From Thermoplasmata archaeon (GTDB taxonomy: Archaea; Thermoplasmatota; E2; DHVEG-1): a DNA stretch of 52,263 nt. The DNA lies in the NCBI GenBank assembly GCA_003942085.1, contig DQIQ01000007.1, positions 1 to 52,263 of the forward strand, read 5' to 3'. The position numbers and the translations under genes are program-made. Numbering within the stretch: the stretch's first letter is position 1; every line of letters begins with the position of its first letter. Positions 1-52,263 of the stretch are shown here, piece after piece. The notes under the pieces are model-generated. The model saw nothing but the letters and a program-made list of their open reading frames with translations. It was not told the DNA's origin and did no database searches.

Positions 1-891
1 ATCAATAGCCATAGTATCCCTATATACTACTACTGGCACCACCCATGACTTTATCATAAATCTTCTGCAAGTCCTCCTGAGACTGGAAATTATAGTGCAT
101 CAGGTCCACATCGCCTTTAAGACTGTGGCCCATTAAAATCTTCTTGATGGATGTAGGTCCGCCTCTACGGTCCCATTCTTGACTGAAATATTTACGCAGG
201 TCTTTAACATGAAATGATGATGGTCTAAAGATTCTCTCGATATGCCATTGATTAAACAAGCAATTCAGATTCGATTTATCTGAGAAATAATCAAATAAAG
301 CTTCTTTTGCACCATCACTGAAAAATGATACTCTACTCCTCTTAGTTTTCGTACTCTGGCAATTATCAGGATTATGATTAATACGCACAACTCGGTTCTG
401 AATATCAATATCCTCAAGAGTCAGCTGATATAACTCTTCAGCTCTCATCCCAGATGTACATCCAAGTAAAATAATAGCCTTGACCTGTTTAGAATATTCA
501 TGCTTCTCAAAATACGCTAAAGCATCCTTGATTGTATCCTGAGTCATATGTTTTGGTATACACTCCGGCTCTGGTGGTGGATTCAATTTATTAGACCATT
601 CAATATCGAGATATTCAAGGAATTTACGTATCTGATAGACACATTTTCGATAAGATGCAATAGAATATTTTTCTTTGATACATTCAAAGTATTCGAGTGT
701 TTTTGTCTTATCAATTTTCCATTCAATATAATCCAAATACTCAGTGAGGAATGCTTCAATACGACCTACCCATTTAATGCTTAAACCCTCTACTTTTCTA
801 AATCCAAGGTATTCATGTATCTGGCTTTTCTCAACAGGAGGGGAAACTGCCTCCGGAGCCTCTGACTCGGGTTCAAATCCCGACAGGTCCG
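1..891. mobile_element. Right end of an integrated SSV-type element
   Basis: The left edge of the window appears to be the end of an integrated archaeal virus or plasmid that continues to the left. The C-terminal part of a tyrosine integrase runs on the minus strand up to position 892. There it meets a copy of the 3' half of a tRNA-Arg gene, and beyond that point the reading frame continues only by chance through the tail of an unrelated radical SAM gene. This is the arrangement known for SSV-type elements, whose att site lies inside the integrase gene so that integration splits it. Orientation predicts the complete tRNA-Arg(CCG) gene and the small N-terminal integrase piece at the other end, outside this window. 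Only the integrase is seen here, so the kind of element is unknown. Confidence 0.72.
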
Positions 892-892
892 C
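20..892 (-). CDS. int: Tyrosine integrase, C-terminal fragment int(C), split at att
   Basis: Site-specific tyrosine recombinase of the archaeal SSV-like group, which integrates and excises the element at a tRNA gene. After the att-derived codons there is a SAM-like core-binding region (from about IHEYLGFRKVEG to FLEYLDIEW) and then the catalytic domain. The catalytic domain shows the first Arg in SGMRAEELYQLT, a KxxR box in VKDLRKYF (Lys where many family members have His), the LMGHS box and the nucleophilic Tyr in MHYNF near the C-terminus. The frame is open up to 1027 with a Met. However, the 45 N-terminal residues of that longer version lie antisense to the end of the neighbouring radical SAM gene in another frame and are probably not real integrase. 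The gene is therefore taken as a 5'-truncated int(C) lacking its own start. Confidence 0.8.
   Translation of the reverse strand, partial: ADLSGFEPESEAPEAVSPPVEKSQIHEYLGFRKVEGLSIKWVGRIEAFLTEYLDYIEWKIDKTKTLEYFECIKEKYSIASYRKCVYQIRKFLEYLDIEWSNKLNPPPEPECIPKHMTQDTIKDALAYFEKHEYSKQVKAIILLGCTSGMRAEELYQLTLEDIDIQNRVVRINHNPDNCQSTKTKRSRVSFFSDGAKEALFDYFSDKSNLNCLFNQWHIERIFRPSSFHVKDLRKYFSQEWDRRGGPTSIKKILMGHSLKGDVDLMHYNFQSQEDLQKIYDKVMGGASSSI
850..891 (+). other. attR site: 3' half of tRNA-Arg(CCG)
   Basis: Reading the plus strand, 851-857 is an anticodon loop CTCCGGA (anticodon CCG, Arg). It is followed by the 3' anticodon strand GCCTC (858-862), a 4-nt variable loop (863-866), a perfect T arm (867-883: TCGGG, loop TTCAAAT, CCCGA), the acceptor 3' strand CAGGTCC (884-890) and discriminator G (891). 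The matching 5' half (a GAGGC anticodon strand and a GGACCTG acceptor strand) is absent just upstream, so this is not a functional tRNA. A tRNA 3' half inside an integrase frame is the typical att site of SSV-type elements. The element lies to the left and host DNA to the right. Confidence 0.8.
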
Positions 893-893
893 T

Positions 894-2255
894 TTATCTT
901 TGTTTCCAGACTTGGTTAAGTTTATAACGCTGGACGTTCCATCGGAAGAGCTGGTCCATCTCGAAGTTGTACTGTTTTTTATACAAAAATATAAATCGCA
1001 GACAATCGGTGATAAAAAGTGGACCACGTAATTTCATACCATCCCTGATATATTGTTTCATCTGCCAGTGTTTCACCTGCCCAAGGAACTTTTGTTCTTT
1101 TTCACAGAGTTTCAAAATATCGGTCCCCGGTAATGGATACAGCAGTCCAAAGAAGATTTCATCGGCATGAAGTGTGTCTGCCATCGTTAAGGATTCATGC
1201 ATCATCTCAACAGTTTCAAGGGGTGCTCCGACCATGAAATAGAGCCGTAGCTGCAGGTTATTTTTCCTAATGATGTCAACTGCGCTAAATATCTCCTCAT
1301 TGCTCATCCCTCGATTGTATACCGTATTTCGGATAAACTGATTTCCGGTTTCAACGCCCATGCGCACCTGGTAACACCCTGCGTCTTTCATTACCGTCAT
1401 TAGGTCATGAGTGACCAGATTTGCTCGTATATTTACATTCCAGCGGATTAATTTATGAAAACCTCTTTCCTTGAATTGTTTGCAGAACTTTAGGACAAAA
1501 TCTTTGTTTAAAATAAAGGTATCGTCGAAGAAATAAAAATACCGGAATCCCTTGTCATAATATTGTTTGATCCGCAGGTCAATTTCTTCTATGACATTTT
1601 CCACGCTGCGGAACCGCACATAGGTTCCTTTTAGTATCCGGCGTAACGCATGATTGTTGCAGTACGAACACGAATACGGGCAACCTCGTGACGCCATAAT
1701 GGGAAGGTGATAATTGTAAATGAAAAGACATTTCTGTATATCGAAATCATCAAAATCGGGGAACGCAAGTAAATCCAAATTTGATATCAGCCGCCTTGGT
1801 GTATTTTTTATGATTTTTCCTTTCTTTTTATACCAGATGCCATCAACCGCTGAACAATCTAAGGAATTGTCAAGGAGTTCTTTGAGAAGAAATTCTCCTT
1901 CCCCGATGCACACCATGTCGATTTCATGATTCCGGATCACTTCATCTGGGGAAAGGATCACATGCGCCCCTCCGGCGATAATAGGTATGATGCTGTGTTG
2001 TTTGATGAACCGTGCGATCGTAAGTATTGTGCTGTAATTAAAACTCAACATTGAAAAGCCGATGAGGTCAGGGCGCTCTTTTTTGATTTCAGCAAGGACG
2101 CACTGTTGCCAGTCATCTGAATGAAAAACCAAATCAAGGATTTTTACCTCATGGGTAGTTTTCTGTTTAATAAATCCTTTTAACACCGGTAAAGAGATAG
2201 GTGGAAGCATGGAAATTGATGTCGAGCTTGGTGGTTCAATGAACAGAACCTTCAT
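894..2255 (-). CDS. B12-binding-domain radical SAM protein
   Basis: Radical SAM enzyme of the class that carries an N-terminal cobalamin-binding-like Rossmann domain (about residues 1-125, with the typical IDMVCIGEGE segment). The iron-sulfur cluster motif CxxxCxxC is at C192, C196 and C199 (GCPYSCSYC), inside a TIM-barrel SAM domain of about 190-400. The canonical DxHxxG cobalamin ligand motif is not seen, so B12 binding is uncertain. Family members act as methyltransferases or in ring formation and thioether chemistry; the substrate cannot be told from sequence. The start is supported by a GGGGGA ribosome binding site 6-7 nt before the ATG. The stop codon lies 3 nt from the att site at 891, so the C-terminus may have been defined by old recombination at that tRNA locus. 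Confidence 0.82.
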   Translation of the reverse strand: MKVLFIEPPSSTSISMLPPISLPVLKGFIKQKTTHEVKILDLVFHSDDWQQCVLAEIKKERPDLIGFSMLSFNYSTILTIARFIKQHSIIPIIAGGAHVILSPDEVIRNHEIDMVCIGEGEFLLKELLDNSLDCSAVDGIWYKKKGKIIKNTPRRLISNLDLLAFPDFDDFDIQKCLFIYNYHLPIMASRGCPYSCSYCNNHALRRILKGTYVRFRSVENVIEEIDLRIKQYYDKGFRYFYFFDDTFILNKDFVLKFCKQFKERGFHKLIRWNVNIRANLVTHDLMTVMKDAGCYQVRMGVETGNQFIRNTVYNRGMSNEEIFSAVDIIRKNNLQLRLYFMVGAPLETVEMMHESLTMADTLHADEIFFGLLYPLPGTDILKLCEKEQKFLGQVKHWQMKQYIRDGMKLRGPLFITDCLRFIFLYKKQYNFEMDQLFRWNVQRYKLNQVWKQR

Positions 2256-2361
2256 TGGTTTTCCCCCGATAAGTCAATAACGAGTATTGATTTATAAATT
2301 GGATACCATGCAATATTCCAATACTGATTTGGTTTCGATTTTCGGTGTGAAAAAGAACGTA

Positions 2362-2371
2362 CCTTTATAAG
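2362..2371 (+). promoter_or_regulatory. TATA-like box for the CorA-like gene
   Basis: CTTTATAAGT lies 58-67 nt before the chosen ATG, implying a short leader that contains the GGTGAG ribosome binding site at 2418-2423. A second, palindromic TTTATAAA near 2291 could serve the radical SAM gene on the other strand. Assigned by sequence pattern only. Confidence 0.35.
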
Positions 2372-2428
2372 TTCCCTGCGGATGAAGGGTCACATTTAGA
2401 TGAACCCGAAATGTGGGGTGAGTTATTA

Positions 2429-3523
2429 ATGGGAGAAGCTGAAAAAATACAGAAGAACGCTTTTTATGTCTCACTCTCAAAAGAAGGCATCACGATAAAA
2501 GAAGAAAGCGACAATATCTCTGAAATTGTCGGCCATCTAAAGGAAGATGCACTCGAGTGGATGGATTTTACCGTTGAAAATATCCATGAGGATAGTTTTG
2601 TGATTGCAACGTCTCTGAAGTTTAGTTTGCAACAGGTCGCAAGCGTGCTGTCTGATCGGTATTCATCCTATGAGGATTTGGATACTGAACTTGGACTCAT
2701 GTTACCAGCTGTCCGGGTTGAACGATTCGATGTAAGGGTGTATCCCCTGCTTATTTTCATCCGTAAAAACCTGATTATCACCATTCATCCGAAAGAAGTC
2801 GTACGGCTGCAAAAAATCTACCGGTACGCAGATATTTTCATGAAGAAGATCCGTCAAGACCTCCCATGGAATGATAAACTGACGATTTTACTCACAAGGA
2901 TTATCGATGAGAATAACCAGAAAAATTTCAATGGTCTTCGGATGATCGAAGAAGAAGGCGACTATCTTGGAAAGTTCCTTGTCGACCCGAAGTCATCACG
3001 AGAGAAAATCGGTCAAGATATCTATACCATGAAACACGCCCTTATCACCTATCTTAATACTTTGTGGGCGTCATGGGATGTCATCAATTCACTTCGATAC
3101 GGTGATGCAGAGACAATCACCGATAATCAAAAATTACTGCAAAGGATCGGTATTCTTGGTGATGATATTAGCAGACAGATATCGCTAGCAGAACATATGA
3201 GCGAGGTGCTCGCTTCTGGTCTTGAAGTCCTGCAAAGTATCTACAACAATCAACTGCAGATCCTCAATAACCGGCTTGCTCTCATGGTCGGATACCTGAC
3301 CATTATCGGTACTGCCCTTCTGGTGCCAAACACTATTGCGACCATAGCAGGGAATCAAATGTTTCCTTTCACAGAACTGGACATCCCAGCGTATCTATCT
3401 CTTCTTATCGGATCAACGATTATTGCCACGATCGTTTCCTGGTGGGCAGTTAAGAAGTATGGTCTGCTTCCGAAAAGACCTGATGAAAATGATACGCCAA
3501 AGAAAAGTGCTGGGAAAACGTAA
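2429..3523 (+). CDS. CorA-like divalent cation transporter lacking GMN
   Basis: Predicted member of the CorA metal ion transporter superfamily (2-TM-GxN): a large soluble N-terminal domain of mixed alpha/beta and long helices, then two closely spaced C-terminal membrane helices (about 284-305 and 320-340) and a short polar tail. CorA pentamers normally have YGMN after the first membrane helix as the selectivity filter. Here the corresponding stretch reads TIATIAGNQMF, so only a G-N pair remains. Substrate and transport activity are therefore uncertain; it could be a divergent transporter (ZntB-like, for example) or a non-canonical channel. The start at 2429 is preferred over the upstream in-frame ATG at 2411 because GGTGAG sits 5 nt before it. 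Confidence 0.72.
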   Translation: MGEAEKIQKNAFYVSLSKEGITIKEESDNISEIVGHLKEDALEWMDFTVENIHEDSFVIATSLKFSLQQVASVLSDRYSSYEDLDTELGLMLPAVRVERFDVRVYPLLIFIRKNLIITIHPKEVVRLQKIYRYADIFMKKIRQDLPWNDKLTILLTRIIDENNQKNFNGLRMIEEEGDYLGKFLVDPKSSREKIGQDIYTMKHALITYLNTLWASWDVINSLRYGDAETITDNQKLLQRIGILGDDISRQISLAEHMSEVLASGLEVLQSIYNNQLQILNNRLALMVGYLTIIGTALLVPNTIATIAGNQMFPFTELDIPAYLSLLIGSTIIATIVSWWAVKKYGLLPKRPDENDTPKKSAGKT

Positions 3524-3532
3524 AGAGAGTTG

Positions 3533-4000
3533 TTAAAAAATCTTCGGTATCATTCTCCAGGGTACTTTTTTCATATATTCTCTGTACGGTTCGCCATACT
3601 GTCCTTGTAATACTTTTTCTTCGTCAATAATGCTCCAAATCATTAAGGGGATTGCGATTAGCGCGATTATGATGGCGAATATGGAGTAGAAGAATAATGA
3701 AAGACCAAATCCGACGATGAGCAGGGAGGTATAATGAGGGTGTCTGATGTATTGAAAAATCCCACCCGTGACCAGTTGTCCTTTGTAGGTTTTATGCCAG
3801 AAGATCTCCCATTTGAAATAGACAAACGTGCCAAGAAGAAAAATGATGCAGCCCAGAATAACGGTCAGAAGTTTTGGTAGGGGGATTTCCCATACGCCAT
3901 AATATGCGGTGAGCGGTCCGATCAGAATGATCAGCAGCAATGGTGCATAGTGGACAATAAACAGCGCCCGGAGTTCTTTTGGTGGTTTGTAGTGGAACAT
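3533..4000 (-). CDS. Isoprenylcysteine carboxyl methyltransferase-like membrane protein
   Basis: Small integral membrane methyltransferase of the ICMT/phospholipid methyltransferase (PEMT) superfamily, 155 residues with about four to five membrane helices. The C-terminal half carries the family's SAM-binding signature: GGIFQYIRHPHYT, then a hydrophobic hairpin, then an EEKVLQGQYGEPYREYMKKVPW segment with the conserved E and RxxxP-like features. Archaea have no prenylated proteins of the eukaryotic kind, so the substrate is unknown; isoprenoid lipids, thiols or small molecules are possible. It starts 5 nt after the stop of the KaiC-like ATPase at 4006, so the two are probably co-transcribed. 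Confidence 0.75.
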   Translation of the reverse strand: MFHYKPPKELRALFIVHYAPLLLIILIGPLTAYYGVWEIPLPKLLTVILGCIIFLLGTFVYFKWEIFWHKTYKGQLVTGGIFQYIRHPHYTSLLIVGFGLSLFFYSIFAIIIALIAIPLMIWSIIDEEKVLQGQYGEPYREYMKKVPWRMIPKIF

Positions 4001-4005
4001 AGCTC

Positions 4006-4764
4006 TTAGATTATTTGTATGCCACCTTTTCCAATCTCGATGCTCTGTGGTTTGAGCGTATGTTTGGTGCTCCGCATTTTCATGACAGCTAGCTTCCGTC
4101 GATCCATGGTCGGATCCAGGCTAAGGATGATGACGCCATCTGCAAGGAATTCGGAGAGGCCATCTCTGGAATAATTCGTAGAGCCAGATGGTAGCTCTGA
4201 AGTAACGACTGCGGTACATCTTGAGGATTCCAATGCGTTCATGATGTAATGGAGATGTAATCGTCTAACTGGGAAGTTCCCTGAGGAGATTTCTTCATGG
4301 TCAATGTTATCGACCTCGCTGGTGAATTCAGGGTTGTTAAGATAGATAGGCATCTCAGATATAGGGGTAATGGAGTCAAGAACGACACGGTCATAATTTC
4401 CAGAGAGAATCTCATTGATCATGCTTTCATAGATGAGTTTTTTGTTGATATTGAGAAACAAGAATTTGACCTGTCCGCTGTCGATCACTTGTTTGAAATT
4501 AATACCTAGTTCCGTTGCCTGGAGAAGGAGCCCTTCGATTTTTTTATCAAGGGTAAGGTAGAGGCATTTTTGTCCTTCTTCAGCGCCTTTGGCGATGAAT
4601 TGATAACAGAAGATCGATTTTCCACTCCCTGGAGGACCTGATACCAGAGTGATGCTTTCTTTAGGGAGACCACCTGAAAGAAGTTCATCAAGTCCTTTAA
4701 TACCTGTTTTGACTCGTTCTATTTTCCCCACTGTAGCTTTATTCTCAGTTTGGATGAGTGCCAT
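4006..4764 (-). CDS. KaiC/RAD55-like RecA-superfamily ATPase
   Basis: Single-domain KaiC-like ATPase of about 252 residues. Walker A is at residues 43-50 (GPPGSGKS), preceded by the typical IKGLDELLSGGLP hinge. Walker B is in YDRVVLDSITPI, and the family C-terminal pattern (LADGVIILSL, then MKMRSTKHT) is present. Archaeal proteins of this type have diverse regulatory roles in signalling, motility and phosphorelays, so no specific job can be given. The frame is open 18 codons further upstream, but the start chosen (MALIQTEN) has a GAGG sequence upstream and begins where homology begins. It is followed after 5 nt by the ICMT-like gene. A second KaiC-like ATPase is at 5145-5951. Confidence 0.8.
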   Translation of the reverse strand: MALIQTENKATVGKIERVKTGIKGLDELLSGGLPKESITLVSGPPGSGKSIFCYQFIAKGAEEGQKCLYLTLDKKIEGLLLQATELGINFKQVIDSGQVKFLFLNINKKLIYESMINEILSGNYDRVVLDSITPISEMPIYLNNPEFTSEVDNIDHEEISSGNFPVRRLHLHYIMNALESSRCTAVVTSELPSGSTNYSRDGLSEFLADGVIILSLDPTMDRRKLAVMKMRSTKHTLKPQSIEIGKGGIQII

Positions 4765-4917
4765 GTTCCATCCTCGGAACTGTATAGATGTGCGTGTATA
4801 ATTATTTTGTCGTTCCAATTCCCAACATGCATGCTTATTATTGGCATGGTTTTTTCATAGTATATTAATATTTATGAAAATATTTATATATTTACAAAGT
4901 GAAATATATAATTAAGA

Positions 4918-5154
4918 ATGATGAGAATGAATGACATGACCGCCAAGGACATTAAAATCTGGATCTGGGTGCAAAACAATAGAATACTCAAAGCCATTTC
5001 AAACAAAGAATCAGGCACCATTACCATATACGACGAATTCGACAACATTATTCTAAGGAGAACAGGTCTTTCGAAACAACAGGTCAAAACAATCGAACTT
5101 ATCTTTGCAAGCTACAGAATCGGAGATCGTAAGGAACCATTCACCTACTTGTAG
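4918..5154 (+). CDS. Microprotein, paralog of the one at 9042
   Basis: Short protein of unknown function (78 residues, about 72 if translation starts at MTAKD). It aligns along almost its whole length with the 84-residue product at 9042-9296. Shared elements are W.W.Q near the start, ILK.IS, E.G.I, an I..R.T stretch and LSK.QV.T.E..F near the end. The pattern suggests a small beta-strand domain followed by a helix. The TATA-like box TTTATATATTT (about 4879-4889) lies 25-30 nt before the first ATG, suggesting a leaderless transcript. The 3' end overlaps the convergent KaiC-like gene by 10 nt. Conservation between two copies argues that this is a real gene. Confidence 0.65.
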   Translation: MMRMNDMTAKDIKIWIWVQNNRILKAISNKESGTITIYDEFDNIILRRTGLSKQQVKTIELIFASYRIGDRKEPFTYL

Positions 5155-5951
5155 TTAGGGAGCAGCACCTGGCGTTCCGGGTACACTTTTATCCCTTCAC
5201 TGGAAATATCTAAAGAAAATACTTTTTTCTGATGATTCGAGTACCGCATCTTTAGCACTTCAATGGCGTTTTCTCGTCGATCACCCCGCTGGATGTTATA
5301 TAATACAAGGATTCCATCAGCTAAGAATTCCTCAATTCCTGTATCACTGAACCGAATCGGCATAGGCTCTGTCTCGGTGATAAGAAACGATGTTGCACCA
5401 GTTTCCTCAAAAAAGTTGAACAGTTGCTGCAGATAAACCCTGTAATTTTTCTCCTTACTGATGGATGCGGAGATGATGGCGGTTAACGAATCAACCACGA
5501 TTACCTCAGGATTAAAATCCTTAGGGATGATTAGCGGTTTAATCTTATACGATAACTCTGTTGCCGACCCAGATCCGCTCACTGACCCAAACTTCATCCG
5601 CAAAATATCAAGCGGGTTTATCTTCTGAACAAGCAGATGCCCAGAATCAAGGTATTTTTTCGCATCCCAGCCAAACGCAGACATACTTCGCTCGATCTTT
5701 TCAATACTCTCCTCAAAACTCACATACATGCAATTCTTACCTTTAGTCACAAGATTATAACAGATCTGTCGGCAAAACGTGCTCTTCCCTGTCCCGGTCC
5801 CACCAGCGACTAATACCGAGTTACGCCGTGGAATACCACCTTCTGCAAATAACTCATCAAACCCAGGAATGTGGGTTTTCATTATCCGCTCTTCTTCTTT
5901 TTTCTTATCACCCTTGGTATCAACCATGGCAAAATCGCTCTCGTTTAACAC
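5145..5951 (-). CDS. KaiC/RAD55-like ATPase next to the pilin-like gene
   Basis: Second RecA-superfamily KaiC-like ATPase, 268 residues. Walker A GGTGTGKS is at residues 50-57 after the IPGFDELFAEGGIP segment. Walker B is in PEVIVVDSLTAI, and the C-terminal FLADGILVLYN and LKMRYSNHQ pattern matches the 4006-4764 protein. Start choice is uncertain: a GTG at 5951 or an internal ATG (MVDTKG, eight codons on). It lies 34 nt downstream of the pilin-like gene and in the same orientation as the NosD/PKD surface gene, so the three may form a unit. The archaellum ATPase regulator FlaH belongs to the same superfamily, but this protein is not specifically recognisable as FlaH. Confidence 0.8.
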   Translation of the reverse strand: MLNESDFAMVDTKGDKKKEEERIMKTHIPGFDELFAEGGIPRRNSVLVAGGTGTGKSTFCRQICYNLVTKGKNCMYVSFEESIEKIERSMSAFGWDAKKYLDSGHLLVQKINPLDILRMKFGSVSGSGSATELSYKIKPLIIPKDFNPEVIVVDSLTAIISASISKEKNYRVYLQQLFNFFEETGATSFLITETEPMPIRFSDTGIEEFLADGILVLYNIQRGDRRENAIEVLKMRYSNHQKKVFSLDISSEGIKVYPERQVLLPNYK

Positions 5952-5985
5952 TCTTTAATCAGAGAATCCTAAAACTCCTTATTTT

Positions 5986-6867
5986 CTAAAGAATCCATCC
6001 TTGGCCTATCTGAACGTATATCTCGATGACGTTTAGCTGAAGGAGAATGTCCTTCGTCCCCGGTGTAATCTCTATATAACTTTGTGCCGGAAGCGTGTCA
6101 ATATTTATATATCCGTTCACTGCGTACATTCCAAGCAAATTGTGCAACGATTGATTCCAGGCATTGAGATATGAGGTATAAATTCGGATATTTCCCCCAG
6201 CTTGAATAGTATCAAAATGAGTTCTATTGCTAGAGAAATTTGTTCGAATGAAACAATTTCCCTCTCCGTTTGTTTGGTTTTTCCCAGGAATCGAAATAGC
6301 ATGAACAAGATCAATATGAATGGTGATAGAATTTGTGTTATTTACTGAAGAAATCGAAGGATCAGCTCTCATCACCGGAATTCCGTCTGGTTGTTTTACA
6401 ATCAATCCGCCTCCCTCGAGAATATAGGTTTGATCAACAAAATATGAATTATCTGCCGCATATTGGATGGATGTGAGCGGAACAGTTCCTGACGGAAGCG
6501 ATCCTGGTGGGGGAAGAAGAGTAATTTTAAACGAAGGGTCCTCATTGACGGTCACTTCACCAAACGCTTTTGCAGTGATGAAATAAGGCAAATCTCTACT
6601 CCCCAAGGTTATCATGGAAGAAATAGGTGCTGAAGATCGTGTCATCCCCTGTAGATCCACCATGGATTTAAGTGCTGAAACCTGATTGGACACCAAATCC
6701 ATATGTTCGGCTTCTTTCTGCTCCATTACTTCAGGGATGTAGATCAATTGAATGAGTGAGATAACCACTGAAACCAGTGCGACCATAAGTAATGCTTCGA
6801 TGACTCCTGCTACTGCTTGATTTTGTATCCTAAATTTTCTTTGTTTCATCTCTCCGACCACGTCCAT
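5986..6867 (-). CDS. Type IV pilin-like / pseudopilin surface protein
   Basis: Predicted secreted or membrane-anchored pilin-like protein (293 residues). A basic N-terminus (MKQRKFRIQNQAVAG) precedes one hydrophobic helix (about residues 18-42, VIEALLMVALVSVVISLIQL). A Gln/Glu/Lys-rich helix and a large beta-rich extracellular part follow. This is the layout of archaeal class III signal peptide proteins and of pseudopilins encoded beside them. The exact prepilin peptidase site is not clear, so assembly into a fibre is inference. The translation can also start at MKQRK, six codons in. Neighbours are a KaiC-like ATPase downstream and a large PKD surface protein upstream on the same strand. Confidence 0.6.
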   Translation of the reverse strand: MDVVGEMKQRKFRIQNQAVAGVIEALLMVALVSVVISLIQLIYIPEVMEQKEAEHMDLVSNQVSALKSMVDLQGMTRSSAPISSMITLGSRDLPYFITAKAFGEVTVNEDPSFKITLLPPPGSLPSGTVPLTSIQYAADNSYFVDQTYILEGGGLIVKQPDGIPVMRADPSISSVNNTNSITIHIDLVHAISIPGKNQTNGEGNCFIRTNFSSNRTHFDTIQAGGNIRIYTSYLNAWNQSLHNLLGMYAVNGYINIDTLPAQSYIEITPGTKDILLQLNVIEIYVQIGQGWIL

Positions 6868-6940
6868 ATCTTCTCTCCATCACTTATATTTTTTCGTTCA
6901 TCTGTTCTTTCTTTTTCCTTTGGAATAAATCTACTGTTTC

Positions 6941-8842
6941 CTACCTTCGTTTTAATTTTAAAATAAAACCAACAAATATCCCTAACACTGATAGAAAGAC
7001 GACGATGATGAGAATGGGGAATGGAATTTCAACATTAAAGATGGAGAATCCTTCAGGATTGCTGCCCTGTGAAGTCGATTGAACAATATTTACCGTTGTT
7101 GAAGCTGTTGCGCTCTCACCATCCACATCTGTTACTGTCAGGGTCACGGTGTATGTCCCTGGTCTGATATAGACATGGGTGGGTGTAAGGTCAGATCCTG
7201 TGATGTTATCGCCAAAACTCCAGGACCCGCTGATTGCTCCTTCTGCATCATGACTTCCTGAACCGTCGAACAGAATTGTTTCGTTGACTTTTCCGGTATA
7301 TGGACCTCCAGCATCTGCTACAGGAGCTTGATTATCTATGTTTCCTGATGAAGAACTATGCCCAATAATTAATGTGGCTGTCACTTGTGGTGACCATTCT
7401 GTACCATCTTTCACCTGAAAATAAATAGTATGGGTCCCTACCGATAGGTTTGTCCTACTAAACGAAGCTGATGTGCTAAGTATTCCATCTTTGCTTGATA
7501 ACCATTTATAGGTGGTAATGGAGCCATCCTCATCTGATCCATGACCCCTGAAGAAAACAGCTCCCCCTTGTTGAGCTGGGTTTGGTGTTATCTCATCGAT
7601 ATACGCGGTCGGTGCAATATTCACCGCAGAATTAATAGTGAGAGTCGCTGTTTTTTCTGTAGACCAGGAGGCAGCATTATCCATGACTTTAAAATAGATT
7701 GTATGTGTCCCAATGGTGAGTGTTGATGTACTAAAACTTTTGTTAGTACTCAACGTTCCATCAATGCTGGATCGCCAATGATATCCAACAATATATCCAT
7801 CTGTATCTGTTCCCTCTCCGGTGAATGTAATCGTTTCGTTTTGAACCGCTGAAATCTTGGAAATAGACAAGGAAACAGCAATCGGCGGTTGGTTTCCACC
7901 ACCAGGTTGTTCAGGTTGCTTGAAGTATCCGAGCGGAAAATTATCTATATTGGTTCCGCCAGGGATGTTATACGGGGTGTCTCCGATACCGTCGCTGTTG
8001 TTATCATATTTATTATAATCATTCCAGTAGTTACCCTGGTTATTTGCATACCAAGTATTGGTTGATGAATCCTGTGCATTCTGATTGTTATTAGTAAAAT
8101 CATTTAGGGTGAATATATTGCTTGATGATTGGAAAACATACACTCCATAAATGGTATTATCGCGGATGGTGTTGCTTGTCAGTTGGTTATTCATAGAAAA
8201 AGACGTGAGTTGGATTCCCTTTTGATTATTTTGGATAATATTATTCTCGATGATATTCTGTTCTGATACCGTCACACTAATTCCTGCGATTTTATTATTC
8301 GTGATAATATTGTCGTGAATAATTAACATTTGACAGTGATCAATCGATATTCCTTCACCTTCATGACTATTCAAGATTTTATTTTTTGAGATTTCACCAG
8401 TTGTTATATATGAAAAGGTTATGCAGTCAAAACCGCTTCCCCCTGCGTTTCGAATGGTGAGATTCGTGATATGGACGTGAATTTCGCTATCAATATTACC
8501 ATGGGCATTTACTACGTGGCCGCTACCTCCTCCATCGATGAATGTTGTATCTTTGTTTTCACCTATGATCGTCAAATCTTTCGTAATAACGACATTTTCA
8601 TTATAGGTTCCACTTAATACCGAAATAGTATCGCCAGCGTTCGCAGCCGTAATTCCATCGTGAATGGTTTTATAGGGATAATTTTGTGTCCCGTTCCAGG
8701 GTCCGATTGTGTTACTGTCGTCAACATAAATAGTTGTTCCTGTAGCTTGACATTTTTCTGTTAGAAAAATGTTTCCTGCACAGCAAACCATAATCGTACT
8801 AATAATGAAAGCTATACTCACTTTTCCATAAATCATCATCAA
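6941..8842 (-). CDS. Surface protein: NosD beta-helix, three Ig/PKD domains, C-terminal anchor
   Basis: Secreted, membrane-anchored protein of 633 residues. Order: signal peptide (1 to about 33); right-handed parallel beta-helix of the NosD/CASH type (about 40-290, many NxI/NNxI turns, ending in the NosD signature GNYWNDYN with NSDGIGDTPY); Ig/PKD-like domain (about 315-400); a second such domain (about 412-495); classic PKD domain (about 507-592, with SWSFGDN and YTVTLTVTD); one membrane helix (about 605-628); and a KLKRR stop-transfer tail. Such proteins are surface adhesins or glycan-binding or -processing proteins in archaea; the ligand is unknown. A larger relative is at 19089-22739. Confidence 0.85.
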   Translation of the reverse strand: MMMIYGKVSIAFIISTIMVCCAGNIFLTEKCQATGTTIYVDDSNTIGPWNGTQNYPYKTIHDGITAANAGDTISVLSGTYNENVVITKDLTIIGENKDTTFIDGGGSGHVVNAHGNIDSEIHVHITNLTIRNAGGSGFDCITFSYITTGEISKNKILNSHEGEGISIDHCQMLIIHDNIITNNKIAGISVTVSEQNIIENNIIQNNQKGIQLTSFSMNNQLTSNTIRDNTIYGVYVFQSSSNIFTLNDFTNNNQNAQDSSTNTWYANNQGNYWNDYNKYDNNSDGIGDTPYNIPGGTNIDNFPLGYFKQPEQPGGGNQPPIAVSLSISKISAVQNETITFTGEGTDTDGYIVGYHWRSSIDGTLSTNKSFSTSTLTIGTHTIYFKVMDNAASWSTEKTATLTINSAVNIAPTAYIDEITPNPAQQGGAVFFRGHGSDEDGSITTYKWLSSKDGILSTSASFSRTNLSVGTHTIYFQVKDGTEWSPQVTATLIIGHSSSSGNIDNQAPVADAGGPYTGKVNETILFDGSGSHDAEGAISGSWSFGDNITGSDLTPTHVYIRPGTYTVTLTVTDVDGESATASTTVNIVQSTSQGSNPEGFSIFNVEIPFPILIIVVFLSVLGIFVGFILKLKRR

Positions 8843-8892
8843 TCCCGTTCCATCTCTCTACCTGATAGTAAATACAGTTCTCTGAGTAATGC

Positions 8893-8900
8893 TATATAAT
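8893..8900 (-). promoter_or_regulatory. TATA-like box for the 6941-8842 surface gene
   Basis: TATATAAT lies about 50 nt before the minus-strand ATG at 8842 in the roughly 200-nt gap between the surface gene and the divergent microprotein gene at 9042. The same gap holds a second TATA-like element (TTTATATAC, about 8993-9001) for the plus strand. No other feature is seen in the gap. Confidence 0.35.
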
Positions 8901-9041
8901 AATGCGGTGCGAAAACGTCAGAGTGTAATAATCCCTTTCTAGAATTAAACATTCATTATTTTTACTTTTTTCTATCTGTTTTTGTCGGAATGTTTATATA
9001 CTCATAAATTAACTTTAAAATATATAAAATAAGGAATTATT

Positions 9042-9296
9042 ATGACAAGTGAACATATCTGGGCCTGGCTCCAAACAAAAGGAAATATCCTGAAGGTTAT
9101 CTCAGACCCAGAACGAGGCATTATCGAAGTAATCAATGAAAAAGGTGAAATATTAATTCGGAAGACGAATCTGAGTAAACGACAAGTTGAAACGGTCGAA
9201 AGAAATTTTTTACACCATATAGCGAAAAGAATAAATGGACGAGAACCCACAAGATCTTGTGAGAATCGCGACACATTCGATCCGATGATTGTTTAA
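9042..9296 (+). CDS. Microprotein, paralog of the one at 4918
   Basis: 84-residue protein of unknown function, clearly homologous to the 4918-5154 product: same order of W.W.Q, ILK.IS, E.G.I and RKTNLSKRQVETVE. It has a longer polar tail (REPTRSCENRD). An AGGA sequence 7-8 nt before the ATG supports the start, and a TATA-like box lies about 40 nt upstream. It is divergent from the NosD/PKD surface gene, so the two copies bracket the surface/pilin/KaiC block. A role as a small regulator or adaptor is conceivable, but nothing in the sequence shows it. Confidence 0.68.
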   Translation: MTSEHIWAWLQTKGNILKVISDPERGIIEVINEKGEILIRKTNLSKRQVETVERNFLHHIAKRINGREPTRSCENRDTFDPMIV

Positions 9297-9399
9297 ATAC
9301 ATTCATGTTCTGACGTCATATTGTCATACACATCAAAAAAGTATTTTCGTTGCATTTTAAGCAAAAAATTAATATCCCTATTCATTATGTCATTTTCGG

Positions 9400-9774
9400 A
9401 TGCAAAAAAAGATTATGATCGTTGATGACGATCCTGATATTCTTATCACAATTCGAGAACTCTTTGAAACAGACGGATTTGAAGTGTACACCGTCCCCTG
9501 CGGAAAAGATTGCATCGAAGAACTTGAAAACGGTTTCAAAGGTGTCATCCTAATGGACATTATGATGCCACATTTGGATGGATGGTCAACTATTCGTCAA
9601 ATTGTAAGTAAAGGTCTTGATAAAGGAAATATTATTTCAATGATATCGGCAAAGGATGAATGTGATTGGAGGTATGAGGATCTCAAACAATATGTCCGCA
9701 ATTACATCAACAAACCATTTGATACCAAGGAGCTATTGCATATAATCAGAGGTTATTTTACAACCCAAAAATAA
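9400..9774 (+). CDS. Stand-alone CheY-like response regulator
   Basis: Receiver domain only, 124 residues, so it acts through protein contacts rather than a fused output. Acidic pocket DDD at residues 9-11, phosphoacceptor Asp53 in ILMDIMMP, Ser in SMISAKDE at the switch position, and the conserved Lys in INKPFD. A TATA-like AATTAATATCC (about 9366-9376) lies close to the ATG and no ribosome binding site is visible, suggesting a leaderless transcript. No histidine kinase adjoins it; the kinase at 15037 is a candidate partner but has its own receiver gene. Confidence 0.9.
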   Translation: MQKKIMIVDDDPDILITIRELFETDGFEVYTVPCGKDCIEELENGFKGVILMDIMMPHLDGWSTIRQIVSKGLDKGNIISMISAKDECDWRYEDLKQYVRNYINKPFDTKELLHIIRGYFTTQK

Positions 9775-9798
9775 TTTTTTCTCAAAATCTAATTTTTG
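9773..9798 (+). terminator. T-rich convergent terminator region
   Basis: After the response regulator stop there is a run of T (ATTTTTTCTC) and a further T-rich stretch up to the end of the convergent RHH gene, as expected for archaeal termination at oligo-T. No stable hairpin is evident. Confidence 0.3.
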
Positions 9799-10215
9799 TT
9801 AGCGCTTTTTGAGAAATTCATCAACCTGCTGATGAATGTCATACACAATACCTAGTTTGAATGGGCCCGAAATCTGTGTCGAGCTGGGATCTGAGAGTGA
9901 TAGTACACATAATTGTCTTTGAAGTTTCATGACTTCGCTTTCAATTTGTTTTTGTGTTCTCGTCATCTGGTTTCGTAAATCCTGTATCTCCTGTTTCAAT
10001 CCTTTATTTGATTCAGAAAATTTCGGCTTTGTATTTTCTTCCTGTAGAAAATTATTTTTTACCTGAACATTTTGAGGTAATATCTCCTGGTTACATTCAA
10101 AATATTGATGAAGTGCATTCCTTAGAAGTTCACTGTTACTTATACCTTGTTTGTTTAGTTGTGAAACAATTTGTTCCTCTTTTTCAGACAGTTTGAGTGC
10201 AATCGTTTTACCCAT
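9799..10215 (-). CDS. Ribbon-helix-helix DNA-binding protein with coiled coil
   Basis: Predicted transcription factor of the CopG/Arc/MetJ ribbon-helix-helix type, 138 residues. The N-terminal 42 residues show the DNA-contacting strand (KTIALKLSEKEE) and two helices (IVSQLNKQGI, SNSELLRNALHQYF). A polar linker and a heptad-rich coiled coil (about residues 75-110) follow. It is paralogous to the adjacent gene at 10337-10969 in its first 45 residues. Such proteins dimerise and bind short direct or inverted repeats, often autoregulating or acting in plasmid partition. No repeats like those of its neighbour are found in or before this gene. Confidence 0.75.
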   Translation of the reverse strand: MGKTIALKLSEKEEQIVSQLNKQGISNSELLRNALHQYFECNQEILPQNVQVKNNFLQEENTKPKFSESNKGLKQEIQDLRNQMTRTQKQIESEVMKLQRQLCVLSLSDPSSTQISGPFKLGIVYDIHQQVDEFLKKR

Positions 10216-10336
10216 AGCGAACCCATCCCAATTAAAGGTGTTAATAATTTCATTGCATATAAATGTAGATGGTTTTGATTAATGATCTCAAAAAGAAAAA
10301 CACAGAATCCTTCATAAGAGCGGGTAGTTAGGGTCG

Positions 10337-10969
10337 TTACATCCTAACGTTCTGTGGGGTCCACCTTTTCTTCAGTATCTCCTGTCGATTTTCTGATGGT
10401 GTAGGTATCTCGAAGGTTTGAGGGGGGGACTTTCGACATTCTTCGATATAAAACATTATCTGATCGAATCTATCATCGATACGTTTTGTTGAATCCTTGA
10501 CGTTATTCTGATATTCTGTTTGAAGTGATTGATAGGTCTCTTTCCAATACAGCATTTCCATTGCATATCTCGTTTTCCAATCGTGTAATTCACTGTCAAG
10601 CTGCTGGATATGTCTTTGAAGTTGGTAGACATACTGATCTAAGAAAGCTGCTTGAGATTGATTGACATGGTTTACAGGATTGTAAACCACTTTTTCTCGA
10701 AGGAAATCGTCAACTTTGTTTACATTTTGGTTTACATGGTTTACAACATTATATGCTTTTCTATTGTCTTCTTTTTTCTTCCCCTGTTGAAAATGGTTTA
10801 CGTGGTTTACATCTTTATATTGTTTTTCCCTATTTTTCGCATCATCTTCTTTTATATATTTCTTGAAAGCTTCGCGGATTATTACACTTGGTGAGATACC
10901 CTTTTTTCGCATGGAATCAATGAGTTCTTCCTCCTGGGAAGTAACTCGCAATGATATCGTTTTTCTCAT
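10337..10969 (-). CDS. Ribbon-helix-helix protein with VNHVN repeats and coiled coil
   Basis: Second ribbon-helix-helix protein, 210 residues from the chosen start MRKTISLRV. RHH domain at about 1-42, then a low-complexity linker (about 45-110) with repeated V-N-H-V-N words, then a long coiled coil (about 115-190). The V-N-H-V-N words are written by tandem GTAAACCA octamers in the coding strand. The same octamer is repeated at 11-bp spacing in the upstream region. This start has a GAGGTGA ribosome binding site 8 nt before its ATG; the upstream GTG at 10981 would overlap that site. Autoregulation, or a partition-like ParR/parC role, are possible readings; neither is shown. Confidence 0.72.
   Translation of the reverse strand: MRKTISLRVTSQEEELIDSMRKKGISPSVIIREAFKKYIKEDDAKNREKQYKDVNHVNHFQQGKKKEDNRKAYNVVNHVNQNVNKVDDFLREKVVYNPVNHVNQSQAAFLDQYVYQLQRHIQQLDSELHDWKTRYAMEMLYWKETYQSLQTEYQNNVKDSTKRIDDRFDQIMFYIEECRKSPPQTFEIPTPSENRQEILKKRWTPQNVRM
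10668..10810. repeat. GTAAACCA octamer cluster inside the RHH gene
   Basis: Six exact copies of the octamer (TGGTTTAC on the plus strand unless noted): 10668-10675, 10682-10689 (plus strand GTAAACCA), 10728-10735, 10737-10744, 10794-10801 and 10803-10810. The first two form a perfect inverted repeat with 9-nt arms and a 4-nt centre (10668-10689). Two pairs are in tandem at 9-bp spacing, which keeps the reading frame and gives V-N-H-V-N in the protein. The same octamer makes up the upstream array. Confidence 0.85.
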
Positions 10970-11004
10970 CGTAAATTTCACCTCAAAAATACAGATTTAT
11001 ACTT

Positions 11005-11106
11005 GTAAACCATGTGTAAGCCACTTGTAAACCATGATATTATTTAACAATGACTTTTTTCTCCATGTGAAGGATGGTAAAAAAGTCGTAAACCACCTGT
11101 AAACCA
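11005..11106 (+). promoter_or_regulatory. GTAAACCA operator-like array upstream of the RHH gene
   Basis: Direct repeats at 11005-11012, 11016-11023 (variant GTAAGCCA) and 11027-11034, and again at 11088-11095 and 11099-11106. Within each group the spacing is exactly 11 bp, one helical turn. The first group abuts a minus-strand TATA-like box (ATTTATA at 10995-11001) for the RHH gene, covering the region where BRE and TFB would bind. Tandem sites on one face of the helix fit cooperative binding by RHH dimers. The array also lies in the shared intergenic region with argS, about 215 nt or more from its TATA box. Confidence 0.65.
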
Positions 11107-11353
11107 CGATACTTTCTATCAAGGTTATGTCTGTCTTGGCCATCATCCTCGCAAAAGAATCATTCCACAAGTACTTATAGTTTTTTAACATTAAAAATAG
11201 ATAAAAACCCAATAACATCAAAACGACATTTCTGTTATATGACCTAGATGCTAAAAATATTTAAATTTTCAGCTCAAACACGTTTTCAACAATAAGAAAA
11301 CAAGAGGTGGAGAACAAAACCTTATAATACCATGGCAATTCCCACACGGTAGT
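11107..11353 (+). promoter_or_regulatory. argS upstream region with TATA-like box
   Basis: This is the rest of the 384-nt stretch without a gene between the RHH gene and argS. The TATA-like TTATAATA at 11322-11329 is centred 28 nt before the argS ATG at 11354, so the message is probably leaderless; no ribosome binding site is visible. An A/T-rich AAAATATTTAAATTTTC near 11252-11270 could be an alternative promoter. Apart from the octamer array to the left, no other structure is seen. Confidence 0.5.
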
Positions 11354-13078
11354 ATGTATCCGTTCGATCAATGTAAAAAAGAAATCACAATAGAACTTCA
11401 GAAGGTACTAGCAAAATACCATAGTAATATCGAGATCAGAGTTGAGATCCCACCAAACAACATGGGTGATTTTGCGTTTCCATGTTTTTCTCTAGCACCT
11501 TATGCAAAAAAATCCCCGATTGATTTAGCAAAAGATATTGCATCAGGCATCTCAAAAAACAAATTGATTACAAAGATAGATGCAAAAGGAGGATATGTCA
11601 ACTTCTTCATTGACAACACCTATCTTACATCGGTAACGCTAAAATCTATTTTAGAAAAAAAAGACACGTACGGATGTCTTCAAAAAAAGAAGAAAAAAGT
11701 TATTATTGAGCACACATCCGCAAACCCGAATGGTCCCTTGCATGTGGGACGAGCACGAAACCCTATCATTGGAGACACCCTTGTTCGCATCTTCAAGGCA
11801 GCTGGCTATGATGTCGAATCTCAATTCTATCTTGATGACATGGGTAAACAGGTTGCAATTCTTGCTTGGGGCATCCATAACCTTGATGGAAAACAAATTC
11901 CATTATCTGAAAATAAGAAAGCAGATCATCAAAAGGTCGGATTCTACCAAATAGCGAATGAACGCATGGAATCAGATGAGAAAGTTACTGAAGCCATTGG
12001 TGAAATCGTCAAAAAGTTAGAACAGGGTGATCATAACACTATTGATATGATTCATGCATCCTATGCACCAGTACTAGACGGTATAAAACAGAGTCTCTCA
12101 AGAATCAACATCCACATTGATACCTATATTCCTGAATCAGCATTCATCAACGATAAAAGCGTCGATAGAGTCATTAATGAACTAAAACAAACAACCTACT
12201 GTCATGAACAAGATGCCGCGTTTTATTTAGACATGGAACCGTTTGGTATTCATGGGAGAAGCACAAAATTTTTCTTTTTAAGAAGCGATGGTACAACCCT
12301 TTATGCAACCAGAGATATAGCCTATCATCAATGGAAAGCACACCATGCAGACCTGCTCATAAATGTTCTTGGTGAAGATCATAAACTAGAATCAAAACAA
12401 GTGCAAGTCGCTCTAGAGCTTTTACACACGAAGGTTCTCCCACAGATCGTATTCTATGCATTTGTCTCATTACCTGAAGGTAAAATGTCAACACGACGAG
12501 GTCGGGTCGTCTATCTTGATGAACTCATTGACGAATGCATCGAGCGTGCATACGAAGAAGTTAAAAAAAGACGGGCCAGTGAACTGACAGAATCTCAAAT
12601 GAAAAAAATCGCAGAACTAGTCGGTATTGGTTGTTTACGATACAATATCATAAAAATCCAACCTGAAAAAGACATCCTTTTTACATGGGAAGAGGCGTTA
12701 AATTTTGAAGGAAATGCTATTCCGTTTATTCAGTATGCTCATGCCCGAGCTTGTAGTATTCTTTCTAAAACAAAAGTAAAAAAATATACGTATGATTCTA
12801 CCCTGCTGACACATAATTCAGAAATACTTCTAGTAAAACAACTCGCGCGATTCCCCCTTGTTATTGATGATGCGTGCATTGGGTGCAAACCGCATATCGT
12901 TGCAAACTATCTTTACGAAACAGCTTCTGTCTTTAATCAATTCTATAGGGATTGTCCTGTACTTTCTGAGGAAAATATAATACTTCGTTCCTCACGAATC
13001 GCACTGGTAAATGCAACCAAAATCGTTCTTCATAATGCTCTTGATTTGCTAGGTATCTCTGCACCTGAGGAAATGTAA
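11354..13078 (+). CDS. argS: Arginyl-tRNA synthetase
   Basis: Class Ia aminoacyl-tRNA synthetase that charges tRNA-Arg with arginine. The 574 residues are the usual length. Order: N-terminal Arg-specific additional domain (1 to about 110); Rossmann catalytic domain with the HIGH-type motif HVGR at 130-133 after SANPNGPLHVGR; KMSK-type loop KMSTR at 377-381; and a C-terminal DALR anticodon-binding domain ending in NALDLLGISAPEEM. A TATA-like element 28 nt upstream suggests a leaderless start. The next gene starts immediately after the stop, so the two are translationally coupled. Confidence 0.96.
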   Translation: MYPFDQCKKEITIELQKVLAKYHSNIEIRVEIPPNNMGDFAFPCFSLAPYAKKSPIDLAKDIASGISKNKLITKIDAKGGYVNFFIDNTYLTSVTLKSILEKKDTYGCLQKKKKKVIIEHTSANPNGPLHVGRARNPIIGDTLVRIFKAAGYDVESQFYLDDMGKQVAILAWGIHNLDGKQIPLSENKKADHQKVGFYQIANERMESDEKVTEAIGEIVKKLEQGDHNTIDMIHASYAPVLDGIKQSLSRINIHIDTYIPESAFINDKSVDRVINELKQTTYCHEQDAAFYLDMEPFGIHGRSTKFFFLRSDGTTLYATRDIAYHQWKAHHADLLINVLGEDHKLESKQVQVALELLHTKVLPQIVFYAFVSLPEGKMSTRRGRVVYLDELIDECIERAYEEVKKRRASELTESQMKKIAELVGIGCLRYNIIKIQPEKDILFTWEEALNFEGNAIPFIQYAHARACSILSKTKVKKYTYDSTLLTHNSEILLVKQLARFPLVIDDACIGCKPHIVANYLYETASVFNQFYRDCPVLSEENIILRSSRIALVNATKIVLHNALDLLGISAPEEM

Positions 13079-13873
13079 ATGGACTTTAAACCCATCAACT
13101 GCCACTCTATTGTGAAAAAAATTACCAAGAAAGACTCACTTTTTCATGGAAACTACTGCGTTGATCCGTACCAAAATTGTGAATTTGGATGTCGCTACTG
13201 TGATTCTTCCCTTGAGAAAAAGATTTATGTGAAAACAAATGCGGTAGACATTTTAAAAAAAGAGCTCCTGTCTATAAAAAATGGGATGATCATCATTGGA
13301 TCTGTTCATGACCCCTATCAAAACGCTGAAAAAATATTTAAACTTACCCGGTCTATTCTTGAACTCCTAAAACAATTAAATTTTCCGTGTCATATACTCA
13401 CAAAATCTCCTTTAATTTTAAGGGATATTGATCTTTTGTCTCAACTCGATTGTATGGTAACAGTAAGCGTATCTTCATTAAATGATCAGGTTGTTCGTAT
13501 TTTTGAACCAGACGTTCCGTCCCCAACCGTTCGCCTGCAAACCGTTCAAACTCTTCGTGATCATGGTATTTCAGCGGGTTTAGCATTGATTCCGATGCTT
13601 CCGTACATCGTTGAATCAGAGATAGAATCAATCGTGAAAGCAGCACAGAATGTCAATGCCCAATACATCCTGCATAAGCATTTAGAGCTGAAAGGAGATC
13701 AGGAACGACTTTTTAGAAATTTAATTGAAGAACATTATCCTCATCTCCTGCCGGATTATGATACATTATACGAGAATGATTTTAACCCTCGGAAAGAATA
13801 TATCCAGAAGTTAAATAACGCGCTGTCAGAATATTGTAAAAAATTCAGTATTTCCAACAAAATTACGGTATAA
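13079..13873 (+). CDS. SPL-like radical SAM protein
   Basis: Radical SAM protein of the SplB/Rv2578c-like group (COG1533), 264 residues. The cluster motif CxxxCxxC is at C34, C38 and C41 (CEFGCRYC) preceded by NYCVDPYQN, and the partial TIM barrel is otherwise normal (GSVHDPYQNAEK, HILTKSPLILRDIDLL, VSVSSLNDQ). True spore photoproduct lyases repair a thymine dimer in spores; archaeal members of this group have no settled function. The ATG follows the argS stop with no gap, so expression is tied to argS. The coupling may simply reflect operon packing. Confidence 0.85.
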   Translation: MDFKPINCHSIVKKITKKDSLFHGNYCVDPYQNCEFGCRYCDSSLEKKIYVKTNAVDILKKELLSIKNGMIIIGSVHDPYQNAEKIFKLTRSILELLKQLNFPCHILTKSPLILRDIDLLSQLDCMVTVSVSSLNDQVVRIFEPDVPSPTVRLQTVQTLRDHGISAGLALIPMLPYIVESEIESIVKAAQNVNAQYILHKHLELKGDQERLFRNLIEEHYPHLLPDYDTLYENDFNPRKEYIQKLNNALSEYCKKFSISNKITV

Positions 13874-13897
13874 TCAACAAAAAATTTGAATAAAACA
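13874..13897 (+). terminator. Short convergent gap, A/T rich
   Basis: The gap between convergent genes holds an A-rich stretch ending in a T run on the opposite strand, and the convergent gene ends in a run of lysine codons (T-rich on the plus strand, 13900-13917). Bidirectional oligo-T termination is plausible; no hairpin is seen. Confidence 0.25.
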
Positions 13898-14413
13898 TTA
13901 TTTTTTCTTTTTTTGCTTCATCATTCGATCGATGATTGTTTTCTCATTGGAATCTGTGATGTAATCCTCTTTTACAAGATGTTTTTTACGTTTCAATATC
14001 TCATCAATTTTCTTTTCATCAGCTTGTATAAAAATTTTTTCTTCGTATTCCTTTTTCTTCAGATTCGACGGTCCTAGATCTTCTGATACTTCGATGCCCA
14101 TATCGTTTGGTAAAGGGGCGATTCGTATCTCAGAAGAGCGATGGGAATAATCTACCTCTTCTGTCTGAGATGGAGGAGTATCGATATCCTGTGGTCTATT
14201 TTTTTCTTTCAATGGAGCTTTATTGCCCCCGATAAGTTCAAATGCTTCGGCGATAAAATTTATTTCATCGTCTGTAGGGGACCAGCTGATGGTCTCGTCT
14301 TCTAACAGGAGGTTAGGAGCGTTTTTATCAAATTGAACACTAAGCATCAGTGTTTTTGATTCCGCATCTTTTTGTATCTGCAGTGAAATAAATATATTCT
14401 CGTTTTTTTTCAT
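13898..14413 (-). CDS. Hypothetical soluble protein with charged C-terminus
   Basis: Not recognised. From the chosen start MKKNENIF the protein has 171 residues. A beta-rich N-terminal third (IFISLQIQKDAESKTLMLSVQFD) is followed by a segment with SWSPTDDEINFIAEAFELI that looks like a helical domain. A low-complexity acidic linker follows, then a Lys/Glu-rich tail ending MMKQKKKK. The frame is open 12 codons further upstream. A TATA-like TATAAATT near 14453-14460 would place transcription initiation close to the upstream ATG, so the internal start is preferred but not certain. No signal peptide or membrane helix. Divergent from the two-component operon at 14587. Confidence 0.55.
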   Translation of the reverse strand: MKKNENIFISLQIQKDAESKTLMLSVQFDKNAPNLLLEDETISWSPTDDEINFIAEAFELIGGNKAPLKEKNRPQDIDTPPSQTEEVDYSHRSSEIRIAPLPNDMGIEVSEDLGPSNLKKKEYEEKIFIQADEKKIDEILKRKKHLVKEDYITDSNEKTIIDRMMKQKKKK

Positions 14414-14586
14414 AGTGCGCCCATCAGAGTTAATTGAGGCTAATATCATCTATGAGAATTTATACTTTTCTTTTTCTTCTGCACCGGATGTACAATGAGC
14501 GACTGAAGGATTAATTTTAATACACAATTAACGATATCTTATTATAGTCAAACCAGACTTACGAGCATGGATGAGGAGACTGTAAC

Positions 14587-14949
14587 ATGAAAAAAGTCAT
14601 GGTTGTCGACAACGAACCAGATATCGTTGATTTGACCAGAACAGTATTGGAACTTGGGGGCTACACGGTTGTACCATCATATAGTGGTGAAGAAGCATTG
14701 CGGAGACTTGAGAAAGAAAAAGTCGATTTAGTTCTATTAGATATTATGATGCCTGGGATGAGCGGTTGGGATGTTTTCAATCGTATTAAGAAGAAAAATA
14801 AAGACATTAAGGTTGCATTTATGAGTGTCTTGGATATTTCTGATAAGCGAAAACAAGTATTGATTGATGAAGGATTGGCAGATTACATCATGAAGCCGTT
14901 TGACAAGGAAACGCTCTTACAACGAGTTGATAAAATATTAAAAACCTGA
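14587..14949 (+). CDS. CheY-like response regulator of a PAS kinase operon
   Basis: Receiver domain only, 120 residues. Acidic site D8-N9-E10, phosphoacceptor Asp52 in LVLLDIMMPGMSGWD, Ser at the switch position (FMSVLD) and Lys in IMKPFD. A GAGGAG ribosome binding site lies about 9 nt before the ATG, and a TATA-like TATTATAG sits about 40-48 nt upstream. It leads the operon with the multi-PAS histidine kinase (88 nt gap) and the possible winged-helix protein, so it is the likely phosphoacceptor of that kinase. Confidence 0.92.
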   Translation: MKKVMVVDNEPDIVDLTRTVLELGGYTVVPSYSGEEALRRLEKEKVDLVLLDIMMPGMSGWDVFNRIKKKNKDIKVAFMSVLDISDKRKQVLIDEGLADYIMKPFDKETLLQRVDKILKT

Positions 14950-15036
14950 AAATACGCTTAGGATTATTCATCTATTCTGGGATGTAAAAAATGGGATGCA
15001 AAAAAAGGACTAGAACATACAGCTAGGAAGGGAATC

Positions 15037-18000
15037 ATGGGAAAGGAACCCGAAATTGTAAAAATTTTACGGGAAGAAGAACGCTTGAGGATTTCTCAGA
15101 AAAAATCATCCAGTGGCTCTGAGAGTGTCTCGGAATCTGAAGACTCTTTGGTTCATTCATCGGATGATACTCTTATGATGTTTGAAGACGGCAGGAAACA
15201 GATCAGTAACCTTCCGTCAGATCATCAAGAGACAACAGATAGAACCACCTTTGACTCCTCCATGCTCGTCATACTTGTCCTTGATACAGAAAAGCGTATT
15301 ATCTCATGGAATTCCTCCGCTGAAACGCTTTTAGGAAAAACATATGATGAGCTTTATCTCAAATCAATCTCAATATTACACTCAGCCGACGAATGGAAAA
15401 AAATTGAATCCATGGTAAATAAACAATCCGGACTTCAATACCAGATTAAGACTAAGGCCCTTACAAAAAATAACGAACCATTGGATGTTGCTGTCTCGTT
15501 AAGTGTTTTGAAAAATACTGACGGGAAAAATCTTGGTTCACTTTATATTATCAAAAATATCTCTGAACAAAAACAAACAGACCATCGACTCAACTCCATC
15601 ATTGAATATGCCGATGATTCAATTTTTGTGATGGATACATATGGTCAGTATCTTATGGTGAATAATGAACTCTTATCGCGACTAGGTCGCTGTCGTGAAG
15701 AGGTGCTGGGGAGGGCATTTAGCGAGTTCCATACCTCTGAGGAAACAAAGGATTTTACTCAGAAACTGAACTGTGCGATAGAACAAGGACGACCCCTCAA
15801 AGATATTCAATGCACTGACGGGAAATGGTTTTTAAGAACCCTTAGTCCCGTCAAAGAATCATCAGATTCCTTTCCAACTGCGGTTTTAGTGGTTTCAAGA
15901 GACATAACTGAGGATAAAAAAGCAGAAGAATTACTGATACAAAAAGAAAAAAAGTACCATACGATGTTTGAGTTTTTTCCTCAGACGATCATACTCATTG
16001 ATACGAAATGTAAAATTTTGGATGTAAATGAACGGGTCATGGAATGGCTAGGTTACAAACCTTGTGAGATGTTTGAGAAGGATTTTTTTAGCCTAGCTTT
16101 TTTCACTAAAGAATCAAAGAAAATTGTGAAAAAGAATTTTTCAAAGAGAAAGTTGAATAAAAAGATTTCTCCCTATGAAATTGAGGTTCTCACCAAAGGC
16201 GGTGACAAACGATATGGCGTTGTGAATACGTCAACCTTACGTGATGAACAGGGTGAAATTATTGGTGATCTCATCGTCATCTCTGATATCACTGAACGAA
16301 AACATATGGAAGGGGTATTGCGGATAAAAGATAGTGCGATTACCTCCTCTATTAATGCGATCACATTTATCGATCTTGAAGGGAAAATCACGTATGTGAA
16401 CAACTCTTTTCTCCGCATGTGGGGATATTTAACTCCGAAGGAAGTCATCGGAAAACCAATGATTCAATTCTGGAAAATGAAGGCAAAATGTATTGATGTA
16501 ATGGATGCTTTGGTGACTAAGGGAGAATGGATTGGAGAGCTTACCGGACTGAGGAAGGACGATTCCACATTTCAGGTGCAACTTTCTGCGAATATGATTA
16601 AAGACGAATCAGCCAAACCGATCTGTATGATGGGATCTTTTGTCGATATCACACAGTATAAAAAGGCAGTAAAAGCACTCAGTGAAAGTGAAAAGAGATT
16701 CCAGGTGGTGCTTGAGAATTCTTTGGACATGATTTATCAGTTGAATATTAAGAGCGAGGCATGCGATTATGTCAGTCCGTCATCAGTAAAAGTTATTGGT
16801 TATTCTTCTGACGAGATGTTGTCCTTTACTCTAAAAAAAATAGAGGAGTTAATTCATCCTGAGGATAGTGCGCAATGGAATAAGCATTTAAAAATGATCA
16901 CTCGCTATCAACCAAAACAAAATGCGGTTCAATCGATTGAGTATCGTTTCAAACATAAAACATTAGGCTATCGATGGATGAACGATACCTGCACGGTTAT
17001 CTTTGATGAGAACAATGAACCGATTTCTGTCATTGGTACTATTGAGGATATCACGGAGCGGAAGAAAGTCTGGGATGAACTTGTCAAATCGGAAGAGAAA
17101 TATCGTATCCTTGCAGAAACATCAGCTGATGGTGTGTTTACGACAGATTCTCTTGGGCGACTCACTTACGTAAACCCTACGTTTGAAAAATTATGTGGGC
17201 GGCGGAAGAGTCAGCTACTTGCGACACCATTCCGAAATTATCTTCTTGAAGATTCGATCTACTTTTTTCAGCAGATATTTATCGATGCTCGTAAGAAGAA
17301 TGAGAAGATTGAGAATGTTGAATTAGAGATTGTGTCTGGTGATGGTAGTATCATCCCGATCGAAGTCAACATGGCACCATTAACAAAACAAACTGAGTTT
17401 AGCGGTGTGGTCTGTACCGTCCGTGATATCACCCAGCGCAGAGAAATCGAAGACGAATTAAAGAAAAATGAGCGCCTGAAGACCGAGTTTATGAATATCG
17501 CTGCTCATGAACTACGATCCCCGGTCACGCCTATCAAAGGGTACCTAGACCTCATTATTCATGATAATGAGAGCAATGAGAAGATTAAGAGTTGGGCAAA
17601 AATAAGTCTACGAAACGCTGAACGACTATTGAGACTTGTCAATGACATCCTGGATGTCGCACGTCTTGATAGCGATACGATGCGGTTTGATATGGAGAAA
17701 ATAGATCCTGTGGTTCTTCTTAATGAACTCGTCGAGGACATGCGACCTGCGATTACGAATAAAAAATTAGAATTCCGTGTCAATGTCCCCACACCACTTC
17801 CTCATATAATTGGTGATAAAAACCGTCTGTCACAAGTGTTGAAGAATCTTATTGGCAATTCCCTTAAATTCACTGATTGTGGGTATATCGGTCTTGAGGT
17901 TGAAAAGAAAGATAGTCACATCCTGATTGCTGTAGTAGATACGGGGATTGGTATTTCAAAGGATGAGTTAAAGAAAATTTTTACAAAATTCTACCAGGCG

Positions 18001-18174
18001 TACACTGGTGAGGATCGCAACAATGAAGGGACAGGGTTAGGATTATTTATTTCAAAGGAAATAGTAAAAAAACATAATGGGATGATTTGGGCGGAAAGTG
18101 AAGTTGGGAAAGGAAGTCGATTTGTTATCCAACTTCCGTATGTCTATAAAATGGTGGTAGATTTCAAAGTGTGA
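15037..18174 (+). CDS. Six-PAS cytoplasmic histidine kinase
   Basis: Sensor histidine kinase, 1045 residues, with no membrane segment and so probably cytoplasmic. After a Ser-rich N-terminal region there are six PAS domains, at about 75-175, 180-300, 305-420, 425-545, 550-680 and 690-810. Most end in the PAC-type DITE/DITQ linker. The HisKA dimerisation domain has the phosphorylated His824 in NIAAHELRSP. The HATPase domain shows the N box (QVLKNLIGNSLKF), G1 (VVDTGIGIS) and G2 (GTGLGLFIS). There is no fused receiver; the preceding gene supplies one. Signals are unknown; the PAS array suggests small-molecule or redox sensing. A GGAAGG ribosome binding site precedes the ATG. Confidence 0.93.
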   Translation: MGKEPEIVKILREEERLRISQKKSSSGSESVSESEDSLVHSSDDTLMMFEDGRKQISNLPSDHQETTDRTTFDSSMLVILVLDTEKRIISWNSSAETLLGKTYDELYLKSISILHSADEWKKIESMVNKQSGLQYQIKTKALTKNNEPLDVAVSLSVLKNTDGKNLGSLYIIKNISEQKQTDHRLNSIIEYADDSIFVMDTYGQYLMVNNELLSRLGRCREEVLGRAFSEFHTSEETKDFTQKLNCAIEQGRPLKDIQCTDGKWFLRTLSPVKESSDSFPTAVLVVSRDITEDKKAEELLIQKEKKYHTMFEFFPQTIILIDTKCKILDVNERVMEWLGYKPCEMFEKDFFSLAFFTKESKKIVKKNFSKRKLNKKISPYEIEVLTKGGDKRYGVVNTSTLRDEQGEIIGDLIVISDITERKHMEGVLRIKDSAITSSINAITFIDLEGKITYVNNSFLRMWGYLTPKEVIGKPMIQFWKMKAKCIDVMDALVTKGEWIGELTGLRKDDSTFQVQLSANMIKDESAKPICMMGSFVDITQYKKAVKALSESEKRFQVVLENSLDMIYQLNIKSEACDYVSPSSVKVIGYSSDEMLSFTLKKIEELIHPEDSAQWNKHLKMITRYQPKQNAVQSIEYRFKHKTLGYRWMNDTCTVIFDENNEPISVIGTIEDITERKKVWDELVKSEEKYRILAETSADGVFTTDSLGRLTYVNPTFEKLCGRRKSQLLATPFRNYLLEDSIYFFQQIFIDARKKNEKIENVELEIVSGDGSIIPIEVNMAPLTKQTEFSGVVCTVRDITQRREIEDELKKNERLKTEFMNIAAHELRSPVTPIKGYLDLIIHDNESNEKIKSWAKISLRNAERLLRLVNDILDVARLDSDTMRFDMEKIDPVVLLNELVEDMRPAITNKKLEFRVNVPTPLPHIIGDKNRLSQVLKNLIGNSLKFTDCGYIGLEVEKKDSHILIAVVDTGIGISKDELKKIFTKFYQAYTGEDRNNEGTGLGLFISKEIVKKHNGMIWAESEVGKGSRFVIQLPYVYKMVVDFKV

Positions 18175-18180
18175 TGCAGA

Positions 18181-19092
18181 ATGGCTGATGTAAAAAATAC
18201 AGAAGTTCTTGGTAGTATTTTACGTGCGCTCTACTCGGTTGCAAGTCGGCGGACTACACAAAGCTTTGCTGCAACCGTAATCGGTGCTATTATTAAAACA
18301 CTAGAGCAAAACTACGATTTTTTAAAATATGTTCATGTCGAGAATCTCGAGTATGCGAACTCCGAGGTTATTATCAATATATCACCGGAGATTGATGCGG
18401 TTGATTCTTCTATAATTGGGTCAGCGGTTGAGGCGATAATCCGTATCGTCTATATGGATCTGGTGGGAAAAACCGGTTTGTTCTTCATGAAAGAATTAAA
18501 GGAGCTTGCAGGAGAACAAATTATTTCCGAGCTGAAAGACCATGGTGTTGACCTGGCACTTCTGCAAACCGAACAACGGTATATGCATAGACAGCAACGC
18601 AAGAAAAAACAACAAGCACAAATGAAAAAGAGCGTTACTGATGGGATAAACCATCAGGATGATGTTAGTCTTCTTGGGTATAGCTGGAAAAACGTGGGAT
18701 CCTGGAATTATGATCCTCTACAAAAAACCTGTGTTCTCTACAGCAAAGAGGGGCGAGAATTGGATCGGTTGAATCTTGATACCATCATTGAAAGTTATAT
18801 TGTAAATCTTACCGGGGAATGTGAAGATCCGTCGAGTGGTTATGAAGAAGAAATCATGCTCAGCGAAAAAGAAATCGAGCTTCTCAAGGTACTCCATTCA
18901 CGGGATATGGATGCGGAGACTGCAACGGTGGTCCTGCATGTTTCGAAGACCGAATTTGAGTATATTGTCCGTAAATTACTTCAAAGTGAGCTCCTTCATT
19001 ATGTGTCGTATAATGAAATAGAACTGACTGAAGAAGGTATTGCTTTTCTTTCAGAGAAGGATACTTTGAAAAAAGAAAGACCGCTCGTCTAA
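18181..19092 (+). CDS. Unknown protein with possible C-terminal winged helix
   Basis: Not recognised as a known family. 303 residues, soluble. The N-terminal part (about 1-130) alternates helices and strands (VLGSILRALYSVASRRTTQS, EVIINISPEIDAV). A basic Gln/Lys stretch (about 138-155) follows, then a short beta region with YDPLQKTCVLYS. The C-terminal 75 residues look like a winged-helix domain: LSEKEIELLKVL, TATVVLHVSKTEFEYIVRKLL, then a wing-like ELLHYVSYNEIELTEEGIAFL. It begins 6 nt after the kinase stop, so it belongs to the same operon and could be its output. The 3' end overlaps the convergent surface-protein gene by 4 nt. Confidence 0.6.
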   Translation: MADVKNTEVLGSILRALYSVASRRTTQSFAATVIGAIIKTLEQNYDFLKYVHVENLEYANSEVIINISPEIDAVDSSIIGSAVEAIIRIVYMDLVGKTGLFFMKELKELAGEQIISELKDHGVDLALLQTEQRYMHRQQRKKKQQAQMKKSVTDGINHQDDVSLLGYSWKNVGSWNYDPLQKTCVLYSKEGRELDRLNLDTIIESYIVNLTGECEDPSSGYEEEIMLSEKEIELLKVLHSRDMDAETATVVLHVSKTEFEYIVRKLLQSELLHYVSYNEIELTEEGIAFLSEKDTLKKERPLV

Positions 19093-22000
19093 ATTTGTTT
19101 GCCTTTTGAGATGTTAAAGATGTAGAATTCCATTTCTCCGGTCGAGGTGCTGTTACCATCTTGATCGTAGACTTTTGTTTCAAGCGTGTGTTTCAGGAAT
19201 GCTTTTTCATTCCATTGCCAGAGGGCCGGGAATGATGTTACTTCATCTTTCAATTGGCCGTCGACATAGAACTCTGCTTTGCTGAGATGTTCGTGAGGGA
19301 TGTGGACGCTGACTGGTCCTACGATCACTGATTTAAAGAATGGTACGATCTTTTTGTTCTTCAGATAGATAAACCCTTCGATAGAGACGTTTTTTACTTT
19401 AAAGAAAATCAAAAATCCTCCTATTGTCCCGATCAATATCCCGAGCATTATCCAGAGGCTGTTTTTCTCTAAAAAACTTTTTTGAGGTGGGGTTTCATAG
19501 GCAAAATAAAAGAACATTGCTGAAGAGGAGAGGAATCCCTTTCCTTGCAAGGCTTGTGCGTTGATCTCTAAAGGATATGTTCCATTTTCTAAATACCCGA
19601 CAGGTGTGTAAGTGAATGTCTTGTCGTCTAAACGCACCAACTCAGATTCTATATTGGTTGAGTTAAATGTTGAAGAGATAATAGTCACTGGAACGTTAAA
19701 GTTGATTTTTATTGTGGGATTATCCCCATTGATGAGTCCTCCATCCGATGGTGAAAACATCACGGAAAGCTTTGGGAAAATATCGTCGTATGTAAATTTA
19801 TAGTCTGTCTCTGGGTCATCGAATACATAGATCTTTTGATTCTCTCTCCAGACTTTATCAGAGGAAATTGTTCGATCTCTCGTGGTGATGGTCACTGGTG
19901 AATCTGGGTATTGATCGTTGATTTCGATATAGATCCACTGATCCTTGTTCACCGTGACATGCAATACCGCTTGTTCATTTGCTTCATCGATTTCTTTGTT
20001 TTGTACAATGCCCATGGTATGGCCTATTGAAAAAATAAGATCGGTCGTCGTGTTCCAGAAGAACTCAGGCACTGAATCATTACCGATTGATAGTAAGAAC
20101 AAATTATTTCCGTTGAAATTCATTGGTTTGTTATGAACCGCGCTGAGTACTTTGGTCGGGTCTATGAATGTGTCGACGACCCCGTCACCATCAATATCGT
20201 AGCAGAAGAATTGCTCATTGAGCATCAAATTATATCTCGCATTGATAAGGTCAAGTTGCGCAAGAGGTATCTTATGTTGGGCCAATGAACTGATAGTGAT
20301 GCTAGTCAAACTTGTTCCGTTTCTCCCCTGGTCATCGGTCACTGTTAATGTCACTGTGTATGTGCCGTTTGAATAGTAGGTATGGGTGATGGTACTACTA
20401 TTTCCTGTCGTTCCGTCACCGAAATTCCATGTGTATCGACTGATGATGCCATCAAGGTCAAAACTCTTTGATCCATTGAACTGTATTTCCTCTAGCACGT
20501 ACCCTTGATATGGTCCACCAGGATATGCGACGGGGTTCTTCGTCGTATTAGTGTTTCCAGCGATATCAGACGCATTGATTACACAAAAAACTCTCGAGGG
20601 TTTATCTTCAAGGACAATCACTTTTTTATAGTAATTATTACCCATGGCATCCATCTTCACTGTCATCTTATTACTGCTGTTATACCAGTAATCGATCGTA
20701 ACAATTGACACGATGGAGTCATCGGTGATTGTAGCGCCAAACGTATAGCTGTTAGGGAGTTCTTCGAAGGATGGTCCATGGCGGTTGACACGTATCTCTG
20801 GTCGTTGTGTATCAACGATTTTTACTTTTTTATTTTCTGTAACCACATGATTTCCCCATTTATCGGTTGCATAGAGATGATAGGTGAGATTTTCGATGCT
20901 ATGGGTAAGATTTACTGTGCCAACAAAATAATTACCATGGGAAACCGTCATGGTCGAATTGTTTCCAATACTGCCATGGCTCCAAACAACAGAGACCTGA
21001 ATGTCTGATGCAACAGCATCTTTGGAGCTCACGGTAGCATTAAAAGTGAATTTCTTTGAGGGTTTACCTAAAGTCGGTGAATTGTCTTTTATCGTGGGCG
21101 GGTTGCCAGGTTGAATGGAAAATGAGCGATTCGTTGAATGATTCCAATTCCGTGGGTCTTTTACCACGATAAAAAACGTGTAATTACCCGTAGGTGAAAA
21201 CCGTTTGTTGTAATAGTAGGTATTTCCAGTCTTATTTTGGGTGATGCTGAAATTGCTGCGTAGTCCGGTTGGGCTGGTAATGTTCAGGTATACTTCCTTA
21301 ATTTTTGTATTGTCGGTGACTGTTACCGAAAGGTTTGTGTCTTTAGCTAACGTTTGTGTACTAGGGGATGCCTGTGGGGTTTCTATGCAAGGTTTTTTCG
21401 TATCGAGAAGTGGTCCTTGATCGGTGTTGACGTTGTAGATGGTGTAGGGGCTGTCTGCGATCCCATCTCCGTTGTTGTCGACTGCACCTTCGCTGGTCTC
21501 ATCGTAATCATCCCAATAATTGCCGCTTACGATTGGTCCTTGAATGATATTGGTCCTGGTTGTTTTTATGATATTCCATTTGTTATGATTCAAGCTTTTA
21601 TCCAACGCATTGTCGGTGTTGTCATGGAAGAAGTTATTGTAAATGACATTATTGATTGTAAAAAAATCGAGGTATGCGCCATACTCATTGTTGTTACAGA
21701 TTTCGTTGTTTCGGATGTAGTCATTGGTTGAGTTATACAGTCTGATTCCTGCGATAGTGTTATAGCTGATGGTGTTTTGGTAAATTATATTGGAATCATC
21801 AGCAGAGAGATAAAGGCCGTCTTTTTTATTGTAAGAAATAGTATTTCTGCTGATGTTGTTTGTCGAGCCTATGATCATCATTCCATAATTGGTATTGCCG
21901 ACGACCATGTTTCCCTCGATATTGAGGTTCATACTGCAATTTTCTAAGACCAATCCAGAGTTATTATTGTAATAGATTTGATTATAAGATAGTGTCTGAT

Positions 22001-22739
22001 AATCGCTGTAGTCATTCAGTTGGATTCCGTGGTTACCATTGTGAGACGCGTTATTATTTCTGATAACATTGTTTTGACATGTGCTGTTTAGGAAAATCCC
22101 GCTTTGATTGTTGTTTTGAATTTCATTGTTGTAAATATTATTTCCATCGGATGAATAAAGGTAGATGCCATTCTTGTTTCTGGTTATCGTGTTAAAGCTG
22201 ATGTTCACGTTATTATCTGATCGGTTCAGTCTGATACCATCGCCAGAGTTATTGCGAATGACATTGTCGTAGATAAGGTGGTTATTTGAATTTTTCAGGT
22301 GAATTCCATGACGGCCATATGAGATAATGTTATCGGTAATAATTGAATTTTCATTGTTTATTTGGATGATACTTGCAGCTCCTAAGGAACTGCCGTTTGT
22401 TATCGTGAAATGGCTGATGTTTACGTTGTCTGCATTTACTGTTATCACTGTACCTGTTCTGTTACCGTTTATTATCGTGATACTACGATCTTCACCAAAT
22501 AAGTCGATTCGATGGTTAATGGTCAGATGCTCATAATATGTCCCGTTGTATACAAAAATTCTATAGCCATCTGTCGCATGGTTCAGAGCATCTTGGATGC
22601 GGGAATATGTCTCCCCTGGCCCAACATAAAGTGTCGGTGGGGAGTCCGCCCTACAATTCTCAGATGGGACAAAAAAGCGTACGCAGCTCGTAAAAAGGAA
22701 TATGACAACTATCGCTATCAGATACTTTCTGAGTTTCAT
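19089..22739 (-). CDS. Giant NosD/PKD surface protein with a domain after the membrane helix
   Basis: Secreted, membrane-anchored protein of about 1216 residues from MKLRKYLIAIVV. Order: signal sequence; a long right-handed beta-helix (NosD type) of many NNxI turns ending in GNYWDDYD with NNGDGIADSPY; several Ig-like domains; a PKD domain (YTWNFGDGTTGN, YTVTLTVTDDQG); a further beta-rich region including CYDIDGDGVVDTF; and a membrane helix SLWIMLGILIGTIGGFLIFF. A roughly 100-residue Ig-like segment then follows the membrane helix. Upstream in-frame starts exist at 22787 (AGGA 9 nt before it) and up to 22913, which would overlap cca. The start is thus uncertain by up to 58 codons. Confidence 0.82.
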   Translation of the reverse strand: MKLRKYLIAIVVIFLFTSCVRFFVPSENCRADSPPTLYVGPGETYSRIQDALNHATDGYRIFVYNGTYYEHLTINHRIDLFGEDRSITIINGNRTGTVITVNADNVNISHFTITNGSSLGAASIIQINNENSIITDNIISYGRHGIHLKNSNNHLIYDNVIRNNSGDGIRLNRSDNNVNISFNTITRNKNGIYLYSSDGNNIYNNEIQNNNQSGIFLNSTCQNNVIRNNNASHNGNHGIQLNDYSDYQTLSYNQIYYNNNSGLVLENCSMNLNIEGNMVVGNTNYGMMIIGSTNNISRNTISYNKKDGLYLSADDSNIIYQNTISYNTIAGIRLYNSTNDYIRNNEICNNNEYGAYLDFFTINNVIYNNFFHDNTDNALDKSLNHNKWNIIKTTRTNIIQGPIVSGNYWDDYDETSEGAVDNNGDGIADSPYTIYNVNTDQGPLLDTKKPCIETPQASPSTQTLAKDTNLSVTVTDNTKIKEVYLNITSPTGLRSNFSITQNKTGNTYYYNKRFSPTGNYTFFIVVKDPRNWNHSTNRSFSIQPGNPPTIKDNSPTLGKPSKKFTFNATVSSKDAVASDIQVSVVWSHGSIGNNSTMTVSHGNYFVGTVNLTHSIENLTYHLYATDKWGNHVVTENKKVKIVDTQRPEIRVNRHGPSFEELPNSYTFGATITDDSIVSIVTIDYWYNSSNKMTVKMDAMGNNYYKKVIVLEDKPSRVFCVINASDIAGNTNTTKNPVAYPGGPYQGYVLEEIQFNGSKSFDLDGIISRYTWNFGDGTTGNSSTITHTYYSNGTYTVTLTVTDDQGRNGTSLTSITISSLAQHKIPLAQLDLINARYNLMLNEQFFCYDIDGDGVVDTFIDPTKVLSAVHNKPMNFNGNNLFLLSIGNDSVPEFFWNTTTDLIFSIGHTMGIVQNKEIDEANEQAVLHVTVNKDQWIYIEINDQYPDSPVTITTRDRTISSDKVWRENQKIYVFDDPETDYKFTYDDIFPKLSVMFSPSDGGLINGDNPTIKINFNVPVTIISSTFNSTNIESELVRLDDKTFTYTPVGYLENGTYPLEINAQALQGKGFLSSSAMFFYFAYETPPQKSFLEKNSLWIMLGILIGTIGGFLIFFKVKNVSIEGFIYLKNKKIVPFFKSVIVGPVSVHIPHEHLSKAEFYVDGQLKDEVTSFPALWQWNEKAFLKHTLETKVYDQDGNSTSTGEMEFYIFNISKGKQI

Positions 22740-22830
22740 CCCATCCTGATGCATATGTACTTGCATATGCATATCTACCTTTATCATAAAAATATTCCTA
22801 CGAAGGACATTGGAATGTAGGGCAGGAATA

Positions 22831-24189
22831 TTATCGTTCCCACGACATTCGTGAATCAAGATAAGTCGTCCAAAACATACGGAGGTTGTCGATGAGTAAA
22901 TCGTTTTTATCAAGAACCGTTATCTCTGATGAAATCGCGAGGTCTATGTTTTTTCCGAGGCTTAATTGTCTGACTTGATCTTCAAGGAGTTGTCTGATGT
23001 CGGTGTAATCTCGTTCTATTTCAACGTATAATCGTTTATTTTTTTCATAGGGTTTTTTTGTTGTTCTGGGGTTGTCGAGCCATTTTTCTATGAACTCATC
23101 TGCGTTTTTTTTCAAGCGTGTCGGTGGCCCGGTATGCGAAACGGTTTTCGTTAATGTTTTTGTCTTTGGTTGAAGAACAATGTATACGTTTTCTTCATCA
23201 ACAGAAAAGGTGGCATCTTGAATCGTGAATTCATGTTGCTCGCATAGTTCTTTTATTGATCGTACTGATTTTCTTATCTGTGGATAGAGGTTTTCAGAGA
23301 TGATTTCTGGTTTTGGTAGTTTTATTCCTATGAACTCTTTTGTCTCGATATGTTCTGTAATTTTTTCTAGTGGCCAGGGTAGAGGCTTATTGGGAAAGAA
23401 GAAGGTGAGGCGCGGTTCCTTTTGATAGTCCTGGCATGCTTTTATGAAGAGGTCGAATTTTTCTTTCGAAAGCGCTGAGGCAACATTTCTTTCAGAATCT
23501 ACGGGGTCGATGAAGACTAAAGGGGTGTTAAACTCAAGATTCGTTCCTTCCTCAAGGGTGAGTATTTCTCTCAAGCACCAGTGTTGTACTTGTTCGATTA
23601 GCTGCTGAAACGTCCTGTATTTTAATATCATTATTTCGCAGAGGTATCCTGAGAAGCCTTCGATTTCTGCCTCGGCGCCATAGCAGCCGATACCCTTTAG
23701 GAATTGTTTGAAGAGCCTTACTTCATCTTTCTGAGACTCGTCGAGATGATCTTTTATGTATCTGGTATGCAAGGGTGTGCGGTCCACTGCAGAAAGTTTC
23801 TGTGACGCGTGTTCTATTTTGTAGCAAGGAACCAGCTCGGTCTTATAGCCTTGGAACATACCGCGGACATAGGGATGTTCAGCAAAACATTCCTCCTGTT
23901 GTTCAAGAATTGCTCTGCCGATCTTAAGCCCTTGTTCTTGAAGGACTGCTCGTGGAACCGTGACAGGGAAAACAAGAAAGAGATCGATGTCGACTGCAGT
24001 TCGAATGTAGGTGTCTTTTGCTGTAGAGCCGACAAGTTCAAGCGTGATTGGTATGTTGGTTTTTTTGATTTCTTTGCTGACTTGCTCTTTGAGTGCTTCG
24101 ATGGTGCGCTCCATTTCTTTTTTTTCCTTTTTATTGGGCGTGATCTTTTTGAGTACTGTAGTTTCTATGGGAACTGAATCAGGGATCAT
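22831..24189 (-). CDS. cca: Archaeal CCA-adding tRNA nucleotidyltransferase
   Basis: Class I (archaeal) CCA-adding enzyme that completes or repairs the 3' CCA of tRNAs. 452 residues, the normal length. The nucleotidyltransferase head has GSTAKDTYIRTAVDIDLF with the catalytic Asp pair DID. Central and tail domains follow, including GCYGAEAEIEGFSGYLCE, which is characteristic of the archaeal family. The start codon directly follows the TGA of the PAP2 gene, indicating translational coupling. The order PAP2-cca downstream of thpR groups two tRNA/RNA-processing genes. Confidence 0.95.
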   Translation of the reverse strand: MIPDSVPIETTVLKKITPNKKEKKEMERTIEALKEQVSKEIKKTNIPITLELVGSTAKDTYIRTAVDIDLFLVFPVTVPRAVLQEQGLKIGRAILEQQEECFAEHPYVRGMFQGYKTELVPCYKIEHASQKLSAVDRTPLHTRYIKDHLDESQKDEVRLFKQFLKGIGCYGAEAEIEGFSGYLCEIMILKYRTFQQLIEQVQHWCLREILTLEEGTNLEFNTPLVFIDPVDSERNVASALSKEKFDLFIKACQDYQKEPRLTFFFPNKPLPWPLEKITEHIETKEFIGIKLPKPEIISENLYPQIRKSVRSIKELCEQHEFTIQDATFSVDEENVYIVLQPKTKTLTKTVSHTGPPTRLKKNADEFIEKWLDNPRTTKKPYEKNKRLYVEIERDYTDIRQLLEDQVRQLSLGKNIDLAISSEITVLDKNDLLIDNLRMFWTTYLDSRMSWER

Positions 24190-24951
24190 TCATATCTCCT
24201 TGGTGAATCGTTTGATAAGGTAGAATGCTGCAAATGCAAGCAATATTCCACCGATGACATCGGTTATCCAATGAATGGCTAAATAGATAACTGAACAGAT
24301 TACACAGAGGGCGCAGAAATAAGCTAGGTAGATGAATCTTTTGTTGTTGGTAAGAGAGATGGTTTTTGCAAGCAGTAATGCAATAGCGACATGGAGCGAC
24401 GGAAAACAATTGTTGTAGGTTGTCGTGACATAGAAGAACTGTTCAACACCAGGGATGACTGCGTTTAATGCTGACGATGACCCGTAATAAACATAGACGT
24501 TTGTGATCGGAAGGAACAGGTAAAATGGTAAGGCTATCGCATAGATACATACGAGTGCATAAGCAAATATTTTCATTGCTTTTCTCTCATCGGTAATGAT
24601 GAAGTAGAGCGGGGAAAACCATAGGATAAACGGATAGAGAACGATATAGATGAAGACAAAGAAATAAAGCAGCACTGGTGTCCAATGATGTGAAAACCAG
24701 TACACAGCTCCATCTTCGATGAGCTGGATGCTGGAGGTGAAGTTGTGGCCGATGAGTTTTGTGGTAAAATGGTCGATAATGTTTACTTCTAGAAGGTGAA
24801 CCGCGACCACAGCGAATATGATGATAAGATAGACGAAATGATACTGGAAACCATGTTTGTAATCAAACCATGTTTTTTTCCAGGTTTTTTTTGGGACAAG
24901 CAACAGCATGCTCATTGTAAAAAGCAGGATGTTTAGGAGTGCTAAAATCAC
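24190..24951 (-). CDS. PAP2-superfamily membrane phosphatase/phosphotransferase
   Basis: Integral membrane protein of 253 residues with about six helices. Motifs of the PAP2/inositolphosphotransferase (Aur1-like) subgroup are visible: NCFPSLHVAIALLLA (PSxH) and AIHWITDVIGG (HxxxD) in the C-terminal half. Family members hydrolyse or transfer lipid-linked phosphates, for example undecaprenyl or dolichyl pyrophosphate or phospholipid head groups. In an archaeon, recycling of isoprenoid phosphate carriers is a reasonable guess. The stop touches the cca start; the thpR gene lies 30 nt upstream. Confidence 0.82.
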   Translation of the reverse strand: MILALLNILLFTMSMLLLVPKKTWKKTWFDYKHGFQYHFVYLIIIFAVVAVHLLEVNIIDHFTTKLIGHNFTSSIQLIEDGAVYWFSHHWTPVLLYFFVFIYIVLYPFILWFSPLYFIITDERKAMKIFAYALVCIYAIALPFYLFLPITNVYVYYGSSSALNAVIPGVEQFFYVTTTYNNCFPSLHVAIALLLAKTISLTNNKRFIYLAYFCALCVICSVIYLAIHWITDVIGGILLAFAAFYLIKRFTKEI

Positions 24952-24981
24952 GAACCATATGTCTATATTTTCACCGCCGTC

Positions 24982-25536
24982 TCATAGTGGAACTTCTCGG
25001 AGATTGGAATAGATTGGTCCTTTTGGGGTCAGTTCGCTTTTCTTAAGGATTATTGATTGTACCTTTTGTATGGTGAATTCTACTTCATTGTAGTTACTGA
25101 TTACTTCGAGGAGGCGGTCTTTCTTTCTCGCGGTTTTCACACGGCCTATGGTGAGATGGGGGGAAAACCCTCTGTTTTCCTTTTTGAAGCCAAGTGGTAC
25201 GAGTGTGTTATCGATGGCCTGCGCAATGGTCTTGATGATGCCCTCATCAATAATTCCAATCCATATCACTTTCATATAGTTTTGATTAGGGAACACACCG
25301 GTTCCTTTAAGGGTGATGGGAAATGATTGTAGTGCTCTGACGGATTCTTTCATACTCTGTTCGATGGCATCGATATGATTTTCATTGGTATCTCCAAGGA
25401 ATTTTACGGTGATATGAATGTTTTCCGGCTCGACAAGTTTGACATCAGCACCTGTTTTTGCTATTTCTTTTTCAAATGTTATCATCTGGGGTGTAGCTAC
25501 AATGTCGATGGCGATGAATCCTCGAAAGGTTGACAT
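24982..25536 (-). CDS. thpR: RNA 2',3'-cyclic phosphodiesterase (2'-5' RNA ligase family)
   Basis: Member of the 2H phosphoesterase superfamily, 184 residues. The two HxTx motifs are HITV (H41, in PENIHITVKFLGD) and HLTI (in GFSPHLTIGRV), spaced as in the family. ThpR enzymes hydrolyse 2',3'-cyclic phosphates and can join RNA 2'-5' in vitro. The start MSTFRGF is chosen because GGAGG lies 5 nt before its ATG; a TTG four codons upstream would overlap that site. Its place upstream of the PAP2-cca pair suggests one transcript linking RNA end processing. Confidence 0.92.
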   Translation of the reverse strand: MSTFRGFIAIDIVATPQMITFEKEIAKTGADVKLVEPENIHITVKFLGDTNENHIDAIEQSMKESVRALQSFPITLKGTGVFPNQNYMKVIWIGIIDEGIIKTIAQAIDNTLVPLGFKKENRGFSPHLTIGRVKTARKKDRLLEVISNYNEVEFTIQKVQSIILKKSELTPKGPIYSNLREVPL

Positions 25537-25614
25537 GACATCCTCCAATTGATATCAATAAATCATTTACCGGTTTAATACAGTATTTCACCTCAAAAAC
25601 ATTCCTATTTTTCT

Positions 25615-26448
25615 TTAGTCTTCCAGGGTAATATCATAGATGTTATGAGGATTTTCTACATGAATCGTATAAGCTTGTTGTTCGGTCATAATGTTCAAGG
25701 CCAGGAGGTTTTTTGTAAGTTTTGGGACTGTCTTTGGTCCCAGCACTGCACCTGGACGTTGCGGATCATCAATATAGTCGGTCTCCATAAAAAATCGTGT
25801 GCCTTTCCCTATTGCTTCGACGATGTTTTTCTTGCTGGCAAGGACAGATGGCATGAGGCCATAATTCTCATCAGGTGTAATAAGGGGAGGCGCAAAATGT
25901 TTGATTATTTTTTCTGGCTTTAAACCGACTTTTCTACCGATTTCAGCAAGCTCTTTGCATTGTGCTGTTGTGGTGCTTTCCGTATGTAAAACAACAGGTA
26001 CTCCAGCATCTTTTGCTTTCTGCATGCCATAAATTAGTATATCATTTGAATCGGTGATTATCTGTTGATCGACAGGAAAATGAGGCCGTCCGATTTCACC
26101 AAGTGCTATGCATTTGTGCTCTTTACATAAGACTGCTGCGTCCTCCATTCCTTTTTTCATCAGTGCAATTGCTGTTTCTCGTCCGAATTTTTCTTGCAAG
26201 GGGATGATATCGACCGGATAGGGACCGACAACAACAAACACACCAATACCGACAGCAGCGCGTATCTCCTCTGCCAACTGAAGGGTTTCCTGGTAACACG
26301 ATTTGTAGCTTCTTTCTTCTAAGACGCGTCCTGGCATTGGGTATTGACAGAGAATAAAATGGGTCCCGCCCGCATTTTGGAACTCTCGAACTGCATCAAG
26401 AAACCGGCCATCTCTTCGAAGGTGCAGATGATTATCAAACAAGATCAT
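25615..26448 (-). CDS. TatD-related TIM-barrel metal-dependent hydrolase
   Basis: 277-residue predicted metal hydrolase of the amidohydrolase superfamily, closest to the COG1099 archaeal group. Metal ligands visible: HLH near the N-terminus (FDNHLHLRRDG), Glu/His in IALGEIGRPHFPVDQQ, His in VPVVLHTESTT, His in KIIKHFAPP, and Asp in FMETDYIDDP. Substrate unknown; relatives include nucleases such as TatD. It stands alone between thpR and a small membrane protein gene. Confidence 0.85.
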   Translation of the reverse strand: MILFDNHLHLRRDGRFLDAVREFQNAGGTHFILCQYPMPGRVLEERSYKSCYQETLQLAEEIRAAVGIGVFVVVGPYPVDIIPLQEKFGRETAIALMKKGMEDAAVLCKEHKCIALGEIGRPHFPVDQQIITDSNDILIYGMQKAKDAGVPVVLHTESTTTAQCKELAEIGRKVGLKPEKIIKHFAPPLITPDENYGLMPSVLASKKNIVEAIGKGTRFFMETDYIDDPQRPGAVLGPKTVPKLTKNLLALNIMTEQQAYTIHVENPHNIYDITLED

Positions 26449-26512
26449 GTATCATTCCTCTAAAAAGAGAATAAAAAAGAGAGATATAAAAAGATAGAGG
26501 ATGATGTAAAGC

Positions 26513-27022
26513 TTATGCTTCTATTTCAGCCTCATTTTGAGCGTTTTTCTTACTTGAAAATATCTCAAGGACATCCCGTGCGAGTATCCAGCCAAGATAC
26601 CCCATGAAGAACGTAAAGAACCCTATTATGCTGTAAATAACGATATTTTTTAGCGACTCGGTTCCATCCTGTATCATGACGATGACCGTCCCAGCAGCTA
26701 GATAGATGAAGATCAAGACCAAGATCCATCGTAACGCATTCATGGTGACATGAAGATTCATGAATGGTTTTATCGTCATAGGCCCCCTTTTCACAGATTT
26801 TTTTACACTTTTCCTTTTGGTCGGGGTTGCCTCTTCGACGGAGCATTGAAGTGTTGATGGAGGAAGCGGTATAGACTTTTTTTCCTCCATCATTTGTTTT
26901 TGTTTATCTGGTTTTACTCGTATTCTGGTACGAAAAGTTTCCATGGGAAGCACGCGTAGCGGTGCTTTTCTTGTCTTGAGATTTCGCGATAGTCTTTTAT
27001 TGCTAATTTTCCTAATCGACAC
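26513..27022 (-). CDS. Small two-helix membrane protein with basic N-terminus
   Basis: Not recognised. 169 residues. A strongly basic, probably unstructured N-terminal half (about 1-85) leads to two membrane helices (about 96-117 and 126-148) with a short loop, and a Lys/Glu-rich tail. The start is a GTG with GGAGG 7 nt upstream. A minus-strand TATA-like TTTTATAG (27082-27089) lies further upstream, followed by a near-perfect 16-bp direct repeat (27123-27185). The basic half could bind nucleic acid or the ribosome; this is a guess. Confidence 0.65.
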   Translation of the reverse strand: MSIRKISNKRLSRNLKTRKAPLRVLPMETFRTRIRVKPDKQKQMMEEKKSIPLPPSTLQCSVEEATPTKRKSVKKSVKRGPMTIKPFMNLHVTMNALRWILVLIFIYLAAGTVIVMIQDGTESLKNIVIYSIIGFFTFFMGYLGWILARDVLEIFSSKKNAQNEAEIEA

Positions 27023-27122
27023 CTTACTTCCTCCTAGTTTAGTTTATTATTGAGTGATCCCAAAAAAGCAACTGCTCCGGACTATAAAAGTCTGTTCTGT
27101 AGCTAGCTATGCATCTACAGGG

Positions 27123-27185
27123 CAGCTCATTATCCCTCTGCGATGCAGCTTAATGTGCACCTGCATGTTCAGCTCTTTATCCCTC
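27123..27185. repeat. 16-bp direct repeat upstream of the small membrane protein gene
   Basis: CAGCTCATTATCCCTC at 27123-27138 and CAGCTCTTTATCCCTC at 27170-27185 differ at one base; start-to-start distance is 47 bp. Between them a 6-nt inverted repeat (ATGCAG at 27143, CTGCAT at 27161) is seen. The repeat lies between the ychF stop and the TATA-like box of the 26513-27022 gene, so it may be an operator or part of the ychF 3' region. Confidence 0.5.
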
Positions 27186-27192
27186 CAATGAG

Positions 27193-28386
27193 CTACGTAT
27201 CTGCGATGATGCTGACGATATCACCGTCTTTTAACGGATGGTCTGCACCAATAATGCGATGGGTTCGTGCATCAATTCCCCTTATAAAATGATCCCCGAG
27301 GTCAGTGTGGACTTTATAGGCAAGATCTTTTGCGGTTGATCCGCGCGGAATTAAGTGTGCATCGGGGAGCACTCGTCCTTCTTTATCGGTCAGATGATGC
27401 TCATCTTCTACGGGGTATACGACGATAAGATCAAGCATCCGGACTGCTTCGTCGATGCATCGCTGTACACCGGTCGACCCGTACTTTGCAAGCACATGGG
27501 TCCTGATGTAATCCAGCGCTTTGAGTTGTTTTTCGGTGGTTTCTTCTTTCTTCAGAAGCGTAAAATCGTTACTGCCTGGAGTATATGCAATAATTCCTTT
27601 TTCTGCTGCGTTGCTTAAGGCAAGCTCACTTTCTGCGCTGCAAGGGATCACAATGTATTTTGTCAGTTCGTTTCTTTTTTCCATGAGGCTGTCTGGTGCT
27701 TTGTCGCATTTGTTAAAGGCGATAATGATAGGTTTGCTTATGGCACGCACATAGTCGGTGAGTTTGAAAATCTGATCATCTTTCCACTGTATTGGTTTGA
27801 TCGTATCAAGATTGATTTTCCTCATAGCTCCGGTGATGTGTTCTTCTTTTATTCCTAATCCTGTCAGTTGTTCGGTAAGCATCTTTTCTATTTTTTTTCC
27901 TTCAAGGTCACATTTTCGAGCAATGTTCTCCCAGCTTTTTTTGATGATGCCAAAAAGCCAGTAGTTAATCTCTCTTTCAAGGAAAATGACGTCTGAGAGC
28001 GGATCATGGGCACCAACATCGCAGGGGTTTCCTTCGGAATCAGTGCTCCCTGATGCATCGACGATGTGAATGAGGGCGTGTGCTTGTCGTAAATCATCTA
28101 GGAACTTGTTACCCAAGCCTTTTCCTTTATGGGCATCAGGTACTAATCCTGCGACATCGATAGCTTCGATTGGGACAAACCGTATGCCATCGATACATCG
28201 TGAATTTCGAGGGGTGCAGGTGACATGAGTGTCTCGGCAGGGACATGGTTTGCGGATGTACATGACACCGCGATTTGCTTCGATGGTGGTGAACGGGTAA
28301 TTGGCGACCTCTGCATGGGCTTTTGTTGCGGCGTTGAAAAAAGTAGATTTCCCGACATTTGGTTTTCCAACAATACCAAGTTGCAT
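27193..28386 (-). CDS. ychF: YchF/OLA1-type GTPase with TGS domain
   Basis: Obg-superfamily P-loop NTPase, 397 residues. G1 GKPNVGKST at residues 7-15, switch region with [12 protein letters not shown]3 DVAGLVP, and NKCD (G4) in [12 protein letters not shown]. The C-terminal TGS domain ([21 protein letters not shown]) is present. A Cys-rich insert [10 protein letters not shown] after the switch region is typical of archaeal members. OLA1/YchF proteins bind ribosomes and are linked to translation and stress. It starts 5 nt after the bactofilin stop, forming a two-gene unit. Confidence 0.93.
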
Positions 28387-28391
28387 TTTTT

Positions 28392-29315
28392 CTACTCCAA
28401 CATTTCTTTTACTTCATCGACGACATCGACATCGTTTTCAAAGCGTTTAATCTTTTCAGTCGCCTGCTCTTTTATCATATCGAGAAATGAGATGCCTTTC
28501 TTTGCATGGAGTGTCCCCTGTATCGATGCGGTTTTTGAAAGGAGGATCTCTTCCCCAAAAACATCGCCGATAATCTCCACGTGTTCTGCGATGTTGACCG
28601 CGCCGATAGAGTTAATGTTTCCATGGATTTTTACCTTTTTTCCGACAAAGACATTCCCGGTTGCCTTTAAGGTCCCGAGGATTTCTGATTTCTCGTCAAC
28701 CGAGATGTTCCCTTTGATGTCATAGTTGCCTAGGAGTTTGCATTCCTTGCCGATTTGGAGGCTTCCTTCTACTTTTGAATTTGAAATACTGATAATGGAG
28801 TTATTTGGTAAAAAGAGAAATGACTCTGATATGGGGATTGTTCCTCCGTCGTTTTGTTCGAGTTCTTCTAATAGGCGTTCGATTTCTTCACTTCGTCCCA
28901 TTTTCAATAATTGCATTAGATATACAAATATATATATAACAACAGGGACTGGGTTTCGTATATTTATCCACCCTTTTGCTTCAAACCCTTTTTCAATTTC
29001 AACACTATCGCCAACATCCAAATCTCCTTTGAGCGACAATGCCCCTTTAATCTTTGCTTTCTCCCCTAAATAAACGTTGCCACCACTCTGGATATCTCCA
29101 CCAATTGTCGAAAAGATATCCACGCGTACATCGTTAGGTGAATTAAGATTTCCATCGATAATCGCATGTTCTCCGACAAAGATACGCCCGTCCGTGTTCA
29201 CTCCAAATCGCAATAATGATCGATCGCCGATTACGACATCACCTTTGGTGATAATCACTTGTTCCTCGAAAAAGGTTTTATCTGGGATAACAAGCGTTTT
29301 TCTGTCAAAAACCAT
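28392..29315 (-). CDS. Bactofilin-like polymer-forming protein with hydrophobic insert
   Basis: Polymer-forming cytoskeletal (bactofilin/DUF583) protein, 307 residues. Two blocks of short beta-helix turns (about 1-115 and 165-290) show the usual pattern VxGDxxIG, GNVYLGEKAKIKGAL and GNVFVGKKVKIHGNI. Between them lies an insert with a hydrophobic stretch VPVVIYIFVYLMQLL and a charged helix MGRSEEIERLLEELEQ. Bactofilins make nucleotide-free filaments; archaeal roles are poorly known. The insert may attach it to the membrane. It precedes ychF by 5 nt. Confidence 0.85.
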   Translation of the reverse strand: MVFDRKTLVIPDKTFFEEQVIITKGDVVIGDRSLLRFGVNTDGRIFVGEHAIIDGNLNSPNDVRVDIFSTIGGDIQSGGNVYLGEKAKIKGALSLKGDLDVGDSVEIEKGFEAKGWINIRNPVPVVIYIFVYLMQLLKMGRSEEIERLLEELEQNDGGTIPISESFLFLPNNSIISISNSKVEGSLQIGKECKLLGNYDIKGNISVDEKSEILGTLKATGNVFVGKKVKIHGNINSIGAVNIAEHVEIIGDVFGEEILLSKTASIQGTLHAKKGISFLDMIKEQATEKIKRFENDVDVVDEVKEMLE

Positions 29316-29463
29316 TATTCAAACGATATTATCTAATATATTATAAAACCAACGGCGTTCATTTTTTCAGGAAAGAAAAAAATTGATATATGTAATACGT
29401 ATATGTCGGTAAGTCTCAAACGAGGACGCTGCAGGGCGAACTCGTACGGTGGGAGTTTTGAAA

Positions 29464-31491
29464 ATGGCCATAAAACAAACAGAAGTCGAAAAAGAAAAAA
29501 ATGAACAAGACAAAAAGGAATTACCTCCTATCGATAAATGGATCCAGGATATTAATTTTAAGACAACTGAAGAAATAAAAGTTCCGGATAACCTCCTTGA
29601 TCAAGTCATCGGACAAGATCAGTCTGTTGCTATCGTTCGGAAAGCAGCTGAACAAAAACGACATGTGATGCTGATCGGTGACCCAGGGACAGGAAAGTCC
29701 ATGGTTGCTCGAGCCATGACCGAGTTTTTACCAAAAGGGGAGCTTGAAGATATCATCGTCTATCCAAACAACGAGGATACCAACACCCCAACAATCCGTG
29801 TTGTCCCCGCGGGAAAGGCACATGAAATCATTAAAACACAACGAGAGGAAGCAAAACGAAAAGTAGAGCAACAAAACAGTATGATTCTTGGTATCGTTTT
29901 GTTGATTGTGACGTTATCCCTCATCGGGGCGATGGTCACCCAACATTTTGAATACGCGATTTTTGGTGTGATTGCAGCAGTCATGGTCTATCTTATTGTT
30001 GCAAGGGGCGGATTTTCTCAGAGAAAGGAACTGCAAATGATCCCGAAACTCCTGGTTTCTCATGAGAAAAATGATGTACCTCCGTTCATTGATGCCACTG
30101 CAGCGCACTCTGGTGCGTTACTTGGTGATGTGCGACATGACCCGTTCCAATCTGCGGGTCTGGAGACCCCACCGCATCAGCTGGTGGAGGCTGGTGCGAT
30201 CCATCGTGCCCATAAAGGAGTACTGTATATCGATGAGATTAACACCTTAAGCTTACCATCGCAGCAACATCTGTTAACTGCGATTCAGGAGAAAAAATTT
30301 CAAATTACAGGACAATCAGAAAGAAGTTTTGGCGCTATGGTAAAAACAGAGCCGGCACCCTGCGACTTTATCCTTGTTTCAGCGGGAAACCTTGATGCGT
30401 TAAACGGCATGCATCCTGCGTTACGGTCCCGTATTCGAGGATATGGTTATGAAAGCTACCTCAACAGCGTGATGGATGATACTCACGAGAATCGAGAGAA
30501 ACTCATACGGTTTGTTGCTCAGGAAGTCAAGAAAGACGGCAAGATTCATCATTTCAATAAAGAGGCAGTCGCCGAGGTTATTCATGAGGCACAACGACGG
30601 GCAGGCCGGAAAGGAAAACTGTCCTTGCGATTGAGAGAACTTGGTGGTTTGGTCAGGGTTGCTGGGGATATTGCCTACGAACGTGGAGATAAAATTATCA
30701 CACAGAATCACGTCATTGAGGCAAAACGTATCGCACGATCGTTAGAACAACAGGTAGCAGATAGGGCGTTGGAGTCGCAAAAGAGCTATCGTTCTTTCAG
30801 AACTTTAGGTGTAGAAGTCGGTGTAGTAAACGGTCTAGCGGTTCATTCTGCTGATCCTTCAATGAGTGAGTTTTCAGGCTTGGTCTTACCGATTGTCGCA
30901 GAGGTGACCCCTGCAGGATCACAATCTGAAGGAAAAGTGATTGCCACAGGGAAACTCGGGGACATAGCAAAAGAATCAGTGCAGAACATCTCAGCAATTA
31001 TCAAAAAATATATGGGCAGAGATATTTCCAAACATGACATTCATATCCAGTTTATTGGCACCTATGAGGGTGTTGAGGGGGACTCCGCGAGCATCTCTCT
31101 TATTACTGCGGTCATTTCCGCAATGGAAAATGTTCCAGTACGCCAGGATGTCGCGATGACCGGATCGATTAGCATTCGAGGAACCGTGCTTCCCATCGGT
31201 GGCGTTACTGCAAAAATTGAGGCAGCTGCCGAGGCTGGGATGAAGACTGTGCTGATCCCCAGAGCGAATCTAAATGATGTGCTTATTGAGGATAAATACA
31301 AACAACTAATAGAAATCATACCTGTTGAGACGTTGACCGATGTCCTCCAAACAGCGCTCGTCGGTGAAGGAAAAGATGAACTGTTACGTAAATTGAAAGC
31401 AATGCGCCCTCCGAAAATCATAGGCAAGGTGGAGTTGGAAACGGAGCGCAAGGCACAGCCTCCCCTAAAAACTGAGGAAACGAGCGATTAA
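29464..31491 (+). CDS. lonB: Archaeal membrane-anchored Lon protease (LonB)
   Basis: ATP-dependent serine protease for protein quality control, 675 residues. AAA+ domain with Walker A GDPGTGKS at 72-79 interrupted, as in archaeal LonB, by two membrane helices (about 140-160 and 163-180). Walker B region is [11 protein letters not shown]; sensor and arginine finger regions follow. The C-terminal protease domain has the Ser-Lys dyad S541 (EGDSAS) and K584 (GGVTAKIEA), 43 residues apart as in Lon. The start at 29464 is supported by GGTGGGAG 7 nt upstream; a GTG five codons earlier lies within that site. Confidence 0.96.
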
Positions 31492-31557
31492 AACATACTC
31501 GGTTAAACAACCAAAAGGAAAGCAAAAAATCTTGCTTTGCGGGTTCGTAGGTTTGGC

Positions 31558-32058
31558 ATGAAGGCATTATTTGTTGGGCGTTTTCAACCCTTTCATCTGG
31601 GACATCTCCTGTTGGTACAACGATTGAGTACTCACTATGAGTTGATTATCATTGGCATCGGATCATCTCAATATCATGACACGGTGGATAATCCGTTTTC
31701 TGAAGAAGAGCGACATCATATGATTACGGAATCATTAGATACACTGGGGATTCATACGTATCGAATTGTTTCAATTCCTGACATTCACGATCCTCCTCGA
31801 TGGGTTGATCATGTCCGCTCTGTCGTCTCAGATTTTGATGTGGTAATTGCGAATAATCCTTTTACAAGAAAATTGTTTTCAAAGAAAGGATACGTGGTGA
31901 AAGGAACAGCGTATTTTGATCGGAAACGATATTCTGGAAAAGAGATACGCCGGCGCATTATTCACGATGAGCCATGGGATGAATTGGTCCCCAAAGTCGT
32001 TTATAAATACATTCAGGGGATCGATGGGATTAACCGTCTCAAACGCCTCTCAGGTTAA
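31558..32058 (+). CDS. nadM: Nicotinamide-nucleotide adenylyltransferase, archaeal type
   Basis: Converts NMN and ATP to NAD and pyrophosphate. 166 residues from MKALFVGRFQPFHLGH. The N-terminal GRFQPFHLGH contains the HxGH nucleotidyl-transfer signature, and the C-terminal part has YSGKEIRRRI, corresponding to the family's SGTxIR-type ATP-binding motif. This start matches the usual NadM N-terminus; the longer frame from 31537 adds only seven residues. It lies 66 nt after lonB on the same strand and may be co-transcribed. Confidence 0.93.
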   Translation: MKALFVGRFQPFHLGHLLLVQRLSTHYELIIIGIGSSQYHDTVDNPFSEEERHHMITESLDTLGIHTYRIVSIPDIHDPPRWVDHVRSVVSDFDVVIANNPFTRKLFSKKGYVVKGTAYFDRKRYSGKEIRRRIIHDEPWDELVPKVVYKYIQGIDGINRLKRLSG

Positions 32059-32152
32059 TTTTTTCAAAAATCGGATTTTTGATAAGAAATGTACAGATAT
32101 CTTTATATAAAAATAGTAACACAATAACAGTATGATTTGTACGGGTGAGGAA

Positions 32153-33046
32153 ATGATTCATAAGTTACGGGTGTATCTTAAGCTTCTTCGGCCGTTTACC
32201 CTCTTAGCGCCCCTTATCGTATCAAGTTGTGTTATCGTTGCTAGTCTAATGAATTCCAAAACTACTGATTTTTCATTCGTTTCCCTCCTATGGACTATCA
32301 TATCAGCGAGTTTTTGTTTTGCTTCACTCAACGGTGCTTCCAATGTCTTAAATCAGGTGGCTGATCGGAAAGAAGACGCGCTTTCGAAACCCTACCGCCC
32401 GATTCCACGAGGAATCATCACTCCTAACGAAGCCTACAGGGTCTCTTTTTTCTTATACGCATTTGCACTTCTTCTTTCCTTAACCGTCCATATTCTTTTC
32501 AGTTTGTTTGTTTTTATCATCGCTTTTTTCTCCATAACCTATTCGCTTAAACCACGCATGAAAAAATATTTGTTTTTCAATCAACTGTGGGTTGCTCTCC
32601 CACGAGGGTTCTTTGGTTTCATTGGCTCCTGGAGCGTTTTTGGAAACCCGTTTGAGCCCCTTCCACTGGCGATGGGATGTATCGCTGCCCTGTTTCTTTT
32701 CGGCGGGACAGCCACAAAAGACATTTTGGACGCGGATGCAGATCGAACTGTTGGAACAAAAACCTTAGTAAATGTCTTTGGGCAAAAAACCGCAGCATTT
32801 TTCTCACTTTTTTTTATGGTCGGTGCGTTTGGGTTGATTCTTCCGTTGGTGTATTTTAAGATCATTCAGGCTACCTTTCTTCCCCTTGCATTTCTTGGTA
32901 TCTTAAGTGTTGTTATCGGATGGTTGATGATGCAAGATCATAAGAATAAAAAATGCGAAAACACTTCGGCCTGGACGGTCATGTATGCAACCTATTTTAT
33001 TTTTGCACTTGGTTTCGCAGTGATAGCAATTTCTTTTTCTGCATAA
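32153..33046 (+). CDS. UbiA-superfamily prenyltransferase (type A)
   Basis: Integral membrane prenyltransferase, about 297 residues and seven to nine helices. First Asp-rich motif NxxxDxxxD in LNQVADRKEDALSKPYRP, second in TKDILDADADRTVGT. These bind the Mg-diphosphate of an isoprenoid donor; acceptors range from quinone rings to lipids and carotenoids. Close relative of the 36350 protein (shared NGASN, SKPYRPIPRG, WSVFG and the second Asp motif). The start MIHKLRVYLK has GGTGAGGAA just before it; TTTATATAAA at 32102-32111 is the likely TATA box. The end overlaps the convergent 1066-residue gene by 50 nt. Confidence 0.88.
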   Translation: MIHKLRVYLKLLRPFTLLAPLIVSSCVIVASLMNSKTTDFSFVSLLWTIISASFCFASLNGASNVLNQVADRKEDALSKPYRPIPRGIITPNEAYRVSFFLYAFALLLSLTVHILFSLFVFIIAFFSITYSLKPRMKKYLFFNQLWVALPRGFFGFIGSWSVFGNPFEPLPLAMGCIAALFLFGGTATKDILDADADRTVGTKTLVNVFGQKTAAFFSLFFMVGAFGLILPLVYFKIIQATFLPLAFLGILSVVIGWLMMQDHKNKKCENTSAWTVMYATYFIFALGFAVIAISFSA

Positions 33047-36000
33047 TCCTGATTCTTATATCCAACATCAGGGATGACACCGCGATGATTACTGCGATGC
33101 AGACAAGATAAAACCCTATGCTAAATCCCCAGCTTGAATGCATCAATATTTCTTCTGAGCCTATTGGAATGATAAGTAATCTTTCTCCTTGAACTGCACC
33201 GATACTTGTTTCGGTTAATTTTGTCGTCCCGAGATAGAATGATGACAGTAAGATGCCAAGAAGAATGACTCCGCCGATGGTTAACAGGAGGGCATAATTT
33301 TTTTTCTGCATTCTTTTCGAAAGTATCCCCAGAACGAGACATAGACATGCAAGGGATGCGAGCGGTACTATTGCTGCAAGGAACATAATGAAGATATCAG
33401 GCATTTCTGCGATGTTGAGCGATATCTCTCCGTAGTATGTTCTTGTTTCAATCATCGTCGCAGGGTTCACATACATTGCGGTAATCTTTTCTGCTGGTGG
33501 GGTCGTACTCGAACCAATAAACAGCCACCATGGCTGGAAAAACGATAAGATGACAAGGAGTATTGCAAGACATTTCAGAAGAGATGAAAACGAAAATTTT
33601 TTTAACAAGGTAAGCACGACAAAAAACCCAAACAAAACACTGAATGCTAAAGAGAGAACAAGTGGGAAAATGGAATCAACGGTTGTGACAAACATCAGAT
33701 GTTTGTCATTGGTTAGCTTTACTTGTTTTAATCCTATATGCTCGTCTTTTAGATATGCGTTGATTGTATATTGGGCAGGGGGCAAAGAGAGTGTTTTTTC
33801 CTTTGTTTTTGCAAGGGTTTGGTTGTCCCGAACGATAACAAATTCTATATTATTATCCAGAAGAGTATTTCCTTTCGAATCATATAAATCAAGTGTGAGA
33901 TCAAACATCGCTGAAAATTTCATTCGAATTATGTTACCCGCCGTTGGTACTGTAACGTGCATATCGTCAATAAAATCCCCATAACTAATCTGAAGGTTGT
34001 AATCACCTGCAGGTACTCCTTCGAATGTGAAATGTCCTTGTTGGCTTGCTTCAGGAGTGAGTTGAATGGTTCTATTACTAATAGAAGTGACAAGAAGCGG
34101 GGTGAGTTCTACGCCAGGTGGCAAATCAAGGGAATCGGTCACAATGACGCTGAAGTTATAGAGTTGTATGGAGACTTGTTCGTTCAATTTTGTAATCGAT
34201 TGGCGGAGTTCCTTATCATAGATGATGAAATCTTTGTACTCAGCTCGGAGTGTATAGGGGTCTTTGAGGTCGTAGGGGGCTTTTACGAGTAACTCCCCAT
34301 TATTTTGTGTTATGTTTTCATCGTAAAGAACACCGTCTTTATTCGTCAACCAACCATGGATTCCTGGGATTCCTTGTCCGTACTGATCAAGAAACGTAAA
34401 TTTTATTGTTCGTTCCCATGTACAAAACACTTTTACCTTTTTGTCTTTATCAAGATGAAGAATTGTTGACCCTGTAAATCTTTTTGTTGTATTACCCCGT
34501 TTCAAATAGACCTTAACAAGATATTCTCCTTCTAGAATGTCGCTGAAGGTTTTTTTTGCTCTGAGAAGAAGCGATCGATTTGCCGGTCCCTCAGCAATTA
34601 CACGTCCCTCATGAGTAAGTTCGATCCACATCACGGGAAACGCACCACCGGTTCTATTCGACAACCAGGGGTACGTGAGATGTGCTCCTCCGAATCGGGG
34701 AATGACGGTGACATTGTACCTTTTTTGTTCTCTTTCAAAAGGTATATCGCCAGAAAGCTGACGAGATTTTACCAATGTCTGATACAGGTGTGATTCTTTT
34801 TGAACAGCGGTATACCCTCCAGTGTCTGAGGCGAAAACTTCTGCGTCAAACTGGACTACTAGATTTGATGGTATCGTTATATCATGACTGTATCCTGGCT
34901 TGTAAGAGTGTCTCCCAAAATTGATGGAAACATAATCTACTTCGGTCCCCAGAAAGTTTACGTACTCCTTCTCTGCGGCTTTTATCTGGATGCCATCACG
35001 TTCATCTGTTCCTGATGTGACAAGTCCTTGGTTGGAAGCGAAGAGAACAGCATTTGCTTTGCCCTCTTTTCCCTCTCCATAACTGAGCCACGCTTCTTTT
35101 CCTAAGGTGGCATCGTCCTTAAAGGAGACGATCCATTCGCGGTCTTTCGACGCAGGATTTTGATTTAACTGGTATTGGTCGATTTTATCGTTCTCCCCGT
35201 AGAAATCTAGGTACGGGTAGATTTGTCCAAAATTTAGGGAATCGACCGAAGCACTTCGTGATTTTATTGCGATGATCGAGCCAAATCGTCCATCGATATT
35301 ATCAATCCCCTGGACGGTCGCATCTTTTAACATCTCGTGGGCCACATGAACATTTAAGCGTTTTTCATCAAGTGGATTGTAATAATATTTATAAATCGCG
35401 GTCGTCTGAACATCTTTCTTTTTTGATTCGCTCATGATACCAAATTCTACCATGAGGTTTCCGTCAACAAAGATTTTCTTACCGATAAAAACCTGATCTG
35501 AGGCACTTTCATCTTTTTCTTTACTTCCATAATAATAGGAAAAAGCAAATGATACTATCTGATCAGACTCAATAAGATCAAATACCTTGGTGCCTTTCTT
35601 TTGTTTTACTACAACTTGAGAACAGGATCGATCGAGGAGTTGTCCTTCCTGTCCCACCCCATAGACACAATAGCCATCTTCTTTTATTCCGTAGAATTTT
35701 GCTTGAGCGGATACTTCAGGTAGGGGGGAGGAAGAATAGTTTTCATCGTCAATGCTCACATGGTCTAGGTAGGTCGGCTTTGGTGTTTTGCCATCGTTAT
35801 AGTAAATAAAGTAGCGTTCTGTTCCATCAGCGAAAGTTGGGATCAGGAATATCACGTTACATTCGGTGATATACGATGGTTTTTCTGTATCTTTTTTGAG
35901 AGAATAGATTTGTGATTCGAGTTCATACCATTTTTCTTTATACCAGCTGCATATTCGAATGGATGTGTTATTTTCGTTTTCTGTCCAGCATGGTTTTTCA

Positions 36001-36197
36001 AAGGTGATCCTCAGATCGATTGGCTGGTACTGGGCAGAAGAATCGTTTGTTGGGATCGGGGACTGCAGTTCTTGTCGGTATGACCATGCAGCATCCCAGA
36101 ATGGAATGTCAACGTCCTGTGAGGAACCAGGCAGGCTTATCGCTGGAAAGATAAGCAGAAGAAGCAGGCTGACTATAATGATAGTTGACCTTTGCAT
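32997..36197 (-). CDS. Large secreted protein with five C-terminal membrane helices
   Basis: Not recognised overall. 1066 residues. Signal peptide (MQRSTIIIVSLLLLLIFPAIS), then a beta-rich extracellular part; the first section (WDAAWSYRQELQSPI, then DGTERYFIYYNDGKTPKP) resembles DUF2341-type domains. Several carboxypeptidase-regulatory/Ig-like domains with GDYNLQISYGDF-type repeats follow. The last 230 residues contain five membrane helices, starting at FPLVLSLAFSVLFGFFVV. Lying among UbiA genes, it may belong to envelope functions; no enzymatic motif is seen. The 3' end overlaps the UbiA gene at 32153 by 50 nt on the opposite strand. Confidence 0.78.
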   Translation of the reverse strand: MQRSTIIIVSLLLLLIFPAISLPGSSQDVDIPFWDAAWSYRQELQSPIPTNDSSAQYQPIDLRITFEKPCWTENENNTSIRICSWYKEKWYELESQIYSLKKDTEKPSYITECNVIFLIPTFADGTERYFIYYNDGKTPKPTYLDHVSIDDENYSSSPLPEVSAQAKFYGIKEDGYCVYGVGQEGQLLDRSCSQVVVKQKKGTKVFDLIESDQIVSFAFSYYYGSKEKDESASDQVFIGKKIFVDGNLMVEFGIMSESKKKDVQTTAIYKYYYNPLDEKRLNVHVAHEMLKDATVQGIDNIDGRFGSIIAIKSRSASVDSLNFGQIYPYLDFYGENDKIDQYQLNQNPASKDREWIVSFKDDATLGKEAWLSYGEGKEGKANAVLFASNQGLVTSGTDERDGIQIKAAEKEYVNFLGTEVDYVSINFGRHSYKPGYSHDITIPSNLVVQFDAEVFASDTGGYTAVQKESHLYQTLVKSRQLSGDIPFEREQKRYNVTVIPRFGGAHLTYPWLSNRTGGAFPVMWIELTHEGRVIAEGPANRSLLLRAKKTFSDILEGEYLVKVYLKRGNTTKRFTGSTILHLDKDKKVKVFCTWERTIKFTFLDQYGQGIPGIHGWLTNKDGVLYDENITQNNGELLVKAPYDLKDPYTLRAEYKDFIIYDKELRQSITKLNEQVSIQLYNFSVIVTDSLDLPPGVELTPLLVTSISNRTIQLTPEASQQGHFTFEGVPAGDYNLQISYGDFIDDMHVTVPTAGNIIRMKFSAMFDLTLDLYDSKGNTLLDNNIEFVIVRDNQTLAKTKEKTLSLPPAQYTINAYLKDEHIGLKQVKLTNDKHLMFVTTVDSIFPLVLSLAFSVLFGFFVVLTLLKKFSFSSLLKCLAILLVILSFFQPWWLFIGSSTTPPAEKITAMYVNPATMIETRTYYGEISLNIAEMPDIFIMFLAAIVPLASLACLCLVLGILSKRMQKKNYALLLTIGGVILLGILLSSFYLGTTKLTETSIGAVQGERLLIIPIGSEEILMHSSWGFSIGFYLVCIAVIIAVSSLMLDIRIRIMQKKKLLSLRNQVQK

Positions 36198-36349
36198 AGG
36201 TTCCCTTTTTTTATATTTATTAATTACTTCTATATAAAAGAGTTGTTTTATAGATATAAGAACCTTTTTAATGAAAAGGTATGTCGCTTTGCTCTTGTTT
36301 CTCCTTATTTTTCAAAAATGGTATAAAAACCCCCTTTTTTTCCTTCAAG

Positions 36350-37315
36350 TTAAATAGGGGTGATAAAACTTAGTTGTCCAAGTTCTCCTAAAATGATGAG
36401 TGCGGTAAAGCTAATGGCATAGAAAAGATAGGTCACATACATCAATGACCAGGCTTGAACGTTTTCTAATGTTTCGCTTTGCTGTTGTTTGAGCATTAAA
36501 TAAAAGATGAGGAAACTGGGTATGATGAAGATAGTGAGCGGCAATAAATACGCGTTAATCATATGATAATGGACGAGAAATGGAATCATGACGAACGGAA
36601 CCATGAGGAATGGTAAGGAAATGTAGGCAGCTTTTCTGATACCAAATGTGTTGATGAGGGTCCGGGTTCCTGTTTTTCTATCTGCTTCGCAATCCACAAT
36701 GTCCTTTGTTGTCATAGCCCCTACAAAAAATACAAGGGCAATCATGCCAATCATCAGGGGCACCATCTGGAACGGGTCGCCAAAGACGCTCCATGATGCA
36801 AGGACTGCAAATAATCCTCGTGGGATAGCTATCCAAACCTGGTTTACAAAGAGAAATCGTTTCATACGTGGTGGAAGAGAATAGACCACAGTGAACAACA
36901 TAATGAGAAACACAAATACTCCGAACCATGTGTTGATCGTCACCGCACGTAGTAAGGCAAAAAGATAAAGGATATATGCGATGCTTTGTGCTTCATCACG
37001 TTCTACAACTCCGCGAGGGATCGGGCGGTACGGTTTTGATATTTTATCTGCTTCTACGTCAGTTGCCTGGTTTAGCGCATTTGATGCTCCGTTAAGAAAC
37101 GCTAAGGTGAGGCTTGCTTGGCCAATGATGATCCACCAGTTTGGGAATTCAACGAATCTATCGTTGTAAACGAGACTGGCGAACATGATGAACATTGAGA
37201 CAAAAAAGGGTGCAAGTAAGGTAAACGGTCTGAGTAAATCGAAATATCCTCTAAATTTTTTTGAGAGAAACCTGCTTTTTGCGTAGGGCTCTTTCATTGT
37301 TAATTTGACCGACAT
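36350..37315 (-). CDS. UbiA-superfamily prenyltransferase (type A)
   Basis: 321-residue membrane prenyltransferase, paralog of the 32153 product. First Asp motif NQATDVEADKISKPYRP, second TKDIVDCEADRKTGT, with LLRPFTLLAPF in the first helix shared by both. Roughly 20 more N-terminal residues than its paralog; MKEPYAK six codons in is an alternative start. Donor and acceptor unknown. The 152-nt gap to the surface-protein gene contains a T run near 36330-36341 and TATA-like stretches (ATATAAAA, about 36232-36239). Confidence 0.88.
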   Translation of the reverse strand: MSVKLTMKEPYAKSRFLSKKFRGYFDLLRPFTLLAPFFVSMFIMFASLVYNDRFVEFPNWWIIIGQASLTLAFLNGASNALNQATDVEADKISKPYRPIPRGVVERDEAQSIAYILYLFALLRAVTINTWFGVFVFLIMLFTVVYSLPPRMKRFLFVNQVWIAIPRGLFAVLASWSVFGDPFQMVPLMIGMIALVFFVGAMTTKDIVDCEADRKTGTRTLINTFGIRKAAYISLPFLMVPFVMIPFLVHYHMINAYLLPLTIFIIPSFLIFYLMLKQQQSETLENVQAWSLMYVTYLFYAISFTALIILGELGQLSFITPI

Positions 37316-37461
37316 TATGGCACCATGAATTTGGATATTTAGTTGTTCTGTATAGAGATGTATATTATATTAATTACCTTTCAAAACCAATGCATCGATT
37401 GCCATTATCATCACCATTATAAATATTTTTTTATTTTTAAAAAATAATTTGATAAATATTT

Positions 37462-38871
37462 TTAAATCAGGGGGGTGGTCGTGAGCATTTCTTGAATGAT
37501 CCGTGCTGAATTGATCGCACAGTTAATGCCTATCCCTGGGGCTTTGACACAATCACCAATGACATACAGGTTTTCTACAGGAGTTTGAATGTCTGGTTTT
37601 GTGTTATCCGTTGTTTTTGCTACACCGTCTAAATGCCATATCGCTGGATAGATGACCCAACGCAGCTGCGAACGAAAATCAGGGATCAATCGTTCGAGGT
37701 TCTTGTCAAGAGCGATTTTAAGTCTGTCCAGTGTTTTTTTATCACGTGCCTCTTTTGGCATACAAATGATATAGGATTGAACAAGATGATGTGATGGCGG
37801 CGCAACCCCAGTATCTGGTACAGCAGACATAAAATCAATCATGCCGACCGCGTCGTTCCCATCGACGCCGATATCTCGTTCAATGAAATGAAATGTTTTT
37901 CCTAACAAACGTGAGTCGATTTCTTTAAGCGAATAGTATGCGCACAGACTACCTGTTCCTTCAAGGGACTTCAACATGTTTACATAATCTTTTGGGAAAT
38001 GGTTTTCGTCAGCAATAGCAAACAGGTTCTGTACAAGCAATGTTGAGATGACAGCATCAAACCTATATTCTTTATTTCCTACCATGACTCCTGTAGCCTT
38101 GGCCCCTTCAATGAGAATTTTTTGAACTGGTGTTTCCGTCTTGATGACTCCACCGCGGCTGACGATTGCTTTTGCAAGTTTCTGATGAATCCCCCCGAGA
38201 CCGTTTTTCGGATATCCGACTGGTTTTGAGCCTTTTAAAAGTGTGCGTTGTGCACGGAACATTTCCCCTGTTGAAATACGATCGAGATTATTGACCGTGG
38301 AAATAGACCGAGAAAAAATCTCAAGGACGAGTTTCATTTTTCCTTGTCCATATTGTTCAATGGTTTTTGTCATAGAGATGCCATCGAGTCGGCGCATGGT
38401 TTTTTCACTAGCAAAAAGGAGTCGAAGGATGTTTGGAAGAATTTTTATTTTATCAAGTCGTGAGAGGAAGGGAAAGTCATATCCGCCTTCTTTAATGAAT
38501 CCAACGCTTGATTCGAGTGTTTCGATGTGGTCGTCAAGTGTCGCAAGCACGCTATTGAGATTGGACATGACCCCACCACCGATCGCATGGTACCCGAGAT
38601 CAAGCATGTAGCCGTCCAACAATTTTTTACTGAAAATCGTTTGAAGATCAGGCTCTGCGTAGGGGACGTTCATCTGAAATCGCGAAAGCAGCTTTAGATA
38701 CTGGTCCATGGTATACGATGAAGCATCAAAGGACAGAGCCCGGCCACCAATTACTGTTTCTTTTTCAAAAATCGTTACTTTATATCCTTGTTTTGTAAGG
38801 AGAGCACCTGCCGTAAGACCACTGATACCTGCCCCGATAATGCAAATCTCTTGTTGTTTTGTATTGCCCAT
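37462..38871 (-). CDS. CrtI/phytoene desaturase-like FAD oxidoreductase
   Basis: FAD-dependent oxidoreductase of the phytoene desaturase/amine oxidase type (COG1233), 469 residues. Dinucleotide-binding GAGISG at 13-18, FEKE about 20 residues later, GGRALS, and the C-terminal FAD motif LYVIGDCVKAPGIGINCAINSAR, as in CrtI/CrtD/carotenoid isomerase proteins. Those act in carotenoid desaturation or isomerisation. The start codon abuts the stop of the UbiA gene at 38872 with no gap, so the two are coupled, which ties the enzyme to prenyl chemistry. It could instead act on another isoprenoid, for example saturating or desaturating a lipid chain. Confidence 0.82.
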   Translation of the reverse strand: MGNTKQQEICIIGAGISGLTAGALLTKQGYKVTIFEKETVIGGRALSFDASSYTMDQYLKLLSRFQMNVPYAEPDLQTIFSKKLLDGYMLDLGYHAIGGGVMSNLNSVLATLDDHIETLESSVGFIKEGGYDFPFLSRLDKIKILPNILRLLFASEKTMRRLDGISMTKTIEQYGQGKMKLVLEIFSRSISTVNNLDRISTGEMFRAQRTLLKGSKPVGYPKNGLGGIHQKLAKAIVSRGGVIKTETPVQKILIEGAKATGVMVGNKEYRFDAVISTLLVQNLFAIADENHFPKDYVNMLKSLEGTGSLCAYYSLKEIDSRLLGKTFHFIERDIGVDGNDAVGMIDFMSAVPDTGVAPPSHHLVQSYIICMPKEARDKKTLDRLKIALDKNLERLIPDFRSQLRWVIYPAIWHLDGVAKTTDNTKPDIQTPVENLYVIGDCVKAPGIGINCAINSARIIQEMLTTTPLI

Positions 38872-39894
38872 TTACATCCTTGGCCTGAATAATTTTTCTC
38901 CTAGTAATGGCGTAAAAATGATATACCATGCAATAGGGAAAATAATGAGTATTATCGAGGGGACTACTCCGATGATGGGGATGAGCATGATCGGTACAAG
39001 TGAATATCGCAGGAAAGATTGTATCCCGATATATTTCCGTATTGCATTGCGTTCAAATCTTTTCAGCGATAACAGTTTTATGCTGAAGAACAAGACGCCA
39101 AAGGCTGCTGCAGCTAAGATACCTATGATGAGCGGTTGCCATGGTTCATAATAAATTAATTGATCCTTAAAAAAGAAGAATGGCGTAAAAAGAAGAACGA
39201 CTGAGAACAATCTGATGCCCATACCGAATGCTTTGAAACTGGTAGGAATGTATAGTTTTTCTCCATCTACCTTTACCCCTGAACCAAGAGCGATGTTGTT
39301 GACCCCCATCATGAAATCATGATCCGCATCCTTGATACCGCCTTCGACTGCATTCATATGTAAGGCTTGGTTGAAGGTCAGAATGAAGATAATCCAGGTT
39401 ATGATCGTTGGTGCTCCGAAGGATAGAGCGCCGAGTAAAAATAAAAATGACATAGAAATAGCCACAAAGAAATCCGAACCCGGGAGCGTTTTGCCCCGGA
39501 GGTCATAGATACTTCCAAGTATCCCTGCAAGAAAGATACAGATCATAGCAAGAAATTTATAATCATTGAGATTTTGGCCGCGCCATAGTAAAAAAAGGAA
39601 GAAGAATGCTAGGAGAACCAAAAAGAAACAGATAAAAACTGCGGTTCGTGGATGAATCGTGCCATCGACAAGGGGTTTGCCTTTCAGTTCCGGAATGAGT
39701 CTATCAAGCTCGATATCTGCGTAATCATTCAAGATGAATCCATACATTGCTGAAACAGCACCAATAAAAAATAAAATCAGAAGGTTAGGCAGATCCGTCA
39801 TGCCGACGGTGAGTGCCCCGATCACAGGAGGGATAGCAAGAGCACCAAGACCTGGAATGCGAAGCAGCCTTGCATATGCAGTAATTTTGTTCAT
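38872..39894 (-). CDS. UbiA-superfamily prenyltransferase (type B)
   Basis: 340-residue, roughly nine-helix prenyltransferase. First Asp motif NDYADIELD in YGFILNDYADIELDR, followed by GKPLVDGTI; second motif EGGIKDADHDFMMG. Close in pattern to the products at 39940 and 42151 (NDxxDxxxD, then GxKDxxxDxxxGxxTxA and GVKVxGxxL). UbiA members near CrtI-like genes include lycopene elongases of C50 carotenoid synthesis; this is a candidate only. Its stop touches the CrtI-like start, so they are expressed together. Confidence 0.88.
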   Translation of the reverse strand: MNKITAYARLLRIPGLGALAIPPVIGALTVGMTDLPNLLILFFIGAVSAMYGFILNDYADIELDRLIPELKGKPLVDGTIHPRTAVFICFFLVLLAFFFLFLLWRGQNLNDYKFLAMICIFLAGILGSIYDLRGKTLPGSDFFVAISMSFLFLLGALSFGAPTIITWIIFILTFNQALHMNAVEGGIKDADHDFMMGVNNIALGSGVKVDGEKLYIPTSFKAFGMGIRLFSVVLLFTPFFFFKDQLIYYEPWQPLIIGILAAAAFGVLFFSIKLLSLKRFERNAIRKYIGIQSFLRYSLVPIMLIPIIGVVPSIILIIFPIAWYIIFTPLLGEKLFRPRM

Positions 39895-39939
39895 CTGCGG
39901 GTAGGAAAAAGGTGTCGCTATTTGAGTTTTTCTAATGTT

Positions 39940-40953
39940 TTACATCGTTTTTGGCTGAAGTAGTGTCCCATGCAGGATAAGATTTGAGAAAATGAACCCA
40001 AGCCCGGGGAAGAACATAAGTATGCCTGGCCACGGGTTGCTTTGACTCATCAGCATAATGGGAACAAGAGTAAAATTAATCATATAGTGACTCCCGATGA
40101 ACATTCGTGCCCGTTTGCGGTCAAAGCTTTTCATCATCATCAGTTTGTGTGATAAGAAAAACATCAAAAAGCCGACAAAGATCAAGGAAGCCCATTGGAT
40201 GTATTGAAAGAGCGAAAGTGTACGAATATTCCATATGATAAAAAACGGTAGGAAAACACCTATCAGGTCAGCGAGCTGGATTCCATAGGCTAGTGTTTTG
40301 AAACTTCTTGAAACAAAAAGTTTTCCTTCGTTTATCCGTACCCCCATTTGGATTGCAAGTGTATGTGCTCCCCTGTAAAAGTCGTTTTCGATATCTTTCA
40401 TTCCCCCTGCGACCATTTGCATGAACAGGACCTGTATCGCTCCAAGGATGCAGACGATCCAGGTAAGCGTAGTGAGTGACGTAATTGAATTGGTAACAAC
40501 GCTTGCTCCGTATACGATCAAAAAGAAAACACCGATAGCAACAAAGAAATCAGTGAGAGGGAATTTCTTACTTACTAAATCATACAGGATGATGAATGAT
40601 GCTGATGCAGCCAGGATAATAAGCGGAAAAAAACGTTGTGTGGTAATTGCTAGATATAAAGAGATGATAAATGCGACTGCCATGGAGCCGAATGCAAAGA
40701 TCCATGCATTCCGAAGGGAAATCGTCCCGCTGATCAATGGTCGGTCGCTAATCTCTTTGGATGATTTGTCAATGTTGAAATCAATGATATCATTGAAGAC
40801 GAATCCAAAGGTGTGCCCTAAAAATCCAATGAAAAACAAGAGAATGAGTGTGGTGATGTCGTATTGCTGCATCGCAATCGCCCCCATCACCGGTGATATA
40901 CCTGTTAAAACCGCGTTGAATGACCGTGAAAGTTTCAGATATTCTCGTAACAT
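39940..40953 (-). CDS. UbiA-superfamily prenyltransferase (type B)
   Basis: 337 residues, membrane embedded. First Asp motif NDIIDFNID in FGFVFNDIIDFNIDK, DRPLISGTISL after it; second GGMKDIENDFYRG, then GVRINEGKLF. Same subtype as its neighbours at 38872 and 42151 but clearly distinct in sequence, so not a recent copy. Separated from the next prenyltransferase gene by 45 nt and from the CrtC-like gene upstream by 52 nt, all in one direction. Chain length and acceptor cannot be told. Confidence 0.88.
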   Translation of the reverse strand: MLREYLKLSRSFNAVLTGISPVMGAIAMQQYDITTLILLFFIGFLGHTFGFVFNDIIDFNIDKSSKEISDRPLISGTISLRNAWIFAFGSMAVAFIISLYLAITTQRFFPLIILAASASFIILYDLVSKKFPLTDFFVAIGVFFLIVYGASVVTNSITSLTTLTWIVCILGAIQVLFMQMVAGGMKDIENDFYRGAHTLAIQMGVRINEGKLFVSRSFKTLAYGIQLADLIGVFLPFFIIWNIRTLSLFQYIQWASLIFVGFLMFFLSHKLMMMKSFDRKRARMFIGSHYMINFTLVPIMLMSQSNPWPGILMFFPGLGFIFSNLILHGTLLQPKTM

Positions 40954-41005
40954 ACGAGAATCTTAGAAATGGAAACAGCATAAAAATCCATCGATAGAAT
41001 CTTTG

Positions 41006-42076
41006 TTATCTAAATTTAAGGAACTCTGCGATAAACAGATTGTCGATGGACTCTGTTTCTGAATTGATACGCACTGATCCAGTACATTTCACGTGATAAC
41101 GCCAGTAATCCATCAACGGAAAGATTTTTACATGATGGATATCAACGGTTTTCATGGTGACCTGAAGAGCAATGGTGTCAGTTTGGGCGTCGAGACTGAA
41201 CACATGAGGTATCATTTTTCCATTTTCTTCAGATATTTCAGTTGCAGTGAAGTGCAGGTTCTTTGGTGATACATTGATGTAGCTATTGTGTATGGTATTC
41301 ATGACAAGGAGCGGTTGAACTTTCACGGTTGTTCTGATGATGTTTGCCCAGGTAATAGCAGTACGGTCAGAATATATTTTTCCCCAGTACCATCCGATGT
41401 TTCGCAGGGCGAAGATTTTCACATTCCAGTTATGGTCATGATATCCACTTCCCTGCACGGTTATGGTCTGGGCTGCTAGAGTTATCGTTCCAGATACAAG
41501 TGCTCGTGGGAGAGTAACAACCCACCAGTCTTCTGCTTCGTGTTTTCCTTTCCATCCTTTTGTTGTTCCGATGAATTGTAGCTCTGCTGCAACATCGTCT
41601 ATTTGAAATGAGATATCGTAGATGAGATTTCCTGTTTTTTCATCAATGTATCCTTTCATTATGGTCCGTTCAGCTGTTTTGATGAATGGTTTTTCTTTTG
41701 ATATCTCGACATCTTTGAGAAGATGCATTTTACGTTTGTGAACGACGAGATGCCCTTCTTTATAAATATCAAACCTTACGAAAAGGAAGCTTAGGTTCAA
41801 TCCACTGAGAATTCTGGCACTAAATTGGATGCTGTATTCATCATTAAGTGCAGCGTCAAAATACCACCATTCGGTGAACTGAAGTCCTTGCGATCCATGG
41901 TAAGCATCGTCCTTAAGGATGATGTCTTGAGGAGAAAATTCAAAGGTATCTGCTGGTTCATCGACCTGATCCTTTTTCCTATTTTTCTTATGATTTTTCA
42001 TCAAACCAGGAAAAGAAAGCATGTAATTAATTTTTCTCACGGATTGATTTTTGCATTTACAGCAAATCTTAGCCAC
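41006..42076 (-). CDS. CrtC-like carotenoid 1,2-hydratase / AttH-fold protein
   Basis: Protein of the CrtC (hydroxyneurosporene synthase)/AttH lipocalin-like superfamily, 356 residues from a GTG at 42076. Two beta-barrel-like halves: the first opens with the hallmark FTEWWYFDAAL (about residues 64-74), the second with GSGYHDHNWNVKI and GWYWGKIY. CrtC adds water to a carotenoid end group. Archaeal examples are uncommon, and AttH-like relatives have other or unknown roles. The N-terminal Cys-rich stretch (KICCKCKNQ) is unusual, and a later start at MLSFPGL or MKNHKK is possible. It is the first gene of the CrtC-UbiA-UbiA-CrtI run. Confidence 0.75.
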   Translation of the reverse strand: MAKICCKCKNQSVRKINYMLSFPGLMKNHKKNRKKDQVDEPADTFEFSPQDIILKDDAYHGSQGLQFTEWWYFDAALNDEYSIQFSARILSGLNLSFLFVRFDIYKEGHLVVHKRKMHLLKDVEISKEKPFIKTAERTIMKGYIDEKTGNLIYDISFQIDDVAAELQFIGTTKGWKGKHEAEDWWVVTLPRALVSGTITLAAQTITVQGSGYHDHNWNVKIFALRNIGWYWGKIYSDRTAITWANIIRTTVKVQPLLVMNTIHNSYINVSPKNLHFTATEISEENGKMIPHVFSLDAQTDTIALQVTMKTVDIHHVKIFPLMDYWRYHVKCTGSVRINSETESIDNLFIAEFLKFR

Positions 42077-42150
42077 AATATACTCATTGTCGTAATTTCC
42101 TGTTGAGTAACTTTTTTATTATCAGTCGTATTTATCTTGTCTGATACTCG

Positions 42151-43158
42151 ATGGCTTGGAAAACAAAAGTAGTAGGGTATTTCCGACTGATGCGATTTCA
42201 ATCAGCTGCATCGGAGTCTTTACTTATCCTTATCGGTGCTTTGCTCATGGGACAGAAGGATCCTTTGTTGTTGGTCGTCTTGTTTGTTGTCGGTGTTCTT
42301 TTTCATATTTATGGATTTGTATTCAACGATTATGCGGACATCGAGGTCGATAAAAAATCAGTTGATCTGAAGAAAAAACCTTTGGTGAGTGGACTGATTT
42401 CGCCGACGCACGCTCTGCTTATAACCTGCATTTCTGTCGTGTGTCTCTATAGTATTGTTATCGTATTTTTTCCTTCAGTTATTGCCATCACGATTTTATC
42501 TATGGCCATCCTCTTAGGGGGGATCTATGATTATTTTGGGAAAAAAATCTCACATATCTCAGATTTTTTTGTAGCTGGAGCCCTTGCGTTGATTGTCCTG
42601 TTCGGCGCAAGTACGGTTTCGTCACACATCACCGTCATCGTGTATATCATTAGTCTTATGATTTTCATTGGGATCGTATTTGCAAACGCGGTTGAAGGGG
42701 GTTTAAAAGATGTGGATCATGACTACCTGGGTGGGGCAAAAACCATTCCAACCCTTTTAGGCGTGAAAGTAACCGAAGGACATTTACTCATGACCCGGCG
42801 GTTTTTGGCGTTTGCTTATGGATTGATCGCTCTCTGTTTTTTGTTGCTTATCGTTCTTTTAATGCAACCCGCGATAGGTTTCTTTAATGGTGATTATCTA
42901 CGATTGGGCCTCGTCAGTATATTGGTTGTTGTGATGGTTTTTGTCTCAGTTAAATTCCTCTCGATTTCATTGTTTGATCGATCGAAAATGAAACGACTTT
43001 ACGCTGTTCTTAATTCGCTTGCTGGAATAGTTTTACTTGTGACGTTGTATCCATTTTTTGGGTTGGAGGATTTGGTGATACTTCTTTTGATACCGATCGC
43101 ATGGTATGTGGTGTGTAATAACGTGCTTTATGGCAAACCACTACAACCAGATGTGTAG
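42151..43158 (+). CDS. UbiA-superfamily prenyltransferase (type B), divergent copy
   Basis: 335 residues, roughly nine helices. First Asp motif NDYADIEVD in YGFVFNDYADIEVDKK, KKPLVSGLISP next; second EGGLKDVDHDYLGG, then GVKVTEGHLL. Nearest in pattern to the 38872 and 39940 products. Transcribed away from the CrtC-like gene from a 74-nt shared gap with no visible ribosome binding site. It lies 43 nt before metV but has its own orientation group; whether the two are co-transcribed is unclear. Confidence 0.88.
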   Translation: MAWKTKVVGYFRLMRFQSAASESLLILIGALLMGQKDPLLLVVLFVVGVLFHIYGFVFNDYADIEVDKKSVDLKKKPLVSGLISPTHALLITCISVVCLYSIVIVFFPSVIAITILSMAILLGGIYDYFGKKISHISDFFVAGALALIVLFGASTVSSHITVIVYIISLMIFIGIVFANAVEGGLKDVDHDYLGGAKTIPTLLGVKVTEGHLLMTRRFLAFAYGLIALCFLLLIVLLMQPAIGFFNGDYLRLGLVSILVVVMVFVSVKFLSISLFDRSKMKRLYAVLNSLAGIVLLVTLYPFFGLEDLVILLLIPIAWYVVCNNVLYGKPLQPDV

Positions 43159-43167
43159 AAGTACAAA

Positions 43168-43178
43168 TCTTTAAAAAC
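43168..43178 (+). promoter_or_regulatory. TATA-like box for metV-metF
   Basis: TCTTTAAAAAC is centred about 28 nt before the metV ATG at 43202. No ribosome binding site lies between, so a leaderless metVF message is likely. Confidence 0.45.
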
Positions 43179-43201
43179 ACATCACCGTATCTTTTTCCAT
43201 C

Positions 43202-43840
43202 ATGATAATCACAAAACAGAAAAACATCGAGCAGATTCTTCAGATTCTTGGGACTGGACCTGTTTTTCTCGTTGGATGTAGTGAATGTGCAACGCTTTGT
43301 CATACGGGAGGTAAGTATGAGATTCTGGCGATGAAAAAAACGCTGGAACAAAGGAACATACCGGTATCCGGTTATGTTATCCTAGATCCCGCATGTCATC
43401 TGCAAAACGATAAACGTATGTTGAAAGACTACGGAAAAGAACTAGATAAAACCATGAAGATACTTGTTTTTTCGTGTGGGAATGGTGCACAGACGGTCGC
43501 TGAGATCTTTTCTGAAAAAGAGATAATCACCGGTAATGATACCCTTTTTTTAGGTGAAATTTCCCATGCGAATGAATTTAACAAACGATGCATGCTGTGC
43601 GGGGAATGCCTTTTGGATCTCTTCGGAGGTCTGTGCCCTGTATCCCAGTGTCCGAAATCGATGTTAAATGGTCCTTGTGGTGGATCTTCTGATGGGAAAT
43701 GTGAGGTTGGTTCGCAGCTGGAGTGCGTCTGGGATCGTATCTATCAAGGATTGAAAAAACAAGGGAATCTGAAAGCGTTATCGATCATTCAGAAACCAAA
43801 GGATTGGTCAAAAGCCGGGGAGCTGAAAAGGAGAATCTGA
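43202..43840 (+). CDS. metV: Methylenetetrahydrofolate reductase partner MetV
   Basis: 212-residue partner of MetF known from acetogens and some archaea. N-terminal part with CSECATLCHTGGKYE and a small Rossmann-like segment (ILVFSCGNGAQTVAE). The C-terminal Cys-rich zone (CMLCGECLLDL, GLCPVSQCPKSMLNGPCGG) matches the MetV/MTHFR C-terminal domain and probably binds Zn and/or Fe-S. It has the usual length. With MetF it reduces methylene-THF to methyl-THF. The gene order metV-metF with a 1-nt gap is typical. Confidence 0.9.
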   Translation: MIITKQKNIEQILQILGTGPVFLVGCSECATLCHTGGKYEILAMKKTLEQRNIPVSGYVILDPACHLQNDKRMLKDYGKELDKTMKILVFSCGNGAQTVAEIFSEKEIITGNDTLFLGEISHANEFNKRCMLCGECLLDLFGGLCPVSQCPKSMLNGPCGGSSDGKCEVGSQLECVWDRIYQGLKKQGNLKALSIIQKPKDWSKAGELKRRI

Positions 43841-43841
43841 C

Positions 43842-44759
43842 GTGAATTATCGCAGTAATCTGGAAAAGCGTCTTTCAGAAGGACAGTTTGTCATCACCAC
43901 TGAAATCGGACCACCAAAAGGCTCTGATGCTAGTAAGATCCGTGATAAAGCAATGATGGTGAAGGGCTGTGCAGATGCTTTTAACATCACTGATAATCAA
44001 ACTGCTGTCGTGCGGATGTCCAGTCTCGCGGGGTCGCTAATCCTTCTTCAGATGGATATGGAACCGATCATGCAGATGACGTGTCGTGATAGAAATCGTA
44101 TCGGCCTGCAGAGTGACGTGCTTGGTGCTGCTGCACTCGGGGTCCGAAACATCCTTTGTCTTACTGGTGATCATCAGTCGTTTGGGAATCACCCGACTGC
44201 AAAAGGCGTGTTCGATATCGATTCGGTTCAGCTTCTTCAGATCATAAAGAACATGCGAGATGCAGGGGTCTTTCAGAGCGGGGATCCGCTGCTTGCTCAA
44301 CGTCCCTGTGTGTTTCTTGGTGCTGCAGCAAACCCTTATTCTGGTTCGTTTGAGAGCCAGATGAATCATCTGCGCAAAAAGATAGATGCTGGGGCTGAAT
44401 TTATTCAGACGCAGAGTGTGTATAATGTCGAGAAGTTTTCTCGATGGATGGATGAGGTTCGGTCACAAGGCCTCGATAAGAGGGTTCATCTTCTTGCCGG
44501 GGTCACTCCGTTGAAATCCGTAAAAATGGCGGAGCGGATGAAATTTCATGTTCCTGGGACTGATGTCCCTGATGCGGTATATCAGAGGATGGAAAATGCT
44601 TCTGATCCGGCAAAAGAAGGATACGCGATTGCACTGGAGCTCATTCGGGAGCTAAAAAGCATTGCCGGGGTTCATGGTATTCATATCACTGCTCTGTTTT
44701 GGGAAGAGATTATCCCTGCCCTGGTAAAGGACGCAGGGTTCAATGCACGGATATGCTAG
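43842..44759 (+). CDS. metF: Methylenetetrahydrofolate reductase MetF
   Basis: Flavin-dependent TIM-barrel reductase producing 5-methyl-THF, 305 residues. Family marks: TEIGPPKGSD near the N-terminus, DAFNITDNQTAVVRMSSLA, NILCLTGDHQ (the usual LxLxGDP-like strand), FIQTQSVYNVEKF, and HLLAGVTPLKS. GTG start one base after the metV stop, with AGGAG inside the end of metV, so translation is coupled. Together they imply that this archaeon has a tetrahydrofolate C1 branch. Confidence 0.94.
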   Translation: MNYRSNLEKRLSEGQFVITTEIGPPKGSDASKIRDKAMMVKGCADAFNITDNQTAVVRMSSLAGSLILLQMDMEPIMQMTCRDRNRIGLQSDVLGAAALGVRNILCLTGDHQSFGNHPTAKGVFDIDSVQLLQIIKNMRDAGVFQSGDPLLAQRPCVFLGAAANPYSGSFESQMNHLRKKIDAGAEFIQTQSVYNVEKFSRWMDEVRSQGLDKRVHLLAGVTPLKSVKMAERMKFHVPGTDVPDAVYQRMENASDPAKEGYAIALELIRELKSIAGVHGIHITALFWEEIIPALVKDAGFNARIC

Positions 44760-44800
44760 TCAAGAGCTTGTTTTTTTTATCATTGTGCGAAGTAATGATT
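44760..44800 (+). terminator. Oligo-T termination region after metF
   Basis: Two T runs (eight T near 44771-44778 and seven near 44800) follow the metF stop in the 211-nt gap before the exporter gene. These fit archaeal oligo-T termination; no clear hairpin. The rest of the gap holds the exporter promoter. Confidence 0.4.
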
Positions 44801-44860
44801 TTTTTAAAACTCTGGTGAAAACGCCAAGGGTGCAGTGTACAAGATATTCTGATAACAATA

Positions 44861-44871
44861 TTAATATATTT
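44861..44871 (+). promoter_or_regulatory. TATA-like box for the RND exporter
   Basis: TTAATATATTT lies about 100 nt before the ATG at 44971, implying a leader of roughly 75 nt. An AAGGAAGATC ribosome binding site-like segment lies close to the start. Confidence 0.4.
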
Positions 44872-44970
44872 AATTGGTAATATAATGGTAAAATCAATTC
44901 ATGGGTATATGCTACCGCGACTTACGGAGTACATCGAATATTTTGCAGACAAAAAGGAAGATCGAAAAAC

Positions 44971-47900
44971 ATGTTGGATCAGCTGGGAAGACTCATTGAA
45001 AAAAGACCATGGTTCGTGGTCCTTGTAATAGTCCTGATAACGATTGGTTTTTCTCTGTTTATCCCTTCTTTGACCTTTAAAACAAATTTTGAGGATTTCG
45101 CACCGGACAATGAACAAGTAAAAGCAAATGATCGTATCACCGAATATTTTGGTATGAGCAAACAAACGATGATTCTTTTTATACAAAAAGAACAAGCAGA
45201 AAGTACGATCAGTGTACAGGCTCTGCGAGATCAATATGATCTTCAAAAAGAACTGACAAAGATGCCTGAGGTCAACGCAACAATCTCCATTGTCACCTTC
45301 CTCGACCCGATCTGTCAAATGGAATTTAATAAAACAGTGGAAAACTGCAGCGATGAGCAACTGGGGACCGCAATATCTGACCTTCTCAACGAACAACCAT
45401 CTGGAGAAATGACCATCTTTAAAACTGATGACCCCAATGAGCCAATCGATTACTATCGATCATCCCTCCGATCAAGTGGAAAAGCCGTGGATAGCGCTGA
45501 TATTAAAAACTGCTATATTTTGAAAAGTAACAAGACCCTTACCTTCTCTTTTGAGGTCTATTCTCTCTCAGATCTCACCTCAACCGTAAAACCCCCATTT
45601 TCAAAAGTAAATATAATGGAATGGTATCTGGGATTTGAAAACTCGCTGCTCCCGCCAGGGTTTGAGATGGGATATCAGATTGCTGCGCGGATAGAACCAA
45701 GCGTTCCACGCTGGGAGATTGGAGCCGGGTTGCTTGGTAACCTTCGACATCTCCTACAGAACAGTCGTAACCACGACCTTACATCATACAAAAAAACAGC
45801 GTATCTCTGGATCAGGCCCCCTGGGCAAGAGATGTCGTTCCCAGTGCAGCTTCGCACGGGAAATGTCACCTTTGATACTAGCACAAATAGGATCAGTATT
45901 AGCGTATCGCGAAGCGAACTGAGCAGCTTTGGTATCGCGCTTCAGTTCGGGTCCTTTGAGCTGCCCGCAAAGCTGACGAATTTTTCTGCAGGGGTCCGAT
46001 ACTATAAGAGCCCTGTGCTCCACCGATCAGGTGGACGCATCGTGATGAACACCAGTTATTTATTTCAACGCATCCAGCGTCTCCAATCAAGACCATTACT
46101 TGGTACAGTGTTGGGCGGCATTCTTCAAAAATATGACATTAACCTTGATGATTTTTCAGGCCTCTCTCAGAATATGCAGGGTACTGATCTTCTTCCTCCT
46201 ACATTCTCATTAGCTACCATTCAAACACTCTGGACCCAGACAGATATCGCACCGGATAGTGGTGTTTCACCAACGATATTTCCCTTGATACCACAGCTTT
46301 TTAATGACTTACGCGTGAATGCCTTATCGTTCATTTCCTCTGATTACGCAACGTCTAAAAACCCTCATGCAAGTATGTGTATTGTTCAGCTGAATTTGAA
46401 GAGCAGTGATGCAGAAGAACTTGCAAAGGTCAACAACAACATCATTGGCAAGATCAATGAGCTGGACAATCACTACACCAGCATCTCCATACAAGCCACT
46501 GGAGAAGGGATTGTCACCACGCAGATAAACGACGTCGCCATGGATGCGATGTATATTATTGGACCATTGATTTTTATCATCATCCTTTGTATCTTGTTTA
46601 TCGCCTTCAGAAAACCATCCTATGTTCTTCTACCTATTATCGTGTTTGCTTTTTCATGTATTTGGCTGTTTGGAACGATGGCCCTGCTTGGGATATCCTT
46701 TAACATCATCGCAGTCGCGCTTCTGCCCCTGAATATCGGCTTGGGAGTGGAGTATTCTGTAAACCTGCTGTTCAACTATCGAATAGAGATAAATAAAGGA
46801 CGAACCCCTGCGGAAGCGATCCGACTTTCGATAAAAGAAGTTGGCATCGCGATCTTTTTAGCATGGTTCACCACATTTGTTGCGTTTCTTTCGTTCCTCA
46901 GCGCAACGCTCCCGCCCGTGAGAGACTTTGGAATTTTCCTTGCGTTGGGCATAACCTATACGTTCATCATCACGATGACATTGCTTGTCGCCCTTCGTTA
47001 TATTATTGATCGAAGGAAGAAGATCGCCACCATAAAACCCAAGGCACAAACCTTTTCGATGACCAGTACCATGGGGCGGCTCGCACAAGTGCTCCTCCGT
47101 CATGAGAAAAAAGTCTTCTTGGTCACCATTCTTATTTGTCTGGTGATGGGAACTGCGGTGACACAGTTGAAATCTGGATTTAGTATGAATCAATTCATCC
47201 CGCAGGACAACCCAGCACTCAAACTCTTTTCTCAGATTGGTGAAGATTTCCCGTTCTCAAGTCAGGATCAAGAATATATTCTCATCGAGGGAAACACTGC
47301 AACGGTGCAGACTTTGCAGGGTCTTAGGGACACTCATGAGAAGATGAACGACGACCAGTATGTCGCCCGGAGGCCTGATGGGAGTACTAAAACAGAAAGT
47401 ATGTACACCATTATTGAACAAGCTGTTGCCAATAACCAATCGCTTGTTTCCTTGTTTAATATCGATGAATTGAGCGGACAGCCAAAAACCGATGCCGATG
47501 TGCAGCAGTGCTATGATTACTTGTATTCGAGTGTCGAATACGGGATGCAAGTATCTGGTGTTCTCCACAGGGATGACGGCGAATATACGGCGACCATTGT
47601 TCGTATCTATGTCGATCTTGGTTCTTCTAGCGATGATATGACAAAACAGTTTGAGCAGCTGAATAAAGACTTAAACGATGATCTTGCAGACTATGGTGAA
47701 ACAAAATCCACTATCACTGGTAACCTCCTAATCACCTTGTCTATTCTTAAAAATATGACTGAAAGTCAGATCCTTTCAACGGTTTTATGTTTCATTCTTG
47801 CGGCAATCATGCTTTCTCTTATTTATCGGAACCCTGTCCTAGGATTGATTGCGATGATTCCTGTCACCATTTCCATAATTTGGGTTTTAGGGAGCATGTA

Positions 47901-48327
47901 TTTTATTGGGTATACCTTGAACATTTTAACCATCACTGTCACTAGCATAACCATTGGTGTCGGTATCGACTACGCCTGTTATATCACCGAGCGGTTCCGT
48001 TTGGTTGCTGATCAAACAGGTGATGTGACCAAAGCGGTAACAGAAACCATCTCGCGAACAGGCAGTGCTGTTCTCATTGCCGCTCTTTCTTCGATGTTCG
48101 GATTCGGTGTTCTTGCGTTTGCTCCAATCCCGCCCCAGCAACAGTTTGGTATTATCACGGCCATTACCCTTACCTACGCGTTTATTACGTCTATTTTTAT
48201 TCTGCCGTTAGTGCTTGCCCAATGGGCGAACTGGCGGAAAAAACGAAAAGGATACATTATCCATCCTGGACCTCCAAAGGGACTGGAGGGTGTTGCTGCA
48301 GATACCGAGTTTACCAGTGAACAGTAA
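44971..48327 (+). CDS. RND-superfamily exporter of the MMPL/HpnN type
   Basis: Large membrane exporter, 1118 residues, with the duplicated RND architecture. Helix 1 (about 16-36) is followed by a large extracellular domain (about 40-500), five helices (about 525-675), a second first-helix (about 713-735), a second extracellular domain (about 740-930) and five final helices (about 945-1095). Helix patterns such as LGVEYSVNLLFNYR and IGVGIDYACYITERFR carry the acidic/polar residues used for proton coupling. Relatives export lipids, hopanoids or sterols; an archaeal isoprenoid or lipid cargo is plausible but unproven. Confidence 0.88.
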   Translation: MLDQLGRLIEKRPWFVVLVIVLITIGFSLFIPSLTFKTNFEDFAPDNEQVKANDRITEYFGMSKQTMILFIQKEQAESTISVQALRDQYDLQKELTKMPEVNATISIVTFLDPICQMEFNKTVENCSDEQLGTAISDLLNEQPSGEMTIFKTDDPNEPIDYYRSSLRSSGKAVDSADIKNCYILKSNKTLTFSFEVYSLSDLTSTVKPPFSKVNIMEWYLGFENSLLPPGFEMGYQIAARIEPSVPRWEIGAGLLGNLRHLLQNSRNHDLTSYKKTAYLWIRPPGQEMSFPVQLRTGNVTFDTSTNRISISVSRSELSSFGIALQFGSFELPAKLTNFSAGVRYYKSPVLHRSGGRIVMNTSYLFQRIQRLQSRPLLGTVLGGILQKYDINLDDFSGLSQNMQGTDLLPPTFSLATIQTLWTQTDIAPDSGVSPTIFPLIPQLFNDLRVNALSFISSDYATSKNPHASMCIVQLNLKSSDAEELAKVNNNIIGKINELDNHYTSISIQATGEGIVTTQINDVAMDAMYIIGPLIFIIILCILFIAFRKPSYVLLPIIVFAFSCIWLFGTMALLGISFNIIAVALLPLNIGLGVEYSVNLLFNYRIEINKGRTPAEAIRLSIKEVGIAIFLAWFTTFVAFLSFLSATLPPVRDFGIFLALGITYTFIITMTLLVALRYIIDRRKKIATIKPKAQTFSMTSTMGRLAQVLLRHEKKVFLVTILICLVMGTAVTQLKSGFSMNQFIPQDNPALKLFSQIGEDFPFSSQDQEYILIEGNTATVQTLQGLRDTHEKMNDDQYVARRPDGSTKTESMYTIIEQAVANNQSLVSLFNIDELSGQPKTDADVQQCYDYLYSSVEYGMQVSGVLHRDDGEYTATIVRIYVDLGSSSDDMTKQFEQLNKDLNDDLADYGETKSTITGNLLITLSILKNMTESQILSTVLCFILAAIMLSLIYRNPVLGLIAMIPVTISIIWVLGSMYFIGYTLNILTITVTSITIGVGIDYACYITERFRLVADQTGDVTKAVTETISRTGSAVLIAALSSMFGFGVLAFAPIPPQQQFGIITAITLTYAFITSIFILPLVLAQWANWRKKRKGYIIHPGPPKGLEGVAADTEFTSEQ

Positions 48328-48405
48328 AGTATCTATAGTTATAAATGATGAGCAAATACAAGCTGACAATACAGTTGCAGATGAAAAAGGTGGTGAGAAT
48401 TAATA

Positions 48406-48987
48406 ATGGCAGAAACTGAGTCAGAAAATGATGAAAAGGTCTGGAAAAAATTCTTACGAAAGCATTGGGGCATTGTAATCGTCTTTATCATAGGAGCAAT
48501 CGTGGTGGTCGCGGGTGCTCTCTACGTTTTCCTCTGGTTTGTTAATGATGCACAGACGGCAGGTCTGGTTCCGACCACACTCGGGTTATGGGCTACGAAT
48601 CATCTAGTATGGTTCCTCATCTATCTGATACTTTGGGAGATTCTCCTTGTCGGCATTCCAGTTATCATCGCGGTTGTGCTCGGGTATTTCTTATGGTGGA
48701 AACGGTTACCTCGTGAAGAAAGGGAAGACTATAGACACCGTCATCTGTTCGGCAAACGCTCACGACGCTCGGACGGGGGTAACGCGTTTTCGTTCTTGAT
48801 TTTCATTGGTTTCATAATCAAAATCTACGTGGACGGAAACTGGAATAAGCCATTCGAACTGTGGACATTCAATTACCTCGCATCTTCCTTAGTCTGGGTA
48901 ATAATCTGGATCCTCATCATCTTCGGGATTCCCATGACCATCGGAGGCTGCTTGTGGCTTCACCATGAGATGAAAAAGGAATCGTAG
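48406..48987 (+). CDS. Hypothetical four-helix membrane protein
   Basis: 193 residues, not recognised beyond being integral membrane. Helices at about 19-44, 66-98, 125-140 and 160-185, with a charged loop (KRLPREEREDYRHRHLFGKRSRRSDGG) in the middle. Two halves look internally similar (NHLVWFLIYLILWEILLVGIP versus SSLVWVIIWILIIFGIP), suggesting an old duplication. GGTGGTGAG sits about 8 nt upstream of the ATG. It follows the RND exporter by 78 nt and may be an accessory to it. Confidence 0.72.
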   Translation: MAETESENDEKVWKKFLRKHWGIVIVFIIGAIVVVAGALYVFLWFVNDAQTAGLVPTTLGLWATNHLVWFLIYLILWEILLVGIPVIIAVVLGYFLWWKRLPREEREDYRHRHLFGKRSRRSDGGNAFSFLIFIGFIIKIYVDGNWNKPFELWTFNYLASSLVWVIIWILIIFGIPMTIGGCLWLHHEMKKES

Positions 48988-49180
48988 ATCAAGGTTGTCA
49001 TTTGATTGGCACAAAAAACATTTGTGTTTTAAGTGCAGTAATTGGATATTGATTAAAGCGGGTTGGATAGTGATTTTTTACTAGCATCTATGGTTTTATT
49101 TCCAAGAAGAATACACAATTTATTGTTCACTCGTGGGGGAGGTTTAGTTTTGTTCGTGTTACAGAAGCCCAGTCAGGAAA

Positions 49181-49190
49181 ATACTTATAG
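49181..49190 (+). promoter_or_regulatory. TATA-like box for threonine dehydrogenase
   Basis: ATACTTATAG lies 48-57 nt before the ATG. An AAGGGG ribosome binding site (about 49222-49227) lies closer to the start. The preceding 190 nt of the 250-nt gap show no gene; T-rich stretches near 49072-49080 may end the upstream transcript. Confidence 0.4.
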
Positions 49191-49237
49191 GAAATGACGA
49201 TACCTGTGAAATAAAATAATTAAGGGGTTATGTTGCT

Positions 49238-50224
49238 ATGCCAAAAAAATCGATGAAAAAAATTCTAGTGACCGGTGCCGTCGGTCAAATCGGCTCAGAA
49301 CTGACTATGATGCTCCGGAAAAAATTTGGAAATGACAATGTGCTTGCCACTGGTCGGAAAACCAAACCAAGTGACACGGTTCTCAACTCTGGTCCCTTCG
49401 AGTTCATCGATATCAGTAAACGAGAAACAATAGAGAAAGTCGTAAAAGATTACGACATCGACACGATCTACAACATGGCAGCGATCCTTTCTGCAGTTGG
49501 AGAAGAAAAACCTATCTTATGCTGGGATGTCAATATTAATGGATTGTACAATTGTCTGGAGGTTGCCCGGGAGCACAGCATGGTTCGGGTGTTTGTGCCC
49601 AGCTCCATTGCAGCGTTTGGTCCAGAGACGCCTCGAGATAACACGCCCCAGGAGACGATCCTGAAACCAAAAACAATGTACGGGGTGACCAAGGTGGCTG
49701 GTGAGCTCCTTGGCGATTATTACGTGAAACGATTTAATCTTGATGTAAGAGGGGTCCGATATCCTGGCATCATCAGTAGTGAAACCCTTCCTGGTGGAGG
49801 AACTACAGATTATGCGGTGGAGATATTCTACGAAGCAATAAAGCATAAGAAATACACGTGTTTCTTACGCGCAGATACTGCTCTTCCCATGATGTATATG
49901 CCTGATTGTCTGAAAGGGACTCTTGATCTGATGGACGTCGATGTTTCCAAGTTGAAACATCACTGTGACTTCAATCTGGCTGCCATGAGTTTTTCTGCTG
50001 AGGAGCTTGCTCATGAGATCACAAAACATATCCCGGAGTTCACCTGTGATTATAAACCAGATTTCCGTCAGGCGATCGCTGATTCCTGGCCTCGCTCCAT
50101 CGATGATAGCGCTGCGCGTAAAGAATGGGGCTGGAAACCGAAATATAACCTTGCAGACATGACAAAAGATATGCTGCAAAAACTCAGTAAACGATACGAA
50201 GAAGGAAACCTCCTCCTTTCGTAA
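49238..50224 (+). CDS. tdh: L-threonine 3-dehydrogenase, SDR type
   Basis: NAD-dependent dehydrogenase of the extended SDR family that oxidises L-threonine to 2-amino-3-oxobutyrate. 328 residues (start MPKKSMKK; MKKILVTG five codons in is possible). NAD-binding GAVGQIGSE, catalytic YGVTK (YxxxK), and substrate-domain marks RGVRYPGIIS, PGGGTTDYAVEIF, YTCFLRADTALPMMYMPD and the C-terminal WPRSIDDSAARKEWGWKP. These match the UDP-epimerase-like threonine dehydrogenases known from Thermoplasma and some bacteria. A glycine/threonine link to the folate C1 branch (metVF) is possible. Confidence 0.86.
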   Translation: MPKKSMKKILVTGAVGQIGSELTMMLRKKFGNDNVLATGRKTKPSDTVLNSGPFEFIDISKRETIEKVVKDYDIDTIYNMAAILSAVGEEKPILCWDVNINGLYNCLEVAREHSMVRVFVPSSIAAFGPETPRDNTPQETILKPKTMYGVTKVAGELLGDYYVKRFNLDVRGVRYPGIISSETLPGGGTTDYAVEIFYEAIKHKKYTCFLRADTALPMMYMPDCLKGTLDLMDVDVSKLKHHCDFNLAAMSFSAEELAHEITKHIPEFTCDYKPDFRQAIADSWPRSIDDSAARKEWGWKPKYNLADMTKDMLQKLSKRYEEGNLLLS

Positions 50225-50250
50225 TCTTCCTTTCTTTTTTTCTTTGTTTA
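50225..50250 (+). terminator. Oligo-T termination region after tdh
   Basis: CTTCCTTTCTTTTTTTCTTT follows the stop codon by a few bases, a typical archaeal T-rich terminator. No hairpin. Confidence 0.45.
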
Positions 50251-50341
50251 CTCCATGGAAAGTTTTATGTGCTACACGGCATTCTCTGGTCTATTGTGAG
50301 GTGAATCAACAGTGCCGCAAACAGAGGAGGTTGGAGTAATT

Positions 50342-51418
50342 ATGAAAGGAAATATTGATGCGATTAGAGGGTATTTGGGTGCTGAATCTGATTATCTGTT
50401 GAAGCATACTTCTACGAAGATTAAAAAAGAAGTATTGCATCTTCCCGGACCAGATTTTATCGACGAAACTTTTCTTGATACTGACCGGTCGACCCCTGTT
50501 ATTCGAAACTTGAAATCCTTGTTCAACAATGGACGGTTGGCAGGAACCGGGTATCTGTCGGTTTTACCGGTTGATCAGGGCATTGAACATTCGGCTGCTG
50601 CATCGTTTGCCCCGAACCCACTGTATTTTGATCCTGAAAACATCGTGAAGCTGGCGATGCAGGGAGGATGTAATGCGGTGGCATCAACCCTTGGTGTTCT
50701 TGGTGCGGTCTCACGGAGATATGCGCATAAGATACCGTTTATTGTAAAGATTAATCATAATGAGCTGCTGACCTATCCTAATAAGTTTGATCAGATCATG
50801 TTTGCTGGTGTTGAGCAAGCCTGGGATATGGGTGCAGCTGCGGTTGGTTGTACTATCTATTTTGGTTCTGATGAGTCAACGCGGCAGATCCAAGAGGTGA
50901 GCCAGGCATTTAAGTACGCCCATGAACTGGGGATGGCAACAATCCTGTGGTGTTACCTCAGAAATCCTGCGTTTAAGGTCGATGGAAAGGATTACCATAC
51001 TGCCGCGGACCTCACCGGTCAAGCCAACCATCTTGGGGTGACCATTGAAGCTGACATCGTGAAACAAAAACTCCCTGAGAGTAATGGCGGGTATAGCGCG
51101 CTGAACAAAGGTGGGGTGAAATATGGGAAAATCGACGAAAAAGCATATACGGAGCTTTCCTCGGATCATCCGATCGATTTGACGCGGTATCAGATCGCAA
51201 ACTGTTACATGGGGCGTATCGGGTTGATCAACTCCGGGGGAGCCTCTGGAAAGGATGACTTTGGTCAGGCGATCCGCACCGCAGTCATCAATAAACGTGC
51301 CGGTGGTACTGGGCTGATCTCTGGGAGAAAGGCGTTCCAGAAATCCTTTGAAGATGGAGTAAGGCTCCTGCATGGGATCCAGGACGTCTATCTGTGTAAG
51401 GAAATCACGATTGCGTAA
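50342..51418 (+). CDS. Class I fructose-bisphosphate aldolase, DhnA type
   Basis: Schiff-base aldolase that interconverts fructose-1,6-bisphosphate and two triose phosphates, 358 residues. TIM-barrel marks of the archaeal/DhnA family: [13 protein letters not shown] (start of the barrel), [14 protein letters not shown] (a Lys in a Schiff-base-type strand), [29 protein letters not shown], and [11 protein letters not shown] near the end. The chosen ATG has GGAG 5 nt before it. A GTG at 50312 with GGTGA 7 nt upstream is an equally plausible start, giving 368 residues. Confidence 0.92.
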
Positions 51419-51420
51419 AA

Positions 51421-51450
51421 GAAATATTTTTTCTTTTTTCCTTTTATTTG
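51421..51450 (+). terminator. Oligo-T termination region after the aldolase gene
   Basis: ATTTTTTCTTTTTTCCTTTT follows the stop within a few nt. Convergent with the ACT-domain gene whose stop is at 51489, so it may serve both. Confidence 0.4.
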
Positions 51451-51488
51451 ATTATTCTTTCATCTTTTAAAAGACGACTTGTTTTTTC

Positions 51489-51989
51489 TTAGTAGATGAG
51501 TACTGCTTTGACGCCTTTTGCATTTCTGATCGTTGACAGTAATGTTCCCGGTATTTGTTTTTCGGTGATGATGAAGAGTCGTGGCGCTTCAGTGAATTCA
51601 AAGTCATCGACGATTGCTTGTCTGATGCTGATGTTTTGGGAAGCAATGATGGTTGCGACATCGGCAAGGATTCCTGGCATGCTGGGGTCTTCTGGGATGA
51701 TTTCGATGACGCCCCATTTCATGTGTGGTGCGACTTCTTTGAGATGACAGGTGGGTGCAAGGTTGGAAAAAATCTTGATGAGTTCTGGTTCTTTGGTGAT
51801 GACGTCTCTGGTCGCGATGACCGCGCGGCGGTCGACATGGAATGCTCGTGCTATTTTTGAGTCAGCAAGTTCAATGGGGCCGCAGTAGAAATTGTTGTTT
51901 TGTATTTTTATTCCGTATTCGAGCATTTTTTGTGCGATTTTTTTTCGTTGGGGGTATGCGTTGAAGTAGTGTTCGATTTGTTTCCACAT
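51489..51989 (-). CDS. ACT-domain regulator of amino-acid metabolism (COG2150-like)
   Basis: 166-residue archaeal protein. The N-terminal part (about 1-80) is helix-turn-helix-like with LADSKIARAFHVDRRAVIATRDVI. The C-terminal ACT domain (about 90-166) contains GVIEIIPEDPSMPGILADVATIIASQNISIRQAIVDD and a second half with the PRLFIITEKQIPG strand. ACT domains bind amino acids, so a ligand-controlled DNA-binding role is likely; the ligand is not known. A minus-strand TATA-like CTATAAA (52014-52019) is about 27 nt from the ATG, so the message is probably leaderless. Divergent from trpB2, hinting at control by tryptophan or another amino acid. Confidence 0.82.
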   Translation of the reverse strand: MWKQIEHYFNAYPQRKKIAQKMLEYGIKIQNNNFYCGPIELADSKIARAFHVDRRAVIATRDVITKEPELIKIFSNLAPTCHLKEVAPHMKWGVIEIIPEDPSMPGILADVATIIASQNISIRQAIVDDFEFTEAPRLFIITEKQIPGTLLSTIRNAKGVKAVLIY

Positions 51990-51991
51990 GG

Positions 51992-52076
51992 TATAAAACT
52001 GTACGTTGATGTCCTATAAATAATGTTTGTTTTAACTTTTTTCCATCCTATGATGTATAAAATTATACATTGAAGT
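51992..52076. promoter_or_regulatory. Two-copy 21-bp repeat between the ACT regulator and trpB2
   Basis: A 21-bp sequence beginning TATAAAAcTgTACgTTGA occurs at 51992-52012 and, with four differences, at 52056-52076. Copy starts are 64 bp apart, about six helical turns. The second copy contains an inverted repeat (TGTATAA, AA, TTATACA, 52054-52069). Copy one lies between the regulator's TATA box and its ATG. Copy two lies upstream of the trpB2 TATA-like TTAATATA (52092-52099). Operators for the ACT regulator are the simplest reading. Confidence 0.6.
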
Positions 52077-52091
52077 ATAGTTTTAGAAAAA

Positions 52092-52099
52092 TTAATATA
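52092..52099 (+). promoter_or_regulatory. TATA-like box for trpB2
   Basis: TTAATATA is centred about 28 nt before the ATG at 52124. An earlier ATG at 52103 is too close to it to be leaderless. No ribosome binding site is visible before 52124. Confidence 0.45.
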
Positions 52100-52123
52100 G
52101 TCATGTCTCCAATTATTTTATTC

Positions 52124-52263
52124 ATGAAGAAAACAAAAATCACACTTGACGAAAATGAAATCCCAAAAAAATGGTACAACATCCAGGCTGACTTCAAAAC
52201 CCCCATGGACCCGCCCCTCCACCCACAGACCAGACAGCCCATCGGTCCGGATGATCTCAAAAC
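52124..52263 (+). CDS. trpB2: Tryptophan synthase beta chain, TrpB2 type, N-terminal part
   Basis: Partial gene cut by the window end; 46 residues seen. The N-terminus KWYNIQADFK with PLHPQTRQPIGPDDLK is characteristic of TrpB2 proteins (COG1350), which are PLP enzymes combining indole and serine to tryptophan, often without a TrpA partner. The PLP lysine lies beyond the window. The start is chosen at MKKTKITLDE from promoter spacing; an in-frame ATG seven codons upstream (52103) is possible. Divergent from the ACT-domain regulator. Confidence 0.85.
   Translation, partial: MKKTKITLDENEIPKKWYNIQADFKTPMDPPLHPQTRQPIGPDDLK

Follow-up and report, generated by a model that had tools for sequence, protein, structure and literature searches.

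A chromosomal archaeal RHH gene with predicted binding sites for its own product in its leader and linker codons

Why should an archaeal chromosomal gene for an RHH protein repeat one octamer both ahead of its start codon and within its coding sequence? We think it rather probable that this gene, here called RHH1, carries the predicted binding-site array of its own product, which would bind the array cooperatively and act as a negative autoregulator.

An octamer array in the leader and linker of RHH1

The window, i.e., the whole stretch of 52,263 nucleotides that was analyzed, contains 11 exact copies of the octamer GTAAACCA against 1.32 expected, a number never attained in shuffles. Ten of them lie within about 440 bp (10668-11106) and one more at 36840-36847. 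This recount confirms the sequence-only reading, which had reported ten exact copies plus one variant at the locus, far above a chance expectation it had put at about 1.6, and only the copy at 36840 elsewhere in the window. The regular spacing described there also stands. On the plus strand, a proximal leader cluster (11005-11034) has GTAAACCA at 11005, the variant octamer GTAAGCCA at 11016-11023 and GTAAACCA at 11027, on an exact 11-bp lattice, and a distal leader cluster (11088-11106) has two GTAAACCA copies, again 11 bp apart (11088 and 11099). On the minus strand, two tandem pairs of coding copies at 9-bp spacing, 10728/10737 (10728-10744) and 10794/10803 (10794-10810), encode V-N-H-V-N-Q and V-N-H-V-N-H, respectively, and a copy in sense orientation at 10668-10675 encodes V-N-H. 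The earlier statement that the coding copies spell V-N-H-V-N is thus correct for the tandem pairs but not for the copy at 10682-10689, which is inverted (plus strand) and yields V-Y-N.

Close spacing of the octamer is a property of this locus alone. A search across the 2.02-Mb Thermoplasmatota-like genome, one of the checks proposed from the sequence, found octamer pairs 1-3 bp apart nowhere else. The 9-mer TGTAAACCA has 27 copies in the genome, eight of which are inside the 440 bp, and the remainder are scattered singles near the reversed-pattern background of 15. A genome-wide octamer regulon was rejected on these grounds, i.e., absence of close pairs elsewhere and singles at about background. 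The site has the shape of an 8-bp near-palindrome, GGT-NN-ACC or TGT-AA-ACC, with sites 8-12 bp apart; the version listed for RHH1 of this genome (G000) is TGTAAACC.

RHH1 (10337-10969, minus strand) encodes 210 amino acids, with an RHH domain (aa 1-45), a linker (aa 50-102) and a coiled-coil helix (aa 104-180), and has orthologs in six other genomes. Translation most likely starts at ATG 10969 rather than at GTG 10981, because the orthologs begin with M[RNSKG]xTISL or similar. An AlphaFold model built from five sequences gives pLDDT values below 50 for the linker and mostly 88-97 for the coiled coil, and shows an extended N-terminus followed by helices 11-22 and 27-57; a single-sequence model was poor. 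The ortholog profile retrieved CopG-family structures as best PDB matches (E 0.007-0.6), a CopG-like repressor in PHROG matched RHH1 with an E of 0.0095, and the Pfam RHH_1 score was 14.6 bits, under the cut-off of 20.5. These similarities make a weak case for assigning RHH1 to the CopG/MetJ-like RHH proteins; no matches to replication-initiator families were found. The array maps to aa 54-102, that is, to the low-confidence linker, and it has the same placement in eight genes.

Counted back from the ATG, the leader copies span 36 to 137 bp, yet they are downstream of a conserved TATA-like box (TATAAGTACT, approximately 11170-11179, minus strand), the putative promoter of RHH1 and of its downstream neighbor RHH2, and every motif copy is downstream of it. 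Relative to the ATG, the box is at -199 to -210 in G000, G001, G002, and G008, and counterparts (TATAAGTA) occur at -52 in G021 and at -109 in G030. Because of this position relative to the box, the copies probably sit in a transcribed leader. They do lie upstream of the gene as had been noted, but the label of promoter repeats probably does not fit, as the TATA-like box is further upstream. In four genomes, a small leader ORF of 49-51 aa runs in frame across these copies; it was judged non-coding since its differences lack the third-position bias seen in RHH1, and a search of the region found no known RNA family.

Conservation and co-variation of the sites

Orthologs of RHH1 were found in three genomes of the same genus (G001, G002, and G008) and in three from other genera of the family (G021, G025, and G030), with a second coiled-coil copy on contig C52 of G030. 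A plain-protein search of genome contigs gave no match, and a profile search gave four loci, corresponding to G001, G002, G008, and G025. Two further array-bearing relatives, G040 and G043, have a different C-terminus. In eight genomes, this one included, the linker DNA of an RHH gene contains 5-14 copies of GTA-N-ACC: six in G000, eight in G008, seven in G001, five in G002, six in G021, 14 in G030, 11 in G043, and seven in G040. A three-site pattern was present in seven of 390 genomes of the phylum, all seven of which carry the RHH1 gene family.

The linker residues, V-[N/D/Y]-[Q/H/L/P/R], are what GTA-NAC-CNN encodes, and codon choice follows the DNA core. Across the eight genes, the valine codon is GTA in 64 of 71 linker V-[NDY] pairs against 12 of 46 valine codons outside such pairs in these genes (p 9e-13), the N/D/Y codon ends in C in 67 of 71 pairs against 56 of 202 elsewhere (p 2e-24), and the codon after the pair starts with C in 66 of 71 cases against a background of 20% (p 3e-40), p-values that overstate independence as tandem linker copies share ancestry. 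Back-translation and, separately, permutation of the synonymous codons of each gene reached the observed counts in none of 5000 trials per gene. A comparison between orthologs avoids the inflation from shared ancestry of tandem copies. Here, motif codons tended toward identity between diverged orthologs more than other shared codons did, with p between 0.001 and 0.1 per pair and 0.7 for one close pair. Two kinds of copies keep the DNA without the V-N-x peptide, namely the inverted copy at 10682-10689 and out-of-frame GGTATACC copies in G030, which read G-I-P. Linker units recur approximately every 66-69 bp in several orthologs, and the spacers between sites diverge while the cores do not. Codon usage and sequence comparison are thus as expected for a linker array conserved as DNA, with the peptide following.

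Leader and linker versions of the site change together within this genus. Every leader and linker site of G000 has T/C before GTAAACCA, whereas all those of G001 and G008 are GGTAAACC; in G002 the leader consists of four GGTAGACC, a version that also appears in the linker. The leader copies have flanks unrelated to those of the linker copies, yet they co-vary with them. In G030, all linker sites are GGTATACC. The RHH beta strand appears to vary in parallel with the site version, with R8 accompanying T-flanked sites in two genera (G000 and G021), K8 accompanying G-flanked sites, and V4 accompanying GTATACC in G030; among these few, related genomes the parallel is suggestive.

Judged by its sequence, the ortholog in G025 is the clearest natural domain swap. 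Its coiled coil is conserved, its RHH domain is different, and the linker motif is absent. Upstream of it (L011:1011-1218) are 11 copies of GTAGTG(GA), mostly in 11- or 22-bp steps, with inverted copies filling gaps of the 11-bp lattice; the site version listed for the G025 protein is GTAGTGGA. A stretch between RHH2 and a tRNA synthetase-like gene of G025 (L011:2489-2600, VNQMVNKYTEKVNQ...QQEKVNPMVNQKVNQK), which encodes neither an RHH domain nor a coiled coil, has the appearance of a linker array that was orphaned and is decaying. In G001, five copies of GTAAACC/GTTAACC at 10-12-bp spacing lie between genes on contig C152, which does not carry RHH1 (L068:1501-1551), and are a possible second target in that species.

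In this genus, putative sites occupy the leader downstream of the TATA-like box, but the relatives G021, G030, G040, and G043, all from other genera, have the linker array without any leader copies. For this reason, the linker array probably came first, and leader copies would have been added in this genus. The spread of repeats from the promoter into the linker, one origin considered in the sequence-only reading, would have run in the direction that these four relatives contradict. That reading had also looked to ortholog alignment for co-variation of the two arrays and had counted the presence of one array without the other against binding. Co-variation is indeed found within the genus, and one array occurs without the other in one way only, as linker without leader, which counts against the spread model and not against binding.

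Proposed self-binding and competing explanations

We infer that RHH1 itself is the binder, that it binds cooperatively and that it represses its own transcription. RHH proteins bind short, often palindromic tandem sites as dimers through a beta ribbon, and the form and spacing of the motif fit this. One RHH1 dimer would occupy each 8-bp near-palindrome, and stacking of sites 8-12 bp apart would let neighboring dimers cooperate, as on MetJ or omega arrays. The coiled-coil tails could bridge dimers bound at the leader and at the linker, but such looping would not be universal because four relatives have no leader copies. With accumulation, RHH1 would coat the leader and its own gene body, blocking RHH1-RHH2 transcription and thereby making expression self-limiting. 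Selection would act on the sites as DNA, and the V-[NDY]-[QHLPR] peptide would be tolerated because the linker need only be flexible. The codon constraint, the inverted and out-of-frame copies, and the co-variation of leader, linker, and beta strand lend good support to the earlier suggestion that the gene holds putative sites for its own product.

A serious rival in this genus is pairing at the RNA level, in which leader copies (UGGUUUAC in the mRNA) pair with linker copies (GUAAACCA) and the resulting long-range structure governs translation or stability, so that an octamer-binding protein is unneeded. In G000, G001, and G008, the leader copies run opposite to the linker copies and are thus complementary to them, and pairing would demand concerted change of the two. 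Leader plus coding region are predicted to fold with z-scores of -4.0 in G000 and -4.5 in G008, with the leader pairing with the linker, while the coding part of G000 by itself is unremarkable (z -0.7). However, linker array and codon constraint are kept in the four relatives lacking leader copies, the G021 fold is not unusual (z 0.5), and in G002 the leader copies pair among themselves and leave two linker copies (GGTAAACC) without an exact partner. As the 11-bp lattice and the domain swap in G025 also point to DNA, we consider control by RNA structure unlikely. Another rival is an origin at the peptide level. If the linker were an expanding minisatellite whose V-N-x repeats are selected or neutral, with the likeness of the leader a coincidence or a by-product of duplication, units every 66-69 bp would be natural, and recent shared ancestry of copies would inflate synonymous identity. 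The residues nevertheless vary among N/D/Y and Q/H/L/P/R while the DNA core stays, inverted and out-of-frame copies yield other peptides, spacers diverge where cores do not, and leader copies co-vary despite unrelated flanks, which makes this origin very improbable.

Binding to DNA could also serve another end or involve another protein. The locus might be a cis-acting maintenance site, centromere- or origin-like, at which RHH1 nucleates a complex for maintenance of a chromosome or element and autoregulation is secondary. Placement of the array in linker-encoding DNA is shared with lambda O (PMC7466680) and pSK41 Rep (PMC5703833), 11-bp-phased direct repeats resemble the stbDRs of StbA (PMC3098194), there is one array locus in the genome, and the protein has a coiled coil. 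The leader and linker arrays, moreover, form a centromere-like direct-repeat array adjoining an RHH gene, a trait of partition systems. Against such a site, no NTPase or replication gene is adjacent, the gene is missing from several congeners and hence dispensable, GC3-skew has no clean switch at the locus, and our searches found no plasmid, phage, or viral-contig relatives of RHH1; we therefore regard a maintenance role as improbable. ParA/MinD-type and Cdc6 genes are on other contigs, the sole strong ParA/MinD-type (AAA_31) match in the genome being a MinD-like gene, and neither ParM nor ParA nor SegA was seen beside RHH1 in the window or at orthologous loci. The earlier idea of a partition locus stranded in the chromosome finds no support here, and a partition or plasmid relic was rejected for want of both an NTPase neighbor and plasmid, phage, or viral relatives. 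Alternatively, RHH2 or another regulator instead of RHH1 might bind the array. RHH2 is adjacent in seven genomes, has a strand of the T-I-x-L-K type and, in G030, contains three GTAAACC copies in its own linker. Yet congeners with RHH2 only (G003, G004, G006, and G007) have no arrays, the neighboring paralogs of G030 differ in motif (GTATACC versus GTAAACC), and the array genes of G040 and G043 lack an adjacent RHH2, so that we find another binder quite unlikely.

A replication origin at the locus was rejected separately. The window does show a shallow GC-skew minimum near 14 kb, but skew at third codon positions does not invert to the left of the locus and is mixed there, and cdc6 is carried by a different contig. 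From about 14.5 kb (14500-52000), third-position GC skew is mostly positive on the plus strand regardless of gene orientation, and it is mixed leftward.

Known systems and gene neighborhood

Small RHH dimers of MetJ, omega, CopG, and ParR cooperate on 7-11-bp repeats that overlap with their promoters or lie next to them. To our knowledge, sites of RHH autoregulators are known only from promoters, operators, or centromeres, and we know of none that form an array in linker codons. RHH1 resembles these proteins in its short tandem putative sites and differs from them in having an array written into the codons of its linker. A limited full-text search of open-access literature found no chromosomal RHH regulator with an array in its own linker. 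What is known already are linker-spelling sites inside the own gene of plasmid and phage initiators and SegB sites within segAB of one species. In RepA_N initiators of the pSK41 type, the N-terminal domain binds repeated boxes located centrally in the own gene, which encode a dispensable linker between the N- and C-terminal domains (PMC5703833). Lambda O and lambdoid origins likewise have sites within the own gene, where additional iterons lengthen the protein (PMC7466680). The RHH1 array also lies in DNA encoding the linker between a DNA-binding and a C-terminal domain, although here it is only the architecture that is observed and binding that we infer. pSK41 Rep is, however, a plasmid initiator of unrelated fold, whereas RHH1 is chromosomal and archaeal, is not accompanied by replication genes and has a second array in its leader; lambda O acts at a phage origin with an AT-rich region, and neither such a role nor homology is evident for RHH1. 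The archaeal RHH protein SegB has sites upstream of segAB, with the majority of its sites in the genome falling inside genes, among them segAB in S. acidocaldarius; it works with SegA on a 13-bp palindrome of the TCTAGA type at tens of sites genome-wide (PMC12284271). RHH1 differs from it by the lack of a SegA neighbor, by another motif and by a single array locus. StbA of R388 is a DNA-binding protein that recognizes 9-bp direct repeats with 2-bp spacers, and hence an 11-bp period, around its operon promoter (PMC3098194). It belongs to a plasmid stability system with repeats around the promoter, and homology to RHH1 is not demonstrated.

Replication initiators of plasmids and phages are thus known to have sites within their own genes, which also serve as origins. 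The same architecture without replication or partition partners suggests another purpose, most simply autoregulation through the gene body. It is intriguing to propose, at evenly balanced confidence, a chromosomal archaeal RHH family whose linker codons are its own recognition sites and in which linker and leader sites are rewritten together whenever the recognition ribbon changes specificity. If true, this would be a self-contained unit of protein-site co-evolution outside plasmid or phage replication, in which the function of the DNA and not that of the protein clearly dictates the linker codons. With four versions of the motif, several ribbon sequences, and a domain swap, the orthologs offer a natural series in which RHH-DNA recognition and protein-site co-evolution are directly testable.

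In this genome and six others, RHH1 is immediately followed by RHH2 (here 9799-10215, minus strand, 138 aa), which encodes a paralogous RHH and coiled-coil protein. The argS-like gene that flanks RHH1 in this genome also neighbors RHH2 in the RHH2-only congeners. By eye, the RHH pair adjoins aminoacyl-tRNA synthetase-like genes whose kind varies by genus (arginyl, tyrosyl-like, valyl/isoleucyl-like; window 11354-13078, L046:4757-5812, L047:5331-6371, and L045:7159-9882), either by chance or as a recurring neighborhood. In G040 (L026), a small stand-alone RHH-like protein (MPNVTISLSNEDKKKLDDL...) is encoded just ahead of the array gene, from approximately 170 to 20 bp upstream, and a decayed version of it seems present in G043.

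A scan of viral contigs for the pattern returned at least 120 stretches, and most in-frame matches listed are low-complexity repeats, which is not unexpected in so large a collection. Among the matches listed, only two genes are of interest. A gene for a phage DnaD-like replisome organizer (L118:874-1782; PHROG 186, E 3e-26) has three GGTAAACC in its linker at 12-bp spacing and is an independent parallel in which the motif is nearly identical. The other, a phage gene resembling HTH repressors (L193:1-594), has four TGTAAACCT within the linker, and the rest of the 13 kb examined contains no further copy. Elsewhere in the window, inspection by eye revealed five UbiA-like prenyltransferase genes (at 32132, 36350, 38872, 39940, and 42151) within 11 kb (32132-43158), a cluster that includes an FAD-dependent oxidoreductase-like gene.
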